From the NCBI GenBank assembly GCA_030041255.1, contig JASHOF010000044.1, positions 1 through 64,000 on the forward strand: a stretch of DNA of 64,000 bases, given 5' to 3'. The translations under genes and the position numbers were made by a program. A model generated the notes under the pieces. The model searched no databases, was not told the origin of the DNA, and saw only the letters and a list, made by a program, of their open reading frames with translations. Of the stretch, positions 1 to 64,000 are shown piece after piece. This DNA is from Acetobacteraceae bacterium. Lineage in GTDB: Bacteria; Pseudomonadota; Alphaproteobacteria; Acetobacterales; Acetobacteraceae. How positions within the stretch are numbered: the first letter of the stretch is position 1; every line of letters starts with the position of its first letter.

Positions 1-1034
1 GGCCCACCCCGCCCGCCGCACCGGCGGCCGCTCCTGCTGCCGACAAGGATTGGGGTGAGGTCAAACACGCAACCGTGCGCGAGGCGCTGCGCGAAGCGAT
101 GATCGCCGAGATGCGGGCAGACGATCGTGTCTTCCTTCTCGGCGAGGAGGTCGCGCAATACCAGGGCGCCTACAAGATCAGCCAGGGCATGCTCGAGGAA
201 TTCGGCCCCAGGCGCGTCATCGACACGCCGATCACCGAGCACGGCTTCACCGGCCTCGCCGTCGGCGCGGCGCTCAACGGGCTCTGCCCGATCGTCGAAT
301 TCATGACCTTCAACTTCGCCATGCAGGCAATGGACCAGATCATCAACTCGGCTGCCAAGACCCTCTACATGTCGGGTGGGCAGATGGGCTGCCCGATCGT
401 CTTTCGCGGCCCGAACGGCGCCGCCGCGCGCGTCGCCGCCCAGCACAGCCAGTGCTACGCCTCCTGGTATGCGCACGTGCCCGGATTGAAGGTAGTCGCT
501 CCCTGGTCGGCAGCCGATGCCAAGGGACTGCTGCGCGCGGCGATCCGCGACCCCAACCCGGTGATCTTTCTCGAGAACGAAATCCTCTACGGGCACAGCT
601 TCGATTACCCCGCCGCGGACGATTTCATCCTGCCGCTCGGCAAGGCCAAGATCGAACGGCCCGGCGATCGTGTCAGCATCGTCGCCTTCAGCATCATGGT
701 CGGGGTGGCGATGACGGCCGCAGAGACCCTCGCCAAAGACGGAATAGAGGCGGAGGTGATCAACCTCCGCACCTTGCGTCCGCTCGATATCGCAACCGTC
801 GTCGAAAGCGTCCGTCGTACCAACCGCCTCGTCACGGTCGAAGAGGGATGGCCCTTCGCCGGCATCGGCGCGGAAGTGGCGATGCAGGTGATCGAGCACG
901 CGTTCGACTGGCTGGACGCGCCACCGATCCGCGTGCATGGCGTGGACGTGCCGCTGCCCTATGCCGCCAACCTCGAGAAGCTTGCCCTGCCGCAGCCCGA
1001 ATGGGTCGTCGACGCAGTGCGCAAGATTCTCTGA
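1..1034 (+). CDS. pdhB: Pyruvate dehydrogenase E1 component, beta subunit (5' end outside window)
   Basis: Beta subunit of the thiamine-diphosphate E1 enzyme. With the alpha subunit, presumably just upstream, it decarboxylates pyruvate and acetylates the lipoyl arm of E2. The frame is open from base 3: the first codons read a Pro/Ala-rich linker running into [18 protein letters not shown], so the true start lies to the left and a lipoyl domain probably precedes the catalytic part, as is usual in alphaproteobacteria. The GTG at 75 sits inside this conserved stretch and is not a start. The Pyr domain ([25 protein letters not shown]) and the C-terminal transketolase-like domain ([21 protein letters not shown]) are complete to the stop. 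The E2 gene follows after 17 nt, so the two are in one operon. Confidence 0.96.
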
Positions 1035-1051
1035 CGCGGCGGGAGGAAACG

Positions 1052-2365
1052 ATGTCCACCAACATCCTGATGCCGGCCTTGAGCCCGACCATGACCGAAG
1101 GAACGTTGTCACGCTGGCTCAAGAAGGAAGGGGAGACGGTCAAGGCCGGCGACGTGCTGGCCGAGATCGAAACCGACAAGGCAACCATGGAAGTCGAGGC
1201 CGTGGACGAAGGAGTCCTCGGCAAGATCATCGTCCCCGACGGCACCGCCGGCGTTCAGGTCAATGCGCCGATCGCCGTTCTGCTGGCCGAAGGCGAAACG
1301 CTTTCCGATGCAGCACTGCCCGCCGCAACGCCCGCGCCTCCCCCTCCGCCACCCCAACCTTCCGCGCCATCGCCCGCTCCGCAAACCGCGATCGCCCCGC
1401 CGCCTCTCGCGCCCGCAACGCGCAAGGCTCCGAACGGGGCCGGCAACGGCGCCGCAGAGGGCCGCATCTTCGCCTCCCCGCTCGCGCGCCGGATGGCCGA
1501 GCAGGCCGGCCTCTCCCTCGCCTCGCTGAAGGGCAGCGGCCCGAACGGCCGGATCGTCAAGGCCGACGTGGAAGCGGCGGTTGCCCGTGCCCCCGCACCA
1601 ATCCCGGCCGCGAAGGCGCCGGCGGCAGGCGCGCCATCTGCCGCCCTCGCTCTCGCCGCGATCACCGCACCGCACCGCCTCGTCCCGCACACCACCATGC
1701 GCCGGGTGATCGCGCGCCGCCTCACCGAGAGCAAGCAGACCATTCCGCATTTCTATCTTTCGGTCGAGGTTGCGCTCGAGGCGTTGCTCAAGCTGCGCGC
1801 TGACCTCAATTCCCGCTCGGCCAAGGATGGGCCGGGCGCGTTCAGGCTCTCCGTCAACGACCTCATCATCAAGGCCGCGGCGCTCACTCTCGCCCGCTTC
1901 CCGCGCGTCAACGCAAGCTATACCGAGGAAGGTATCGTCGAGTACGAAGACGTCGACATCTCCGTTGCGGTGGCCATTCCTGACGGGCTGATCACGCCGA
2001 TCATCCGCCATGCCGATCAGAAAGGCCTCGCTGCCATCAGCAACGAAATGAAAGACCTGGCGGAACGTGCGAAGTCGGGAAAACTCAAGCTCGAGGAGTT
2101 CCAGGGCGGCGGCTTTTCCATCTCCAACCTCGGGATGTTCGGCGTCAGCGAGTTCTCCGCCGTCATCAACCCTCCACAGGCGGCGATCCTCGCCGTCGGC
2201 GCCGGCGAAAAGCGCCCCGTGGTCCGCGACGGCGCGCTAGCTATCGGCACCATGATGACCTGCACCCTCTCGGTCGATCATCGCGTGATCGATGGCGTGC
2301 TCGGCGCCGGCTGGCTTTCCGCCTTCAAGAGGATCATCGAAGACCCGCTGAGCCTGATGCTGTGA
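1052..2365 (+). CDS. pdhC: Pyruvate dehydrogenase E2, dihydrolipoyl acetyltransferase
   Basis: Core enzyme of pyruvate dehydrogenase, 437 aa; transfers the acetyl group from lipoyl-Lys to CoA. Domains in order: one lipoyl domain (residues about 1-78, lipoylated Lys in ETDKATMEVE), a Pro/Ala linker, a peripheral subunit-binding domain (IFASPLARRMAEQAGLSL, near 145-180), a second linker, and the catalytic domain from about 210 ending in the motif SVDHRVIDG, which holds the active-site His and Asp. ATG at 1052 is preceded by GGGAGGAAACG, a good ribosome site; the frame is open further upstream but only as antisense-like noise over pdhB. The stop overlaps the GTG start of the next gene by 4 nt. 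Confidence 0.96.
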   Translation: MSTNILMPALSPTMTEGTLSRWLKKEGETVKAGDVLAEIETDKATMEVEAVDEGVLGKIIVPDGTAGVQVNAPIAVLLAEGETLSDAALPAATPAPPPPPPQPSAPSPAPQTAIAPPPLAPATRKAPNGAGNGAAEGRIFASPLARRMAEQAGLSLASLKGSGPNGRIVKADVEAAVARAPAPIPAAKAPAAGAPSAALALAAITAPHRLVPHTTMRRVIARRLTESKQTIPHFYLSVEVALEALLKLRADLNSRSAKDGPGAFRLSVNDLIIKAAALTLARFPRVNASYTEEGIVEYEDVDISVAVAIPDGLITPIIRHADQKGLAAISNEMKDLAERAKSGKLKLEEFQGGGFSISNLGMFGVSEFSAVINPPQAAILAVGAGEKRPVVRDGALAIGTMMTCTLSVDHRVIDGVLGAGWLSAFKRIIEDPLSLML

Positions 2366-2844
2366 GCGCCGCATTTTCGCTGCGCCCGGCCGCGCCCGAA
2401 GACGTCGGCACGCTGCTTCGATTGATCCGGGCGCTGGCCGAGTACGAGCGGCTCGTGCACGAGGTGCAGGCAACCGAGGCCGATCTCGCAGCCGCCCTCT
2501 TCGGCACCCCGCCACGCGCCGGCGCCCTGATCGCCGAGGTGGTTGACGAGGTGGCCGGCTTCGCACTCTGGTTCTCTACTTTCAGCACTTTTACCGGCCG
2601 CCCTGGCCTCTATCTGGAAGACATCTACGTGGCGCCCAAGCATCGTGGCCGCGGCATCGGCCGCGCTGTCTTCCGCCATCTCGCCCGCCTCGCCGAAGCG
2701 GAAGGCTGCGCACGCATTGAATGGTCCGTGCTCGACTGGAACAAGCCGGCCCTTCGGTTCTATGCCGGCCTCGGCGCGGAGCCGATGTCCGATTGGACGG
2801 TGCAAAGAGTAAGCGGGCCTCGGCTCGCTCTACTGGCTCGATAG
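2362..2844 (+). CDS. GNAT-family N-acetyltransferase inserted in the pdh operon
   Basis: A 160-aa acetyl-CoA-dependent N-acetyltransferase of the GCN5 fold. It shows FSLRPAAPEDVGTLLRLIRALAEYE at the N terminus (beta1-alpha1) and the pyrophosphate-binding segment DIYVAPKHRGRGIGRAVFRHLA near residues 89-110, then WSVLDWNKPALRFYAGLGA, typical of diamine/spermidine-type acetyltransferases. The GTG start lies inside the E2 stop (GTGA), implying translational coupling. It separates the E2 and E3 genes, so it is co-transcribed with pyruvate dehydrogenase. The substrate cannot be read from the sequence; a small amine is likely from the family. Confidence 0.88.
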   Translation: MSAAFSLRPAAPEDVGTLLRLIRALAEYERLVHEVQATEADLAAALFGTPPRAGALIAEVVDEVAGFALWFSTFSTFTGRPGLYLEDIYVAPKHRGRGIGRAVFRHLARLAEAEGCARIEWSVLDWNKPALRFYAGLGAEPMSDWTVQRVSGPRLALLAR

Positions 2845-2858
2845 AAGGAAGCGAAACG

Positions 2859-4259
2859 ATGGCCGAGACGGACTTCGACCTGATCGTGCTTGGCGCCGGG
2901 CCAGGCGGCTACGTGGCCGCCATCCGCGCCGCCCAGCTCGGCATGAAGGCCGCCGTGGTCGAGCGCGAGAATCTCGGCGGCATCTGCCTCAACTGGGGCT
3001 GCATCCCCACCAAGGCGCTGCTTCGCACCAGCGAAATCCATCATCTCCTGCACCATCTCGGCGAGTTCGGCTTCGCCGCCGACAATCCCCGCTTCGAACT
3101 CGGCAAAGTAGTCAAGCGTTCGCGCGCCGTTGCAAAGCAGCTCTCGTCGGGCGTGGCTTATCTCCTGAAGAAGAATAAGGTCGCCGTATTCGATGCCGAA
3201 GGCAAGCTTGCCGGGAAGGGCAAGCTCGCGCTGGCCAGGAACGGCAAGGCGCTCCCCACTCTCTCCGCACCGCACATCGTGCTGGCAACCGGCGCCCGGG
3301 CGCGCGAGTTGCCGGGAATCGAGGCCGATGGCAAGCTGATCTGGACCTACCGCCACGCGATGGTCCCGCCGGCCATGCCGAAGTCGCTCCTGGTCATCGG
3401 CTCGGGCGCGATCGGTATCGAGTTCGCAAGCTTCTATCGCGACATGGGCGCGGTGGTGACGGTGGTCGAGCTGCTCGACCGTATCCTCCCCGTCGAAGAT
3501 GCCGAGATCAGCGCCTTTGCCCGCAAGGCGTTCGAAAAGCAGGGCATGCAGATTTTCACCTCGGCGTCCGTCACCGCCGCCAGGAAGAACGCGGAAAATG
3601 TAGCGGCAACCATCGAGGCGGGCGGGCAAAAGCGCGAAATTACCGTCGATCGTGTGATCTCGGCCATCGGCATCGTCGGCAATGTCGAGGGAATCGGCCT
3701 CGAGGGAACCGGCGTCAAAGTCGAGAAGACGCACGTCGTGATCGACGCATTCTGCCGCACGGGCGAGCCGGGCATTTATGCCATCGGCGACCTCGTGGGG
3801 CCGCCCTGGCTCGCCCACAAGGCGAGCCACGAGGCGGTTCTCTGCGTGGAAAAGATCGCCGGCCTCAATCGCGTGCATCCCCTCGAGGTCACGAACGTTC
3901 CCGGCTGCACCTATTGCCGCCCGCAGGTCGCCTCGGTCGGTCTCACCGAGGCGGCTGCCCGCGCGGCAGGGCACGAGGTTCGTGTCGGCCACTTCCCCTT
4001 CATCGGCAACGGCAAGGCAATCGCGCTCGGCGAGCCGGAAGGCATGGTCAAGACCGTCTTCGATGCCCAGACCGGCGCCCTCCTCGGTGCGCACATGGTG
4101 GGCGCGGAGGTGACCGAGATGATCCAGGGCTTCACGATCGCCCGCACGCTCGAGACCACCGAGGCCGAGTTGATGGAAACGATCTTCCCCCACCCGACGA
4201 TCAGCGAGACCATGCATGAGGCGGTGCTCGATGCTTACGGCCGTGCCATCCATTTCTGA
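2859..4259 (+). CDS. lpdA: Dihydrolipoyl dehydrogenase (E3) of the pyruvate dehydrogenase complex
   Basis: A 466-aa flavoprotein that reoxidises dihydrolipoamide on E2 with NAD+. It shows the FAD-binding GAGPGGYVAAIRAAQLG, the redox disulfide in GGICLNWGCIPTKALL, the NAD-binding GSGAIGIEFASFYRDMG, and the C-terminal HPTISE, which holds the catalytic His-Glu pair. ATG at 2859 follows GAAGGAAGCGAAACG. It lies 14 nt after the GNAT gene and closes the pdh operon. A second, clearly different lpd is at 39450 in the 2-oxoglutarate dehydrogenase operon, so each complex carries its own E3. Confidence 0.95.
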   Translation: MAETDFDLIVLGAGPGGYVAAIRAAQLGMKAAVVERENLGGICLNWGCIPTKALLRTSEIHHLLHHLGEFGFAADNPRFELGKVVKRSRAVAKQLSSGVAYLLKKNKVAVFDAEGKLAGKGKLALARNGKALPTLSAPHIVLATGARARELPGIEADGKLIWTYRHAMVPPAMPKSLLVIGSGAIGIEFASFYRDMGAVVTVVELLDRILPVEDAEISAFARKAFEKQGMQIFTSASVTAARKNAENVAATIEAGGQKREITVDRVISAIGIVGNVEGIGLEGTGVKVEKTHVVIDAFCRTGEPGIYAIGDLVGPPWLAHKASHEAVLCVEKIAGLNRVHPLEVTNVPGCTYCRPQVASVGLTEAAARAAGHEVRVGHFPFIGNGKAIALGEPEGMVKTVFDAQTGALLGAHMVGAEVTEMIQGFTIARTLETTEAELMETIFPHPTISETMHEAVLDAYGRAIHF

Positions 4260-4367
4260 GGTATCCGTGCATCACAATCGATTCCGCCGTGTCCGCTTGA
4301 CGCGAGCCCACTGCCCGCCAACTTTCACGGAAGAACCGGAGAACACCTACAGGCGGCTGGATGAGGG

Positions 4368-5339
4368 ATGAGCACGCGCATCGTCGTTGATCACCGGGCG
4401 GGGGCGGCGCTCAGGCATCCCGAGAAGGCGCATCGCCCGGACAACCCCATCCAGCGCAAGCCGCCCTGGATCAGGGTCAAGGCGCCGACCCATCCCGTCT
4501 ACCATGAAACCCGCGCCCTGATGCGCGAGAACCGCCTCGTCACGGTCTGCGAGGAAGCGGCCTGCCCGAATATCGGCGAGTGCTGGGCGAACCGTCACGC
4601 AACCATGATGATCATGGGCGATATCTGCACGCGCGCCTGCGGCTTCTGCAATGTCGCAACCGGCCTGCCCGGGCCGCTTGCCGCAGACGAGCCTCAGCGG
4701 GTGGCCGATGCGGTGGCGAAGCTTGGTCTGAAGCACGTGGTCGTCACCTCGGTCGATCGCGACGATCTGCCGGATGGAGGCGCCGCGCACTTCGCGGCTG
4801 TGATCCGTGCCATCCGCGAAGCCGCACCCGCTACCTCGATCGAGGTCCTGACGCCTGACTTCCTGCGCAAACCGGGAGCCGCCGAGCAGGTGGTCGAAGC
4901 GCGTCCTGATGTCTTCAACCACAATCTCGAGACCGTGCCCCGCCTTTATCCGACCATCCGCCCGGGTGCCCGCTATTATCAATCGCTCCGCCTGCTCGAT
5001 CGCGTGAAGAATCTCGATCCCACTCTCTTCACCAAGTCCGGGCTGATGGTCGGCCTCGGCGAGGAGCGGGCAGAAATCCAGCAGGTGATGGACGACCTGC
5101 GCATCGCGGACGTCGATTTCCTCACCATCGGCCAGTACCTTCAGCCCACCGTCAAGCACGCCGCGGTCGCCCGCTTCGTCACTCCTGACGAGTTCGCCGA
5201 TTACGCGGCACTCGCGCGCGGCAAGGGCTTTCTCATGGTCAGCGCGTCTCCCCTGACACGCAGTTCCTATCACGCGGACGCCGATTTTGCCGCCCTCGAG
5301 GCGGCGCGCCTTTCGGCGCGCACGCCAACGCCGCGTTGA
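4368..5339 (+). CDS. lipA: Lipoyl synthase
   Basis: Radical SAM enzyme, 323 aa, that inserts two sulfurs into protein-bound octanoyl groups to make lipoyl cofactor, the prosthetic group of the E2 proteins in this window. Both cluster motifs are intact: the auxiliary 4Fe-4S set [12 protein letters not shown] (residues about 62-73) and the radical [11 protein letters not shown] (about 88-95). The C-terminal RSSYHAD carries the serine ligand of the auxiliary cluster. The 108-nt gap after lpdA has no clear promoter. The COQ10-like gene starts 6 nt after the stop, so lipA and it are probably co-transcribed. Confidence 0.96.
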
Positions 5340-5345
5340 CACAAG

Positions 5346-5849
5346 ATGCCCTCGCACAGGGAAAAGACTCTCGTTCCCTACCGCCCCGACCAGTTGTTCG
5401 ACCTGGTCGCCGATGTCGGCGATTATCCGCGCTTCCTGCCCTGGTGCGTGGGCGCCCGCGTGCAGAGCCGCACCGATTCCCTCCTGGTTGCGGACCTCAC
5501 CATCGGCTTCGGCCCATTCCGCGAAAGTTTCATCAGCCGCGTCACCCTCGAGCGGCCGGAGCGAATCCTCGTCGCCTACGAGAACGGTCCGTTCAAATAT
5601 CTCAAGAACCAGTGGATCTTCCTTCCGGATCTCGGGGGCACGCGTGTCGACTTCTTCGTCGATTTCGAATTCCGCAGCCGTATCCTCCAGAAAGCCATCG
5701 GGCTCGTTTTCGCCGAAGCCGTGCGGCGGATGGTGAACGCGTTCCGCAAGCGCGCCGCGGAGGTCTATGGCCCGCCCTTGCACGCTCCCGCCGTCGCTCT
5801 GCCTGAGCCGCTATCGCGCTCGGTCCGAACCAGCCCGACGAACAGATAA
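5346..5849 (+). CDS. COQ10/RatA-like START-fold protein (ubiquinone-binding)
   Basis: A 167-aa protein of the polyketide-cyclase/START fold family that includes mitochondrial COQ10 and bacterial RatA. The N-terminal TLVPYRPDQLFDLVADVGDYPRFLPWCVGARV is diagnostic, followed by the beta-sheet region (VADLTIGFGPFRESFISRV) and the C-terminal helix (IGLVFAEAVRRMVNAFRKRA). In alphaproteobacteria the gene habitually sits next to lipA, as here. The likely role is binding or delivery of ubiquinone in the respiratory membrane; a RatA-like ribosome role is known only for the E. coli homologue. The last 20 residues are low in family similarity and may be a loose tail. Confidence 0.9.
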   Translation: MPSHREKTLVPYRPDQLFDLVADVGDYPRFLPWCVGARVQSRTDSLLVADLTIGFGPFRESFISRVTLERPERILVAYENGPFKYLKNQWIFLPDLGGTRVDFFVDFEFRSRILQKAIGLVFAEAVRRMVNAFRKRAAEVYGPPLHAPAVALPEPLSRSVRTSPTNR

Positions 5850-5951
5850 GCTCGATCCGGTGCCGGATTTCGCACCAGGCGTAATTCGGATAGATCGATC
5901 TCAACCGGCCGAGCCTCCGCGCGGAGCAGGCCAGCAACAGGAGCAATAGCG

Positions 5952-7031
5952 ATGGGTTATGCGCCGCCGTATCCCGATCCATCTCTGCCGCCGGTCCGGG
6001 TCAACCTCTACTCGGACACCCAGACCAAGCCGACCAGGCCGATGCTCGAGGCGATGCTCGCGGCCGAGGTCGGTGACGAACAGGCCGGCACGGACCCCAC
6101 GGTGCGCCTGCTCTGCGAGCGCATGGCGGCCCTCCTCGGCAAGGAAAGTGCGGTCTTCCTGCCAAGCGGCACCATGTGCAACGAGATCGCCATCCTCACC
6201 CATTGTCGGCCCGGGGACGAAATTCTCGCCCACCGCACCGCGCACATCGCAACCAGCGAAGGCGGCGCGCCCTGGGCCTTGACCGGGGCGAGCGTGCTCC
6301 CGCTCGATGGTGCCGGGGGAAAATTCGACGTTGCGACTCTCACCGCCTCGTTCCGTCCGCGCACACGCTATGCGCCGCCGCAGACGCTCGCTTCCGTCGA
6401 GCAGACCTCCAATCTCGGCGGCGGCGCCGTCTGGTCCCTGGCCCTGCTGAACGCGGTCGCCGAGACCGCGCACACGGCCGGGCTCGCCACCCACATGGAC
6501 GGGGCACGGCTGATGAATGCTGCCGTCGCCAGCGGCGTTTCCGCTAGGGACATGGCCGCAGGCTATGACAGCGTATGGCTCGATTTCACCAAGGGTCTCG
6601 GCGCTCCGCTCGGTGCCGTCCTCGCCGGCACGGCCGTCTTTATCGATGCGGCCTGGCGCTGGAAGCAGCGGCTTGGTGGCTCGATGCGCCAGGCCGGCAT
6701 CTCTGCCGCTGCCTGTCTCTACGCGCTCGATCATCATGTCGAGCGCCTGGCCGAAGACCACGAGAACGCACGGGTGCTGGCGCGCGGCCTCGCGCAAATC
6801 CCTGGCATCACCGTCGAGCCACCGGAAACCAACCTCGTCTTCTTCGATACGTCGGGAACCGGCATGACGGCCGATCTCATTGCCGGCCGCGCCCGCCGCC
6901 AAGGTGTGGCGATTTCCACGATGGGAAAATTCCGCGGTCGTGCCTGCCTGCATCTCGATGTCGATCGGCCCGGCGTGGAGGAAGCGATCGGCGTGCTGCG
7001 CGAGGCGGCCCGCGCCTCTCTCGCGGCCTGA
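5952..7031 (+). CDS. Low-specificity threonine aldolase
   Basis: A 359-aa PLP enzyme of the beta-eliminating lyase family that cleaves L-threonine and allo-threonine to glycine and acetaldehyde. It shows NLYSDTQTKPTRPMLEAM, EVGDEQAGTDPTVRLLCERMAALLGKE and FLPSGTMCNEIAI at the N terminus, THMDGARLMNAAV for cofactor binding, and SVWLDFTKGLGAPLGAVLAG with the PLP-binding Lys. ATG at 5952 has the ribosome site AGGAGCAATAGCG. The next gene starts 10 nt after the stop. Confidence 0.92.
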   Translation: MGYAPPYPDPSLPPVRVNLYSDTQTKPTRPMLEAMLAAEVGDEQAGTDPTVRLLCERMAALLGKESAVFLPSGTMCNEIAILTHCRPGDEILAHRTAHIATSEGGAPWALTGASVLPLDGAGGKFDVATLTASFRPRTRYAPPQTLASVEQTSNLGGGAVWSLALLNAVAETAHTAGLATHMDGARLMNAAVASGVSARDMAAGYDSVWLDFTKGLGAPLGAVLAGTAVFIDAAWRWKQRLGGSMRQAGISAAACLYALDHHVERLAEDHENARVLARGLAQIPGITVEPPETNLVFFDTSGTGMTADLIAGRARRQGVAISTMGKFRGRACLHLDVDRPGVEEAIGVLREAARASLAA

Positions 7032-7040
7032 AGAGAGCCC

Positions 7041-7529
7041 ATGCTCGCGCCCGCGATCATCGAGCAGGCAGCCCGGCTGCTCGATCTCTGCCGTGCCCGC
7101 AATGTGCTGCTCGCCAGCGCGGAAAGCTGCACGGGTGGCCTGCTCGCCGCGGCGCTGACCGCGACCGGCGGCGCATCCGACGTGTTCGAGCGCGGCTTCG
7201 TCACCTATTCGAACGAGGCCAAATCGGCGATGCTCGGCGTGCCCTCGGCCATGATCGCAAGCCACGGCGCGGTGAGCGAGCCGGTGGCGCGCGCCATGGC
7301 GGAGGGTGCGATCCGCCATTCCAGGGCAAGCCTCGCCGTCTCGGTCACCGGCGTCGCAGGGCCGGGCGGCGGCAGCGCCGAAAAACCGGTCGGCCTGGTC
7401 TGGATCGCCGCCGCGCGCCAGGGTGGCGCCGTCGTCAGCGAGCGGCACCTCTTCCCCGGCGATCGTGCCGCCATCCGCGAGGCAAGCGTTGCCGCCGCGC
7501 TTTCGCTCCTCGCCCGCCTCGCCGAATAG
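7041..7529 (+). CDS. pncC: CinA-family nicotinamide-nucleotide amidohydrolase (PncC)
   Basis: A 162-aa stand-alone C-terminal CinA domain. This family deamidates nicotinamide mononucleotide to nicotinate mononucleotide for NAD recycling. The motifs SAESCTGGLLAAALTA (residues about 22-37), FVTYSNEAKSAMLGV and GVAGPGGGSAEKPVGLVW are intact. It lacks the N-terminal MoCF-like domain of full CinA, which is normal for alphaproteobacterial copies. It is co-directional with the aldolase and 10 nt behind it. Confidence 0.92.
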   Translation: MLAPAIIEQAARLLDLCRARNVLLASAESCTGGLLAAALTATGGASDVFERGFVTYSNEAKSAMLGVPSAMIASHGAVSEPVARAMAEGAIRHSRASLAVSVTGVAGPGGGSAEKPVGLVWIAAARQGGAVVSERHLFPGDRAAIREASVAAALSLLARLAE

Positions 7530-8157
7530 CGCAGCGGAAGCCCTCGTAGCCGGTTCTCTGCCACATTCGGCTGATCGACGTCAGCGCTCCGATGGTCCGG
7601 CAGTGGCTACCCTTGCCGGTGAGCGGATCATTCATCTTTAACCATAATCTCTATTGACATAATCTACTAAGTGGATATTTTTCGGATCACCGAAAACCCC
7701 ACCTGAGGAAGATGCATGCGAGTGGCTGCGAGCGAGCTTGAGCGTCGATTCCCGGTGCCTCTTCTCACGGCAGATGGCGCGATCCCGTTGTTCGAGATCT
7801 GCCCAAATCTCTCCGCCAGATTCGGCATTCTGGCCACCCTTGGCCAATCCGGATTCCGCCTTGTGTCGCAGACGGGCCGAACGCAGTCGTTCGTACCCGA
7901 AGCGCATCCCCCGGCACCCTCGCCGACGCGCGGGCGTGGAAAGCCGATCACGGAATCTCCGTCGCGGCGATGCCCTCGCATGCAGAGACCGCGGCCGTGA
8001 TCGGCGCAACCCGGGGCCGGTCCCGGCAATCATCGTTCGTTTCCGCCGGCAGCGGCCGATCGATGTCCGTCGGCAGCAGATCATCATTCTTCGATTGGCC
8101 GCACTGTGCAGAAGCACCGAGGGATGAGAACGTTCACGACAAGGAAAGTGGGTTACG
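7530..8157. other. 628-nt gap upstream of the sulfonate operon
   Basis: No convincing gene. Short frames here (for example from 7716) have no recognisable family and end in low-complexity Arg/Pro stretches. The first part holds an AT-rich island (about 7630-7690), unlike its surroundings, which carries the promoter-like elements listed separately. Near 7905-7945 a CCCCGGCACCCTCGCC-type stretch resembles a decayed copy of the intergenic palindromic repeats seen elsewhere in the window. Confidence 0.6.
7654..7681 (+). promoter_or_regulatory. Candidate sigma70-type promoter of the sulfonate operon
   Basis: TTGACA at 7654-7659 and TATTTT at 7676-7681 are separated by 16 nt inside a markedly AT-rich island. 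The island points towards the binding-protein gene, 476 nt downstream, so a long leader would result. A second AT-rich island precedes the monooxygenase gene near 15090-15130. No operator half-sites could be assigned. Confidence 0.35.
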
Positions 8158-9297
8158 ATGATAGAAATGCGACGACGCGGACTCGTCCGCTGCGCGGTGG
8201 TGATTGGCAGCCTTGTCGGAATCGGAATGGCGGCGCCATCGAACAGTGTCGCTGCCGACCTCGATTATGGCAAACCGGGTTCGCCGGTTCACCTGATCGT
8301 CGGGTATCAGCCCTATTACAGCGAGGCATGGTCCGGGGTCGTCATCGACGGCCTCGGCCTCTGGAAGAAATACCTGCCGGCAGGATCGACTGTCGCATTC
8401 CGTGTCGGCCTGCAGGGCGCGATCATCGTCAACGCCATGCTCGCGGGCAAGGAAAGCATCGGCTATCTCGGCGATATGCCGGCCATTGTCGGCGCGACGA
8501 AGCGCAATGTCGCCGACCTGCGAATCGTGGCGAGCATCGGACTGAGCCACGATCAGTGCAATATCTTCTTTGTCCGCAACAATGCACCCCGGTTCAAATC
8601 CTCGCTGGACGCCATCGCCTGGCTTGATGGCAAGACGATCGCGGCGCCGAAGGGAAGCTGCACGGATCGGTTCGCCCGTGCCGTGTTCGAAAAGCAGCAC
8701 GTGGCGCCGGAGGCCTACCTCAACCAGAGCATCGAGGTCATCACCAGCGGCTTTCGCACGGAAAAGCTCGACGGCGCCGTGATATGGGAGCCGACGGCAT
8801 CGCGCCTGGTGCTGGAGGGGCTTGCCCGGCGCGTGGCGACCGGCAACGATGTCGGCGAGGAAGATGGCGCCTTCATCGACATGCGCGCCGACCTCATCAG
8901 AGAGCGTCCGGACATCGTCAAGGACTGGCTCGAGGCGGAGCTCCAGGCCGAGCGCTATCTCGCCGATCCGGCGAATGCGCTCAACATCGCCGAGATGGCG
9001 ACCCGGCGGACGAGCGGCTTTACCAGGAAGCAGATGTGGCAAGCTTTGTTCGGGGCATATCCGTCGAGCGAGGGCGGCGCGCCAGTCCGGTTGACGGTGC
9101 CGTTCGGCTTCACCCCGGCATCGCTGAGCCTCATCGATAAGGCGACCGCGTTCCTCTATTCCATCAGGAGCATCAGCGTGCCGAAGCTCGCACCCGATGC
9201 GGTCCTGCCGCAATTCACGGCGGAGATCCTGAAGGAGCACAAGCTCACGGCCCCGATCGGCGCGGTCGAGGCGGCGCCGGAGACGGCATTCAAATGA
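8158..9297 (+). CDS. ABC transporter periplasmic substrate-binding protein, sulfonate/taurine type
   Basis: A 379-aa exported solute-binding protein of the NMT1/SsuA-like class. The N terminus has a signal peptide (RRRGLVRCAVVIGSLVGIGMAAPSNSVAA, cleavage near residue 32). Mature features are LIVGYQPYYSEAWSGVV, a short VGLQGAIIVNAMLAGKESIGYLGDMPA segment typical of the SsuA/TauA/NrtA fold, and KTIAAPKGSCTDRFARAVF. It is followed by two permeases and two ATPases with overlapping starts, and shares the locus with an alkanesulfonate monooxygenase, so an organosulfonate is the likely ligand. ATG codons at 8158 and 8167 are both possible starts; the site GGAAAGTGGGTTACG favours 8158. Confidence 0.85.
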   Translation: MIEMRRRGLVRCAVVIGSLVGIGMAAPSNSVAADLDYGKPGSPVHLIVGYQPYYSEAWSGVVIDGLGLWKKYLPAGSTVAFRVGLQGAIIVNAMLAGKESIGYLGDMPAIVGATKRNVADLRIVASIGLSHDQCNIFFVRNNAPRFKSSLDAIAWLDGKTIAAPKGSCTDRFARAVFEKQHVAPEAYLNQSIEVITSGFRTEKLDGAVIWEPTASRLVLEGLARRVATGNDVGEEDGAFIDMRADLIRERPDIVKDWLEAELQAERYLADPANALNIAEMATRRTSGFTRKQMWQALFGAYPSSEGGAPVRLTVPFGFTPASLSLIDKATAFLYSIRSISVPKLAPDAVLPQFTAEILKEHKLTAPIGAVEAAPETAFK

Positions 9298-10166
9298 ATG
9301 CCGTCGCGCGACGCCGGGCCCCGATGCCGCGCCTTGCCCTCACCTGGTTCCGTCTGGGTGCGTGGCTGCGGAGCCCGAAACCCTGTCTGGCACTGGCCGG
9401 TTACGCTCTGCTGCTGGGCTTCTGGTATCTCAGCGTCGAGGTGTTCAAGCTGCCCCGCTTCGCCGGGATGCCCGGGTTGACCTCCGTCTTTCACGAATGG
9501 ACGAGCCGGAATCCAACCTACGGCATCTCCCTCTATATCCCGGTTTACTGGGTGCACATCCTGGTCAGCCTGCGCCGGATCGGCATTGCCTTCCTGCTTG
9601 CCACCGCATTGGGCGTTCCGACCGGGCTGATGCTCGGCTGGTCGCGCGCGTTCAAGGAATACGTCTTCCCCCTGTTCGAGATCTTGCGGCCGATCCCGAT
9701 TCTGGCGTGGGTACCGCTCGCCATCATCATGCTGCCGGGCTCGGAGCTCCCGGTTATCTATCTAACCTTTCTCGCCTCGTTTTTCGCAACGGCGCTCAAT
9801 ACCATGCTCGGCGTCAGGTCGATCGACAACAGTTACATCCTTGCCGCCGGGTGCCTCGGCGCCTCCAGCCTGCAGACCTTTCGGCATGTTATCATACCGG
9901 GTGCGTTGCCTTTCATCTTCACGGGTTTGCAGATTTCCGTTGGCGTCGCATGGTTCTCATTGGTGGCGGCGGAGATGGTCTCCGGCCAGTTCGGGCTCGG
10001 CTACCTCATCAACACCTCCTATACCTCCGTCGAATATCCGACCATCGTGATCGCGATGCTGACCCTCGGCATCGTCGGATATTTGTCGAGCGCCATGGTG
10101 CGTCTTGCCGGCCATTGGCTGATGGCGTGGCGCGTGCCGCAGTTGGTGACAGACGGACGGCGGTGA
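9294..10166 (+). CDS. ABC transporter permease 1 (SsuC/TauC-like)
   Basis: A 290-aa inner-membrane permease of the BPD_transp_1 family with about six transmembrane segments (for example ALAGYALLLGFWYLSVEVF, IGIAFLLATALGVPTGLMLG). The cytoplasmic coupling loop appears as AAGCLGASSLQTFRHVIIPGALPFIFTG, the EAA motif that contacts the ATPase. ATG at 9294 overlaps the binding-protein stop (ATGA). It is more typical of sulfonate permeases than permease 2, with no insertion after EMVSG. Confidence 0.9.
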   Translation: MNAVARRRAPMPRLALTWFRLGAWLRSPKPCLALAGYALLLGFWYLSVEVFKLPRFAGMPGLTSVFHEWTSRNPTYGISLYIPVYWVHILVSLRRIGIAFLLATALGVPTGLMLGWSRAFKEYVFPLFEILRPIPILAWVPLAIIMLPGSELPVIYLTFLASFFATALNTMLGVRSIDNSYILAAGCLGASSLQTFRHVIIPGALPFIFTGLQISVGVAWFSLVAAEMVSGQFGLGYLINTSYTSVEYPTIVIAMLTLGIVGYLSSAMVRLAGHWLMAWRVPQLVTDGRR

Positions 10167-11017
10167 GCCTCGTGTCCCAAAAGCAGGTGCGGCGTGGTGC
10201 GATTCGGATCGAAGACGCGGTCAAGATTTATGATCCCGAAGGCGCGCACATCCTGGCCGTCGACCATTGCTCCTTCGCCGTCGCGCCAGGCGAGATATGC
10301 ATGTTGCTGGGACCATCGGGGTGCGGCAAGACCAGCCTTCTCAACGCCATTGCCGGATTTCATCGCCTCGATGGCGGCGCCATCTATCTCGACGACGAGA
10401 TGCTGTGCGGGCCAGGCCGCCGCGCTGCCGCCATCGGCCCCGACCGCATCGTGGTATTCCAGAACGGCGCACTCTTTCCGTGGAAGACCGCCCTCGAGAA
10501 TGTCGCCTTCGGCCCCGTCGTGCAGGGACGGCTGAGCAAGCCGGAGGCCTTTGCACGCGCACGGCAACTCATGGCGGATGCCGGGCTCGGCGGGCACGAA
10601 GATGCCTATCCGGGCCAGATCTCGTCCGGGCTCAGGCGGCGCGTGGAGATCGTCCGCGCCCTGTTGAATGATCCGGCGGTGCTGCTCCTTGACGAACCCT
10701 ATCGCGCTCTCGATGCCCTCACCAGATCGGTGATGCACGAGGCCCTCCTCGACACGCATGCACGCACGGGCGTCACGATCATCTTCATCACCCACGATAT
10801 CGAAGAGGCGGTTTTCCTTGGCCATCGCGTGGTCGTCATGACCGCGAGACCGTGCCGGCCGAAGCGGATCTTCGATATCGACCTGCCGCGGCCACGCGAT
10901 ATCGGCATCGTCGCATCGAAACGGTTTCGCGAACTGACAGCCGAGATTGCGGGCACGCTCGATGCGGAGGCGCTGAAATCCTTCGCGCGCGGAGAAAAGG
11001 AGGGGCACGCGGCGTGA
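10163..11017 (+). CDS. ABC transporter ATPase 1 with degenerate signature motif
   Basis: A 284-aa nucleotide-binding subunit. Start GTG at 10163 overlaps the permease stop (GTGA). Walker A GPSGCGKT is at residues 50-57, Walker B VLLLDEP at 173-179, and the H-loop FITHDIEEA has His211. The signature, normally LSGGQ, reads ISSGL at 153-157. The catalytic Glu after Walker B is present. With ATPase 2, whose signature is normal but whose H-loop His is lost, it would form one good and one impaired ATP site. See findings. Confidence 0.9.
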   Translation: MSLVSQKQVRRGAIRIEDAVKIYDPEGAHILAVDHCSFAVAPGEICMLLGPSGCGKTSLLNAIAGFHRLDGGAIYLDDEMLCGPGRRAAAIGPDRIVVFQNGALFPWKTALENVAFGPVVQGRLSKPEAFARARQLMADAGLGGHEDAYPGQISSGLRRRVEIVRALLNDPAVLLLDEPYRALDALTRSVMHEALLDTHARTGVTIIFITHDIEEAVFLGHRVVVMTARPCRPKRIFDIDLPRPRDIGIVASKRFRELTAEIAGTLDAEALKSFARGEKEGHAA

Positions 11018-11892
11018 CCCAGCAGGCCGCCATCATCACCCCCGACTCCGGCCGGCTCCTTCGTTTCCGCACGGCGGCGCTGCCAAGGCTGCTGTTCAAT
11101 CGCTCCTCGCGGCGGGCCATCGTCTCGATCCTTGCTGCCATTGCGCTGTGGCAACTCGGCGCCACCAGCAGGGAATGGCTGGGCTGGCCCGTCCCGGTGT
11201 TGGGTCACGTGCCGGCACCCGATGCCGTCCTCGTCGCCTGGTATCATGTTCTTGGCGATGCGGGTTACTGGCAAAGCTGGTATCAAAGCTTTCTCCGCGT
11301 CGCCATGGGCTTCGCCGCGGCGACGGCGATCGGGGTTCCCTTTGGCCTCACCCTCGCGATGAGCCCGACCTGTCGCGGCATCGTTCTGCCCGTGTTTGAA
11401 TTGCTGCGCCCGATCCCCCCGCTGGCATGGGTTCCGGCATCGATCCTGTTCTGGCCGACGCAAGAGCTTTCAATCGATTTCGTTATCTTTCTCGGTGCGT
11501 TCTATACCATCGTCCTCAATGTGCTGGGCGGCGCCGAGACGATCGACATCCGCCTTGTCCAGGCCGCACGGTCGATGGGCGCGTCCCGGATCAACATCTT
11601 TCGCCGCATCATTCTCCCGGGCGTGCTGCCGTCCATCGGCGCCGGCATGGAAGTGGCGATTGGTATCACCTGGGAAGTCGTCGTCGCCGCGGAGATGATT
11701 TCCGGCGGCGGTTCCGGCGGTGCGAGCGGCGCCGGGGGCGGCCTCGGCTTCTTCATCTGGAACTCGTACGTTGGCGGTTCCTATCCCGACATCGTCGTCG
11801 GCATGATTTCGATCGGGATTGCCGGCTATGGTTCGAGTGCGCTCGTACGCCTGCTTCAGACGCGGCTTACACCCTGGCTCGAGGCACGCTGA
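11014..11892 (+). CDS. ABC transporter permease 2 with glycine-rich loop
   Basis: A 292-aa BPD_transp_1-family permease, start GTG at 11014 overlapping the previous stop (GTGA). The coupling loop is AARSMGASRINIFRRIILPGVLPSIGAG. Between EMIS and GLGFFIWNSY it carries a Gly/Ser-rich stretch (GGGSGGASGAGGG) about nine residues longer than the same place in permease 1 (EMVSGQFGLGYLI). This would enlarge the loop before the last transmembrane segments. It pairs most naturally with the ATPase that follows 3 nt later. Confidence 0.9.
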   Translation: MTQQAAIITPDSGRLLRFRTAALPRLLFNRSSRRAIVSILAAIALWQLGATSREWLGWPVPVLGHVPAPDAVLVAWYHVLGDAGYWQSWYQSFLRVAMGFAAATAIGVPFGLTLAMSPTCRGIVLPVFELLRPIPPLAWVPASILFWPTQELSIDFVIFLGAFYTIVLNVLGGAETIDIRLVQAARSMGASRINIFRRIILPGVLPSIGAGMEVAIGITWEVVVAAEMISGGGSGGASGAGGGLGFFIWNSYVGGSYPDIVVGMISIGIAGYGSSALVRLLQTRLTPWLEAR

Positions 11893-11895
11893 CCC

Positions 11896-12726
11896 ATGAT
11901 CGAGTTGCGGCACGTCAGCAAATCTTACGGTCCCGGCCGGTTCGCCAGGCCGGTCATCGAGGATTGCTCCTTCACCGTCGAAGCCAACCACTTCACGGTG
12001 ATGATGGGGCCGTCGGGGAGCGGCAAGAGCACGCTCATCCGCCTCGTAGCCGGTTTCGAGAAACCGAGCGCAGGAGAGATCCTGGTCAATGACCGGCCTG
12101 TCACCGGGCCTGGGCAGGACCGCCTCGTCGTATTTCAGGAGTCGGCGCTGTTCCCCTGGATGACGACCAGAGAGAACGTTCAATACGGTCCGCGGGCGCG
12201 CGGCGAATTGACCGGGACCGGGCGTGCCCGCACCGATTTCCTGCTCGAGAAGGTCGGATTGCATGCTTTCCGCGAGCGTTACCCAGCGCAGTTGTCGGGC
12301 GGGATGCAGCGTCGTGCCGAGCTTGCGCGGGCCCTGGTTAACAATCCCGCGATCATGATCCTCGACGAGCCGTTTCGTGGCCTCGACGCACTGACGAAAA
12401 AGATGATGATCGAATACTATGCGGGCCTTTCGGCGGAATCGCCCCGCACCAATCTCTTCGTCACGACGGATGTCGATGAAGCTATCTTCCTCGCCAACCG
12501 GCTGCTCGTCATGAGCCATATCCCGGCCCGGGTGCGGGAAGTGATCGAGGTCGATTTGCCCAGGCCGCGCAGCTTCACCCGCATCCTGCTCGACGGCCGC
12601 GCCAATGCCCTCAAGATGGCTGCACTTTCCCTTCTGCATGAGGAAGCGATGAAGGCGTTCGGAGGCGGCAACATCCCGGCGGCGGATTTCATCGAGGCTC
12701 ATCGCCGCCGCGTCGCGGCAATGTGA
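11896..12726 (+). CDS. ABC transporter ATPase 2 lacking the H-loop histidine
   Basis: A 276-aa nucleotide-binding subunit, ATG at 11896. Walker A GPSGSGKS is at residues 38-45, the Q-loop is VVFQESALFPW, the signature LSGGM (133-137) is normal, and Walker B is IMILDEP with Glu157. The switch segment reads FVTTDVDEA: Thr191 stands where nearly all ABC ATPases have the catalytic His. The codons there (GTC ACG ACG GAT GTC GAT GAA) leave no doubt about the reading frame. It is the last gene of the transporter operon; a palindromic repeat and the convergent exporter gene follow. Confidence 0.9.
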   Translation: MIELRHVSKSYGPGRFARPVIEDCSFTVEANHFTVMMGPSGSGKSTLIRLVAGFEKPSAGEILVNDRPVTGPGQDRLVVFQESALFPWMTTRENVQYGPRARGELTGTGRARTDFLLEKVGLHAFRERYPAQLSGGMQRRAELARALVNNPAIMILDEPFRGLDALTKKMMIEYYAGLSAESPRTNLFVTTDVDEAIFLANRLLVMSHIPARVREVIEVDLPRPRSFTRILLDGRANALKMAALSLLHEEAMKAFGGGNIPAADFIEAHRRRVAAM

Positions 12727-12828
12727 TCGGCATATCGCGCCATCTCGCGACGATCTTGGCTGGATCTGACAACGGGAAAAGTCCCGTGCGTGCCTGTCAG
12801 GAAGCCGACACGGGTCTCGCGGTTTATT

Positions 12829-12880
12829 CGAGCCCGCGATTCACGCCCCTCGACGATTCCGCCTCGGGCGATCGGGTGCT
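12829..12880. repeat. Dispersed palindromic repeat, copy 1 (between convergent genes)
   Basis: AGCCCGCGATTCACGCCC, then CGACGATTCCGCC and GGGCGATCGGG, closely match 48208-48257 (second arm degenerate here). It lies in the 156-nt space between two convergent operons, where a bidirectional terminator would be expected, but there is no T-tract. A short third relative ends at 62577. Confidence 0.6.
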
Positions 12881-12882
12881 GG

Positions 12883-14313
12883 TCAATGGCCTACATGAGC
12901 CCAGTAACTGCCGAAAACCAGTACCGAAAGGATGAATCCCAGCACGACATTGACGACGACACCCGAGGTGAAGGCAAGGAACGGCCTGCCGCCGGCATGC
13001 GCCAGTTCGCGGAACCGCGTCGTAAGGCCGATGCTGAGGAAGCAGAAGATGAAAGCCCAGGTCCTCAGATCCCTGATCGGCGCGACCAGCGTGGGATTCA
13101 CCACCTTCCCATATTCGGCAAGGCTGTAGCCGCTGGTCACCGCCGTCACGATCAGGGAGGCGATCAGGAAGCCGATGACGAATTTGGGGAAACGCCACCA
13201 GATCTGACCGAGATCGGCCTGACCTTCGATTCCGTTGCGTTCCCAGCGTGTCGTTGCGACGACTGCGAGCACGAACGCCCAGATGCCGATCCAGACATCG
13301 CGCCCGACCACTTTCATGAGACTGTAGGAGAACAACGCCTGGTCGCCGGTTCCGGCGACGGCGCCATGGGCGGCCAGATCACCATAGGTCTGGGCCGCGG
13401 CGAATCCGGCGGCATCGGCAAACTCGGAGGTACCGATCCATGCTCCGCCGACGCCCGACGGCAGGTGAAGCGCGCTTGCCACGAAGGGCAGCAAGAAGAT
13501 CATCACAATCGCCCACAGGATGACGAGGGTGATAGCGATCGGCGCATGTTCCTTCTTCGCGCCCACCGCACCCGCGATCGCAATCGAGGCCGAAACGCCA
13601 CACACCGCGCCGCCCGCCCCGAGCGTCGCGGCAAGTCGCTTGTCGAGCCCGAGCCGCACGCCGACGAAATAGATGACGAGGAAGGTGGCGATGGAGACAA
13701 TCGAAGCCTGGGCGATCGCGGTCGGTCCTGCCCACACGATCAGCGTGAAGGGCAGGGTCGCGCCGAGCAGGACGATGCCGGTCTTGATATAGAACTCGAC
13801 TCGAAACCCGGCATCGAAGGACTTCGGCAGGCCGACCAGATTGGAAAACACCAGGCCGACAACGAGCGCGACAAGCGGCGGCTCGAGATTATAGCGGTTG
13901 GCTTCGGTCCATTGGCCGATGGCGAAGATCAGAATGGACAGGATATAGAGCAGCAGGAATGCCGGGATGAAATCCCGGGCTTTGTGTCCCAGCGCGCCGA
14001 GCGCCATCGAAAAGATCGCGAGCCATGCCGCGAACTGCGCGATGTAGCGCAGAGAGTTCGCCGCGAAATGGGCGCCCAGCTCGTCGAAACTCGACCATTT
14101 CGATGGAGCCACGGCAATCCATCTGAGGCTGCTGCCATTGACGAACAGAAGGTAGCCGATGACGACAATCCCGAGCCCGAGCCAGATCGCCCACCAATCC
14201 TCCCTCAGCCACAATTCGCGCCAACCGGATCCGTCCCGTGGCCTGACCTGTTTGCCACCGAGGAACTCGGCCTCACTCTTGCTCATCTCGCTCCCCATTG
14301 CTTCCCCGATCAC
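12883..14313 (-). CDS. YeiH/TauZ-family membrane exporter (putative sulfite/sulfate export)
   Basis: A polytopic protein of up to 476 aa, family PF03601, with about ten transmembrane helices (for example WAIWLGLGIVVIGYLLFV, AQFAAWLAIFSMALGALG) and the conserved GAGGAVCGVSASIAIAGAV and KTGIVLLGATLPF segments. Family members occur beside taurine and sulfonate degradation genes and are thought to export sulfite or sulfate. That fits here, because the monooxygenase at 15184 releases sulfite. GTG at 14313 overlaps the upstream stop (GTGA); ATG at 14298 and 14286 (after GGGGAG) are alternative starts. It converges on the transporter operon. Confidence 0.85.
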   Translation of the reverse strand: MIGEAMGSEMSKSEAEFLGGKQVRPRDGSGWRELWLREDWWAIWLGLGIVVIGYLLFVNGSSLRWIAVAPSKWSSFDELGAHFAANSLRYIAQFAAWLAIFSMALGALGHKARDFIPAFLLLYILSILIFAIGQWTEANRYNLEPPLVALVVGLVFSNLVGLPKSFDAGFRVEFYIKTGIVLLGATLPFTLIVWAGPTAIAQASIVSIATFLVIYFVGVRLGLDKRLAATLGAGGAVCGVSASIAIAGAVGAKKEHAPIAITLVILWAIVMIFLLPFVASALHLPSGVGGAWIGTSEFADAAGFAAAQTYGDLAAHGAVAGTGDQALFSYSLMKVVGRDVWIGIWAFVLAVVATTRWERNGIEGQADLGQIWWRFPKFVIGFLIASLIVTAVTSGYSLAEYGKVVNPTLVAPIRDLRTWAFIFCFLSIGLTTRFRELAHAGGRPFLAFTSGVVVNVVLGFILSVLVFGSYWAHVGH

Positions 14314-14567
14314 AGGTGCGGCAATCGCCGCCCGCCGGTCATGGATTGCCTGTGTTGTGCCAGCAAAGAAAAGCTCGCGGCCGGGACCTTGGGCATCCTC
14401 TGTACGATGGCCTCGACCCGGCTGTAGACCTTGCGCAGGCGATCGAATTTGCGGCTGTCAAGCGAGCGGAAGCGCGTGTCGCAACAGACGAAGCGAAAGC
14501 CGTTTCGTTGCAGAATAACGAACCCCGCCGTGACTCCGTCGAGTTCGATGATGATGGCATCGGGCAT
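14310..14567 (-). CDS. Small conserved-looking protein coupled to the exporter gene
   Basis: An 85-aa protein starting MPDAIIIELDGVTAGFVILQ, with FRFVCCDTRFRSLDSRKFDR in the middle. The start is fixed by a strong ribosome site (AAGGAG, 8 nt before ATG at 14567), and the stop overlaps the exporter start by 4 nt, so it is a real gene and translationally coupled. The first half looks like a beta-hairpin domain that recurs in small proteins of alphaproteobacteria. The function is unknown; a role in sulfonate metabolism or transporter assembly is only inferred from position. Confidence 0.6.
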   Translation of the reverse strand: MPDAIIIELDGVTAGFVILQRNGFRFVCCDTRFRSLDSRKFDRLRKVYSRVEAIVQRMPKVPAASFSLLAQHRQSMTGGRRLPHL

Positions 14568-15183
14568 CTGGCTTACTCCTTCGCGAAAGCGAGATGTACG
14601 AATTCGCGTCTTCGGGATCAGCCGCCGACCATGGCGAGCGGATTCCATGCCGGTTCTGCCGGCTGCTGGTCTGAGCAGGGCACGGTTTCAACCGGCGCCA
14701 GCGCCGGGTGGTGATGCCGTCCTGCCTCTTCATGCCGATCGGGGGCAGTCTGTTCGCCGTCTTGTGCCCTTCGGTGCTGCGGGGCGGGGCCATCACCGCG
14801 CCGGGCCCTCGCACTCCGGAAAAAGAGTTCGATGACGTTGCAATCCTTCGGTCGCAGACTCATAGGAAGCACTCCGTCTTGCATTTCGATCACGTCAGAA
14901 AGCGCCGGCAGGCCCAGGCTCCCGGCACCGCTGAAGGGCTATGGGGCGTGTCGCCGAGACGCTCCCGCGTCGGCCGGCCGAACCAATGTCGCGCGGCGGA
15001 GGTATCGTTGGGGTCGACCCCGCCGATGATCGCGATCTCGGTCGAATGGACCACGCCCGCTCCCTCACAAACCCGCTCGGGCGGCAGGTAACCCTATTAA
15101 CTAACAAATGTCTATAGAAAAGATAGATTGACTTGGATGATCGCAGCTTGTTTCATAGAACCCCGTCCAAGGCGGAGGATTGC
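14568..15183. other. 616-nt gap between divergent exporter and monooxygenase genes
   Basis: No gene could be supported. Frames on both strands are rich in Arg/Pro and change frame without family similarity; the minus-strand stretch near 14620-14890 (MSLRPKDCNVIELFF) may be decayed coding sequence but I do not recognise it. The last 50 nt (15090-15140) form an AT-rich island with CTATTAACTAACAAATGTC, a plausible promoter region for the monooxygenase gene. The outward promoter for the exporter operon must also lie here. Confidence 0.5.
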
Positions 15184-16380
15184 TTGCGCGTTCTCAGTCC
15201 CGGTGAATTGCCCCAGCCGGCCAATCGGACCGATATTCTTTGGTTTCTGCCCACTCACGGAGACGGGCGATACCTCGGAACGTCGGAGGGCGCTCGAGCG
15301 GTTTCATTGGCCTATTTGCGGCAGATCGCAGAGGCCGCCGATTCGAATGGCTATTACGGCGTCCTCCTCCCCACCGGCCGCTCGTGCGAGGATTCCTGGG
15401 TCATTGCCTCGGCCATGGTCCCCCTGACAGAGCGCCTGCGGTTCCTGGTTGCCGTGCGGCCCGGCCTCGAAAGCCCGGCTGTCGCGGCCCGAATGGCGGC
15501 GAGCCTCGACCGGCTCTCCAGGGGCCGGCTTCTCGTCAATGTCGTGGCCGGTGGGGATCCGGCGGAACTCCATGGCGACGGGTTGTTCCTCGACCACGAC
15601 GAACGCTACGCCCTGACAGATGAGTTCCTGGCGATCTGGCGTCGCCTGATGAGGGGTGAATCGGTTACCTATGCCGGCCGCCATCTCAGGGTGGAGGCGA
15701 GCAAGCTCCTGTTCCCGCCGGCGCAACTGCCCTATCCGCCCCTCTATTTCGGTGGTTCCTCGGCGGCGGGCATGGATGTCGCCGCCAACCATGTCGATGT
15801 CTATCTGAGTTGGGGCGAACCACCCGCCCAGGTCGCCGAAAAGCTTGCGACAATGAAAGCCGCTGCGGCGGCGAAAAATCGGACCTTATCCTATGGCATT
15901 CGGCTGCATGTCATCGTCCGGGAAAGCGAAGCTGCTGCCTGGGCAGTGGCCGAGCAACTGATCGCACGGCTCGATGACCGGGCGATTGCGAAGGCGCGCG
16001 AGACGTTCGCGCGGTTCGATTCTGTCGGGCAACAAAGGATGAGCGCACTGCACCAGGGCAGGCGTGACAAGCTGGAAATCAGCCCGAATTTGTGGGCCGG
16101 AGTCGGGCTGGTCCGCGGCGGCGCAGGCACTGCCCTTGTGGGCGACTCCGAGACAGTCGCGGCACGCATGAAGGAATACATGGCGCTCGGCATCGACCGC
16201 TTTATCCTGTCCGGCTACCCCCACCTCGAAGAATGTTATCGTTTTGCCGAGTTGGTCTTTCCGTTGCTGCCGCTGGCCAGGACCACCGGGGTGGCACGGC
16301 TGCCCGTCCGAAATGCCGGGCCGTTTGGCGAAACGATTGCCACCGTCATCCCTGCGCCGTCGGTAGCGTCGCGTTCCTAG
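15184..16380 (+). CDS. ssuD: FMNH2-dependent alkanesulfonate monooxygenase
   Basis: A bacterial-luciferase-fold monooxygenase of about 398 aa that cleaves the C-S bond of alkanesulfonates to aldehyde and sulfite using FMNH2 and O2. Diagnostic stretches: [95 protein letters not shown] and [17 protein letters not shown]. There is no ATG near the N terminus. TTG at 15184 is chosen because GGAGG at 15174-15178 sits 5 nt before it; TTG at 15133 is in frame but has no ribosome site. No flavin reductase (SsuE) gene lies in the locus, so FMNH2 must come from elsewhere. Confidence 0.9.
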
Positions 16381-16451
16381 TGTCCTGCCTCCGACGTTTG
16401 CTGCCGCCGGCAGCAAACGAAAGGGGATGAGAGGCCAATGAAAATAAAGAG

Positions 16452-16509
16452 TAGTGTGCCGACCGCTATGGTGCACCCCATGGTATCAAGCGTTGGAGGC
16501 GGCACACTA
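16452..16509. repeat. 10-bp inverted repeat flanking 38 nt
   Basis: TAGTGTGCCG at 16452-16461 and CGGCACACTA at 16500-16509 are perfect inverted copies. The piece lies at the left edge of a 1.4-kb stretch of gene and transposase debris, so it may be the end pair of a collapsed insertion element. It could equally be a chance hairpin. Confidence 0.45.
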
Positions 16510-16582
16510 GATCAATATGGCTTCTGGCGGGATCGCTTCGCTGACCGCCCAAGCCACGACATTGATGGAGAAAATAAGCGAA

Positions 16583-16611
16583 GAGCGGGATGATCTTTGA
16601 TCATCCCGCTC
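16583..16611. repeat. Perfect 13-bp hairpin
   Basis: GAGCGGGATGATC, loop TTT, GATCATCCCGCTC. The stem is perfect but no T-tract follows on either strand, so it is not a standard Rho-independent terminator. It lies between ssuD and the ribD remnant. Confidence 0.55.
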
Positions 16612-16806
16612 GAGTAGCACCTTTCGCCCATGCGTGACTCGTTGACCGCACCCTGGCATACCTTGCCTGCTCTCTCTGGCGGGTCCCCAGCGCGCAAGCG
16701 CGTTGGGTGCCCGAGGCGCCGGGTGAGGGTGCCCGCGCCCTGGCCGAGTGCACTCCCAAGCCAATCCTCTGGACCGCCTCCGCGCCGTCGTCGTGAGAAG
16801 CGCCGC

Positions 16807-17016
16807 GCGCGGCTCCGTGCCGGCGGAATCGCCGTCGAGGAGGGCCTGCTCGCAACCGAAGCCAAGGAAGTCGCAGCCAGGTTCTTCAGCCGCATCACCT
16901 GCCACCGGCCAAGCCTGACGCTGAAGCTCGCCTCCACGCTCGACGGGCGGATTGCCACCAGGAGCGGCGCCAGCCGCTGGATCACCGGGAGCGAGGCGCG
17001 TCGTGCCGCCCATGCG
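16807..17016 (+). pseudogene. ribD fragment (riboflavin biosynthesis deaminase/reductase)
   Basis: An internal piece of about 70 codons of the bifunctional RibD protein: LRAGGIAVEEGLLATEA, FFSRITCHRPSLTLKLAS, TLDGRIATRSGASRWITG, SEARRAAHA. It covers the end of the deaminase domain and the beginning of the reductase domain. There is no start, no deaminase zinc site and no remaining reductase. It is cut exactly where transposase sequence begins at 17016, so it looks like the product of an insertion followed by deletion. Confidence 0.8.
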
Positions 17017-17500
17017 GCGATCCCGAGCAAGTCCGCGTGCATGACTTCTTGATCAAGGAACCGGGCCGGGCGGTGCCCTACGGTGTCTACGACCTGGGCG
17101 CGAATGCCGGCTGGGTCAGCGTCGGCATCGAGCACGACACGGCAGCCTTTGCCGTGCAGACGATCCGTGCCTGGTGGCACGACGTCGGCCAGAGCCGCTA
17201 CCCCGATGCGCGCCGTCTCGCCATCACCGCCGACGGTGGCGGCAGCAACGGCTCGCGCGTACGCCTGTGGAAGCGCGAGCGGCAAGCCTCGACCGACGAG
17301 CCCGGCATCGCCATCACCGTCCATCACTTCCCGGCGGGCACCGGCAAGTTGAACAAAATCGAGCACCGGTTGTTTTCGTCCATCAGTCAGAACCGGCGCG
17401 CCAGACCACTCATCACCTACACCACTCATCACCTACCAAGTGATCGTCGACCTGATCAGCGCCACGGCCACGAGAACGATACAATCCAACCACGTTCTGA
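17016..17500 (+). mobile_element. ISAzo13-family transposase remnant (C-terminal part)
   Basis: Codons from 17019 read DPEQVRVHDFLIKEPGRAVP, then YGVYDLGANAGWVSVGIEHD, LAITADGGGSNGSRVRLWK and GIAITVHHFPAGTGKLNKIE, the C-terminal half of an ISAzo13-type DDE transposase. The N-terminal half is missing, being replaced by ribD sequence. After RARPLITY the frame is broken by a 16-nt tandem duplication; removing it restores YQVIVDLISATATRT. The usual C terminus is not found after about 17500. The element is dead. Confidence 0.85.
17406..17437. repeat. 16-nt tandem duplication inside the transposase remnant
   Basis: CCACTCATCACCTACA (17406-17421) is followed by CCACTCATCACCTACC (17422-17437). The unit length of 16 shifts the transposase frame by +1: the first copy encodes PLITY in one frame and the second copy the same residues in the next. 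Confidence 0.9.
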
Positions 17501-17524
17501 ATCAGACCACGCGGTTGATTCCTG

Positions 17525-17690
17525 ACAGGACCTTAGCCTTGGCGCGGGTCGCAATCATCAGATCGAAGTCGCTCTCAGGGTGGGTGGTTCCCCGCTCCCG
17601 CCTGCCGAAAGGATAGATGCTGACCGGATCCAGCGCGTCGACGAGACGGTGCACGACCTCCTCGAGTGCTTTGTCCGCGCCGCCCTGGCC
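17525..17690 (-). pseudogene. Nucleotidyltransferase (MNT-type) N-terminal fragment
   Basis: The minus strand reads EEVVHRLVDALDPVSIYPFG, RRERGTTHPESDFDLMIATR. This is the G-S-x-A-R-G...D-x-D-x core of MNT/KNTase-like nucleotidyltransferases, with the first motif altered (FGRRERG for FGSRARG). The frame runs into transposase-flanking sequence at about 17520 and has no proper C terminus, so it is a truncated remnant, probably of an antitoxin-like or minimal nucleotidyltransferase gene disrupted by the neighbouring IS. Confidence 0.6.
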
Positions 17691-17855
17691 GCTGCCGTGG
17701 AGGTTCCCTTGCCCCAGCCGATCGCCGGCCCCGGCGTGACGTAGAAACGGCTTTATCGTCGTCCGGCAGCGTGAGCGGGCGGGTGGCCAGCCCGAGACAA
17801 CGCGATACCCCTTCCGGCGCCGCCGCTCCGGTGGCATCCTGGCGCCGAGGATTCG

Positions 17856-18677
17856 ATGAAGCACTGGCAGATCGAGGAAGTGGCCTGGGACCGGTTCGAC
17901 CCCGCGAAGGTCGATCCGGCCATCGTGCCGCTGGTCAAGGCAGCGGCGATGGTCGAGCGTAACGGCACCGATTACGCGATCTATCTCAACAACGTCTTCG
18001 CCGAGGATCCGGACTTCCGCCAGGCCGCCGACTACTGGGCAACCGAAGAGGTGCAGCACGGCGATGCCCTCGGGCGCTGGGCGATGCTCGCCGATCCGAC
18101 CTGGGACTACAGCGCCGCCTTCGCCCGCTATCGCGCCGGCTACCAGCTTCCGCTCGCGGCCGCGAACTCCGTGCGCGGTTCGCTCACCGGTGAGCTGATT
18201 GCGCGCTGCATGGTCGAGACCGGCACGTCTTCCTATTACACGGCGCTCGGCGAGGCGACGGAAGAGCCGGTACTGAAGATCGTCTGCCGCCTGATCGCCG
18301 CCGACGAGTTCCGGCATTTCAAGCTCTTCTACGACCACATGCGCCGCTACCTCGCACGCGAGAAGATCGGCCTTCTGAGGCGGCTCAGAATCGCCGCCGG
18401 CCGCATCACCGAGAGCGAGGACGACGAGCTCGCCTTCGCGTTTCATTGCGGAAACGAACCGGATACGCTCGCCTATCGGCACGATCGCTGCATCGCCGCC
18501 TACTTTGCCCGCGCCATCGGCTATTATCGGTTCCGCCATGTCGAGCGCGGCATGGGCATGATCTTCAAGGCGGTCGGTCTGCCGCCGCGCGGTCGCCTCT
18601 CGGACCTGGCGGCGACTCTTGCCTGGCGACTGCTCCAGCGCCGGCAACGCCGTTTCGCCGCCCGCCTCGCCGCCTGA
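17856..18677 (+). CDS. Ferritin-like diiron protein, acyl-ACP desaturase-like
   Basis: A 273-aa helical protein with a complete set of diiron ligands: Glu34, Glu65 and His68 (ATEEVQHG), Glu121 (MVETGTSSYY), and Glu151 with His154 (ADEFRHF). Spacing and flanks (ERNGTDYAIYLNNVF, YWATEEVQHGDALGRW) resemble the acyl-ACP desaturase branch of the ferritin-like superfamily. The last 70 residues are basic (AWRLLQRRQRRFAARLAA). The substrate is unknown; fatty-acyl oxidation or desaturation is the family-based guess. It has its own transcription unit beside the IS debris. Confidence 0.85.
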   Translation: MKHWQIEEVAWDRFDPAKVDPAIVPLVKAAAMVERNGTDYAIYLNNVFAEDPDFRQAADYWATEEVQHGDALGRWAMLADPTWDYSAAFARYRAGYQLPLAAANSVRGSLTGELIARCMVETGTSSYYTALGEATEEPVLKIVCRLIAADEFRHFKLFYDHMRRYLAREKIGLLRRLRIAAGRITESEDDELAFAFHCGNEPDTLAYRHDRCIAAYFARAIGYYRFRHVERGMGMIFKAVGLPPRGRLSDLAATLAWRLLQRRQRRFAARLAA

Positions 18678-18736
18678 ATCGCAGCGCCCAGGCCGGACGT
18701 TCGGTCGCGAGCGTTTCCGCGGCGTGCTGCCTCAGC

Positions 18737-19714
18737 TCAGATAAGGCGCGCCAGCCTGACGGCTGTATGTCCCCGGCTCGGGCGCAGGCTCGGCATGACG
18801 AGCAGGCAATTGGCGCAGGGCGTGCGCACTTCCTCGTCCCCGTCGAGCGCGATCAACGTGTTGGAAGCGGGCACGATGTCGCCACCACGGAACGGCTGCA
18901 CGAAGCTGAATTGCGCCGTCGTCGCGGTGATGGTCCGCACGACCTCGGCGAAGCGCGGCGGATGCGGTGCCGGAGGCGATGCCGGGAGCGCCGGATGGTG
19001 TTCGACGACACCAGCATGGCGCAGCAACCCGGCGATCGCAGAAAGTGTCGCGTCAACCGTCTGCGGCACCCAGTGCTGGCCGGCCTCCACCAGATTGGCG
19101 GCGCGCGGGCTCGCGGCATCGATGAAGGGCGGATAGTCGATGATGCGTCTGCCGCTGGCATGGCCGTGATCGGCGACGACCAACTCCGGGCTGCCGATGC
19201 CGGCTGCAAGCTCGCGGCCCTTTTCCGCCGCGCCGCAGAGGATGAGCGACTCGGAAGGCCACAACATCGAATGGAGATCCATCAGAAAGTCGATCTCGTC
19301 GAGCAGGGGGCGCACCTCCCGGGCGCGCGAAAGCTCGCTCGAGTGGCGCGGTCCGCCGAGCACCGCCTCATCCCACAGCCGGTTCATGTCCTCCTCGACG
19401 AATCGCGAAGCCGTGGGCTGGCGCGGATCGAAGCGGGCGAAGGCGGCAAGATTGACGAACCCGAAGGTGATGCACCCGCGTTGCGGGGCGAGGCCGGCCT
19501 CGAGCAGCCGGGCCAGCGCGATGGCCCCGGCAATTTCATTGCCGTGGGTCAGCGCGAGCAAACCGACATGGGCTCCGGGCCTTCCCGAATCGAGCCGGGT
19601 GAAGCCGCGCACACCGGTGTTGCCATCGAGCCAGGGGGTGAGATCGGGGCAAGCAAGCTGCACCGCAAACGCGGGCAACGGGCAGGAAATGGCGTAGGCC
19701 GAATCTCCCATCAT
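18737..19714 (-). CDS. Succinylglutamate desuccinylase/aspartoacylase-family zinc hydrolase
   Basis: A protein of about 325 aa of the AstE/AspA zinc-carboxypeptidase-like family. Zinc-site segments are GLLALTHGNEIAGA (His, Glu) and FLMDLHSMLWPSE (His); FVEEDMNRLWDE carries the Asn-Arg substrate motif. The C-terminal beta domain is present (FVQPFRGGDIVPASNTLIALDG). Start ATG codons are at 19714 and 19711, after AGAGG. The family cleaves N-acyl or amide bonds of small amino acids. The gene lies next to an ArgE-type deacylase on the same strand, which suggests a shared role in processing N-acylated amino acids. Confidence 0.85.
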   Translation of the reverse strand: MMGDSAYAISCPLPAFAVQLACPDLTPWLDGNTGVRGFTRLDSGRPGAHVGLLALTHGNEIAGAIALARLLEAGLAPQRGCITFGFVNLAAFARFDPRQPTASRFVEEDMNRLWDEAVLGGPRHSSELSRAREVRPLLDEIDFLMDLHSMLWPSESLILCGAAEKGRELAAGIGSPELVVADHGHASGRRIIDYPPFIDAASPRAANLVEAGQHWVPQTVDATLSAIAGLLRHAGVVEHHPALPASPPAPHPPRFAEVVRTITATTAQFSFVQPFRGGDIVPASNTLIALDGDEEVRTPCANCLLVMPSLRPSRGHTAVRLARLI

Positions 19715-19904
19715 ACCTCTGCTCTGGCGCCAGCCCTCATCGAGGGCCGGCACCCGCTTGACGTGTTCGTGGCCGCTCTTGAGACCAGCCCGGGAAACGA
19801 CCACCAGCGGCAACGCTGCCGTCTCTGCCCACCCCCGCCGCAAAGGCGTGAACCTTGCCCGCCAGTCTATACGGCCCGTTGCATCCGGCAACCGGCCTGG
19901 CCAG

Positions 19905-21026
19905 TCAGGCGAGCGGCGCTCCGGCAAGGCGCTCGGCCAGCCGCATGAAAAGCGGCACTGCGGCTGCCAGTTCGCTGATGCTCACCGATTCGCCGGGACG
20001 ATGCGCAACCGAAATATCACCGGGACCGAGCACGATGGCCGGAGCGATCCCCTGCAACTCGGAGGCGTCGGTGCCGTAGGGTGCCGTCTGAGGGGCGTTG
20101 CCGGTCAGCTCGGAAGCAAGCCGGATCAGCGGATGATCGGGCGGCAGCTCGGGTGGGGCGCCTTCGCGCGTGATGTCGAGGGCGAGCCCGGCACGCTGCG
20201 CGGCGGCCTCGACCACCGCGATCACCGGGCGGGGATCGATACCGGCACTGTAGCGGTACTTGATGCGGGCGGTGGCTTTCGGCACGGTCACGTTGATCGC
20301 CGTGCCATGATTGTCGATGATGAGGTTGAAATCGCTGAATGGCGGATCGTAGGCAGCATCCTGCAGAGCCGGCTCGCGGCGCAACCGAAGAAACATCTCG
20401 TGCATCTCGTTCAGGAACGGCAGCATCTGCCAGTTGGCATTGCGGCCGCGCCCGGTCGAGGAATGGGCCGCCTCGCCGGTTGCGATGGCAGTGAACTCGA
20501 TATGGCTGCGGTGCCCGCGCACCGGGCGAAGCCCTGTCGGTTCGGCAACAATGATGGCCGCCGGTCGTGCTTCCCGTAGCAGGCGCGAGCGGGCAGCGAT
20601 TTCCCGTGCCCCCTGCTTGGTGGTTTCCTCGTCGGCGCTGAGGAGAAGGCTCACCGGGATCGTCGCCGGAAGAGCGCTCGCGGCGACGATGATGGCTGCG
20701 AGCGGTCCCTTGAGGTCGGTCGATCCGAGGCCGTGCAGCCGGCCTTCCTCGTCCAGCCGCGCGCTGAACGGATCGTCCTGCCAGAGAGTATCCGGAACCG
20801 TGTCCATGTGTGCCGAGAACGCGGCGCCACCGGCCTCCCCGCGACGCGCGACCAGGCAACGCTTGGCGGTTCCGGCCTCGTCGTTATAGTCGAGCCGCTC
20901 GATGGCGAAGCCGGCCAGCGCGGCCTCGACACGCTCTGCGAGCGGGAGGTTGCTCACGAAGCTCCGGCTGTCGATCATGACCAGGTCGGACAACAGGGCG
21001 ATGATCGAGGGGCGAGGGTCTTCCAT
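19905..21026 (-). CDS. ArgE-like acetylornithine deacetylase (M20 family)
   Basis: A 373-aa binuclear zinc hydrolase of peptidase family M20. Metal ligands and catalytic residues lie in FSAHMDTVPD (His, Asp), GSTDLKGPLAAI (bridging Asp), SADEETTKQGA (catalytic Glu, Glu ligand), VAEPTGLRPV, and a C-terminal His near LGPGDISVAHRPGE. The lid domain spans HRSHIEFTAIATGEAAHSS. ATG at 21026 has GGAG 6 nt upstream. It is divergent from the PLP-enzyme pair at 21096, with only about 70 nt between them, so promoters overlap. ArgE activity itself is not proven; many relatives act on other N-acyl amino acids. Confidence 0.88.
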   Translation of the reverse strand: MEDPRPSIIALLSDLVMIDSRSFVSNLPLAERVEAALAGFAIERLDYNDEAGTAKRCLVARRGEAGGAAFSAHMDTVPDTLWQDDPFSARLDEEGRLHGLGSTDLKGPLAAIIVAASALPATIPVSLLLSADEETTKQGAREIAARSRLLREARPAAIIVAEPTGLRPVRGHRSHIEFTAIATGEAAHSSTGRGRNANWQMLPFLNEMHEMFLRLRREPALQDAAYDPPFSDFNLIIDNHGTAINVTVPKATARIKYRYSAGIDPRPVIAVVEAAAQRAGLALDITREGAPPELPPDHPLIRLASELTGNAPQTAPYGTDASELQGIAPAIVLGPGDISVAHRPGESVSISELAAAVPLFMRLAERLAGAPLA

Positions 21027-21095
21027 GCGAAGCTCCGCGACGACGGGACCAGGGCATGCTATCGGGATGCCGGCGCTGGCAACAGGGCGGATGCA

Positions 21096-22232
21096 ATGAT
21101 CAGGATCCGCTATCTCGACCTCGCGACAGGCGATAGCTGGCCGCTCGACCCGCCGCGCTGGTCGAGCCCCGAGCGGCACCCGCTTTCGCTCTCGCCAATG
21201 CCCGGCATCGGACGCTCCGAGATCGAGAGCGCGACGCCAGGCCTTTGGCGCTATCGCGCTGCATTGCCGCTTCCCGAGGCGCTGCCGATCACCATGGGTG
21301 AGGGGATGACACCGCTCATCGAGCGGACGCTGTACGGCAGACCGGCTCTCGTCAAATGCGAATGGATCATGCCGACCGGCAGCTTCAAGGATCGTGGCGC
21401 CAGCGTGATGCTTTCGCTTCTGCGCGCGCAGGGCATCGAGGCGGTACTCGAAGACAGTTCCGGCAACGGTGGAGCGGCGATCGCGGCTTATGCGGCTTTC
21501 GGTGGCCTGACCGCAACGATCCTTGTGCCGGCCGCGACGAGCCCCGCCAAGCTCGTTGCGATGGAGGCCGCCGGGGCACGCGTGGAACAGGTACCGGGCG
21601 ATCGCCAGGCGACGGCCGACGCTGCGCTCGCGCGGGCCGAAACCATCTTCTATGCAAGCCACAACTGGCACCCGTTCTTCCTGCAAGGAACCAAGACGCT
21701 TGCCTACGAGCTTTGGGAGCAGCTCGGCTTTCGCGCCCCGGACAATGTGATCGTCCCCTGCGGGGCGGGATCGAACGTGCTCGGGCTGGCGATCGGGTTT
21801 GCCGAGTTGCTGCGCGCCGGAGAGATCGCGCTCCGGCCCCGCATCTTCGCTGTCCAGCCCGCGAATTGCGCGCCGATTGCCGCGGCGTTTCTCGCCGGCG
21901 CAAACCGCCGTGTTCCCACCCCGATTGCGCCGACGATCGCCGAGGGCACGGCGATTGCCGCCCCGATCCGCTTGCCGGGCGTGCTCCAGGCGTTGCGCGA
22001 GAGCGCGGGCGGTGTCGTCCGCCTGACCGAGGCGGAGATCGCCGAGGCGACGCTCGATCTGGCTCGGACGGGCCTTTACGTCGAGCCGACCGCCGCCCAG
22101 GCGGCGGCGGGTTTCCGAAAGCTGACCGAGGCTGGCACCATCGCACCCGGCGCCGCGAGCGTCGTCGTGCTGACCGGCAGCGGCCTCAAGGCGGGGCCGC
22201 GCATTGCCGAACTTGTCGAGGGGACCGCATGA
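21096..22232 (+). CDS. Threonine synthase-like PLP enzyme (fold type II)
   Basis: A 378-aa fold-type-II PLP enzyme. The cofactor Lys is in MPTGSFKDRGASVML; the phosphate/substrate loop is EDSSGNGGAAIAAYA; the Gly-rich PLP phosphate cup is PCGAGSNVLGLAIG. The N terminus (YLDLATGDSWPLDPPRW) resembles the threonine synthase lead-in but has no Cys zinc site, so it belongs to the threonine-synthase-like group rather than to ThrC proper. ATG at 21096. The stop overlaps the start of the following PLP racemase/aldolase-type gene (ATGA), so both probably act on the same hydroxy- or diamino-acid. Confidence 0.85.
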   Translation: MIRIRYLDLATGDSWPLDPPRWSSPERHPLSLSPMPGIGRSEIESATPGLWRYRAALPLPEALPITMGEGMTPLIERTLYGRPALVKCEWIMPTGSFKDRGASVMLSLLRAQGIEAVLEDSSGNGGAAIAAYAAFGGLTATILVPAATSPAKLVAMEAAGARVEQVPGDRQATADAALARAETIFYASHNWHPFFLQGTKTLAYELWEQLGFRAPDNVIVPCGAGSNVLGLAIGFAELLRAGEIALRPRIFAVQPANCAPIAAAFLAGANRRVPTPIAPTIAEGTAIAAPIRLPGVLQALRESAGGVVRLTEAEIAEATLDLARTGLYVEPTAAQAAAGFRKLTEAGTIAPGAASVVVLTGSGLKAGPRIAELVEGTA

Positions 22233-23335
22233 AGCTTGCCGATCTGCCGACCCCGGCACTGGTGCTGGAACGCCCGGTGCTGGTGCGCAATATCGCCGGG
22301 ATGGCAGCCGCCCTGGCGCCGCACCGGGTGCGGCTGCGCCCCCACCTGAAGACCGCGAAGTCGATCGATGTGGCGCGTTTCGCGCTGGGCGACGGACAAG
22401 GTGCGATCACCGTCTCGACATTGGCCGAAGCCGAATACTTCGCTGCGCATGGCATCACCGATATCCTGTACGCCGTCGGCGTCACCGCGGAGAAACTCGA
22501 GCAGGTCGCCAAGCTCAATGCTGCCGGCGCCGATGTCGCGGTGATCACCGACGATGCGGAGACGGCGGCGGCCATCGGCAGCTTTCCCTCCCGGATTCGG
22601 GCCTTGATCGAAATCGATTCGGGCGAGGGGCGCGGCGGGCTCACGCCCGAGGATCCGGCGCTCTTCGCCGTCGCGGCTGCCATGGGCTCACGGCTGGCCG
22701 GCGTGATGACTCACGCGGGCCAGAGCTACGCTGCGCGCGAGCGTGCCGCGATCGCCGAGATCGCCGAGGCCGAGCGCGCGGCCGTGGTGCGCGCCGCCGA
22801 GCGGCTCATCGCGGCCGGCCATGCCGTGCCCATCGTCTCGATGGGCAGTTCGCCCACGGCGCTGACCGCCGCGTCCTTCGACGGCATCACCGAGGTTCGC
22901 GCAGGCGTCTATATGTTCGGCGATCTCTTCCAGGCGGCAATCGGCACCCACGGGGCGGAGGATATCGCCGTCACCGTGCTCGCGAGCGTGATCGGCCGGC
23001 GCCCGGACGCGGGCCAGTTCCTGATCGACGCCGGTGCGATCGCGCTCTCGAAGGATCGCAGCACCGAAGCGACAGCGCACGATTACGGGTTCGGGCAAGT
23101 GCGGGACCTCGCCGGGCGCCCGAGTTTCGGCACCGCCATCGTGCGGCGCGCGTACCAGGAACACGGTGTCTGCGCCGCCGACCCTGACCTGCCGTTCCCC
23201 GCGCTCAGGGTGGGCGAAAAGGTGCGCGTGGCGCCCAACCATGTCTGCCTCACGGTCGCTGCCCACGACCGCTATTTCGTGACCGACGATAATGTCACGG
23301 TGGCGGCCGTCTGGCAGCGCGTCAACGGATGGTAG
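22229..23335 (+). CDS. D-threonine aldolase/D-serine dehydratase-like PLP enzyme
   Basis: A 368-aa fold-type-III protein: an alanine-racemase-like barrel with the PLP Lys in [10 protein letters not shown] (near residue 43), followed by the DSD1-type C-terminal domain with the metal-binding pair His-x-Cys in [21 protein letters not shown] and [10 protein letters not shown] bind the cofactor phosphate. Family members cleave D-3-hydroxyamino acids or dehydrate D-serine, usually with a divalent metal. It starts inside the stop of the threonine-synthase-like gene, and a DUF1348 gene follows after 8 nt. Confidence 0.87.
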
Positions 23336-23343
23336 GCCAGGTG

Positions 23344-23811
23344 ATGTTGGCACGTCCGCCCGTGCCCCCGTTCAGCGCCGAGACTGCGCGCGAAAAGGTG
23401 CGCCTGGCCGAAGATGCCTGGAACAGCCGCGAGCCGGCGCGTGTCGCGCTCGGCTACACGCCGGACAGCCGCTGGCGGAACCGCGCCGAATTCATCAATG
23501 GCCGCGAGGAGATCATCGCCTTTCTCAAGCGCAAATGGTCGCGCGAGCTCGATTACCGGCTGATCAAGGAGGTCTGGACCTTTGCCGCGAACCGCATTGC
23601 GGTACGCTTTGCCTATGAATGGCACGACGACAGCGGCAACCGGTTCCGCTCCTACGGGAACGAGAACTGGGAATTCGACGAGAACGGGCTGATGCGCCGG
23701 CGGCTCGCCAGCATCAACGATCTGCCGATCAGCGAGAGCGAGCGGAAGTTCCGCTGGCCGCTCGGGCGCCGGCCGGACGATCACCCGGGCCTCTCCGAAC
23801 TCGGCTTATGA
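23344..23811 (+). CDS. DUF1348 (NTF2/SnoaL-like) protein
   Basis: A 155-aa protein of the DUF1348 family: [69 protein letters not shown]. The cone-shaped SnoaL/NTF2 fold is expected; no enzyme activity is established. ATG at 23344 is preferred over 23329 because the latter lies inside the previous stop region without a ribosome site. It is the last gene of the 21.1-23.8 kb unit and converges with rdgB. Confidence 0.85.
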
Positions 23812-23832
23812 GGCGGCGGAAGAAATCCACTC

Positions 23833-24432
23833 TCAGTCGAGACAGGCGGCGGCAAGCAGGGCAAAGGCCCGCGTCCGATGGGTCAGCGGGAGCTTTTGTC
23901 CGGGCGTCATCTCGCCAAAAGTGAGCGCGCATCCGAGCGGCTGGAACATGGGGTCGTAGCCGAACCCGTTCGACCCGCGTGGCGGCCAGACCGCAGTCCC
24001 GTCCACGCGGCCGACGAATGTTTCGGCGTTGCCGTCCGGCCAGGCCAGTGCGAGGGCCGAGATGAACCAGGCGCGCCGGTCAGGATTTCCGCCGGTCTCG
24101 CGCTCGACCCGCGCCATGGCACGGGGAAAATCCCGTTCGCGCCCCGCCCAGCGGGCTGAGTGGATGCCGGGCGCGCCGGCGAGTGCCGCGACACAAAATC
24201 CCGAATCGTCGGCAAGCGCGGGAAGTCCGCTCGCCCGGGCAGCGGCGAGCGCCTTGAGGCGCGCGTTGCCGGCAAAATCGGGGGCATCTTCCTCGGGTTC
24301 GGCAAGCCCGAGCGCGCCTGCCGAAATGACGATGATGCCGAAGGGCTGAACCAGGGCCTCGATCTCGGCAAGCTTTCCGCGATTATGGCTGGCCAGCACG
24401 AGCGTGGTGCCGGAAGCCAGGTGGCGCACCAT
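23833..24432 (-). CDS. rdgB: dITP/XTP pyrophosphatase (RdgB/HAM1)
   Basis: A 199-aa house-cleaning nucleotidase that hydrolyses dITP, ITP and XTP. It shows [18 protein letters not shown] at the N terminus, [26 protein letters not shown] with the substrate-binding Asp, and [14 protein letters not shown] near the C terminus. ATG at 24432 overlaps the last base of the rph stop, so the two are co-translated; the rph-rdgB order is typical of alphaproteobacteria. Confidence 0.95.
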
Positions 24433-25151
24433 CAGCGGGCTTCGAGCGTGGCGCGTTGGCGCGCGAAAAGCTCGGTGCAACCGGCACGGGCCAGCGCGAG
24501 AAGCGCGATGAATTCGGATTCCGAGAACGGCGTGCGCTCGGCCGTGCCCTGGATCTCGACGATGTTGCCAGCCGCTGTCAGTACGAAATTGGCGTCCGCG
24601 GCGGCGGCCGAATCCTCGGCATAGTCGAGATCGAGCAGGGGCCTGCCGTCGACAATGCCGCAGGACACGGCGGCCACCTGACCGGTGAGGGGGGATCGCG
24701 CGATCACCTTCTTCCGCTCGAGATGGCGGAGCGCCAGCGCGAGTGCGACATAGGCGCCGGTGATGGCGGCGGTGCGCGTGCCGCCATCGGCGTTCAGGAC
24801 ATCGCAGTCGAGCGTGATGGTGATCTCGCCGAGACGGCTGCGGTCGACCACCGCGCGCAGGCTGCGCCCGATCAGGCGCTGGATCTCCTGGGTGCGGCCC
24901 GACTGGCGGCCGCGCGCTGCCTCGCGCTCGCCGCGGGTGTGGGTGGCGCGCGGCAGCATGCCGTACTCGGCGGTGATCCAGCCCTGGCCCGAGTTGCGCA
25001 GGAAGGGCGGCACCTTGCCCTCGACGCTGGCCGCGCACAGCACCTCGGTCGCCCCCATGCGGACCAGGCACGAACCCTCGGCATGGCGAGCGTATCCAGC
25101 GGTGAATGAGGCGTCGCGCAGCGCATCGGCGGCGCGTCCGGTTGCGCGCAT
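24432..25151 (-). CDS. rph: Ribonuclease PH
   Basis: A 239-aa phosphorolytic 3'-5' exoribonuclease that trims tRNA 3' ends. It shows [46 protein letters not shown], the phosphate-binding [18 protein letters not shown], and [24 protein letters not shown]. All conserved Arg and Asp residues of the active site are present. It lies upstream of rdgB and divergently from the aminotransferase at 25327. Confidence 0.96.
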
Positions 25152-25326
25152 AAGAAGATCCTCGGGCTGGGGCAGGGCCGCGCTTGATAGCAAAACGCGA
25201 AGAAATGTGCCACTGGCGTGGCCTCCCGGCGCGGCAGAGATGGTTGCCGCGCTCGCTTCCGGGCGGCATAGTCGGCCCGCATTCTGCAACCGTGCCCCCG
25301 GCGCGGAACCACGAGGAGACCTGGCG

Positions 25327-26526
25327 TTGCAGCCTGCCAACAGCCTGCTGGCCGCCACCGGGACGACCATTTTTACGGTGATGTCGGCACTCGCCCACCG
25401 GCACCAGGCGATCAATCTCGGCCAGGGATTCCCGGATTCGGAGGGGCCGGAGGACATGCTCGCCGCGGCCGCCGCGGCACTCATGGACGGGCGCAACCAG
25501 TATCCGCTGATGACCGGCGTTCCCGAGCTCCGCGCGGCAGTCGCCGCCGCCAATGCCCGGTTCTATGGACTCGATGTGGACAAGGATCGCGAAATCGTCG
25601 TCACTTGCGGGGCCACCGAGGCGATCGCCGCCTGCCTGATGGCGGTGCTCGATCCGGGCGACGAAGTCGTGCTGATCGAGCCGCTCTACGACACCTATCT
25701 GCCGGTCGTAAAGCTCCTCGGTGCCGTGCCGCGGCTGGTCCGGCTGGTGCCGCCGCGCTGGGAGCTGCCGCGCGCGGAACTTGCGGCCGCCTTCGGCCCG
25801 CGTACGAAAGCGATTCTCTTCAACACGCCGATGAATCCGACCGGCAAGGTTTTCACCGCGGCCGAGCTTGCCTTCATCGCCGAGCTTCTCCAGCGCCACG
25901 ATGCCTATGCCATCTGCGACGAGGTTTACGAGCACATCATCTATGACGGCTGGCGGCACATTCCGCTGATGACCTTGCCGGGTCTTTTCCCGCGCACCAT
26001 GCGCATCGGCAGCGCCGGCAAGACATTTGCCCTGACCGGCTGGAAGGTGGGCTATGTCACGGCGCCCGCCGAAGTGGCGCAATACGTTGCCAAGGCGCAC
26101 CAGAATCTCACCTTCACCACTCCGCCCAACCTGCAACGCGCCGTCGCCATGGGGCTCGCCAAGGACGATGCTTACTTCGCCGCGCTGGCCTCGAATCTCG
26201 CCGCGCAGCGTGACCGCTTGGCCGCAGGCCTGAGCAGCCTCGGCATGGCAGTGCTTCCGTGCCGGGGAAGCTACTTCCTGATCGCCGATTTCTCCCCGCT
26301 CGGCTTCCCCGGGGACGATGCCGCCTTCTGCCGCCATATCACCGAGGCAGCCGGGGTCGCTGCGATCCCGGTCTCGGCCTTCTATGATTCCGGTGCCCCG
26401 GGCCATTACGCGCGCTTCGCCTTCTGCAAGCGCGCCTCCGTGCTGGACGAGGCCGTGCAGCGCCTGGCGAGGCACTTCCGGGCCGAACGCGCCGCGAAGT
26501 TGACGCCGGCGGCCCGGCCGGCCTAA
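25327..26526 (+). CDS. Class I/II PLP aminotransferase (KAT/YbdL type)
   Basis: A 399-aa fold-type-I aminotransferase. [33 protein letters not shown] and [12 protein letters not shown] place it with kynurenine/methionine aminotransferases; the PLP Lys is in [17 protein letters not shown]. There is no ATG near the conserved N terminus. TTG at 25327 is chosen because GAGGAG at 25313-25318 precedes it by 8 nt, giving a start just before [15 protein letters not shown]. The gene ends 14 nt before tRNA-His. Confidence 0.9.
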
Positions 26527-26539
26527 ACGAGCCCGCCGC

Positions 26540-26613
26540 GGCGGGCGTAGCTCAGTTGGTAGAGCGCCAGATTGTGGTTCTGGATGCCACGGGTTCGAGT
26601 CCCGTCGCTCGCC
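26540..26613 (+). tRNA. tRNA-His (anticodon GTG)
   Basis: Acceptor GCGGGCG pairs with CGCTCGC (one G-U). The D-arm is standard; the anticodon stem CCAGA/TCTGG encloses TTGTGGT with GTG at 26574-26576; the T-arm is ACGGG-TTCGAGT-CCCGT. The base before position 1 is G (26540) and the discriminator is C (26613), the G(-1):C73 pair specific to tRNA-His. CCA is not encoded. A 16-bp palindrome (26531-26546) overlaps its 5' end. The 280 nt after it hold no gene. Confidence 0.96.
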
Positions 26614-26899
26614 CATTCATCGTCCCCGGCGTGTCGCTGCATCGCCGAACGTAACGAGCGCCGCGGATCCCCGGCGGATAGCACTTGCCCGCGGCGAACC
26701 TCTCAGGCGCCGAAACCGTACCACGCACCAGACTCCACCTCGGTTGCCGTCATAGGTGTCTGTCGGGAAGGCTGGTTCGACAACCGGCAGTCATAGCACT
26801 TCAACCGCGGCGTTGGCGTCTCGAACACAGTGCGGGACGTCGGTGTGGAGGCCAAAGGATATCACTTCCCGGCCAACCTGATTTGCACGAAGCGGCAAT

Positions 26900-27775
26900 T
26901 CAACCCGCGGAATTGGCGCGATTTCCGACCTGTGCCAGCTCATCGCAAATGAACAAAGCATCGGACCAGCTCAAAACGCGAGGGTTACTGACGTGGTAAT
27001 AGCGGTCGTACAGACTGTAGAAGCGAAAACCATGCTCGCTCAGAAACTGCCCCAACTCCCAGAACAGCGGCTGACCCTTGTACAGAGGATAGAAACACAC
27101 CTCAATGTAGACCAGGCGAATACGACGTGCGCGCAGCAATCTCTCCGCGCCCCGCAGCGCCCGCAATTCACCACCCTGAATGTCCATGTGAAGCAGGTCG
27201 ATCAGGCCCCCGCCATCGTCTGAAAAGACGTCGTCCAGGCAGATGCCGGAAACCAAACGTGTCTCCAATTCCGCAGCCGGACCGGCCCAATAACGCTGCT
27301 CACCGATCTCAAACAGTGAATGCGTGCCGTCGTGTGAATTCACGTGCAGTGCGACGGCTCCAGTTCGATCGGTCACAGCTTTGCAGTAGAGATGCACTCT
27401 GTCGCCATAAGGAGCCAATGTCGCTTGTGTTCTCGCGAAATTCGATGCTTCGGCTTCGAAGCCGAAGAGGCGCGAATTCGGAAAAACCTTGAGGTAATCG
27501 AGCGATGTGTCCCCGTGCTGGCAGCCGACATCGATCACGCAGGCGGCTGGCCCGCCGAGAATAAACTGAATATCGGCAATGAGACTGCTGCCGGGTACGC
27601 GTGTTGCAGCGTCTTGCATCCAGCTTTTCTTTCCGGTCGTATTTTCTGGCATCATAAACCCGTCGTTGCCGCGGAACAACCGGACAGGCATTGGCTTGAC
27701 GTCATCGCAAGACGTCTCCGGCACGACAACCGGCCGTATCGACCATACTCCGTCTGGCGACGTCGATTTCACCAA
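26900..27775 (-). CDS. FkbM-family SAM methyltransferase, lower GC than surroundings
   Basis: A Rossmann-fold methyltransferase of up to 291 aa. Motif I is CVIDVGCQHGDTSLDYLKVFP, with FGFEAEASNFARTQATL and LDDVFSDDGGGLIDLLHMDIQGGELRALRGAERLL, the FkbM signature. The start is uncertain: TTG at 27775 has no ribosome site, and internal ATG codons (27691 and later) are possible. Base composition is visibly less GC-rich than its neighbours, and it lies near a tRNA and gene debris, so recent transfer is likely. FkbM enzymes O-methylate sugars, polyketides or small metabolites; the substrate is unknown. Confidence 0.82.
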   Translation of the reverse strand: MVKSTSPDGVWSIRPVVVPETSCDDVKPMPVRLFRGNDGFMMPENTTGKKSWMQDAATRVPGSSLIADIQFILGGPAACVIDVGCQHGDTSLDYLKVFPNSRLFGFEAEASNFARTQATLAPYGDRVHLYCKAVTDRTGAVALHVNSHDGTHSLFEIGEQRYWAGPAAELETRLVSGICLDDVFSDDGGGLIDLLHMDIQGGELRALRGAERLLRARRIRLVYIEVCFYPLYKGQPLFWELGQFLSEHGFRFYSLYDRYYHVSNPRVLSWSDALFICDELAQVGNRANSAG

Positions 27776-27790
27776 TGAGATGCCCTCGTT

Positions 27791-28693
27791 CTACGGCTCT
27801 CGAGCGGCAGAAGGCTCCTCAATCGTGAAGCGGACGGTGCCGCGCAATGAATCGCCCGGATCGAGTATCACGAGCCCATGATCCGCCCGATCCGGGCGGT
27901 TGATCGCGTCGTTCATGTGACTGACCGGCTCGAATGCGAAATATTCGCGGCCCGGCGGCGTGTAGACGACCGCATGGCCGAAACAACGATCGGCATCGAT
28001 CCGGAGGCGGCGCCCGGCCGTTGGCCACGCGATCTCCGCGGTTCCGGACCAGCCGGCAAAGCAGTTGTCGAGCCCCGGCTCTGCGAGCAAGCGCGAAGAA
28101 GAAAAGTCCCATTCCCTGGGCACGGCGAGCGCTTCCGAGGGAAGATGGTCCGCGCCGTTCCGCCAGACCGCCTCGGCTCGGAAGCCGAGCGTCACCTTGT
28201 CGTGGCGAGGGAAATAGGGGTGCAGGCCGATGCCCGCCGGCGCCGCGCTCGCCCCGGTGTTGGTGAGAACGAGCGTTACCGCGAGCCCGTTCCCGGTGAG
28301 TGCGAAGTGCTGCTCGGCCCGGAACGGGAATGGCCACGATTCCGGCTCCGTGCCACCATGGTCCAGCGTCAACCGGGCTGACCCCTCGCCTGCCTCGGCG
28401 ACATCCCAGGCGCTTCGCCAGCCTTCGCCGTGGATCGCGTGCTGGCCGCCCGTGAGCGGGTCGCGCCAAAGGCTGTACGATCGGCCCGCGAAGCGGAACC
28501 GCCCACCGGCGATGCGATTGGAGAAGGGAACCAGCGGATAGCAGGAAAAGAGACGCACATCGCTGGCATCGGGTGCGGTCTCGCGCATCAGTAGAAACCC
28601 ATCCTGGCGGAAACCGGCGATGGCACCGCCAATGCCCGGGGCAAGCACGAGTTCGAGGCCAGCCCTGCGAAGCACGATCTCCGTCCGGTCCAT
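27791..28693 (-). CDS. Aldose 1-epimerase
   Basis: A 300-aa galactose-mutarotase-fold protein. The motifs CYPLVPFSNRIAGGRFRFAG, QHAIHGEGWRSAWDV (catalytic-face His), GIGLHPYFPR (second His) and EYFAFEPVSHMNDAINRP (C-terminal Glu/His region) are intact. ATG at 28693 has the strong ribosome site AAGGAG with 6-nt spacing. Interconverts anomers of free hexoses. There is no sugar operon around it; it stands alone between the FkbM gene and transporter debris. Confidence 0.9.
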   Translation of the reverse strand: MDRTEIVLRRAGLELVLAPGIGGAIAGFRQDGFLLMRETAPDASDVRLFSCYPLVPFSNRIAGGRFRFAGRSYSLWRDPLTGGQHAIHGEGWRSAWDVAEAGEGSARLTLDHGGTEPESWPFPFRAEQHFALTGNGLAVTLVLTNTGASAAPAGIGLHPYFPRHDKVTLGFRAEAVWRNGADHLPSEALAVPREWDFSSSRLLAEPGLDNCFAGWSGTAEIAWPTAGRRLRIDADRCFGHAVVYTPPGREYFAFEPVSHMNDAINRPDRADHGLVILDPGDSLRGTVRFTIEEPSAAREP

Positions 28694-28821
28694 TGCGATC
28701 TCCTTCCGCTTGCCGGGGCGGTTATCTGCCATGCTTATGCCGCACCGGCCGGCCGCTCTGAAGGACGGGCTTGCATTGCCGTGCCCGCCGGTCAATGAAT
28801 TCAGGCATGATTCCCATTCTG

Positions 28822-28886
28822 TGCCGAGTGTCCCGATTCCGAAGTGCGTCAGGATTGCCCCGGGGCTGGGATCGGGACACTCGGCA
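28822..28886. repeat. 16-bp perfect inverted repeat
   Basis: TGCCGAGTGTCCCGAT (28822-28837) and ATCGGGACACTCGGCA (28871-28886) enclose 33 nt. It sits between the aldose epimerase gene and the collapsed zinc transporter, followed by a run of nine C. It resembles a small IS-end or a strong hairpin; no regulator can be named. Confidence 0.75.
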
Positions 28887-28972
28887 TTTGTTTTCAGTGG
28901 CCTGCTGATCTCCCCCCCCCGCGCTTGCGGATGCCAGCAACTGGCTGTGCGGAGGGAACGAGGCGGCGAGCA

Positions 28973-29713
28973 TTGACCGCGATCATCCTTGTTCTTCTCG
29001 CTACCCATGCAGCTCCGGCCCGGACGGCGCCGATCCCGGCTGTCGCAGCGGAGAATTTCTATGGCGACATCGCAACGCAACTCGGCGGATCGCGGGTGGG
29101 GGTGACCAGCGTCCTCGCCGATCCTGACCTCGATCCCCACCTTTTCGAGATCAATCCCGCCGTCGGCCGCGCGGCATCGAAGGCGCGTATCGTCATCGAG
29201 AACGGCCTTGGCTACGCCCCCTGGATGGGGAAGCTGCTCACCGCAGCGCCGAGAGACGGCCGGCGGGCGATCACGATCGGCTCCCTGATCGGCGGCAAGG
29301 AAGGCGACAACCCGCATATCTGGTACGATCCCCGTACAATGCTCGCCCTTGCCACAGCACGCGAAGCCGCATTGGCCACGGATGATCCCGCTCATACCGC
29401 GGACTATTCCCGGCGGCTCTCGGCATTCCGGAGTTCCATCGCACCGATCGAGGCACGGATCGCAAGCTTGCGCGAGCGCCTTCAGGGCACCGACGCGACC
29501 GCAACCGAGCCGGTGTTCGGAGCCATGTTCGCAGCCCTCGGCATGCGGGTGAAGAACGCGGCAGCGCTGGAAAGAGTTGGCGCCGAGGATCTCGGGCGCC
29601 GCCCCGTTTCGGAACTCTCCGGCGGAGAGCGCCAGCGCCTGCTGCTCGCCCGGGCGCTGATCGGCCGGCCACGGCTCCTCCTGCTCGACGAACCGCTGAA
29701 CGGATTTTCGTGA
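28973..29713 (+). pseudogene. Chimera: zinc-binding protein (ZnuA-like) fused in frame to ATPase middle (ZnuC-like)
   Basis: The frame begins at TTG 28973 with a signal peptide ([22 protein letters not shown]) and continues as a metal-binding protein: [66 protein letters not shown]. At that point, about two thirds through the family domain, it jumps without a frame break into an ABC ATPase: [20 protein letters not shown] and [10 protein letters not shown], ending FS-stop at 29711. An internal deletion has fused the two genes. The ATPase half lacks Walker A, so neither function can remain. Confidence 0.85.
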
Positions 29714-29857
29714 TGTCGGACGGCCATGACCTGGAAGGCAGCGCGCATCGCCACGACGAAGCGCATCGGCATGCTTGAATACGCATTCATGCGCAACGCG
29801 TTTGCGGCTGCCGAGATCGTCGCGATCCTCGGCGGCTTCGCCGGATCACGGCGCTGA
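29710..29857 (+). pseudogene. ATPase His-rich tail and N-terminal stub of the zinc permease
   Basis: In a different frame from the chimera, 29710-29778 reads [22 protein letters not shown], stop: a His-rich tail as found on zinc-transporter ATPases. Overlapping it, ATG at 29771 opens MLEYAFMRNAFAAAEIVAIL, the start of a ZnuB-type permease, which stops after 28 codons at 29857. So the whole operon binding protein-ATPase-permease once stood here and has been reduced by at least three deletions. The remaining 78 nt to the next gene show nothing. Confidence 0.75.
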
Positions 29858-29935
29858 GCACGGTCGCGTACGCGGGCGCCGTCCTCTCACGGTGGCATCC
29901 CGGCGCGATCGAACAGCCCGCCCGATGATCCTTGT

Positions 29936-30568
29936 TCAGGCCGCGAGCGTCAGGCGCTTGACGAACGCGGAAAGACGATGCCGGCGAAGCTCGGAGCGGG
30001 CGGCCGAATCGGTGGTCATGTAATTGAGCTGCACCACGTAGCGCCGGCCGATGAAGGTGCGGTGCCCGTGCCAGGCGTTTCCCCCGTTGGGAAAGACCAA
30101 AAGCGTGCCGTCGATCGGCGGGACCTCGACCGCGAAATCCTCCAGATCGTCGCCCCGTCGCAACAGGCGAAGGCAACCCTCGTGTCGCGCCCAGGCGGCG
30201 GTTGCGGGGTTGAGATAAAGCAGTACGGTCACGCGCTTCGCCGCGGAGTCGCGATGGATGTGCCCGTCGCGCTCGGTCGAGCAGCCGCGCAGCGTCAGCA
30301 TGGTCGGTGCTTCGTCGAGGTCGAGCCCGAATTTCGTCGCGATCGCCTGGCGCAGCAGCGGCCCCTCCAGTTCCTCCATCAGCGCCGCCGCCGCGCTCCC
30401 GAAGCGGAGCGAACCAGTGGGAAAGGAGCCTCTCCGTTCGAGCGAAGGCAATTCCGAGACTACCGCCTCCAGCGTCGCGGGGGGAACGAAGCGCGAAACC
30501 ACGACGTGGGGAAAGGGATCAGTTGCAACCGGGGTTGCAGCGAGTCGGGAATAATCGAGCATCGTCAT
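29936..30568 (-). CDS. 2-oxoglutarate/Fe(II) dioxygenase-fold protein
   Basis: A 210-aa 2OG-Fe(II) oxygenase. The iron triad is visible: H-x-D in GHIHRDSAAKRVTVLLYLNP, and the distal His in GNAWHGHRTFIGRRYVVQLNY, whose Arg after GR would bind 2-oxoglutarate. It resembles prolyl-4-hydroxylase-like proteins of alphaproteobacteria; the substrate is unknown. ATG at 30568, with ATG 30562 as alternative. It converges on the collapsed zinc transporter. Confidence 0.85.
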   Translation of the reverse strand: MTMLDYSRLAATPVATDPFPHVVVSRFVPPATLEAVVSELPSLERRGSFPTGSLRFGSAAAALMEELEGPLLRQAIATKFGLDLDEAPTMLTLRGCSTERDGHIHRDSAAKRVTVLLYLNPATAAWARHEGCLRLLRRGDDLEDFAVEVPPIDGTLLVFPNGGNAWHGHRTFIGRRYVVQLNYMTTDSAARSELRRHRLSAFVKRLTLAA

Positions 30569-30644
30569 CTTCGGTCCTTCACGTCGCCTTGAGATCCGCT
30601 TTTGTCCATGCTCCGCACTTCCTCACCCCAGACCCTCACCCCCA

Positions 30645-30667
30645 CCCCTCTCCCAAAGGGAGAGGGG
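30645..30667. repeat. Palindrome of the CCCCTCTCC repeat family, copy 1
   Basis: CCCCTCTCCC-AAA-GGGAGAGGGG, preceded by ACCCTCACCCCCA. A longer relative with a nested hairpin is at 47648-47711. This sort of palindrome is dispersed in intergenic DNA of many proteobacteria. Confidence 0.75.
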
Positions 30668-30769
30668 AGAAATAGAGCCTCAAGAGCGTGAGGGGGCGGG
30701 ACACCGGCCGTCAGTACTACATCGCCGGGCGAAGCTGTCCAGATATTGCGGCGCTCCGGGCTTCCGGCT

Positions 30770-30833
30770 AGAGCGTGTTCAGGTTGACTGAACACGCTCT
30801 CCTTTGTCTGACCGAGCGGATTCACGCGCTCCC
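30770..30833. repeat. 13-bp hairpin plus dispersed 30-nt repeat, copy 1
   Basis: AGAGCGTGTTCAG (30770-30782), loop GTTGA, CTGAACACGCTCT (30788-30800), a perfect stem. Directly after it TTTGTCTGACCGAGCGG (from 30803) through GCGCTCC matches 59752-59781 at 26 of 30 positions. Both lie in the 330-nt gap before zapE, which has no other gene. Confidence 0.75.
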
Positions 30834-30897
30834 ATGGTCCCCTCGGGATCGCTTCGCGATTCCAGTCAAGCGCGATCCGCTCTAGGCGCAGCCCCGA

Positions 30898-32034
30898 ATG
30901 GACGCCCTTCCCGTCAACGGCGCGGCCGGCCCGCTGCCGCTTTATCGCGCCCGGCTTGCCGGCGGAGAAATTTTGCCGGACCCGGTGCAGGCGCTCGCCG
31001 TCGAACGGCTGCAGGATCTGTGGCGGCGGCTTGCGACGTACGAGCCACCAACCAGCGGCAACGGCCATCATTTCCTGGCCCGACTCTGGCCACGGCGCAG
31101 TGCCGAAGACATGGTCGCACCGAACGGGCTCTATCTCGTCGGCGAGGTCGGGCGTGGCAAGTCGATGCTGATGGACCTCTTCTTTTCCTCGGTGCCGCTG
31201 GCGCGCAAGCGCCGCGTCCATTTCGACCGCTTCATGCAGGATGTGCATGCCCGCTTGCATGCGGCAGCAGCACTGCATCAGGATCCGATACCACCACTCG
31301 CCGATGCGCTGCTCGCCGAGGCGGTGCTGCTCTGCTTCGACGAACTCGAGATCAACGACGTTGCCGATGCGCTTCTCCTCGGCCGGCTGTTCGAGGCGCT
31401 GTTCGCCCGTGGCGCGATCATGGTGGCAACCTCGAACACGTTCCCGGACGATCTCTTCAAGGATCGTCCGGGACGCGATGCGTTCCTGCCTTTCATTGCC
31501 GTTCTGAAGCGGCATCTCGATCTCCTGGTGATCGAAGGCGTGCGTGACTGGCGGCGCGAACGGCTGGCGCGCATGTCGATCTGGAATGTGCCTGCCGATC
31601 GGCGGGCACGCGGCGTGCTGGACGCCGCCTTCGCCGAACTCGCCGATGCGCAGCCGGCGAGGCGGATTCTCGAGGTGATGGGAAGGCGCCTCGTCGTCCG
31701 CCAGGCGGCGGGCGGTGTGGCGCGGTTTTCGTTCTCCGAACTGTGTGAACAGCCGCTCGGGCCCGGGGACTACCTGGCGCTCGCTGTGCATTTTCCCACG
31801 GTTCTGCTCGATGAGGTGCCGGGACTCGACGCGGAGCACTTCGACGCCGCGCGGCGTTTCATCACGCTGATCGACATTCTTTATGACCACCGTGTGAAGC
31901 TCGTGGCATCGGCAGCCGCACAACCGGATGCGCTTTACCCGGAGGGCGAGGGTGCGGCGTCGTTCCGGCGCACCGCCTCGCGGCTGATCGAGATGCAGAC
32001 GCCGGAATATCTTGCACTGCCGCACCTCACCTGA
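30898..32034 (+). CDS. zapE: ZapE/AFG1-family cell-division ATPase
   Basis: A 378-aa AAA-type ATPase. Walker A is in LYLVGEVGRGKSMLMDLFF (near residues 77-95), Walker B in EAVLLCFDELEINDVADALL, and sensor-like SNTFPDDLFKD follows. The N-terminal PDPVQALAVERLQDLWRRL is typical of ZapE, which binds FtsZ at the constriction in E. coli; the mitochondrial homologue is AFG1/LACE1. It lies immediately before the TCA operon, as in many alphaproteobacteria. Confidence 0.93.
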   Translation: MDALPVNGAAGPLPLYRARLAGGEILPDPVQALAVERLQDLWRRLATYEPPTSGNGHHFLARLWPRRSAEDMVAPNGLYLVGEVGRGKSMLMDLFFSSVPLARKRRVHFDRFMQDVHARLHAAAALHQDPIPPLADALLAEAVLLCFDELEINDVADALLLGRLFEALFARGAIMVATSNTFPDDLFKDRPGRDAFLPFIAVLKRHLDLLVIEGVRDWRRERLARMSIWNVPADRRARGVLDAAFAELADAQPARRILEVMGRRLVVRQAAGGVARFSFSELCEQPLGPGDYLALAVHFPTVLLDEVPGLDAEHFDAARRFITLIDILYDHRVKLVASAAAQPDALYPEGEGAASFRRTASRLIEMQTPEYLALPHLT

Positions 32035-32070
32035 GCGTGGCTGCTTGCCGGCGGGCGGGCGATCGGCTAG

Positions 32071-33099
<1,029 letters not shown>

Positions 33100-33105
33100 G
33101 CGGCG

Positions 33106-34302
33106 ATGAACATCCACGAGTACCAGGCGAAGGAGCTGTTCAAGAAATTCGGAGTGCCGGTACTCGACGGTGGAGTGGCCTGGACTCCCGAGGAAGCCGT
33201 CAAGAAGGCGGAGGCCCTGCCCGGCTCGGTTTATGTCGTCAAGGCGCAGCTTCACGCCGGCGGCCGAGGCGCCGGCCATTTTGCAGACGACCCCGAAGGC
33301 AAGGGCGGAGTGAGGATTGCGCACTCGCTGCACGAGGTGCACGCCGCGGCTGCCGCCATGCTCGAGCATACGCTCATCACCCGCCAGACCGGACCGACCG
33401 GGCGCAAGGTGCATCGAGTCTATGTCGAAGCGGGGGCCCGGATCGCCCGCGAGTTCTATCTCTCCCTCCTGGTGGACCGGGGCGTCGGGCGGATCGCACT
33501 CGTCGCTTCGAGCGAGGGCGGGGTCGAGATCGAGGAAGTCGCGTCGCGGCATCCGGAAAAGATCCTGCGCGTGACCGTCGATCCGGCGAGCGGCATTTCC
33601 GCTTTCCACGGCCGCCGCCTGGCCGCCGGGCTTGGGCTCAAAGGCAAGGAAGCAGGTGCTTTCGGCCGGCTCGTCGAAGGACTCTACCGCGCCTTCCTGG
33701 CGCTCGATTCCACGCTGATCGAAATCAATCCGCTGATCCTGACGGAAGACGGCGCGGTGCTTGCGCTCGATGCCAAGATGGGGTTCGACGACAATGCCCT
33801 CTATCGTCACCCGGAGGTGCAGAAACTGAGGGACGAGGCGGAGGAGGATCCGAAGGAGCTGGAGGCAGAGCGGCACAACCTGAACTACGTGGCGCTGGAC
33901 GGTACGATCGGATGCATGGTCAATGGCGCGGGCCTCGCCATGGCAACGATGGATATCATCAAGCTCTACGGTGGCAGCCCGGCGAACTTCCTCGATGTCG
34001 GCGGCGGAGCCACCAAGGAACGCGTGACCGCGGCGTTCAAGATCATCCTTTCCGACCCGCATGTCGAAGGAATCCTCGTCAACATCTTCGGCGGCATCAT
34101 GCGCTGCGACGTCATCGCCGAGGGCGTCGTCGCCGCGGCACGCGAGGTCTCGCTCAATGTGCCGCTGGTCGTGCGGCTGGAAGGCACGAACGTCGCGCTG
34201 GGGAAGGACATCCTGGCCCGCTCGGGCCTTCCGATCATCTCGGCCGAGAACCTTGCCGACGCAGCGGAGAAAGTGGTGACGGCGGTCAGGGAGGCGGCCT
34301 GA
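33106..34302 (+). CDS. sucC: Succinyl-CoA synthetase beta subunit
   Basis: A 398-aa ATP-grasp subunit that makes ATP or GTP from succinyl-CoA. N-terminal [20 protein letters not shown]; nucleotide-binding [32 protein letters not shown] and [16 protein letters not shown] for metal binding; C-terminal [14 protein letters not shown] and [17 protein letters not shown]. Paired with sucD, which follows after 1 nt. Confidence 0.97.
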
Positions 34303-34303
34303 G

Positions 34304-35194
34304 ATGGCGATCCTCGTCGATGCCGCAACCCGGGTCATCACCCAGGGCTTCACCGGTGCCCAGGGTACTTTCCACTCTGAGCAGGCGATTGCCTACGGAA
34401 CGAAAGTCGTGGGAGGGGTCACGCCGGGCAAGGGAGGGATGAGACATCTCGACCTGCCGGTGTTCGACACCGTGGCCGAGGCGGTCGCGGCGACCGGCGC
34501 CACTGCGAGCGCGATCTACGTGCCTCCTCCCTTCGCGGGCGATGCCATCCTCGAAGCGATCGATGCCGGCGTTCCCCTCATCGTCTGCATCACCGAGGGG
34601 ATACCCGTGCTCGACATGGTGCGGGTCAAGCGGGCGCTCTCGGGCTCGGGTTCGCGGCTGATCGGTCCGAACTGTCCGGGCGTCATCACGCCGGATGCCT
34701 GCAAGATCGGCATCATGCCCGGACATATCCACCGCCGCGGCAAGGTTGGCATCATCTCGCGCTCCGGCACCCTCACCTACGAGGCAGTTGCCCAGACCAC
34801 TGCGGCGGGGCTCGGCCAGAGCAGTTGTGTCGGGATCGGCGGCGATCCGGTCAAGGGAACCGATTTTGTCGAAATCCTCGAACTCTTCCTTGCCGATCCG
34901 GAGACCGAGGCGATCGTGATGATCGGCGAGATTGGCGGCGAGAGCGAGATCGAGGCCGCCGAGTTCCTGGCCCACTCCAGGGTGAAGAAGCCGGTGGTCG
35001 GTTTCGTCGCCGGCGCCACCGCCCCGCCGGGGCGACGGATGGGTCATGCCGGGGCGGTCATCAGCGGCGGGCGGGACACTGCGGCGGCCAAGATGGCGGC
35101 GATGCGGGAGGCGGGAATCCACGTCGCCGAAAGTCCGGCCGCGCTCGGCAGCACGGCGGTCCGCGCACTCGGCGGAGCCCCGCCAGCCGCCTGA
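34304..35194 (+). CDS. sucD: Succinyl-CoA synthetase alpha subunit
   Basis: A 296-aa CoA-binding subunit. CoA site [40 protein letters not shown]; the phosphorylated catalytic His is in [19 protein letters not shown] near the C terminus. It forms the alpha-beta pair with sucC. Confidence 0.97.
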
Positions 35195-35295
35195 TGATCC
35201 GCGGCCTCGCTCCGGCTTCATTCCACCTGATTCGTACCATATCAATCCCTGTTCGTCTCAATGACCCCGGATGTGGGCAAGGTTAGGAATGAGAC

Positions 35296-38166
35296 ATGGC
35301 TGGCGTGGACATCCTGGCGGGCGTGTTCAACGGAGCAAACGCCGCCTTCCTGACCGACCTTTACGCCAGGTGGGTCACGGATCCGGGGACCGTCGATCCG
35401 AGCTTCGGTGAACTCTTCGCCGACCTGAACGACGAGGCGCTCGTCGTGCTGTCGGACGCCGAAGGCGCCTCCTGGGCGCCCCGCCACCACGCTTTCGGGC
35501 CGGCGGGGGGAGACGGAGAAGCCGGCGCCATTCGAGGTGCGGAAGAGCGGCCACCCGCAGGGCTCGGCGAGGCCGAGGTTCGCGCTGCCCAGCTCGATTC
35601 CATCCGCGCACTGATGCTCATCCGCGCCTATCGCGTGCGCGGCCACCTGGAGGCGAATCTCGACCCCCTCGGCCTCACGGTGCCGAAGCCGCACGCCGAG
35701 CTCGATCCGAAAAGCTACGGCTTTACCGATGCGGATTTCGACCGGCCGATCTTCATCGCCAACGTGCTCGGGCGCGAGAGCGCCACCTTGCGCGAAATCC
35801 TCGAGGTCCTGCGCGCTACCTATTGCGGCCCGATCGGGGTCGAGTTCATGCATATTCAGGATCCGGACCAGAAATCCTGGATCCAGCGCAAGATGGAGGG
35901 CGCGCCCTGGGCCGCCGCCTTCGATGCCGCCGCCAGGCGCACGATCCTGCGCCAACTGACAGAGGCCGAAGGATTCGAGTCGTTCTGCCAGAAGCGCTTC
36001 GTCGGCACCAAGCGTTTCGGGCTGGAAGGTGGCGAGGCATCGATCCCGGCCTTGCACACCGTGATCGAGACCGCGGTTGCTGCCGGGGTGGCCGAGATCG
36101 TCATCGGCATGCCGCATCGGGGCCGGCTGAACACGCTGGTCAACGTGGTGAAGAAGCCCCTGGTCGCAGTGTTCAGCGAGTTCGCCGGGGCAAGCTCGAA
36201 GCCCAACGATGTCCAGGGCTCGGGCGATGTGAAATATCACCTCGGCACCTCGACGGATCTCGAGATCGGAGGGAAGCCGTTGCATCTTTCCTTGCAGCCC
36301 AACCCGTCGCACCTCGAAGCCGTCGATTCCGTGGTGATGGGCAAGGTGCGCGCACGCCAGGATATGGCCGGGGACGCGCCCACCCGACGCAAGGTGCTCG
36401 GCATCCTGATGCACGGCGATGCCGCCTTCGCCGGGCAGGGCCTCGTCTACGAGACGCTCGCCATGAGCAAGCTGATCGGCTACCGCACCGGCGGCACCGT
36501 GCACCTGGTGGTGAACAACCAGATCGGATTCACCACCGTGCCGGCGCATGCCTTCTCGGGCCTCTATTGCACCGACGTTGCCAAGTGCGTGCAATCGCCG
36601 ATTCTCCATGTGAATGGCGACGACCCGGAAGCCGTGGTCTATTGCGCTCGCCTCGCCGCCGAATTCCGCCAGGAGTTCCACGTCGATGCCGTGGTGGATA
36701 TCGTCTGTTACCGCCGGCATGGCCATAACGAGGCCGACGAGCCGGCGTTCACGCAGCCCCTGATGTACAAGGCGATCGCCGGCCACAAAACCACCCGCGC
36801 GCTCTACGCCGAGAAGCTCGCGGCCGAAGGCAGCATTGCCGCGGCCGAAGCGGCCGCGATGTGGGACTCATACGCAACATCCCTCGAAGAAGCGTATGAG
36901 GCGGCGCAGTCCTACAAGCCGAACAAGGCCGACTGGCTGGAAGGCCATTGGAGCGGCTTCGCGCACGGCAGCAAGGAAGAGGAAGAAAGAACCGGTGCTG
37001 CAACGGCCGATCTCGACAAGGTGGGCACGGCTCTCGCCTCGGTGCCGCAGGGTTTCGATCTCAACCCGAAACTGCGCCGCCAGCTCGACGCGAAGCGACA
37101 CATGCTGGAGAGCGGTGAAGGCATCGACTGGGCGACCGGCGAGGCACTCGCCTTCGGAACCTTGCTTCTGGAAGGCCATCGCGTTCGCCTCTCCGGCGAG
37201 GACGTGGAACGGGGCACCTTCAGCCAGCGCCACGCCGTGCTGTTCGACCAGACGAACCAGCGCCCCTATGTGCCATTGAACGCGATCGCACCCGGCCAGG
37301 CACGCTTCGAGGTATACAACTCGCCGCTCTCGGAAGCGGGCGTGCTCGCCTTCGAATACGGCTACACGCTCGCCGATCCCCGTTCTCTCGTGATGTGGGA
37401 GGCGCAATTCGGCGACTTCGCCAACGGCGCCCAGGTCATCATCGACCAGTTTGTTTCGTCCGGGGAATCGAAATGGCTCCGGATGTCGGGCCTGACGCTC
37501 TTGTTGCCGCACGGCTACGAGGGGCAGGGGCCGGAGCACTCCTCCGCACGGCTCGAACGATATCTGCAGCTTTGCGCCGAACGCAACATGCAGGTGTGCA
37601 ACCCGACCACACCGGCCAATTACTTCCACGCACTGCGCCGGCAGGTCCGGCGCAATTTCCGCAAGCCGCTGGTGCTGATGACACCGAAATCGCTGCTCCG
37701 CCACAAGCTTGCCACCTCGCGGCTCGCCGAAATGGCGGAAGGATCGCGCTTCGTGCCGGTGATCGGCGAGAGCGATGGCGTGGCACCTGCGGAGGTGCGA
37801 CGTGTCGTGCTCTGCAGCGGCAAGGTCTACTATGACCTTTATTCCGAGCGATCGTCCCGGGAGATCAAGGACGTGGCCCTGCTCCGGCTCGAGCAGTTCT
37901 ATCCGTTCCCGGAGCGGCAGCTTGCCGAGGCGCTCAGGCCCTACGCGAACGCCGAGCTTGTCTGGTGCCAGGAAGAGCCGGAGAACATGGGCGGCTGGAA
38001 CTTCGTCGACCGCAGGCTCGAGCAGGTGCTCGCCGCGCTCGGCCGGGCCGGAGCGCGGCCACGCTATGCCGGGCGATCCGAAGCCGCGAGCCCGGCGACC
38101 GGCCTCGCCAGCGCCCACGCAACGGAGCAGAAAGCCCTGATCGATCGTGCGTTCGCACGCACGTGA
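35296..38166 (+). CDS. sucA: 2-oxoglutarate dehydrogenase E1
   Basis: A 956-aa thiamine-diphosphate decarboxylase of the 2-oxoglutarate dehydrogenase complex. N-terminal [20 protein letters not shown] (E2-binding tail), TPP-domain [15 protein letters not shown], metal-binding [18 protein letters not shown] and [25 protein letters not shown] in variant form [13 protein letters not shown], and transketolase-like [16 protein letters not shown] at 35296 after AGGAATGAGAC. The 101-nt gap from sucD has no terminator-like hairpin, so the TCA operon probably reads through. Confidence 0.97.
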
Positions 38167-38180
38167 GCGGAGTACAGGTC

Positions 38181-39419
38181 ATGGCAACCGAGATCAAGGT
38201 TCCCGCGCTCGGCGAAAGCGTGACCTCGGCCACCGTGGCGCGATGGCTGAAGCAGGCGGGCGAGGCGGTGGCGCAGGACGAGCCGCTGGTCGAACTCGAA
38301 ACCGACAAGGTGACGGTCGAGGTGCCGGCACCTGCCGCCGGCGTGCTGAGCGAGATCACCGCGCGCGAGGGCGCAGAGGTCGGAATCGGCGCTGTGCTCG
38401 GCCGTCTCGACGGAGCAGCTACGGCCGCCGTTTCTCCCCACCCGATCCCGGCCGGCAAGCAAGAGGCACCCCCAGCCGCGCCCGCGGCACCAGCGCCCGA
38501 GAAGTCGCCCGCAGCGCCTGCCGTTGCAGAAGCGGCACGGCCGCTGCCGGCCGCGGCTCGGCTTCTGGAAGAAAAAAACCTGCCGCCAACGGCTATCGGC
38601 CCGGGCTCAGGCAAGGACGGGCGGATCACGAAGGGCGACGTGCTGGCGTTCCTGAACCGCCCGCCGCCCGCGGAGCATCCCCCCGAAGCCCCCGCCAAAG
38701 CCCGGCGCCAGGCCGAAGAAGGCGAAGAGCGCGTGCGCATGACACGGCTGCGCCGCACCATCGCCGTGCGCCTCAAGGAAGCGCAGAACACGGCGGCCAT
38801 GCTCACCACGTTCAACGAGGTGGACATGAGCGCGGTGATGGCACTGCGCACAGAATACCGCGACGCGTTCGAGAAGAAGCACGCCGGTGTGCGGCTCGGA
38901 TTCATGAGCTTCTTCGTCCGCTCCGCGGTGGTGGCATTGCAGGAATTCCCGGCCGCCAATGCCGAGATCGATGGCGAAGACATCATCTACCGGCACTTCG
39001 TGCACATGGGAATCGCGGTCGGCGGGCCGAACGGTCTCGTCGTGCCGGTGATCCGCCATGTCGAGAAGATGGGCTTTGCCGAGATCGAGCGCGCGGTTGC
39101 CGATTTCGGCCAGCGTGCGAGAGCCGGCACATTGAAACTGGAGGAGCTGACGGGCGGCACCTTCAGCATCACCAACGGTGGCGTGTACGGCTCCCTGATG
39201 TCGACGCCGATTCTCAACCCGCCGCAATCGGCGATCCTCGGCATGCACAAGATCCAGGAGCGTCCGGTTGCCATCGCCGGCAAGGTAGAAATCCGGCCCA
39301 TGATGTACCTCGCCCTCAGCTACGATCATCGGATCGTCGATGGCCGGGAGGCGGTCTCGTTCCTCGTCCGGCTGAAGGAGGGAATCGAGGATCCGCGCCG
39401 CCTGCTGCTCGATGTTTAG
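38181..39419 (+). CDS. sucB: 2-oxoglutarate dehydrogenase E2, dihydrolipoyl succinyltransferase
   Basis: A 412-aa E2. One lipoyl domain ([20 protein letters not shown], lipoylated Lys in ETDKVTVEV), a Pro/Ala linker, a short subunit-binding domain ([20 protein letters not shown]), and a catalytic domain with [14 protein letters not shown] holding the His and Asp. ATG at 38181. Lipoylation depends on lipA at 4368. Confidence 0.97.
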
Positions 39420-39449
39420 GAATCTGTCCGGTCGGGGAGGAGTAAGCTC

Positions 39450-40841
39450 GTGAGCGAAGCCTTCGATCTGATCGTCCTCGGTGCCGGGCCGGGCGGCTAT
39501 GTCTCAGCCATCCGCGCGGCCCAGCTCGGGATGCGGGTTGCTTGCGTGGAGGGCCGCGGCACCCTCGGCGGTACCTGCCTCAATGTCGGCTGCATCCCAT
39601 CCAAGGCGCTGCTGCAATCCTCGGAGGAATTCCATCACGCCGGGCACGCGCTCTCCGCACACGGCATCAGCATCGGCGGGGTCGCCTTCGATCTCGCGAA
39701 GATGCAGGCCCGCAAGAACGCCGTGGTCGAGGCGAACGTCAAGGGTGTCGAGTACCTGTTCCGCAAGAACAAGATCACCTGGATCAAGGGGTGGGGGCGG
39801 ATTGCCGCACCCGGCCGGGTGGAGGTGAACGGGGCTGCATACGAGGCAAAGCACATCGTCATCGCCTCCGGCAGCGAAAGCACTCCGCTCAGGGATGTCG
39901 CGGTCGACGAGAAGCGCATCGTGACCTCGACCGGGGGCCTCGAGTTTGACGCGGTCCCCGCGCATCTCGTGGTGATCGGCGCCGGCTATATCGGCCTCGA
40001 ACTCGGCAGCGTATGGCGCCGCCTTGGCGCCGAGGTCACGGTGATCGAGTTTCTCGACCGTATCCTGCCCGGAATGGACGGTGACGTTTCCAAGCAGTTC
40101 GAGCGTGTTCTCGGCAGGCAGGGCCTGAAGTTCCACCTTGGCACGAAGGTCGTGGCAGCCGATGCCAGCGGCAACGCGGTCAGGCTTTCGCTGCAACCGA
40201 GAGAGGGAGGCGAGACGAGCGAGCTTGCCGCCGATGCGGTTCTCGTCGCGGTCGGCCGGCGCGCGCTGACAGAGCGGCTTGGCCTTGGCGAACTCGGCAT
40301 CAGGTTGGACGGGCAGGGGCGGATCGCCACGGACGAGCGCTTTGCGACCTCGGTTTCCGGCATTCACGCGATTGGTGATGCGATTGCCGGGCCGATGCTG
40401 GCGCACAAGGCAATGGACGAGGGCACGGCGATCGCCGAGATCCTGGCCGGCCGTGTCGCGCAGGTGAACTATCACGCGATTCCCGCCGTGGTTTATACGT
40501 GGCCGGAAGTGGCCGCCGTCGGCAAGACGGAGGAGGAGCTGAAAGCGGCAGGCGCTGCCTACAAAGTGGGAAAATTCCCGTTCACCGCCACGCCGCGCGC
40601 CCGCGCCATGGGCGAGACGGACGGGTTCGTGAAAATCCTCGCCGATGCTACGACAGACGCCGTGCTCGGCGCGCATATCCTCGGGCCGGATGCCGGCACC
40701 CTGATCGCCGAGCTTGCGATGGCGATTGCGTTCGGCGCTTCCACCGAGGACATCGCCGAGATTTCGCACGCGCACCCGACGCTGAGCGAAGCGATCAAGG
40801 AAGCCGCGCTCGCGGCAGATGGCCGGGCCATTCACCTCTGA
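39450..40841 (+). CDS. lpdA: Dihydrolipoyl dehydrogenase (E3) of the 2-oxoglutarate dehydrogenase complex
   Basis: A 463-aa flavoprotein: GAGPGGYVSAIRAAQLGMRV, redox disulfide in GGTCLNVGCIPSKALLQSS, NAD-binding GAGYIGLELGSVWRRLGAEV, and the C-terminal HAHPTLSEAIKEA with the catalytic His-Glu. GTG at 39450 has GGAGGAG 7 nt upstream. It differs clearly from the E3 at 2859 (LNVGCIPSK here, LNWGCIPTK there). It is 4 nt from pdxA. Confidence 0.96.
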   Translation: MSEAFDLIVLGAGPGGYVSAIRAAQLGMRVACVEGRGTLGGTCLNVGCIPSKALLQSSEEFHHAGHALSAHGISIGGVAFDLAKMQARKNAVVEANVKGVEYLFRKNKITWIKGWGRIAAPGRVEVNGAAYEAKHIVIASGSESTPLRDVAVDEKRIVTSTGGLEFDAVPAHLVVIGAGYIGLELGSVWRRLGAEVTVIEFLDRILPGMDGDVSKQFERVLGRQGLKFHLGTKVVAADASGNAVRLSLQPREGGETSELAADAVLVAVGRRALTERLGLGELGIRLDGQGRIATDERFATSVSGIHAIGDAIAGPMLAHKAMDEGTAIAEILAGRVAQVNYHAIPAVVYTWPEVAAVGKTEEELKAAGAAYKVGKFPFTATPRARAMGETDGFVKILADATTDAVLGAHILGPDAGTLIAELAMAIAFGASTEDIAEISHAHPTLSEAIKEAALAADGRAIHL

Positions 40842-40845
40842 CGTC

Positions 40846-41841
40846 ATGATACGTCCGCTGGCGCTGACGATGGGCGAGCCGGCCGGGATCGGCGGCGAGA
40901 TCACGCTGGCCGCGTGGCGGGCGCTGAGGGCCGAGGGGCCGGCCTTCTTCGTGCTCGACGACCCGGCCCGGCTCGGCCGGCTCGCCCGAACTCTCGGCTG
41001 GCCGACGAAGGTGCTCCCCATTGCGGGGCCAGAAGGAGCCGCTTCGTGCTTTGCCGAGGCGCTCCCGGTTCTTTCGCTCGAAGTGCCGGCGCCGGTCGTT
41101 CCGGGGCGACCCGATCCACGCAACGCACCGGCCGTCATCGCTGCCATCGAGAAGGCGGTTTCCCTGGTGCGCGAGGGACACGCTGCAGCGCTGGTGACCA
41201 ATCCGATCAGCAAGGCGGCGCTCTACGGAATCGGATTTCCTTATCCGGGACACACGGAATTCCTGGCCGCACTCACTGGCGCGTCCCGCCCGGTGATGAT
41301 GCTGGCCGCCCCGGGTCTCCGTTGCGCCCCGGTCACCGTACACGTGGCACTGAAGGTGGCGCTGGCGACGCTGAACACGGAACTGATCGTCGAGACAGGC
41401 CGGATCGTCGCCTCGGGCCTGGCCGGTGATTTCGGAATTCCGAAACCGCGCCTTGCGGTTGCCGGCCTCAATCCGCATGCCGGGGAAGAGGGCGCGCTCG
41501 GCACCGAGGATCGTGACATCGTCGCCCCCGCGGTCGCGGCGCTGAAAGCGGCGGGAATCGCCGCCATTGGCCCACTGCCCGCGGATGCGATGTTCACGCC
41601 GGCCATGCGCGAGCGCTACGATGTCGCACTCTGCATGTATCACGACCAGGCGCTGATTCCGCTCAAGACACTCGATATGACGCACGGAGTGAACGTGACG
41701 CTCGGCCTGCCGATCGTGCGCACCTCGCCCGATCATGGCACCGCGTTCGATATCGCAGGGAAGGGATGCGCGGATGCCTCGAGCCTGATCGCGGCACTCA
41801 GGATGGCCGCGGCGATGGCGGCCGAGCGGGAGAAGCGATGA
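40846..41841 (+). CDS. pdxA: 4-hydroxythreonine-4-phosphate dehydrogenase
   Basis: A 331-aa enzyme that oxidises 4-phosphohydroxy-L-threonine on the way to pyridoxal phosphate. N-terminal LTMGEPAGIGGEITLAAW; metal-binding His in YPGHTEFLAAL, ALYHDQ as CMYHDQALIPLKTL, and RTSPDHGTAFDIAGKG. ATG at 40846, 4 nt after lpd. Its product meets that of pdxJ, which starts inside its stop, so both late steps of B6 synthesis are coupled and appended to the TCA operon. Confidence 0.95.
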   Translation: MIRPLALTMGEPAGIGGEITLAAWRALRAEGPAFFVLDDPARLGRLARTLGWPTKVLPIAGPEGAASCFAEALPVLSLEVPAPVVPGRPDPRNAPAVIAAIEKAVSLVREGHAAALVTNPISKAALYGIGFPYPGHTEFLAALTGASRPVMMLAAPGLRCAPVTVHVALKVALATLNTELIVETGRIVASGLAGDFGIPKPRLAVAGLNPHAGEEGALGTEDRDIVAPAVAALKAAGIAAIGPLPADAMFTPAMRERYDVALCMYHDQALIPLKTLDMTHGVNVTLGLPIVRTSPDHGTAFDIAGKGCADASSLIAALRMAAAMAAEREKR

Positions 41842-42596
41842 TGGGCCCGATCCGGCTTGGCGTGAATCTCGATCATGTCGCAACGCTGCGCAATGCGCGC
41901 GGTGGCGTGCATCCGGATCCTGTCCTCGCGGCGCAGGTTGCACTCGCTGCCGGGGCGGACGGCATCACGATTCACCTGCGCGAGGACCGCCGCCACATTC
42001 GCGATGCGGATCTCGAGCGGATGCGAGCGGAGATCGCCGCACCCCTCAATCTGGAGATGGCGGCAACCGAGGAAATGGTGGGCATCGCCTGCACGGCACG
42101 CCCGCACGCCTGCTGCCTGGTGCCGGAACGGCGCCGGGAACTGACGACGGAAGGCGGGCTTGGCGCCGCGGAGCAGGAGGGCGCCCTGAGATTGCCGATC
42201 CGCCAACTGAGCGAGGCAGGGATCGCGGTCGCATTGTTCATCGATCCGGATCGGCGGCAAGTGGAAGCGGCGGCACGGCTTGGCGCGGCGGCGGTCGAAC
42301 TCCATGCCGGGCGCTATGCCGGTGCGTTCGAGACGGGTTCGGGCGGCGCGCAGGCGCTTTGGCAGCGGGAGCTGGAACGCCTGCAAGAGGCAGCCCGGGA
42401 TGCGGCCAGGCTCGGCCTCGCCTGCCATGCCGGGCATGGGCTGAGCTTCGAAAATGTCGGCCCGGTCGCGGCAATTCCCGAAGTGAGCGAACTCAATATC
42501 GGGCATTTCCTGATCTGCCAGGCGATCTTCGATGGTCTCCCGGCGGTGGTTTCGCGGATGAAGAGTCTCATGGCCCAGGCGCGCGGTCTCGGGTGA
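41838..42596 (+). CDS. pdxJ: Pyridoxine 5'-phosphate synthase
   Basis: A 252-aa TIM-barrel enzyme that condenses 3-amino-2-oxopropyl phosphate with deoxyxylulose phosphate. GVNLDHVATLRNARGG at the N terminus, ITIHLREDRRHIRDAD with active-site His and Arg, VELHAGRYA, and CHAGHGLSFENV near the end. Two ATG codons at 41838 and 41841; the first overlaps the pdxA stop. It converges with the minus-strand peptide operon 32 nt away. Confidence 0.96.
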   Translation: MMGPIRLGVNLDHVATLRNARGGVHPDPVLAAQVALAAGADGITIHLREDRRHIRDADLERMRAEIAAPLNLEMAATEEMVGIACTARPHACCLVPERRRELTTEGGLGAAEQEGALRLPIRQLSEAGIAVALFIDPDRRQVEAAARLGAAAVELHAGRYAGAFETGSGGAQALWQRELERLQEAARDAARLGLACHAGHGLSFENVGPVAAIPEVSELNIGHFLICQAIFDGLPAVVSRMKSLMAQARGLG

Positions 42597-42628
42597 GAGG
42601 TTGCCGCTGGCAGTTCGCAGGTGGTTCG

Positions 42629-43552
42629 TTACGGCCTGGCGAAAAATGCGGCCAGTTCCTCGAGGTTGAGAGCGCCGGCCGCAAAATCGTCCAGCACCTT
42701 CACGGCATCGTCGCGCGCCGCCGCGAGTCCCATTTTTTGCAACTGGCGGATGAGCCGCGTCCCCTGATGGATCAGCGGCTGATGGGCCGGGGCAAAAAAC
42801 TGGCGTACCAGCCCGCCAACGAGAACGAAGAGCGCCAGATGCAGGATCTCGTAGACGGAAGCGGGGGCCGGAGGTGCGGCGGCAATCATCCGGCTCACCG
42901 CATTGATCCCCGCTCCGGCGTGCCCGATGCTGCGGTCCAGAAGCTCGTGGCCGATTTCGTGAAACAGGGTCTCCACCAGATCGGCACCAGCAAATCGCGC
43001 GGTGTCCACCAGCGCCGGATGACTATGACCGCCTGCCTGGTCGTACGCGCCGCGCACCAGCACGACATCGACCGGCTGCTCGTCCTCGGGGATCATCAGC
43101 CCGCTCCGGATTCCGAGCAGAATGTCGTCCTTGACGGCGGGCAGCGTCGCGGCCAGCCAATCCTGCGTTTCCAGAAGCGCCGCCCGCTCGGCCGGCCAAT
43201 CGCCGCCGCGATAGGCGCCCTCCATCGCCGCCATGGCAGCAACCAGGCTTTCCGCCCATTCCCGCGCCCGGGCCGTCATCAGCTTCGGAATGGAATCGAA
43301 ATCGGCGGCATCGCGGGCTGCGTATTCCCCCCAGCGCAAGATCTCGATCGGGGAGCATCGGGCGGCAAATTCGCCCACGGCATCGCACCCGGCCGCCGCT
43401 CTGCCGCTCCGTACCCGGCGAATCTCCCGGCCCAGGTGCTGCAGCAGCGCCGGCGCGAAGCCGACGTGCAGCCTGAGCGCGATGCTTCGCCCCGCGGCCA
43501 GAGTGACGATGCGGCGATCCTCGGAGGCGGCGGCTTCGCTCTCCCCGCTCAC
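42629..43552 (-). CDS. HExxH-motif protein of the peptide operon (candidate peptide hydroxylase or protease)
   Basis: A 307-aa protein whose one clear motif is ETLFHEIGHELLD, with HEIGH at residues 198-202 and a possible third metal ligand in VYEILHLALF (Glu235). The region after it is hydrophobic (ILHLALFVLVGGLVRQFF). The motif is that of gluzincin proteases, but HExxH proteins that sit in RiPP operons also include a group of iron/2-oxoglutarate peptide beta-hydroxylases, so either activity is possible. GTG at 43552 overlaps the upstream stop (GTGA); no other start fits as well. Last gene of the operon. Confidence 0.65.
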   Translation of the reverse strand: MSGESEAAASEDRRIVTLAAGRSIALRLHVGFAPALLQHLGREIRRVRSGRAAAGCDAVGEFAARCSPIEILRWGEYAARDAADFDSIPKLMTARAREWAESLVAAMAAMEGAYRGGDWPAERAALLETQDWLAATLPAVKDDILLGIRSGLMIPEDEQPVDVVLVRGAYDQAGGHSHPALVDTARFAGADLVETLFHEIGHELLDRSIGHAGAGINAVSRMIAAAPPAPASVYEILHLALFVLVGGLVRQFFAPAHQPLIHQGTRLIRQLQKMGLAAARDDAVKVLDDFAAGALNLEELAAFFARP

Positions 43553-44451
43553 GTAGCCGTCCCGGCCTCCATGTCGGCCGGGACGAATCCGAGCACTCCC
43601 CGCGCGCCCAGTTCCGTGCACAGCCCCACGACCGGCTCGTAAAGCCCGGTGGCGCCGGGAAGCCCGAGCCAGTTGCCGAGATCGGTGAGCAGCCCGGCAA
43701 ATGTCCGCGTACCATCGATCATCAGCACTGCCGCTGCGCTCTCCCGGTTCAGGGAGAGTTCTCCCACGGCGCCGTTCTCCCCGCGATGCAGAAGAACAAG
43801 GCAGTTCTCGGACAGCTCGGGCCAGGGCTCACTCTCCACCTCGCGCAGGGCCTCGATATCGTAGCCGACCTCCACGACTGCGTGGTTCAAGTCCAGGATC
43901 GGCCGCAGGTCGTCGTGGCGGGCGAAGGCGGCCTGCAAGGCATCGGGCGAGCGGTTCACAGAAGATGGCCAGTTCTCCAGTTGCGGCCTGAGGCGCAGAT
44001 TCAACCGCTTCAGCTCGAAGTGCAACAGCCCGAGAGCGCGTTCGGGGACCGCCTGCCCCCGATCGTCATTGCCATCTTCTTTGCCATTCAGCAGAAAGTT
44101 TGCAAACCTGAGCGCCTCCGGATATTTGCGCGTGTCGAGCGCGATCGACTGGCGGTCCAACGCCTGTACCAGATCGAGAAGTGAAGACCCGAGAATTTTC
44201 GCGGTCAGCGGAAAGGCTTCCGCGATCGCCGCCATCCGGTTGCCGACCAGGCACTGGGCAAAAAGCTCGATCCGGTCCGCGTCCATGGCGCGCAGGCGCT
44301 CGCGCTCCCGGAGGCTCAGATCGAAATCACCGCCTTCCGCTGCCTCCGGGGCCAACACCCAGGCGCGGAACCGGCTGTCGGTCAGAAGCCGCGCATAGGA
44401 GGCCTGAAATCGCGCCTCGGCGCCGAGCCAGAAGGCGGTGTCAGACTGCAC
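43549..44451 (-). CDS. MNIO partner protein (DUF2063/HvfC-like helical N-terminal region)
   Basis: A 300-aa protein. GTG at 44451 starts 10 nt inside the end of the MNIO gene. The N-terminal 120 residues (RIELFAQCLVGNRMAAIAEA, FPLTAKILGSSLLDLVQALD) have the helical pattern of DUF2063-type proteins that accompany DUF692 enzymes and present the substrate peptide. The C-terminal half (ILDLNHAVVEVGYDIEALRE, SENCLVLLHRGENGAVGEL, SLNRESAAAVLMIDG, TRTFAGLLTDLGNWLG) looks like a winged-helix or RRE-type domain. It has no catalytic motif. Its position directly after the MNIO gene is the standard arrangement. Confidence 0.65.
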   Translation of the reverse strand: MQSDTAFWLGAEARFQASYARLLTDSRFRAWVLAPEAAEGGDFDLSLRERERLRAMDADRIELFAQCLVGNRMAAIAEAFPLTAKILGSSLLDLVQALDRQSIALDTRKYPEALRFANFLLNGKEDGNDDRGQAVPERALGLLHFELKRLNLRLRPQLENWPSSVNRSPDALQAAFARHDDLRPILDLNHAVVEVGYDIEALREVESEPWPELSENCLVLLHRGENGAVGELSLNRESAAAVLMIDGTRTFAGLLTDLGNWLGLPGATGLYEPVVGLCTELGARGVLGFVPADMEAGTAT

Positions 44452-45373
44452 GGGATGGTGGCCGGAGCCAGTCCGGGGCGGCGATCAGTTGGGGCGCAAA
44501 ATGCGGCGCCCATGCAGCGCAAAGAACTCCGCGAATCGCCGCCAGTTCCTCCAGCAGATCCTGGAAGGGCGGAAAATCCTGGTCACGCTCGATCATCACC
44601 GCCCGCAAGGCCGAAAGGCGCGGGGCGGCGGTGCGCAGCAGATCGAGCACCTCGCCGGGCACCGGCGCGTTGTGCGTGTCCAGCAGCACGCCATCGCTCG
44701 CGAGCCCGCCGGCGAGATGGATCTGGACCACGCGTTCCAGCGGCAGACGATCCACGTACGCCTGCGCGTCGAAACCCTGATTGACCGCGTTGTTATAGAC
44801 GTTCGTCAGATCGAGCAGGAGCCAGGCCCCTGATTGCTCGAGAATGGCCGCGATGAACTCTTCCTCGGCAAGCTCGTCGGGGCCGGGACGAAAGAGCACG
44901 GAGATGTTTTCGAGCAGGAACGGCACGGACAGAATGTCGACCGCGTGGCGGCATTTTGCGGCGACGAAGCCGACCATTTCGCGGCTCAGAGGAAGCGGCG
45001 TCAGATTGCCGATCGTCCGGCCCGGCACGCCGGTCATGCACAAATGATCACTCGCCCAGTGGGCGCCGGTCGCCGCTACCAGATCGCGCATCTGGCGGAC
45101 ATAGCCGGTGCGCAGCGGCTCGATGGTGCCGATAGAGAGGTCGAGCCCGTGCACCACGATGCCGAAGCGTGCCGCCAGCGTCTCCGCATCCCGCATCCGT
45201 TCGGGCGGCATGTCGATAAAATGTTCCAGCATCAGTTCGAGAAAGTCGACCTGGCCGGAATCGGCGAGCAAGTCTTCGCGAAATTCTCCGCGGTAACCGA
45301 GACCCACGCCAAGGAAGGGAAGGGTATCCGCGCGCGGGCGGGAATCGGCCAGTGTCTCCTCCGGGCCCAGCAT
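44441..45373 (-). CDS. DUF692/MNIO multinuclear iron oxidative enzyme
   Basis: A 310-aa TIM-barrel protein of the MNIO family, whose members (MbnB, TglH, ChrH and others) modify Cys or Asp residues of ribosomal peptides with two or three iron ions. Ligand motifs in order: VVHGLDLSIG (His75), WASDHLCMTG (Asp109, His110), FLLENISVL (Glu155), LLLDLTNVYNNAVNQG (Asp188, Asn194), VVQIHLAGG (His219), LDTHNAPVP (Asp232, His234) and VMIERDQDFPP (Glu262). The usual HLAGH is HLAGG here, so one motif His is lost. ATG at 45373 lies 7 nt after the small-peptide stop. Only the sequence family is certain; the modification it makes is not. Confidence 0.88.
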   Translation of the reverse strand: MLGPEETLADSRPRADTLPFLGVGLGYRGEFREDLLADSGQVDFLELMLEHFIDMPPERMRDAETLAARFGIVVHGLDLSIGTIEPLRTGYVRQMRDLVAATGAHWASDHLCMTGVPGRTIGNLTPLPLSREMVGFVAAKCRHAVDILSVPFLLENISVLFRPGPDELAEEEFIAAILEQSGAWLLLDLTNVYNNAVNQGFDAQAYVDRLPLERVVQIHLAGGLASDGVLLDTHNAPVPGEVLDLLRTAAPRLSALRAVMIERDQDFPPFQDLLEELAAIRGVLCAAWAPHFAPQLIAAPDWLRPPSRAV

Positions 45374-45380
45374 TGAAGCC

Positions 45381-45557
45381 TTACCCCTCCGGCGGCGGCT
45401 GAGGCGGCTTCGGGCGGGTCGCTGCGATCTGCATCCGCAACTCCGGTTCGGCGCGCAGAAGTTCCTGCAGCCGCGTCACCGCCACCACGCCCTCTACCCG
45501 CATGGTCGGTCCCGCGCCGGCTTTCTCCTCGCTCTCGCTCTTCGCCTTCCCACTCAT
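45381..45557 (-). CDS. 58-residue peptide with leader-like motif, no cysteine
   Basis: A 58-aa protein: charged N terminus (MSGKAKSESEEKAGAG), then PTMRVEGVVAVTRLQELL, then a Pro-rich end (KPPQPPPEG). ATG at 45557 overlaps the glycosyltransferase stop by 4 nt and the MNIO gene follows after 7 nt, so it is a true member of the operon. Residues 18-31 match the leader of the Cys-array peptide at 47778: TM-x-V-x-G, three alternating hydrophobic positions and a Leu in the same places. It could be a second precursor, a leader supplied in trans, or a chaperone for the enzyme. Too short for a family match by eye. Confidence 0.6.
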   Translation of the reverse strand: MSGKAKSESEEKAGAGPTMRVEGVVAVTRLQELLRAEPELRMQIAATRPKPPQPPPEG

Positions 45558-47590
45558 GAGACCTGCTCCGGCTGCTCTATTGTCTTCTCGGCCGGTCCAG
45601 TCCGGATGATCCCTTCCCAGAACAACCCTTCGACGATTCCTCGCAGATCGTCTTCTGCAATCTCCGCCGACCGCACGCCCAAGGCGTGCGCCAGCTCCCC
45701 GCGCAGGTCCGCAAAAGAAAGCACCCGTTCGCCAAGGATTGCCAGCAGCGCGGCCGTGCCGCGGCTCACCCGTTGCGGAAAAGATCCGCGGTGGAACAGC
45801 ACATGGAGCCCGCCGGCGAGGCGGAACCGCGCATGCCCGCAAGGCGGGATCTCTTCGCCCCGCGCGATGTGCTGTGCCAGCTCTTCCACATCGTAGGAAA
45901 AGAGCTCGACCGCACTTTCTCCGCGGAGGCCGAACTCCTGTGCCCGCGCATCCGGACCTTCGGGGTCGAACGCCAGGTGTGAGTCGGGGTGCTTTTGCTC
46001 CTCCTCGCGTTCACCGGTCCAGGCATGGACCAGCCGTTCGTAACGGCACATGTCCATGGCGGGGCCATCCTCCAGCAGCTCGAGCTTCACCTGCAGTTGC
46101 GAGCCCACGGCCACGGCAAACGCGCGCGGCGCCATCGCGCCGTCGCCGATCCCCGAACCCGCGAGCGCGGCGCGTGCCACCTGCTCGGCCTCCGTGCCGA
46201 GAAGCGCCGTGGTGTACGGATAGAGGCGCTGCACCACGGGCAGGGGGTCGAACCGGTCCTCGGCGTTCGCCTCGCGGTTCGGCCTCGGGCGCGGCGGCGG
46301 AGGCTCGCCCACCACCGCTCGCAACACCCGTTCGAGCCCTTCGACATAGGTGGCAACGTCCGGCATCTCGTCCGTCAATGCGTATCCTGCGGCGCCGATG
46401 CGGTGTGCCCGCTCCGGGTCGGAGAGCGCAAAGCGCAGCGCGCGAGCCAGTTCTCCGGCATCGCGCGGATCGGAAACCACGACCAGATTCTGGCGATGCC
46501 GCGCCCGGCCGCGGAACATCTGCTTGCGCAGCACTTCTTCGGACACTACGAGGCAGCAGCCGCAGCTCAGGACCTCGGACGGGATGCCCGGCGTATGGGC
46601 AGCGATCGCGAAATCGCGCTCGAGAAATGCCACCGCATCGCAGGCGCGGAGGAAGCCCGGCACACGCCAGTGTGGCACGAACGGATGCATGCGCACATAG
46701 CGCGCCAGAGCGAGTTCGACGATTTTCTGCGCGAAGGTTCCCTCCTGCCAGCCTCGCCCCAGCACCATGAGGTGGAACGGAAATCCCTCGTCGACCAGCG
46801 ACCGCATCGCGCGCAGCAGGTCGAAGGTACCTTTCTGCTCTCCGAGCTTGCCATAGAGCCCGAGCACCGGCAGGCCGGGCTCCAGCGGAGCCACCAAGGG
46901 CGCCAGATCATCCGACCCCGCCCAGCGCTCCGCTGCGCGCGCCAGCATGCGGTTCAGATCGGCAGGCGGCGCGGCGGGATGGAAGGCCGATCTGGGCAGA
47001 CCGAAACCGATCCCGGTGACAATCTGCGCATCGCCCACGCCGTGCCCGCGTACCACCCGCTGCGCCCGGCCGCCGGTGATCACGCGGTGTGCGCGACGGA
47101 GCACTTCCGCGTAGCAGGGGGCAAGATCGGGTACCTCCATGAGCCGGAACAAATCGCTGCCGGCGTGCTTGAACACGTAGGGCGTGGCGGTCCAGCCGCC
47201 GACGATGCTGGCGGCAACGCCGTAGGGCTCGAGATACTGCGCGAAGATGGCATCACAGCCGTCGCGCGCGATGGCCTCGAGCGCACGCGAGACCAGGCGG
47301 CTCGTCGTGGGATTGCCTTGCGGGATATAGTAGAGGGTCCGGCGATCCGGACGTTCCGTGCTGTCAACGACAACCTGCCCGCCGGTGGCCGGGAAGCGCA
47401 TGGCGTAGGGACCGTTCCCGGCGCGGTCTTCCGGGGCCAGATCGATGCGGAACATGTCTTCGACTTCGTCCGCGTTGGTGATGACGCGCACGAAATGGCC
47501 GCGCTCGGCAAGACCGCGCGCAGCCCAGTAGCATTGGGTGCTGACGCCGCCCTGGATGGGCGGATACTTGGTCAGGAAGCACAGTTTCAC
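45554..47590 (-). CDS. GT4-type glycosyltransferase with C-terminal RRE-like winged helix
   Basis: A 678-aa protein. Residues 1 to about 420 are a GT-B, family-4 glycosyltransferase: KYPPIQGGVSTQCYWAARGL at the N terminus, LGLYGKLGEQKGTFDLLRAM at the sugar-nucleotide domain and HTPGIPSEVLSCGCCLVV, the E-x7-E-like region. A Pro-rich linker (about 425-440) leads to a novel middle part and then residues 600-665 (VSRGTAALLAILGERVLSF, ADLRGELAHALGV, DDLRGIVEGLFWEGII), whose helix-helix-strand pattern resembles PqqD/RRE peptide-recognition domains. Start GTG at 47590 has a weak ribosome site. It stands between the Cys-array peptide and the MNIO genes. Confidence 0.8.
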   Translation of the reverse strand: MKLCFLTKYPPIQGGVSTQCYWAARGLAERGHFVRVITNADEVEDMFRIDLAPEDRAGNGPYAMRFPATGGQVVVDSTERPDRRTLYYIPQGNPTTSRLVSRALEAIARDGCDAIFAQYLEPYGVAASIVGGWTATPYVFKHAGSDLFRLMEVPDLAPCYAEVLRRAHRVITGGRAQRVVRGHGVGDAQIVTGIGFGLPRSAFHPAAPPADLNRMLARAAERWAGSDDLAPLVAPLEPGLPVLGLYGKLGEQKGTFDLLRAMRSLVDEGFPFHLMVLGRGWQEGTFAQKIVELALARYVRMHPFVPHWRVPGFLRACDAVAFLERDFAIAAHTPGIPSEVLSCGCCLVVSEEVLRKQMFRGRARHRQNLVVVSDPRDAGELARALRFALSDPERAHRIGAAGYALTDEMPDVATYVEGLERVLRAVVGEPPPPRPRPNREANAEDRFDPLPVVQRLYPYTTALLGTEAEQVARAALAGSGIGDGAMAPRAFAVAVGSQLQVKLELLEDGPAMDMCRYERLVHAWTGEREEEQKHPDSHLAFDPEGPDARAQEFGLRGESAVELFSYDVEELAQHIARGEEIPPCGHARFRLAGGLHVLFHRGSFPQRVSRGTAALLAILGERVLSFADLRGELAHALGVRSAEIAEDDLRGIVEGLFWEGIIRTGPAEKTIEQPEQVS

Positions 47591-47647
47591 GACTGTTACC
47601 GACTTTCATGGGTGAGGGATTTGCGCTCACTTCTGCCCTCACCCCTG

Positions 47648-47711
47648 CCCCTCTCCGGTCCCCGGCAAAGTCCAAGGACTTTGCCGGGAGCCCGGCCCAG
47701 AGGGAGAGGGG
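47648..47711. repeat. Nested palindrome between precursor gene and enzyme genes (CCCCTCTCC family, copy 2)
   Basis: Outer arms CCCCTCTCC (47648-47656) and GGAGAGGGG (47703-47711); inner perfect stem CCCGGCAAAGTCC (47661-47673), loop AA, GGACTTTGCCGGG (47676-47688). On the minus strand it follows the peptide gene and precedes the glycosyltransferase, so it could stabilise the peptide message or lower read-through. It has no T-tract. Confidence 0.75.
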
Positions 47712-47777
47712 AATTGCGTCGAGAGAGGCGGGTCGCCCGCCGCACAGCCGGCGGACGACCCCGTAACCTCAGCTTGG

Positions 47778-48029
47778 TTATTTGCTGCCGGCCGGCAGTT
47801 CCTTCCAGAGACGAACGTTATGCTCCTGCGCCCTGGCCACCAGGCAGACGATGCACACGAAGCAGACGAAGCAGACGACACAACTGACGGCCGGGATCTG
47901 CCCCGCCTTCACCGGCTTCATCGCCCTGAGTTCGAACTTCACCTGCTCGCCGCCGAGGACCTGGGCTGCCTTCAGCTTTTCGATACTGATATCACCGCGA
48001 ACCTGCATGGTTCCGGGACGTTCCGCCAT
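47778..48029 (-). CDS. Candidate RiPP precursor peptide with (Cys-x-x)5 array
   Basis: An 83-aa peptide. ATG at 48029 has a textbook ribosome site (AAGGAGG, 5 nt spacing), stronger than any other gene of the operon. Residues 1-48 would be the leader (GTMQVRGDISIEKLKAAQVL, GGEQVKFELRAMKPV). Residues 50-64 read CVVCFVCFVCIVCLV, with Cys at exactly 50, 53, 56, 59 and 62 and hydrophobic residues between. A hydrophilic tail of about 19 residues (RAQEHNVRLWKELPAGSK) follows. The array is encoded by a 9-nt repeat (TGY-NTC-GTC) on the minus strand. It is the first gene of the minus-strand unit. A membrane-anchored Cys peptide not modified by the operon enzymes remains an alternative. Confidence 0.75.
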   Translation of the reverse strand: MAERPGTMQVRGDISIEKLKAAQVLGGEQVKFELRAMKPVKAGQIPAVSCVVCFVCFVCIVCLVARAQEHNVRLWKELPAGSK

Positions 48030-48055
48030 CGGTGCCTCCTTGAGTCGCTATCAAA

Positions 48056-48081
48056 ATGTTTTTAGCCCCATGTTTTTAGCC
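48056..48081. promoter_or_regulatory. Tandem 12-nt direct repeat upstream of the precursor gene
   Basis: ATGTTTTTAGCC at 48056-48067 and again at 48070-48081, spaced so that copies start 14 nt apart, in an AT-rich patch 27-52 nt before the precursor ATG. On the minus strand it reads GGCTAAAAACAT twice. It could be the operator of a dimeric regulator or part of the promoter; no regulator gene is in the operon. Confidence 0.5.
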
Positions 48082-48207
48082 TCGGCATTTTCGTTATGCA
48101 ACAGGAATTTCTTCGGTGCCGTTTTGTTCCGCCTCGAGCAGATCGCGATCAGATGGAATCGGCTGATCGCGTGAAGATGCTCGCCAAAACAAAGAGCGAT
48201 TTATTCA

Positions 48208-48257
48208 AGCCCGCGATCCACGCCCTCCGACGATTCCGCCGCGGGCGATCGCGGGCT
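48208..48257. repeat. Dispersed palindromic repeat, copy 2
   Basis: AGCCCGCGATC (48208-48218) and GATCGCGGGCT (48247-48257) form an 11-bp inverted repeat with CACGCCCTCCGACGATTCC inside. It lies between the end of tssJ and the precursor promoter, and is the best-preserved member of the family seen at 12829 and 62563. Confidence 0.75.
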
Positions 48258-48289
48258 GCCGCGTCACGTTGCCGGCGCGGGAAGGGGGC

Positions 48290-48754
48290 TCAGGAGGTGC
48301 CGCTGGCGAGCGTGGCCTTGAGGCCGGAGATGGTGAGCGTAAGCGCGCTCGGTCCGCTCGCCGCAACCGGCGCGGAAAGTCGCCAGGTTGCGTGATCGAT
48401 GTCGCGAAACAGGACCGCGATGCCGACGAACTGGGTGCCCTTCTGCAGCGTGCGGGTGATGGTCTTGCTTTGCGCCGGCGGCATGACGAACTGCTCGGAC
48501 GCCAGGAGGTCGGCGCCCAGCGTCTGCTGCTTCTGCTCGACCAGCGCGAAGAAATCGGCGCGATCGAAACTGCCGGTGGCGGAAAGCTGGAACAACTGGA
48601 ACGCGACCGGCGCGGGATGACCGGTCGGATCCGGGTTCTGATCCGCCCCGGCATGCACGGTGAGGGTCAGCACGGCGGGGGGAGGCGGACCGGCCGCGCA
48701 GCGTTCGAGCACGAATGCCGATGCGAGAGCAAAAAGGGCTCGGCGGCTGGTCAT
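48290..48754 (-). CDS. tssJ: Type VI secretion lipoprotein TssJ
   Basis: A 154-aa exported protein. The signal peptide RRALFALASAFVLERCAAG has a weak lipobox before Cys19. The mature part (LTVHAGADQNPDPTGHPAPV, AFQLFQLSATGSFDRADFFA) is the TssJ/VasD/SciN family, with the C-terminal FRDIDHATWRLSAPVAASG. TssJ anchors the T6SS membrane complex to the outer membrane. ATG overlaps the tagH stop by 4 nt. Neighbouring core genes (tssK, tssL, tssM, tssBC) are not in the window. Confidence 0.85.
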   Translation of the reverse strand: MTSRRALFALASAFVLERCAAGPPPPAVLTLTVHAGADQNPDPTGHPAPVAFQLFQLSATGSFDRADFFALVEQKQQTLGADLLASEQFVMPPAQSKTITRTLQKGTQFVGIAVLFRDIDHATWRLSAPVAASGPSALTLTISGLKATLASGTS

Positions 48755-50154
48755 GAGGGCTCCCTTCCCCGGGTGGCGATCTCAGCCAGTGCCTGTTCGT
48801 AGGCACGGGCGAAAGCCTTGCCGAAGACGCTGTCGAAATCATCGGCGAGTCCGGCAGAAACCTCGGCGTGCAGCTTCTCGAAGGCGTCCCAGGCGCGCGC
48901 CTTGCGGTTGGCGGCAAGCGCCATCAGCCCGCCGGCGCCGGAGGCACCGGAGAGCGTTGCTGGATCGAAGCGTTTGACCAGCGCGCGCACCGCCGCCTGC
49001 ATCGCCGAAGTGGTGGCCAGCTCGTGCTGGCGGATGTCCCTGAGCGCGTCGGCGACCGCCTCGTCCGGACCCATGTCGGTGCGGCGGCCGACGCCGATCA
49101 GCGCTGCCAGGGCATCTTCGTCGCCGGCCGAGAACTTGAGCGGGTTGTTGCCGTGGGCACGGATGATCGTCTGCTCGATCCGGAACTCGCCCTTGATGGC
49201 GGCGCGCGCGATCAGCGCCTGGCGGAGGCCGCTGACCAGGGCTCGGAAGGCCGCCCCGAGCGCGGTCATCGCCGCCGCGGGATCGGCGGGCCGGGAATCC
49301 GGCACGCCGGCGCCGGCCAGGAACGCTGCCAGCAGGCCGGAATCGGCGGCCGGAGCGGCGTCGCGCGGGGCTGCCGCAACGGCAGGGGAAGGAGAGGCCG
49401 GCGGGGCAGGAGCGACGGCGTGCACCGGGGCTGGAGCGGGCTCCATGGCAGGGGGCGGCACGGCGGCAGGGGGAGGCGCGGCGAGGGGAGGAGCGGCAGC
49501 CGGCACGGAAGCCGCCGGAGGCAAGAGGGACTCCTCGGAATCCCAATCGTCCGGCAGCAGTTCGCTGGTCGGCTGCGGCGGGCGGAAAGCGTCCTCGACC
49601 GACGGCCCATGGTCTGCCATCACCGGGCCGGCGAAGGGCTCCTCGGCAGGATCCGGGGCCAGCGGATCGAAATCCGGCGGCAGCGCGAAAGCGGGCCTTT
49701 GATCGGCCGTTGCAGCACCGCCGAACGGTTGCCCGCCGGCCGGACCAAGCACCGCCGCGAACGGGTCGTCGCCGAATGGATCGGCCGGCTGGGGCATGCG
49801 CCGTGCCGGCGCGATCGAGGGCGAGAACTGCTCCGCCTCTTCGGCAATCCGCGCCTCGATCTCGTACGGGCCGAGCCGGAGCCGATCCCCGTCTCTGAGT
49901 GTCCGCGGCGCACCCGGGCCGATCGGCTCCGCCTCGCGGTTGAGGAAGGTGCCGTTGGTCGAAAGATCGGCGAGCTGCCAGGTGCCGGCACGGAAGGCGA
50001 GCACGCAGTGGCGCTTCGAGAGATGCCGCTCCGGATCGGCCAGCACCCAGTCATTCTCGTTCCCACGGCCGATGCTGAACTCGCCGCCGCGAAGTTCGCG
50101 CGTTTCGGGCGCGACCTGATCCGGGCAGCGCAGCACGGAGAGTGTGAGCGTCAT
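48751..50154 (-). CDS. tagH: T6SS-associated FHA-domain protein TagH
   Basis: A 467-aa protein. An FHA domain spans residues about 18-90 (GGEFSIGRGNENDWVLADPE, LSKRHCVLAFRAGTWQLADL, STNGTFLN), a phospho-Thr binding module. Then a very Pro/Ala-rich linker (about 130-280), and the TagH C-terminal region (AFRALVSGLRQALIARAAIK, DEALAALIGVGRRTDMGPDE, FDSVFGKAFARAYEQALAEI). In other species FHA proteins control T6SS assembly through Thr phosphorylation. No kinase or phosphatase gene is nearby. Confidence 0.88.
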   Translation of the reverse strand: MTLTLSVLRCPDQVAPETRELRGGEFSIGRGNENDWVLADPERHLSKRHCVLAFRAGTWQLADLSTNGTFLNREAEPIGPGAPRTLRDGDRLRLGPYEIEARIAEEAEQFSPSIAPARRMPQPADPFGDDPFAAVLGPAGGQPFGGAATADQRPAFALPPDFDPLAPDPAEEPFAGPVMADHGPSVEDAFRPPQPTSELLPDDWDSEESLLPPAASVPAAAPPLAAPPPAAVPPPAMEPAPAPVHAVAPAPPASPSPAVAAAPRDAAPAADSGLLAAFLAGAGVPDSRPADPAAAMTALGAAFRALVSGLRQALIARAAIKGEFRIEQTIIRAHGNNPLKFSAGDEDALAALIGVGRRTDMGPDEAVADALRDIRQHELATTSAMQAAVRALVKRFDPATLSGASGAGGLMALAANRKARAWDAFEKLHAEVSAGLADDFDSVFGKAFARAYEQALAEIATRGREPS

Positions 50155-50158
50155 CGCG

Positions 50159-50449
50159 CTAGCCGATCAGCACCGTCGGAAGGCCGAGCACGATCACCCC
50201 GCCATGGGCGGTCGGATCCCCCATCCTGGCGGCCGGCATACCGCCGAGCAGCACCGTCGGCGACCCGGGAAGGATGGTGTCCGGCGGCCCGACGCAGGTG
50301 CAGAGCCCGCCCACGACCGCCGCCGGCATGCTGCCGATCAATACCGTCGGCACCCCGGGCGGCAGGATCGGCCCGCCGACATGCGGCACCAGCACGGTCA
50401 CCATCGGACAGGTGTGCAGGCAGCCGACAAAGGCCGCAGGCTGGCCCAT
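50159..50449 (-). CDS. PAAR-domain spike-tip protein
   Basis: A 96-aa protein made of PAAR-type repeats: GVPTVLIGSMPAAVVGG, GSPTVLLGGMPAARMGD and GLPTVLIG, with Cys and His residues for the tip metal site (CLHTCPMV, CTCVGPP, DPTAHGG). It caps the VgrG trimer of the T6SS spike. There is no effector extension. ATG at 50449 touches the stop of the upstream gene. Confidence 0.88.
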   Translation of the reverse strand: MGQPAAFVGCLHTCPMVTVLVPHVGGPILPPGVPTVLIGSMPAAVVGGLCTCVGPPDTILPGSPTVLLGGMPAARMGDPTAHGGVIVLGLPTVLIG

Positions 50450-51039
50450 CACTCCTCCTCGGGCGGCAGCCTTCCAGGCCCGCCCGCAGCGATGTTGTGG
50501 GCGCTGTCGAGAAAGCGGGCAAGCCTGTCCTTCTGTCGTTCGGGCTTCGCGCGCACCGCCGCCAGCGCCACCGCGCCGGCCACCGCGGTGCCGGTGAGAT
50601 GGTCGGCCGGCGGCACGGCAGGCTGGCCGAGCGGGGACATCGAATCCCCGCTCCAGAAAGCGGCCACCGCGGCCCACGCCTCCGGGCTGCCGAACCCGGC
50701 CTGCTGGGCAGCGGCAAAGGCGGCGCGGCGCGGCTCATCGGATTGGCGGCGCACCCACTGCTCGGCCTGCGCGACGGCGGTGCGGTCGGGTTCCGGAAGG
50801 TTGGCGGGCGCCGTGTGGTGCGCGCACATGCAGGCCCACCACGTGGCCTCCCGCTTCGGCAGCGCATGGGCCAGGAGGCGCGTCGCCTCGATGAGAAAGC
50901 CACGACCCTCCAGGCGCTCCAGCGCCTCGGAGGTCGCCGCACACCCTTCCAGCAAAGCACTCGCCTCGGCCGGAAGGTCGAGCCGTTTCCGCACCTCTGC
51001 GAGATCGCTATCCACCAGCTTGACCAGCGCTGCCCCCAT
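50449..51039 (-). CDS. Uncharacterised T6SS-cluster protein (DUF6931-like)
   Basis: A 196-aa protein rich in Ala, Arg and Leu: VKLVDSDLAEVRKRLDLPAE, KREATWWACMCAHHTAPANL and QAEQWVRRQSDEPRRAAFAA. All helical by composition, no signal peptide and no membrane segment. The ATWWAC motif is characteristic of a small family found between vgrG and PAAR genes in alphaproteobacterial T6SS islands. A chaperone-like or loading role is inferred only from position. Confidence 0.7.
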   Translation of the reverse strand: MGAALVKLVDSDLAEVRKRLDLPAEASALLEGCAATSEALERLEGRGFLIEATRLLAHALPKREATWWACMCAHHTAPANLPEPDRTAVAQAEQWVRRQSDEPRRAAFAAAQQAGFGSPEAWAAVAAFWSGDSMSPLGQPAVPPADHLTGTAVAGAVALAAVRAKPERQKDRLARFLDSAHNIAAGGPGRLPPEEE

Positions 51040-51052
51040 CTTCGGTCACGCG

Positions 51053-53014
51053 TCAGTTCACTTGGACAATTCCGCCCTTCAAAGTCAGCATCCCAGACCC
51101 GCTGACCTGCGCCATCGGCCCCTGGAGATTGAGCATCGCCGTGGCCGCAGCCTTGATCATCGTGCCGTTGATGGCGACGCCCGTGGGGTCGATCTTGATG
51201 CTGTTGTTGCCGACCGAAAGGGTGATGCTGGAGGTGTCCATCTTCACGCTGCTCACCGCTCCGACCGCCAGTTGGATGGCCTGCGCCCCGGAGACCTTCA
51301 CCGAGCCTGCCTGCGCATTCACGACTATGTTACCGCTGGACGAGGTGATCGTATAATCCTTTTGCGAAGTGTGGCTGACCGTGCCTTGGACGGAGAGGGT
51401 CCGGTTCCCGTCGATGGTGATCGATTCGTCCTTCTTTATCGTTACCGTCCGGTTGTTGCCCACCGAGAGCGACTGGTTGTTCTCGACCTCGGTCGTCAGG
51501 TCCTTCTCGGCATGCAGCAGCACGACCTCGCTGCCCGACGTGTCGTCGAATGACAACTCCGAGTAGTTGGAGGTGCCGCCACCGGCCGAAGAGCGGCTGC
51601 GGAAGCCGCTCTTGGTCTGCTGGTCGGGCAGCGCGAAGGGCGGCTTCTGCTGACCGTTGTAGAAGCAGCCGATCACCACCGGCTGGTCGGGGTCCCCGTA
51701 CATGAAGGCGACCGCGACCTCGCTGCCTTGGCGCGGCATGTGCTGCCAGCCCCAGCCATTGCCGCTCCAGGGCTGGATGACGCGCACCCAGATCGCGTTC
51801 GACCCGGTTTCGGACTGCCGGTGATCCCAGAAGAACTGCACCTTGATCCGGCCGATCGCCTCGCTGTCGATCTCGCCGGAGGCGGTGAGCACGACTGCCG
51901 AATAGACCCCGGTCATGCGCGGTCGCGGGGTGGCGAAGGGCTGCCGCCAGGTCGTCGCGTTGGGGAAGGCGGTGAAGCTGTTCCGGTAGCTGATGTCGCC
52001 GCCGCCGGCGAGCCAGGTCGGGTCGGAGAAATCGTGCACCACCCTCTGGATGACGAACTGCGCATTCGAATCGCCGGTCATCGGATCGGTCGCGAGCGTG
52101 AAGCGGCCACCCGGGAAGAAGCCCTCGTGCTGGCTCCCTCCCTCGTAGAGGGCCGCCGCCGCGTCGGCCGCTTCGGACTGGAACTTGGCGCGGTTGTTGA
52201 GGATATCGGTCTCGGCGGAACGCCCCGGCCACAGATAGACAGCCCGCTGCGAGGCACCGCTGGCCTTGAGCAGCGTGCTGCTGGTCCCGCTCGGCTGGTT
52301 CACGGAGACCGGATCGTAGTCGGAGAGGGTGACCGAGCCCCAGGCGGTTTCATTACATAGTCGGAACGCCGTCAGCACATCGTAGTTGCCGCCCGTTTCG
52401 GCGAACGTCAAGCTGCCATTGCTGATCGCCTGGAAGGCGCCGTTGTAATCCAGGATTACCAGCGTGTGCGCGCTCTCGGTATGCTCGAAATAATAATAGA
52501 GACCTTCCTCTTCCATCAGCCGGCTGACGAAAGCGAGATCGGTCTCGTTGTACTGGGTGGTGTACGGGCGCGTCGCCGGCGAACCCTGGAGCTTGGTCTC
52601 GTAGGTGATTCCCGTCTCACCGAAGATGGTCTGGAGAATGTCGGTCACGCTGGCATCCGGGAAGATCCGGCAATCGATGGTCTGGTTCAGGAACCAGAGC
52701 TTTGGCACCACCTCGAAACGATAGAACCCATAGCCACGCAGCGCGGTGCCGTGCGTGGTGAGGCGCCTGATCATGCCGTTGAAATAGCGCTGCGGGCCGC
52801 CCGGGCGCGCCACCGTCAGCGACAGCGGCTGGAACAGATAGCTGTCGGGCGAGAGCGGCGCGCCGGAGGCGTAGAAGTCGATGGTCAGAACAAAGGGCGT
52901 GCTGATCGCCTCTTCGGCGTGGAAGCCGACCGGGATGAATCCAGTGGCCGTGCCGCTGACGGCGATGCTGAGTGCACGCTCACCCGTCCCTCCTCCACCC
53001 GCGGAGTCGGACAT
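51053..53014 (-). CDS. vgrG: T6SS spike protein VgrG
   Basis: A 653-aa trimeric spike protein. N-terminal gp27-like part (FHAEEAISTPFVLTIDFYAS, RPYTTQYNETDLAFVSRLME, EEGLYYYFEHTESAHTLVIL), gp5-OB fold (GRIKVQFFWDHRQSETGSNA, WVRVIQPWSGNGWGWQHMPR, QGSEVAVAFMYGDPDQPVV), then beta-helix repeats (NNRTVTIKKDESITIDGNRT). It ends with the helix and has no effector domain. ATG at 53014 has AAGGAG 6 nt upstream; the frame is open to 53194 but that is antisense over the neighbour. It heads the small T6SS operon. Confidence 0.93.
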   Translation of the reverse strand: MSDSAGGGGTGERALSIAVSGTATGFIPVGFHAEEAISTPFVLTIDFYASGAPLSPDSYLFQPLSLTVARPGGPQRYFNGMIRRLTTHGTALRGYGFYRFEVVPKLWFLNQTIDCRIFPDASVTDILQTIFGETGITYETKLQGSPATRPYTTQYNETDLAFVSRLMEEEGLYYYFEHTESAHTLVILDYNGAFQAISNGSLTFAETGGNYDVLTAFRLCNETAWGSVTLSDYDPVSVNQPSGTSSTLLKASGASQRAVYLWPGRSAETDILNNRAKFQSEAADAAAALYEGGSQHEGFFPGGRFTLATDPMTGDSNAQFVIQRVVHDFSDPTWLAGGGDISYRNSFTAFPNATTWRQPFATPRPRMTGVYSAVVLTASGEIDSEAIGRIKVQFFWDHRQSETGSNAIWVRVIQPWSGNGWGWQHMPRQGSEVAVAFMYGDPDQPVVIGCFYNGQQKPPFALPDQQTKSGFRSRSSAGGGTSNYSELSFDDTSGSEVVLLHAEKDLTTEVENNQSLSVGNNRTVTIKKDESITIDGNRTLSVQGTVSHTSQKDYTITSSSGNIVVNAQAGSVKVSGAQAIQLAVGAVSSVKMDTSSITLSVGNNSIKIDPTGVAINGTMIKAAATAMLNLQGPMAQVSGSGMLTLKGGIVQVN

Positions 53015-53087
53015 CAAGGTCTCCTTCCGAACCGCAGCCCTTTTACCCGCCGGAACCGCAGCGGCAAACAAACTCTCCCGTGACCGC

Positions 53088-53687
53088 TCAGCCGGCCGTG
53101 CCCGGCCCGGCCGGCCCGTTAAGGGCAAGCCGGGCCTCGACCACGCCCGGCGCCCCCGGTTCTCGATGCAGTTCGAACCCGAGGTGGCTCGCAAATTTCA
53201 ACATCCCGGCGTTCTCGGCCAGCACCTCCCCGGTCATCCGTGCCAGCCCGCGCCTCCGCGCCCAGCCGATCAGCCGGTGCATCAAGAGGGTTCCCAGGCC
53301 CTTCCGTTGCATGTCCTCCTGCACCACGATCGCGAACTCGCCCTCGCGCCGCCCCGGCAGGCAGGCAAGGCGCACGACCCCAACCGTCTCCCCGCTCGCT
53401 TCCCGGATGGCGATGATCGCGGTCTCGGTTATGTGATCGACCGCAGTGAGGCGGGTGATCTCCTCCTCGGGCAACTCATGGACGGCCGTGAAAAAGCGAA
53501 ACCGCAGGTCCGCGGGCGAGAGGCGCCCGACGAACGCGCGATGCGCCCCGGCATCCGCAGGCCGGATCGGCCGGATTTGCAGCCACTCTCCACCGAGCCG
53601 GACCCGTTCGGTCTCGTCGGCCGGCGGGTCGAGAGTATGCCGATCAGGAGTATTCGGGGGCGAGGAGTTGGCCGCCGGCGACCCCAT
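53088..53687 (-). CDS. GNAT acetyltransferase of the protein-lysine (Pat) type
   Basis: A protein of about 199 aa. RPIRPADAGAHRAFVGRLSP, LRFRFFTAVHELPEEEITRL and the acetyl-CoA loop VVQEDMQRKGLGTLLMHRLI fit the stand-alone acetyltransferase domain related to the Pat/AcuA-type enzymes. The motif A arginine run (QRKGLG) is intact. Start ATG at 53687 (GAGGG upstream) is preferred over 53726. It lies between vgrG and gdhB on opposite strands and could act on a metabolic enzyme, but no target can be read. Confidence 0.82.
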   Translation of the reverse strand: MGSPAANSSPPNTPDRHTLDPPADETERVRLGGEWLQIRPIRPADAGAHRAFVGRLSPADLRFRFFTAVHELPEEEITRLTAVDHITETAIIAIREASGETVGVVRLACLPGRREGEFAIVVQEDMQRKGLGTLLMHRLIGWARRRGLARMTGEVLAENAGMLKFASHLGFELHREPGAPGVVEARLALNGPAGPGTAG

Positions 53688-53875
53688 CGTGATGGCCCTC
53701 GTGCACCGTGCAATCCCGCAATGCATTAACCTGTATCAATTCTCCCGTTCCACCCCGCGCCCCCGGGGGTGCCGCCCGCGCGCCGGCGCCTCCCTGGCGT
53801 TCCCCCGCTCCGCGATACCGCCGGAGGGCACGGTGATCTACGCTCCTCGCCACTGGCGCGGCGGGGGAGACACCC

Positions 53876-56800
53876 ATGGCAGCGGACGATTCCGATCACT
53901 CATCAAAGGTGCCGAGCGCCGTTCCGGTCACGACATCCGCCGAGTTCGCGGAGATGCTTTTCCGCCGCTCCGCCCGCGAGGACCTGGCGCGCTATCTTTC
54001 GGCCGACCTCGAAGACCTGGCTGCCGACGCCCTCCGGCATCTCGCCCTGCCGCGCACCTCCGGGCCCGACCTCCGCCTTTCCGACCATGAATTCGTCATC
54101 GACGGCCGCGCCGACGAGATCACCGTGCTCGAGGTGGTCAACGACAACATGCCTTTTCTGCTCGACTCGACTCTCGGCGAGCTGGCGGCCCAGGGCCTCG
54201 AGCCGCAACTCGTGGCGCATCCGATCCTGGCCGTCGAACGCGGCCGCGACGGCTCGCTCACCCGCCTCGAAGGCGACGCCGGGGCGGTGTCGCAGCCAGG
54301 CTTCCAGCGCGAAAGCCTGATCCACATCCATCTGAGCCGGATCGACGATCCGGCGGCGCGCGCCAGCCTCACCCGGGGGCTCGGCCGGACCTATGCGGAC
54401 GTGGCACTCGCGGTCGAGGACTGGGCCGGCATGTGGGCGCGAATCGACGAGGTGATCCGCGCCTACCGCACGAGCCCGCCGCCGCTGGCGGAAGACGAAC
54501 TCGCCGAGGCCGTTGCGTTCCTGCGCTGGCTGCGCAACGACAATTTCGTGTTCCTCGGCGTCCGCGAGTACCGCCTGCCGGATGGCGATGCGGCCCACGA
54601 TCCGGTGCCGGGAAGCGGGCTCGGGCTGTTGCGCGACCCGGCGGTCAGAGTGCTTCGCCGCAGCCGCGAACTGGTGGTGATGACGCCGGAAATCCGCGCC
54701 TTCCTGGCCCGGCCGCAGGCGCTGATCATCGCCAAGGCCGCCGTCACGTCGCGCGTGCATCGGCGCGCCTATCTCGACTATGTCGGAATCAAGCTCTTCT
54801 CGCCCGCCGGACGCCTGGAAGGCGAGCTCAGGCTGGTCGGCCTCTTCACGGCCAGCGCCTATACGAGCACCACGGGCGCGGTGCCCTATCTCAGGCACAA
54901 GATCGCCAAGGTGGTGGCGCGCGCCAATTTCGACCCGGCCAGCTATGCCGGCCGCGGCCTCTCCGCGGTCCTGGAAAACTATCCGCGCGACGAACTGTTC
55001 CAGATCGACGAAGACACGCTCTACCGCTTCGCGATGGCGATCATGAACCTCTCGGAGCGCCCGCGCATCCGGGCGCTGATCCGCCCCGACGAATTCGGCC
55101 GCTTCATCTCGATCCTGGTCTTCCTGCCGAAGGAACGCTACGACACGGAGGTCCGCCGGCGCGTCGGCGCCTGGCTGGCCGAGGTCTATCGGGGCCGCGT
55201 CTCGGCCGCCTATCCTGCCTATCCGGAAGGCCCGCTCGCGCGCACGCACTACATTATCGGCCGCGACGAAGGCGAGACACCACGCATCACGCAGGCTGCT
55301 CTCGAAGCAGGCATCGCGGCCATCGCCCGCACCTGGCCCGACGCGCTGCGCGAGGCCCTGGCGGCGGCCAAGGGCGGTGCCCGCGCCCGCGCCCTTGCCA
55401 GGCGTTACGCCAATGGTTTTTCCGCCGCCTATCGTGAAGCATTCCCGGCCGAGCGGGCGGTTGCCGACATCGAGATCCTGGAACGCCTCTCGCCTGACTG
55501 CTCGCGCGCGGTCAGGCTCGACCGGGTGCGGGGCGCGCCGCCGGCGCGGGCAAACCTCTCGCTCTTTTCCCTGGCGGCGGCCCTGCCGCTTTCCGAGCGC
55601 GTGCCGATCCTGGAGAATCTCGGATTCCGCGTGCTCGACGAGCGCACCTATCGCATCGATGTCGAGGGCCATGCCGGCGCCGCGCCGATCTGGCTGCACG
55701 ATATGGAGATCGACCGCGCCTCCGGTGCCGCGATCGACCTTGCCGCGATCGAACGGAAGGTGGAAGCCGCACTGCTTGCGTTGTTGCGCGGCGAGGCCGA
55801 ATCCGACGGCTACAACCGCCTCGTGCTCGAAGCCGGGCTGGAGTGGCGGGACGCCTCCCTCATGCGTGGCTTCGGGCGCTATCTGCAACAAATTCGCGCC
55901 CCCTACCCCCAGGATTATCTCGCCGCGACGCTCGCCCGCCACCAGGCCATCACGGCCCGCCTGGTCGCGCTCTTCTACGCCCGCTTCGATCCCTCTCTCG
56001 GCGAAGCCGATCGTGGCGAGCGGCAGGGAACGATCAGGGCCGATATCGAAGCGGCACTCGCGGAGGTGGCAAGCCTCGATGATGATCGCATCCTCCGCCG
56101 CTTCACCAATCTCATCGAATCTGCCGTCCGTACCAATTATTTCCAGCACGGGGCCGATCTGGCGCCACGCGAGGCGATCGCCTGCAAGTTCGACTGCCGG
56201 CGCCTCGAGGCGCTGCCCGAGCCGCGGCCGCTGTTCGAGATTTTCGTCACCAGCCCGCGCGTCGAGGCGCTGCACCTGCGCATGGGGCGGGTGGCCCGCG
56301 GCGGCATCCGCTGGTCCGACCGGCCGCAGGATTTCCGCACCGAGATCTTGAGCCTTTGCAAGGCGCAGCAGGTGAAGAACGCCGTCATCGTCCCGGTAGG
56401 TGCGAAAGGCGGCTTCGTTCCGAAGCGCCTGCCCGCGCCCGCGGACCGCCAGGCCTGGCTCGACGAAGGCACCGCAAGCTACCGCGTCTTCATCGATGCG
56501 CTGTTGCAGCTGACCGACAATATCGGCCCCGGCGGCGTCATCCCGCCCCCTGAAACCGTCCGCCACGATCCCGACGATCCCTACCTGGTCGTCGCCGCCG
56601 ACAAGGGAACCGCGAGCTTTTCCGACACCGCCAATGCGCTGGCCATCGCGCGCAACTACTGGCTCGGCGATGCCTTCGCCTCCGGCGGCAGCAACGGCTA
56701 CGACCACAAGCGCATGGGCATCACCGCGCGCGGGGCCTGGGAATCGGTGAAGCGGCACTTCCGCGCCCTCGACATCGACATCGAACGCCACCCGGTCACG

Positions 56801-58684
56801 GTGGTCGGGGTCGGCGACATGTCGGGAGACGTGTTCGGCAACGGCATGCTGCTGTCGCGCACGCTCAGGCTGATCGCCGCCTTCGACCACCGCGACATTT
56901 TCATCGACCCCGATCCCGACCCGGCCACCGCCTGGACCGAGCGCCGCCGCCTGTTCGATCTGCCGCGCTCGAGCTGGGCCGATTACAACCCGGTGCTGAT
57001 CTCGAAGGGCGGCGGCGTCTTCTCGCGCAGCCTCAAATCGATCCCGCTCGGCCCCGAGGCTGAAGCCGTCCTCGGTCTCAGGCGCAGCGCCGCGAGCCCC
57101 GTTGACGTGATGAGCGCCATCCTCAGGGCAGCGGTCGATCTGATCTGGTTCGGCGGCATCGGCACGTATATTCGTGCCGGCAGCGAGACGGATGCCGAGG
57201 TCGGCGACCGCGCCAATGACCCGATCCGCATCGCAGCCAGCGAACTCCACGCCAAGGTGATCGGCGAAGGGGCCAATCTCGGCGTCACCCAGCGCGGGCG
57301 GATCGAGGCTGCGCAGCATGGAGTCCGTCTCGACACCGACGCCATCGACAATTCCGCCGGTGTCAACACCTCCGATGTCGAGGTCAACATCAAGATCGCG
57401 CTGGCCGTCCCGCTCTCCGACGGGCGGCTGAACGAAGCGTCGCGCCATGCGCTGCTCGCCGAGATGACCGGGGACGTGGCGGCGCTGGTGTTGCGCAACA
57501 ATGATCTGCAGTCGCTCGCGCTCTCGCTCGCCGATCCCACGCATGTGGAAGATGCCGGCCTGGGCGAAAGGCTGATGCAGATGCTCGAGCAGGAGGGGCG
57601 GCTCGACCGCGCCGTCGAGTTCCTGCCCGATACGGCCACTCTCGCCGAGCGTTACCGGCGCGGCGACGGATTGACCCGCCCTGAAGTGGCGGTGTTGCTT
57701 GCCTATGCCAAGCTCGCGCTGCACGACCACGTGCTCGAAAGCGCGGTCCCCGACGATCCCTATCTCGCGCGCGAACTCAGGCGCTACTTCCCGGAGCGGC
57801 TCGGGGAGCGTTTCCCGGATGCCATCGCTTCACATCGCCTGCGCCGCGAGATCATCGCAACCGGGCTTGCCAATGCGATCGTCAACCGCGGTGGGCCGGC
57901 GATCGTGCCGAGGCTCGTGGATGAAACCGGGGCAGACGCACCGACCATCGCCGCTTCCTATGCGGCGACGCGCGACTGTTTCGGCACCACCGCGCTGAAC
58001 GCCGCGATCGACTCGCTCGATGGCCGGGTGCCGGATGCACTCCAGTTGGCGCTCTACCGGGCGCTCCAGGACCTGCTGCTCGACCGCATGGCCTGGTTCA
58101 TCCGCAATGTCGCCCTGACCGCGGGAGAGCTCGATCAGATCGTGGCGCGTTTTCAGAGCGGCATCACCGAGGTCGCCCAGGCGCTCGAGGTCGTGCTGCC
58201 GAAAGCGGCTGCCGAGGCACAAAAGGCGCGGGCGGCGGAACTTTCGGCTGCCGGCGTGCCCGCGGACCTGGCGCGGCGGCTCTCCTCGCTCACCGACCTC
58301 GCGGCAGCCTCCGACATCGTGCTGGTGGCAGGCCGCACCGGCCGCCCCGCCGCCGACATCGCCGTCATCCATTTCGCGATCGAGGAATTGTTCCACCTTC
58401 GGACCATCATCGGTGCCGCGCGCGGCATGGTCATCGCCGATCATTTCGACCGCCTCGCCCGCAATCGCGCGATCGACGCCATCGCGGATTCGCATCGGCG
58501 CCTGACCAGGGAGGCGGTGGCGGCAAACGGCCCCGGAGCGACCGGCATCGAAGCCTGGGCGACGCGGCGCGCCGGACCACTCACGCGCATCCGCGGGGCG
58601 ATCGGCGGCATCGTCTCCGGCGGTCTCTCGCTTTCCAGGCTGATGGTGGTCGCGGGCCTCTTGGCCGATCTCAGGGAGGAGTGA
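53876..58684 (+). CDS. gdhB: NAD-specific glutamate dehydrogenase, 180 kDa type
   Basis: A 1602-aa enzyme that oxidises glutamate to 2-oxoglutarate. The N-terminal third (ACT-like regulation domains, VVNDNMPFLLDSTLGELAAQ) precedes the catalytic core with RVARGGIRWSDRPQDFRTEI (glutamate-binding), VPVGAKGGFVPKRLP (catalytic Lys), VAADKGTASFSDTANALA, GGSNGYDHKRMGITARGAWE and the Rossmann part VVGVGDMSGDVFGNGMLLSR. ATG at 53876 follows GGGGGAGACACCC. Full length for the family. It feeds 2-oxoglutarate into the TCA steps encoded at 35-41 kb. Confidence 0.96.
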   Translation: MAADDSDHSSKVPSAVPVTTSAEFAEMLFRRSAREDLARYLSADLEDLAADALRHLALPRTSGPDLRLSDHEFVIDGRADEITVLEVVNDNMPFLLDSTLGELAAQGLEPQLVAHPILAVERGRDGSLTRLEGDAGAVSQPGFQRESLIHIHLSRIDDPAARASLTRGLGRTYADVALAVEDWAGMWARIDEVIRAYRTSPPPLAEDELAEAVAFLRWLRNDNFVFLGVREYRLPDGDAAHDPVPGSGLGLLRDPAVRVLRRSRELVVMTPEIRAFLARPQALIIAKAAVTSRVHRRAYLDYVGIKLFSPAGRLEGELRLVGLFTASAYTSTTGAVPYLRHKIAKVVARANFDPASYAGRGLSAVLENYPRDELFQIDEDTLYRFAMAIMNLSERPRIRALIRPDEFGRFISILVFLPKERYDTEVRRRVGAWLAEVYRGRVSAAYPAYPEGPLARTHYIIGRDEGETPRITQAALEAGIAAIARTWPDALREALAAAKGGARARALARRYANGFSAAYREAFPAERAVADIEILERLSPDCSRAVRLDRVRGAPPARANLSLFSLAAALPLSERVPILENLGFRVLDERTYRIDVEGHAGAAPIWLHDMEIDRASGAAIDLAAIERKVEAALLALLRGEAESDGYNRLVLEAGLEWRDASLMRGFGRYLQQIRAPYPQDYLAATLARHQAITARLVALFYARFDPSLGEADRGERQGTIRADIEAALAEVASLDDDRILRRFTNLIESAVRTNYFQHGADLAPREAIACKFDCRRLEALPEPRPLFEIFVTSPRVEALHLRMGRVARGGIRWSDRPQDFRTEILSLCKAQQVKNAVIVPVGAKGGFVPKRLPAPADRQAWLDEGTASYRVFIDALLQLTDNIGPGGVIPPPETVRHDPDDPYLVVAADKGTASFSDTANALAIARNYWLGDAFASGGSNGYDHKRMGITARGAWESVKRHFRALDIDIERHPVTVVGVGDMSGDVFGNGMLLSRTLRLIAAFDHRDIFIDPDPDPATAWTERRRLFDLPRSSWADYNPVLISKGGGVFSRSLKSIPLGPEAEAVLGLRRSAASPVDVMSAILRAAVDLIWFGGIGTYIRAGSETDAEVGDRANDPIRIAASELHAKVIGEGANLGVTQRGRIEAAQHGVRLDTDAIDNSAGVNTSDVEVNIKIALAVPLSDGRLNEASRHALLAEMTGDVAALVLRNNDLQSLALSLADPTHVEDAGLGERLMQMLEQEGRLDRAVEFLPDTATLAERYRRGDGLTRPEVAVLLAYAKLALHDHVLESAVPDDPYLARELRRYFPERLGERFPDAIASHRLRREIIATGLANAIVNRGGPAIVPRLVDETGADAPTIAASYAATRDCFGTTALNAAIDSLDGRVPDALQLALYRALQDLLLDRMAWFIRNVALTAGELDQIVARFQSGITEVAQALEVVLPKAAAEAQKARAAELSAAGVPADLARRLSSLTDLAAASDIVLVAGRTGRPAADIAVIHFAIEELFHLRTIIGAARGMVIADHFDRLARNRAIDAIADSHRRLTREAVAANGPGATGIEAWATRRAGPLTRIRGAIGGIVSGGLSLSRLMVVAGLLADLREE

Positions 58685-58780
58685 CAGACCGCTCATTCGG
58701 CTGGCAATGTGCGGCGCCGGTTCTCGCCCGCGTTGCCGGCGGCCGGCCCTCTTCTGCAACGAAGCAGCAAAGGTTGCCCG

Positions 58781-59731
58781 ATGTACGAGGATCCCCGCTT
58801 CGATCCGGAAATGCGGGCGGCACAGCTCGCGCAGGACGAGGCCGCTTCCCGCTATCCGCCGATCCAGCTCACGTTTCCCCTCGAGCCGCAGCGGGCCATC
58901 AACGACGCGCTCGTTCTTCTCTCTGCCGCCGGCGGCCCCAGCATGGCCGATATCGAGGATCGCTGGATCGCCGGCCGTGGCAGGCGGATTTTCTGCCGCC
59001 ACTATCGCCACCGAATCGACTGCACGCTCCCGGCGCTCGTCTATTTCCATGGCGGCGGCTGGGTCTGGTCCTCGGTCGATACGCACGACCGGGTGGCACG
59101 GGAACTCGCCCAGGCGAGCGGGCTGGCCGTGGTCAGCGTCGATTACGCGCTCTCGCCCGAAGCGTCATTCCCGCAGGCGCTCGAAGAATGCGCGGCGGTG
59201 GTCGAGAAGCTTGCCTGCTGCGGCGGCGAATGGGGGATCGATCCGGCCCGCCTCCTGCTCGGCGGCGATTCCGCAGGTGGCAACCTCGCGCTCGCCAGCG
59301 CACTCCTGCTGCGCACCCGGCAGGGGCCGCTCGCGCGCGGCATTCTCGCCGTCTATCCCGTCTGCGATTCGGATCTCACGACGCCAAGCTATCGCGAGTT
59401 CGCCGAAGGCTACGTGCTCACGGCAGAGAAGATGCGCTTCTACTGGAGCGTCTATGCGCCCCGTCCCGCCGATCGCCTGCACCCGCTGGCCGCCCCGCTG
59501 CGCGCGGAACTCGCGGGCCTCCCTCCCGTGCTCGTGCAGCTCGCCGAGCTCGACGTGCTGCGCTCGGAAGGCGAAATGCTGGTCGCGAAGCTACAGGCGG
59601 CGGGCGTTCCCGTGACGCTCGAAATCTACCCGGGCCTGATCCATGGCTTTCTCAGGGCGACCGCGCACGTCTCGCGCGCCCGCGAGGCCGTGGCCAGGGC
59701 GGGAGCCTGGCTCGGCGCGCAGGCCGGCTGA
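58781..59731 (+). CDS. Alpha/beta hydrolase of the hormone-sensitive-lipase (GDXG) family
   Basis: A 316-aa carboxylesterase. Oxyanion-hole motif FHGGGWVWSS, nucleophile elbow GGDSAGGNLALA, acid Asp in LAELDVLRSEGEML, and catalytic His in LIHGFLRA. The N-terminal cap (EDPRFDPEMRAAQLAQDEAA) is short. ATG at 58781 follows AAAGG. Substrate probably a short-chain ester; the family cannot tell which. It is downstream of gdhB on the same strand but probably separate. Confidence 0.92.
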   Translation: MYEDPRFDPEMRAAQLAQDEAASRYPPIQLTFPLEPQRAINDALVLLSAAGGPSMADIEDRWIAGRGRRIFCRHYRHRIDCTLPALVYFHGGGWVWSSVDTHDRVARELAQASGLAVVSVDYALSPEASFPQALEECAAVVEKLACCGGEWGIDPARLLLGGDSAGGNLALASALLLRTRQGPLARGILAVYPVCDSDLTTPSYREFAEGYVLTAEKMRFYWSVYAPRPADRLHPLAAPLRAELAGLPPVLVQLAELDVLRSEGEMLVAKLQAAGVPVTLEIYPGLIHGFLRATAHVSRAREAVARAGAWLGAQAG

Positions 59732-59751
59732 ACCGGCGCGACCCGCTTTCT

Positions 59752-59781
59752 TTCGTCTGACTGAGCGGTTTCACGTGCTCC
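59752..59781. repeat. Dispersed 30-nt repeat, copy 2
   Basis: TTCGTCTGACTGAGCGG through GTGCTCC matches 30803-30832 at 26 of 30 positions. It is joined directly to the motA fragment that begins at 59781. Confidence 0.7.
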
Positions 59782-59845
59782 TGGATCGCCGTTTCCAACT
59801 CCTGAAAGCTCGGCATGTGCTGGTTCGGCGCCATCTTGCGCCCGG
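59781..59845 (-). pseudogene. Duplicated 65-nt fragment of the 3' end of motA
   Basis: 63 of 65 bases are identical to 62597-62661 in the same orientation. On the minus strand it encodes GRKMAPNQHMPSFQELETA, the C terminus of MotA. It is followed by the dispersed 30-nt repeat instead of the motA end. A short frame with ATG at 59882 and a fair ribosome site (GAGGAAAGG) reads through it, so a chimeric peptide could be made, but nothing suggests function. Confidence 0.85.
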
Positions 59846-59982
59846 GCGCGACAATCCCCGCCGGCGTGACATCCTTCCTCATGGCGTTGCCTTTCCTCTT
59901 GCATTCGACACTCCGAGCCCACAGGCTCGATGCAGGCAACGCGGTCTTGCTAAACTCGGCTCGGTTGTCGGAGAGATGGACG

Positions 59983-61419
59983 ATGGGACCTCTGCATCGG
60001 CGGACAGTCTCTACAGGGCTGTTGGCATCGGTCCTGCAGGCGACGGGAGCAGGCACGGCTCTCTGCGGAGAGACGGCTCAGCGCAATCAACGCCAGGCAA
60101 CCGACACGGCCCGGGAAATCGCCAAGGACGCTTATATTTATGGCTTTCCACTGGTTGACAGCTATCGCATCCAGTATTCCTACTTCGTCGATTCCCGAAA
60201 CCCGGAGTACAAGGGCCGCTGGAACGAAATACACAATACGGCACGCGTGTTCACTCCAGCGGACACTGCTATCCAGACGCCCAATTCCGACACGCCGTAT
60301 TCGTTCGTCGGCGCCGATCTCCGGGCGGAGCCACTCGTGTTCACGGTCCCGGCCGTCGAGAAGGGACGATACTATTCCCTGCAATTCATCGACATGTATA
60401 CGTTCGACTTTGCATATGTCGGCAGCCGATCCACAGGCGACGGCGACGGCCGTTTCCTGCTCGCCGGCCCCGACTGGAAGGGGGAGACGCCCGGCGGGAT
60501 AAAGTCCGTCATCCGTTGCGAGACCCGGTTCGCCTTCGTGCTCTATCGGACTCAGCTCTTCAATCCGGGCGATATCGACAACGTCAAGACGATTCAGGGC
60601 GGCTACAAGGTGCAGCCGCTCTCGCAATTTCTCGGCCAAACGGCGCCGCCTCCGACGCCCCCATCCATCGCCTTCATCAGGCCGCCTTCGGCCCGCGAGG
60701 AGCGCACCTCGCTCGCATTCTTTCAGGTGTTGAACTTCGTACTGCAATTCTGCCCGACAGTCCCGTCTGAACGGGCCATTCGAGCGCGCTTTGCGAGAAT
60801 AGGCATCGGCCCCGGCCGAACCTTCCAACCCGATACGTTGCCGTCCACCACGAAGGCGTCAATTCAGGCCGGCATGGCTGACGCCTGGCACACATTCGAG
60901 AACTACAAAGAGACCGAGCTGGACACCGGGAAAGTATCGAGCGCGGATGCGTTCGGCACGCGTGCGTTCCTGGATGGCCGCTACCTCGACCGCATGGCGG
61001 GTGCGGTGCTCGGCATCTACGGAAACGCGAAGGAAGAGGCCCTTTATCCGGCCTATTTTGTCGATTCTGCGGGGCAGAATCTGGATGGCTCCAACCGTTA
61101 TACACTGCATTTCGCACCGGACGGCCTGCCGCCGGTCAATGCGTTCTGGTCGTTGACGCTCTACACGCTGCCAGCAAGCCCGCTCTACGCCAATCCGCTC
61201 AATCGATACCTCATCAACTCACCGATGCTGCCTGGTCTCAAGCGCGATGCCGATCAGGGCATCACCCTCACCGTGCAACACGAGAGTCCGGGCGCCGCCA
61301 GGGAGGCGAACTGGCTGCCGGCACCGAAGGGACCGTTCTTCATCGTGCTGCGTCTCTACTGGCCCAAGCCGACGGCTCTCGACGGAGCATGGAAGGCGCC
61401 GCCGTTGATCAAGAGGTGA
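59983..61419 (+). CDS. Exported DUF1254/DUF1214 protein, long form
   Basis: A 478-aa secreted protein. Signal peptide GPLHRRTVSTGLLASVLQAT, then DUF1254 (AYIYGFPLVDSYRIQYSYFV, TPNSDTPYSFVGADLRAEPL, GRYYSLQFIDMYTFDFAYVG) and C-terminal DUF1214 (LPPVNAFWSLTLYTLPASPL, YANPLNRYLINS). No enzymatic activity is established for the family. ATG at 59983 has GAGAG upstream. Base composition is a little lower in GC than gdhB. The paired shorter paralogue follows 33 nt later. Confidence 0.88.
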   Translation: MGPLHRRTVSTGLLASVLQATGAGTALCGETAQRNQRQATDTAREIAKDAYIYGFPLVDSYRIQYSYFVDSRNPEYKGRWNEIHNTARVFTPADTAIQTPNSDTPYSFVGADLRAEPLVFTVPAVEKGRYYSLQFIDMYTFDFAYVGSRSTGDGDGRFLLAGPDWKGETPGGIKSVIRCETRFAFVLYRTQLFNPGDIDNVKTIQGGYKVQPLSQFLGQTAPPPTPPSIAFIRPPSAREERTSLAFFQVLNFVLQFCPTVPSERAIRARFARIGIGPGRTFQPDTLPSTTKASIQAGMADAWHTFENYKETELDTGKVSSADAFGTRAFLDGRYLDRMAGAVLGIYGNAKEEALYPAYFVDSAGQNLDGSNRYTLHFAPDGLPPVNAFWSLTLYTLPASPLYANPLNRYLINSPMLPGLKRDADQGITLTVQHESPGAAREANWLPAPKGPFFIVLRLYWPKPTALDGAWKAPPLIKR

Positions 61420-61452
61420 GGTGGGACCGGAGTAAGCGACGAGGAGAACGGC

Positions 61453-62481
61453 ATGCGCGCCATATCGGCGATTCCACTGCTGGTGGTCTTGATTTGCGGG
61501 CCTGTAGGGCAAGCACGGGCTCAAGCGAAGAACTCGATCCCGGTGACACCCGACAACTTCGTGCGTGCCGAGACCGACCTCTATTTCGGCAACGTCGTCA
61601 AGGACGGAGGTTTTGGCGCGTTCGTGCACCGTCGCGAGCCGGCGGCGATCGACAACCAGACCGTGATTCGCCTGAACCGTGACACGCTCTATTCGGCGGC
61701 AGTGTTCGATCTTGGTGCCGGGTTCGTCACGATCACGCTTCCTCATGCGCGCAAGCGCTTCATATCGATGCAGGTGATCAACGAGGACGAGTACACGCCG
61801 GAAGTCGTTTATGGACCGGGCAGCTACACCCTGACCGAGGCACAAGTCGGCACACGCTATGTGCTGGCTGCCGTGCGTATTCTGGTTGACCCGGGGGACC
61901 CGAAAGACATTGCAGAGGTCCATGCGCTCCAGGACGCGATCAAGGTCAGCCAGAGCGCGCCGGGGCAGTTCGAGGTGCCGCCATGGGACCAGGCAAGCCA
62001 GAAGAAGGTGCGGAGCGCGCTGTTGGCGCTGGCGGCGACGTTACCTGATGCAAACCGCATGTTCGGGACCAAGGCCGAGGTCGATCCCGTGCGGCACCTG
62101 ATCGGCGCCGCCTCGGCCTGGGGCGGGAATCCCGAACAGGATGCCATCTATCTGAACGTCACGCCGCCGAAAAACGACGGCTCGACCATCTACCGACTGA
62201 AGGTCGGGGAAGTGCCGGTGGCCGGGTTCTGGTCGATCAGCGTTTACAACGCACAAGGGTATTTCCAGGCCAATCCCCTCAATGCCTACTCGCTCAATAG
62301 CATCACGGCGAAGCGGGACGCGGGCGGCACCGTCTCGGTCCAGTTCGGCGGGTGCGACGGCAAGGTGCCGAATTGCCTGCCGATCATGCCGGGATGGAAC
62401 TACATGGTGCGGCTCTACCGCCCCGGTCCGGAAATCCTGGACGGCAAGTGGACCTTCCCCCATGCGCAGCCAGCCGGATAG
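61453..62481 (+). CDS. Exported DUF1254/DUF1214 protein, short form
   Basis: A 342-aa secreted protein. Signal peptide RAISAIPLLVVLICGPVGQA, then DUF1254 (VIRLNRDTLYSAAVFDLGAG, MQVINEDEYTPEVVYGPG) and DUF1214 (PVAGFWSISVYNAQGYFQAN, PLNAYSLNS). ATG at 61453 has AGGAG upstream. It shares the fold and the FWS/NPLN motifs with the long form but is clearly diverged, so the pair is not a recent tandem copy. Confidence 0.9.
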   Translation: MRAISAIPLLVVLICGPVGQARAQAKNSIPVTPDNFVRAETDLYFGNVVKDGGFGAFVHRREPAAIDNQTVIRLNRDTLYSAAVFDLGAGFVTITLPHARKRFISMQVINEDEYTPEVVYGPGSYTLTEAQVGTRYVLAAVRILVDPGDPKDIAEVHALQDAIKVSQSAPGQFEVPPWDQASQKKVRSALLALAATLPDANRMFGTKAEVDPVRHLIGAASAWGGNPEQDAIYLNVTPPKNDGSTIYRLKVGEVPVAGFWSISVYNAQGYFQANPLNAYSLNSITAKRDAGGTVSVQFGGCDGKVPNCLPIMPGWNYMVRLYRPGPEILDGKWTFPHAQPAG

Positions 62482-62534
62482 AATCAGATTGCGGTCTCAA
62501 GATCAGTCTGTGCGACGTCATCGCCCTTAGACCG

Positions 62535-62577
62535 GTGTCGGGTTGACTGTGCAGCCCGACACGGGCGATCGCGGGCT
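62535..62577. repeat. Palindrome at the 3' end of motA, relative of the AGCCCGCGATC family
   Basis: GTGTCGGG (62535-62542) and CCCGACAC (62555-62562) form a stem, followed by GGGCGATCGCGGGCT (62563-62577), identical to 48243-48257. The last bases overlap the motA stop codon. It lies between the convergent DUF1254 and motA genes. Confidence 0.65.
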
Positions 62578-63445
62578 ACGCTTCGATCTGCAGCGTCTGG
62601 ATCGCCGTTTCCAGCTCCTGGAAGCTCGGCATGTGCTGGTTCGGCGCCATCTTGCGCCCGGTCTCGACGCTGACCTGCGGCGCGTTGCCGTGCAGGTGCG
62701 CGACCAGCACCGCGCGGATCACCTCGAAATACTTGGCTTCTTCCTCGGCCACGGATTGCAGGCGCCCGGCGAATGGCGCCGCCACCCCGTAGGCCAAAAG
62801 CACGCCGAGAAAGGTTCCGGTCAGCGCCTCGCCGATCATCCGCCCGAGCACGATCGGCGGCTCGGCGATATGCGCCATGGTCTGGATCACGCCGAGCACG
62901 GCGGCGACGATACCGAAGGCCGGCAGCGCATCCGCCACCACCTGCAGCGCGTGCGCGGCGTGCAGTTCCTCCTGCAGCGTCTTCTTGAGCTCGCGCGCCA
63001 TCACATCCTCGATCTGATAGGGGTCATCGGCGTTCATGCCGATCATCCTGAGATAGTCGCAAATCATTCCTGTTGCGTGATGGTTGCCCAGGATCTTCGG
63101 AAACCGGCGGAATGCCGCGCTCTCCTCCGGCCGCTCGATATGCGCCTCCAGCGCCATCGTGCCCTTGGTGTTGGCAAGCCGCGCGAAGAAGAAAAGCAGG
63201 CTCAGGAGATCGACGTAATCCCCCTTCCTGAACAGCCCGCCGCGCAGCACCTTGGCAAAGCCGCCGAGCGTGTGCTTCACCGCGTGCATGCTGTTGGCGA
63301 TGACGAAGGTGGCGACCGCCGCCCCGCCGATGGTCGCGAACTCGAACGGCAGCGCTTCCATCACCGGGCCGATGCTGCCGCCCTCGGCGATGTAGGTTCC
63401 GAAGACGCAGATCAAGAGGAAACCGAGGCCGCCGAGCGCGAGCAC
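62576..63445 (-). CDS. motA: Flagellar motor stator protein MotA
   Basis: A 289-aa stator subunit of the proton-driven flagellar motor. Four membrane segments: near residues 2-17 (LGGLGFLLICVFGTYI), 35-52 (EFATIGGAAVATFVIANS), 168-190 (DALPAFGIVAAVLGVIQTMA) and 200-222 (GEALTGTFLGVLLAYGVAAP). The cytoplasmic loop with charged residues (FARLANTKGTMALEAHIERP) contacts FliG. The Pro of helix 3 (DALPAFG) is present. The C terminus MAPNQHMPSFQELETAI is the part duplicated at 59781. It is preceded by motB. Confidence 0.92.
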   Translation of the reverse strand: MLALGGLGFLLICVFGTYIAEGGSIGPVMEALPFEFATIGGAAVATFVIANSMHAVKHTLGGFAKVLRGGLFRKGDYVDLLSLLFFFARLANTKGTMALEAHIERPEESAAFRRFPKILGNHHATGMICDYLRMIGMNADDPYQIEDVMARELKKTLQEELHAAHALQVVADALPAFGIVAAVLGVIQTMAHIAEPPIVLGRMIGEALTGTFLGVLLAYGVAAPFAGRLQSVAEEEAKYFEVIRAVLVAHLHGNAPQVSVETGRKMAPNQHMPSFQELETAIQTLQIEA

Positions 63446-63454
63446 GCTTGCCTG

Positions 63455-64000
63455 CTACGGGGTGGCGGACGCCGTGGTGGCCGGCGGGGGCGCTCCCGCG
63501 ACGCGCTCGACAAGGATGGCGACGCGGCGGTTCTGCGCGGCGAGCGGCTCGGCCGGCAGCAGGAGATCGTGATCGGCGTGCCCGCTCACGCGCACGACCC
63601 GCTCTTCGGGCAATTCGCTCGCCACCAGGAGGCTGCGCGCGGTATTCGCCCGCTCGGTCGAAAGCTCCCAGTTGCTCATTCCGTTTCCGTGATAGGGCGC
63701 GGCGTCGGTGTAGCCGGAGATGGCGATCGGGCCGCTGAGACGGGCGAGGATGGGCGCCAGCCGGGCGATGAACGCTTGCGCCGGCGGTGCCAGCGCGGCC
63801 GAGCCCAAGGCAAACATCGGCCGCTGCCCATCCAGGATCTGGATGCGCAGTCCCTCCGGGGTGATGTCGATGGCAACCTGCCGGGCGAGCCCGGCGAGTT
63901 GCCGGTCTCCCTCGAGCGCAGCGCGAATCTGCTGCGCGGCATGCGCGAAGGCCCTCTGTTCGAGCGCGGCGGCATCGGCGTGATGAGCGCCGCCTCCCGC
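63455..64000 (-). CDS. motB: Flagellar motor protein MotB (5' part outside window)
   Basis: The C-terminal peptidoglycan-binding OmpA-like domain of MotB: ARQVAIDITPEGLRIQILDG, MFALGSAALAPPAQAFIARL, ISGYTDAAPYHGNGMSNWEL, STERANTARSLLVASELPEE, VVRVSGHADHDLLLPAEPLA, AQNRRVAILVER. The frame is open to the window edge without the N-terminal membrane anchor and Asp proton site, which must lie beyond 64000. The Ala/Pro-rich tail after residue VERVAG is short. It precedes motA by 9 nt in the same operon. Confidence 0.93.
   Translation of the reverse strand, partial: AGGGAHHADAAALEQRAFAHAAQQIRAALEGDRQLAGLARQVAIDITPEGLRIQILDGQRPMFALGSAALAPPAQAFIARLAPILARLSGPIAISGYTDAAPYHGNGMSNWELSTERANTARSLLVASELPEERVVRVSGHADHDLLLPAEPLAAQNRRVAILVERVAGAPPPATTASATP

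What the first reader, a model, noticed from the sequence alone, without database searches (positions are those of the whole stretch)
42629..48029. Operon with MNIO, RRE-bearing glycosyltransferase, HExxH enzyme and two small peptides: candidate new RiPP pathway
Six minus-strand genes with 4-nt overlaps or gaps under 10 nt (except after the first) encode: an 83-aa Cys-array peptide, a GT4 glycosyltransferase with a PqqD/RRE-like C-terminal domain, a 58-aa peptide, a DUF692/MNIO enzyme, its DUF2063-like partner, and an HExxH protein. Seen: gene order, motifs, overlaps. Known: MNIO enzymes modify Cys or Asp of peptides, and their partners present the substrate. Inference: the Cys array is oxidised or rearranged by MNIO and possibly glycosylated. 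I know of no described pathway with this set.
Basis: partly seen in the sequence, partly recalled or inferred. Interest (0 to 1): 0.92.

Follow-up and report, generated by a model that had tools for sequence, protein, structure and literature searches.

The report
Peptide-oxidising, sugar-adding RiPP operon
A six-gene bacterial operon very probably makes a small cysteine-rich peptide and then modifies it with an iron enzyme and a sugar-adding enzyme that carries its own peptide-gripping domain, a combination I found again in distant soil bacteria but in no paper of the searched library.

Summary
Six minus-strand genes (42629-48029) encode an 83-aa Cys-x-x-array peptide, a GT4 glycosyltransferase, a 58-aa peptide, an MNIO (PF05114), its partner and an HExxH protein. 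All six recur in a sister species, where the 83-aa peptide is the most conserved (82/83 identical, dN/dS 0.095).

The RiPP reading is supported from outside. The MNIO belongs to a fully supported clade of actinobacterial MNIOs, several of them in RiPP clusters, apart from the copper-bufferin MNIOs. Three of these (Asanoa ishikariensis and two others) have the order Cys-peptide, MNIO, partner, GT, followed by a LanB-type gene. The GT's C-terminus is homologous to the MNIO partner protein and scores as PqqD/RRE in the relatives. So the GT carries the same kind of peptide-presenting module as the MNIO partner.

Best reading: MNIO plus partner oxidises the Cys core of the 83-aa peptide, and the RRE-tethered GT adds a sugar to the same peptide. 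The HExxH protein is either an alpha-ketoglutarate hydroxylase or a protease; this is undecided. The 58-aa peptide is unexplained. No chemistry is shown. The parts are known; the MNIO plus RRE-GT4 pairing was not found described. New variant of a known kind.

The parts
47778..48029 (-). 83-aa peptide (pep83), proposed RiPP precursor: hydrophilic N-terminal half (leader), core with five Cys at 3-residue spacing
   Evidence: ORF and translation; 82/83 identical in sister species, dN/dS 0.095; coding bias; ribosome-binding site
47844..47882 (-). Cys-x-x array (Cys50, 53, 56, 59, 62), proposed site of MNIO modification; 9-bp tandem repeat in the DNA
   Evidence: Cys positions, hydropathy 3.08; tandem repeat 47844-47878
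48035..48041 (-). AAGGAGG ribosome-binding site of pep83
47730..47761 (-). strong G+C-rich hairpin just after pep83, possible expression step between precursor and enzymes; stem kept in the sister species by inspection
   Evidence: z-score -4.6 for the 187-nt gap; sister sequence
45554..47590 (-). GT4-type glycosyltransferase, 678 aa: GT domain about residues 1-425, C-terminal partner-like/RRE module about 449-660
   Evidence: Pfam Glycos_transf_1 48.6 bits; fold match to BshA/MshA, Foldseek E 5e-16; C-terminus homologous to MNIO partner; PqqD over cut-off in three relatives
45611..45841 (-). C-terminal PqqD/RRE-like domain of the glycosyltransferase
   Evidence: via homologues; three helices at pLDDT about 60-76 in the model
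45381..45557 (-). 58-aa peptide (pep58), no Cys; weak similarity to the pep83 leader region
   Evidence: kept in sister species with dN/dS 0.68; leader similarity p about 0.01, not convincing against window controls
44441..45373 (-). MNIO (DUF692) enzyme
   Evidence: PF05114 257 bits; PDB relatives 3BWW, TglH 8HCI, MbnB; clade with actinobacterial RiPP MNIOs 100/100
43549..44451 (-). MNIO partner protein (PME-type-2-like, RRE at C-terminus)
   Evidence: follows MNIO in all relatives with the set; HvfC 19.1 bits and Os1348/NHLP-like N-terminus 24.3 bits, both sub-cut-off; profile hits PqqD 5SXY at E 0.007
42629..43552 (-). HExxH protein: candidate alpha-ketoglutarate HExxH hydroxylase or metalloprotease
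   Evidence: motif in translation; no curated family; only the HExxH helix matches the TIGR04267 family

Best explanation
The operon is a RiPP biosynthetic gene cluster. pep83 is the precursor: its N-terminal half is the leader and its Cys-x-x array the core. The MNIO, fed by its partner protein, oxidises Cys residues of the core. The glycosyltransferase, which carries its own partner-like RRE at its C-terminus, is brought to the same or the oxidised peptide and adds a sugar. The HExxH protein does a further step, either alpha-ketoglutarate hydroxylation or leader/core cleavage. Shown by sequence: the gene set, its conservation, the MNIO family, the RRE-like C-terminus of the GT and the recurrence of the set. 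Inferred: pep83 as substrate, Cys as the MNIO target, sugar transfer to the peptide, the order of steps and the role of the HExxH protein.
For: Operon kept in the sister species, with pep83 as the most conserved member. The MNIO falls in a 100/100 clade with Micromonosporaceae MNIOs and apart from 56 other MNIOs, including the host's own second MNIO. Three of those clusters have Cys-peptide, MNIO, partner, GT in the same order, plus a LanB-type gene (TIGR03891 214 and 163 bits); an S9 peptidase is divergently placed in the two of them that I checked. Two other clade members sit beside TOMM leader-binding proteins. The GT C-terminus matches the partner protein (hhalign probability 97.7, E 1.4e-12) and is PqqD over the cut-off in three relatives (24.0, 25.3, 24.0 against 23.4); weak ApyI matches agree. 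The GT fold is GT4.
Against: No transporter or dedicated protease lies in the operon. The pep83 core is hydrophobic enough to be a membrane helix (mean hydropathy 3.08). It does not resemble the actinobacterial cores or leaders beyond being Cys-rich and following an N-terminal leader. The window's own GT does not reach any PqqD/RRE cut-off by itself, and it lacks the classical E-x7-E spacing of GT4 enzymes. A GT with the same C-terminal type occurs in another genome (L127) with no MNIO found beside it, so the GT is not bound to MNIO chemistry. HExxH and pep58 have no counterpart in the actinobacterial set.
Confidence: 0.62

Rival explanations
1. RiPP cluster, but the glycosyltransferase does not glycosylate the peptide: the GT-RRE fusion has been recruited as a scaffold, or glycosylates a small molecule or an intermediate made from the released product.
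For: GT4 enzymes mostly act on small acceptors or lipids, and the nearest solved folds are BshA and MshA, which glycosylate malate or inositol phosphate. The E-x7-E motif is absent. The pep83 core has a single Ser and no Thr.
Against: Fusion to a domain homologous to the MNIO partner and PqqD over the cut-off in relatives point to peptide as acceptor; the actinobacterial cores are rich in Ser/Thr.
Confidence: 0.2
2. pep83 is not a RiPP precursor but a small Cys-rich membrane protein; the enzymes act on pep58 or on a peptide encoded elsewhere.
For: Core hydropathy 3.08 over 19 residues, a strong hairpin separates pep83 from the enzyme genes, and pep58 lies inside the enzyme block.
Against: pep83 sits in the position of the Cys precursors of the relatives, ahead of the enzyme genes, and is the most conserved member. 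pep58 has no Cys and evolves faster (dN/dS 0.68). No second pep83-like gene was found in the host.
Confidence: 0.12
3. The operon is functionally part of the adjoining type VI secretion locus, for example making a peptide or modifying a T6SS component for delivery.
For: VgrG, DUF6931, PAAR, FHA and TssJ genes lie directly upstream on the same strand, and the whole block is collinear in the sister species.
Against: 260 bp and an own ribosome-binding site separate tssJ from pep83. The relatives outside the genus were not seen with T6SS genes in the stretches read, and no effector domain is present.
Confidence: 0.05

Closest known systems
Uncharacterised Micromonosporaceae clusters (Asanoa ishikariensis L075; L158; L159)
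   Same: Cys-rich peptide, MNIO of the same clade, partner, GT4 with PqqD/RRE C-terminus, in one row
   Different: They add a LanB-type gene and an S9 peptidase, have a different leader (DPFLLE...) and core, and lack the HExxH protein and pep58; the window's GT lies before, not after, the MNIO
pfl/pos clusters of Pseudomonas (PflC/PosC HExxH enzymes with an MNIO-nitroreductase, PMC12636437)
   Same: An MNIO and an HExxH protein act in one RiPP cluster
   Different: NHLP-type precursor, MNIO fused to nitroreductase, no glycosyltransferase, and the HExxH proteins belong to IPR026337, which the window protein does not reach
Bufferin/captophorin clusters (BufB/HvfB MNIO with a DUF2063-RRE partner; PMC12452194, PMC13097082)
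   Same: Cys-containing precursor, MNIO and RRE-bearing partner in a row
   Different: Sec signal peptide and EGKCG or Cys-Lys motifs there; the window MNIO falls below both curated cut-offs and outside their branch; no GT
Aminopyruvatide cluster (ApyH MNIO, ApyI partner)
   Same: PME-type-2 partner; GT and partner of the relatives weakly match the ApyI profile
   Different: MNIO scores 96 of 400 bits for ApyH; P450-containing pathway, no GT
Glycocins (from own knowledge)
   Same: A peptide glycosylated by a dedicated glycosyltransferase
   Different: Glycocin enzymes are GT2-type without MNIO or RRE fusion; here the GT is GT4-type with an RRE

Membership tests
MNIO (PF05114) | Curated family score and conserved His/Asp/Glu of the metal site | tested here: met
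   257 bits against cut-off 25; H75, D109, H110, E155, N156, D188, H219, D232, H234, E262 invariant in nine MNIOs; at two positions where most of them have His the window has Gln199 and Gly223
Bufferin/HvfB-type MNIO | NCBIfam equivalog cut-offs (BufB 310, HvfB 360 bits) | tested here: not met
   209.1 and 202.3 bits; outside that branch in the tree with 100/100 support
MNIO partner protein, PME type 1 | DUF2063 over Pfam cut-off | tested here: not met
   12.9 bits against 27.2
MNIO partner protein, PME type 2 | DUF2063-like helical part plus RRE, encoded after the MNIO, without a DUF2063 signature | tested here: inconclusive
   Position met; sub-cut-off HvfC and, in a relative, ApyI similarity; profile hits PqqD 5SXY at E 0.007; no structure obtained
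RRE-bearing enzyme (GT) | PqqD/RRE domain in the glycosyltransferase | tested here: met
   Met through three homologues over the PF05402 cut-off and profile match to the partner; the window's own sequence alone does not score
GT4 glycosyltransferase | Pfam GT4 domains and GT-B fold | tested here: met
   Glycos_transf_1 48.6 against 26.4 bits; Foldseek to BshA/MshA E below 1e-15
GT4 glycosyltransferase | E-x7-E motif | tested here: not met
   Conserved E324 and E339 are 15 apart in all six aligned GTs
alpha-ketoglutarate HExxH peptide hydroxylase (TIGR04267/IPR026337) | Curated profile score | tested here: not met
alpha-ketoglutarate HExxH peptide hydroxylase (TIGR04267/IPR026337) | Layout: HExxH, then about 36 residues, then a helix like xxHAxF | tested here: inconclusive
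   H238 lies 36 residues after H202 in YEILHLALFVL, 37 in family member L177; not tested against chance
RiPP | Genetically encoded precursor with leader and core next to leader-binding (RRE) enzymes | tested here: met
   pep83 plus two RRE-type proteins; same arrangement in three other genomes
RiPP | Post-translational modification of the core | not testable with these tools
   needs mass spectrometry

The most novel reading that the evidence does not exclude
An oxidise-then-glycosylate RiPP pathway: the MNIO (and perhaps the HExxH enzyme) creates the acceptor on a Cys-x-x array, and an RRE-fused GT4 adds a sugar to that new group. It would be a glycosylated MNIO product, not found described, shared by the window's proteobacterium and Actinomycetota.
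Probability: 0.3. Interest if true: 0.8.

Novelty: new variant of a known kind. Interest (0 to 1): 0.62.

Why it matters
MNIO enzymes are a fast-growing source of new peptide chemistry, but a held library of 5.39 million papers returned no MNIO cluster with a glycosyltransferase. A GT4 that carries the same kind of peptide-presenting module as an MNIO partner would be a new way to direct sugars onto ribosomal peptides. The array has five near-identical sites, so each step can be read by mass. The independent actinobacterial clusters give a second system to test.

Tried and rejected
AlphaFold2 of the HExxH protein with two sequences gave pLDDT 40 and was not used. Tests of the HExxH protein against TIGR04267 with curated and self-built profiles were inconclusive to negative. 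Weak HExxH hits in two family genomes (L006, L007) turned out to be chance matches in or against unrelated genes. A common leader of pep58 and pep83 was considered: p about 0.01 by shuffling, but unrelated window peptides score as high, so it is not claimed. A pep83 hit in G296 (E 0.001) lies in a 9-bp repeat between genes and was rejected. Plasmid searches with P0005 and P0006 found nothing; the one with the GT found only plain GT4 proteins in unrelated settings. L165's place next to the window MNIO in the tree is a flagged long-branch join and is not used.
Full report
Observation. The six minus-strand ORFs are present as described: pep83 47778-48029, GT 45554-47590, pep58 45381-45557, MNIO 44441-45373, partner 43549-44451, HExxH 42629-43552. 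From the GT to the HExxH gene they overlap or nearly touch (4-nt overlap, 7-nt gap, 11-nt overlap, 4-nt overlap). A 187-nt gap with a strong hairpin separates pep83 from the GT. pep83 has an AAGGAGG ribosome-binding site and a clear coding signature. In the sister species G069 the whole operon is collinear. There pep83 is the most conserved member: 82/83 residues, dN/dS 0.095, against 0.158 to 0.319 for the enzymes and 0.68 for pep58; counts for the short peptides are small.

Distribution. HExxH relatives were found in no other of 398 genomes of the phylum. Among 200 genomes of the order only G069 has it, two further weak hits being chance. The GT C-terminus was found in 2 of 299 genomes of the family, the host and G069. 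In another species of the genus (G313) pdxJ is followed by a different gene, so the operon and its T6SS neighbours are an accessory block at this site.

Independent relatives. A search of 201 genomes of its family then gave two more. All three have a small Cys-rich peptide with an N-terminal leader, then MNIO, partner and GT (MNIO 42-44% and GT 38-40% identical to the window's). A LanB-type gene follows (TIGR03891), and an S9 peptidase is encoded divergently in the two checked. The cores (for example TCNCYGSCQGGLCGSCC) differ from the window's Cys-x-x array. Two further clade members, L161 and L163, lie beside a TOMM leader-peptide-binding/SagB-like protein; L162 looks the same by sequence.

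MNIO. The protein passes PF05114 easily (257 bits) and keeps the conserved His/Asp/Glu set, but it misses the bufferin and HvfB equivalog cut-offs. In a tree of 66 MNIOs it lies with G069 and the Micromonosporaceae proteins in a 100/100 group, apart from 56 others that include the host's own second MNIO. It shares an HLAGG motif with the Asanoa protein and TglH, where the other aligned enzymes mostly have an AGH motif.

Glycosyltransferase. Residues 1-425 are a GT-B/GT4 enzyme. The conserved acidic pair is spaced differently from the usual E-x7-E. The C-terminal 250 residues align with the MNIO partner protein family by profile comparison (probability 97.7, E 1.4e-12), and in three relatives this part passes the Pfam cut-off for PqqD and weakly matches the ApyI partner profile. 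So the GT and the MNIO each have a leader-binding type module of common origin. RRE-fused glycosyltransferases of another class (PF00535) were noted in a 2025 RRE survey (PMC12710340); GT4 fusions are not mentioned in its main text. A GT of the same architecture without an MNIO occurs in G1292 (L127).

HExxH protein. It has no family match and no useful model. MNIO and HExxH enzymes do work together in the pfl/pos clusters (PMC12636437), and the layout resembles TIGR04267 members, but the profile tests were not met. I leave hydroxylase and protease open, with a mild preference for hydroxylase.

Mechanism. Most likely pep83 is bound through its N-terminal half by the partner and by the GT. The MNIO oxidises Cys in the array, the GT transfers a sugar to the peptide, and the HExxH protein makes a further oxidation or cleavage. 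Only the gene set, its conservation, its recurrence and the RRE homology are shown; the rest is inference.

Novelty. The kind (MNIO RiPP cluster) is known; the pairing with an RRE-fused GT4 was not found in the library. Most subscription papers are not in that library, so this is not proof of priority. New variant of a known kind.

Noticed in passing
48290-53194: Type VI secretion genes (TssJ, FHA, PAAR, DUF6931, VgrG) directly upstream on the same strand; collinear with the RiPP operon in the sister species, and both are absent next to pdxJ in G313.
   Followed up: partly
47591-47777: Gap after pep83 holds strong hairpins and a palindromic CCCCTCTCCCTCTGGG repeat; the sister species has a 43-nt insertion with a further copy of the repeat.
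   Followed up: no
L013 and L014 (host genome contigs C146 and C150): The host has two more MNIO genes outside the window; the one in L013 groups with the other MNIOs and not with this one.
   Followed up: partly
L127 7555-9594: GT4 with the same partner-like C-terminus but no MNIO, in a cluster with an ATP-grasp-like, a TauD-like, a sulfotransferase-like and another glycosyltransferase-like gene (read by eye).
   Followed up: no
L161, L162, L163: Same MNIO clade in Micromonosporaceae beside TOMM leader-peptide-binding/SagB-like proteins and ABC transporters, without the GT.
   Followed up: partly
43549-44451 (N-terminal residues 21-68 of the partner): Sub-cut-off similarity of the partner's N-terminus to the Os1348/NHLP leader-peptide family, as if the partner carried a leader-like domain.
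   Followed up: no
L199 1481-1633 (G296): A 9-bp tandem repeat between genes in a sister species reads as a V-S-F/V-S-S array; it resembles the DNA of the pep83 Cys array but is not a gene.
   Followed up: partly
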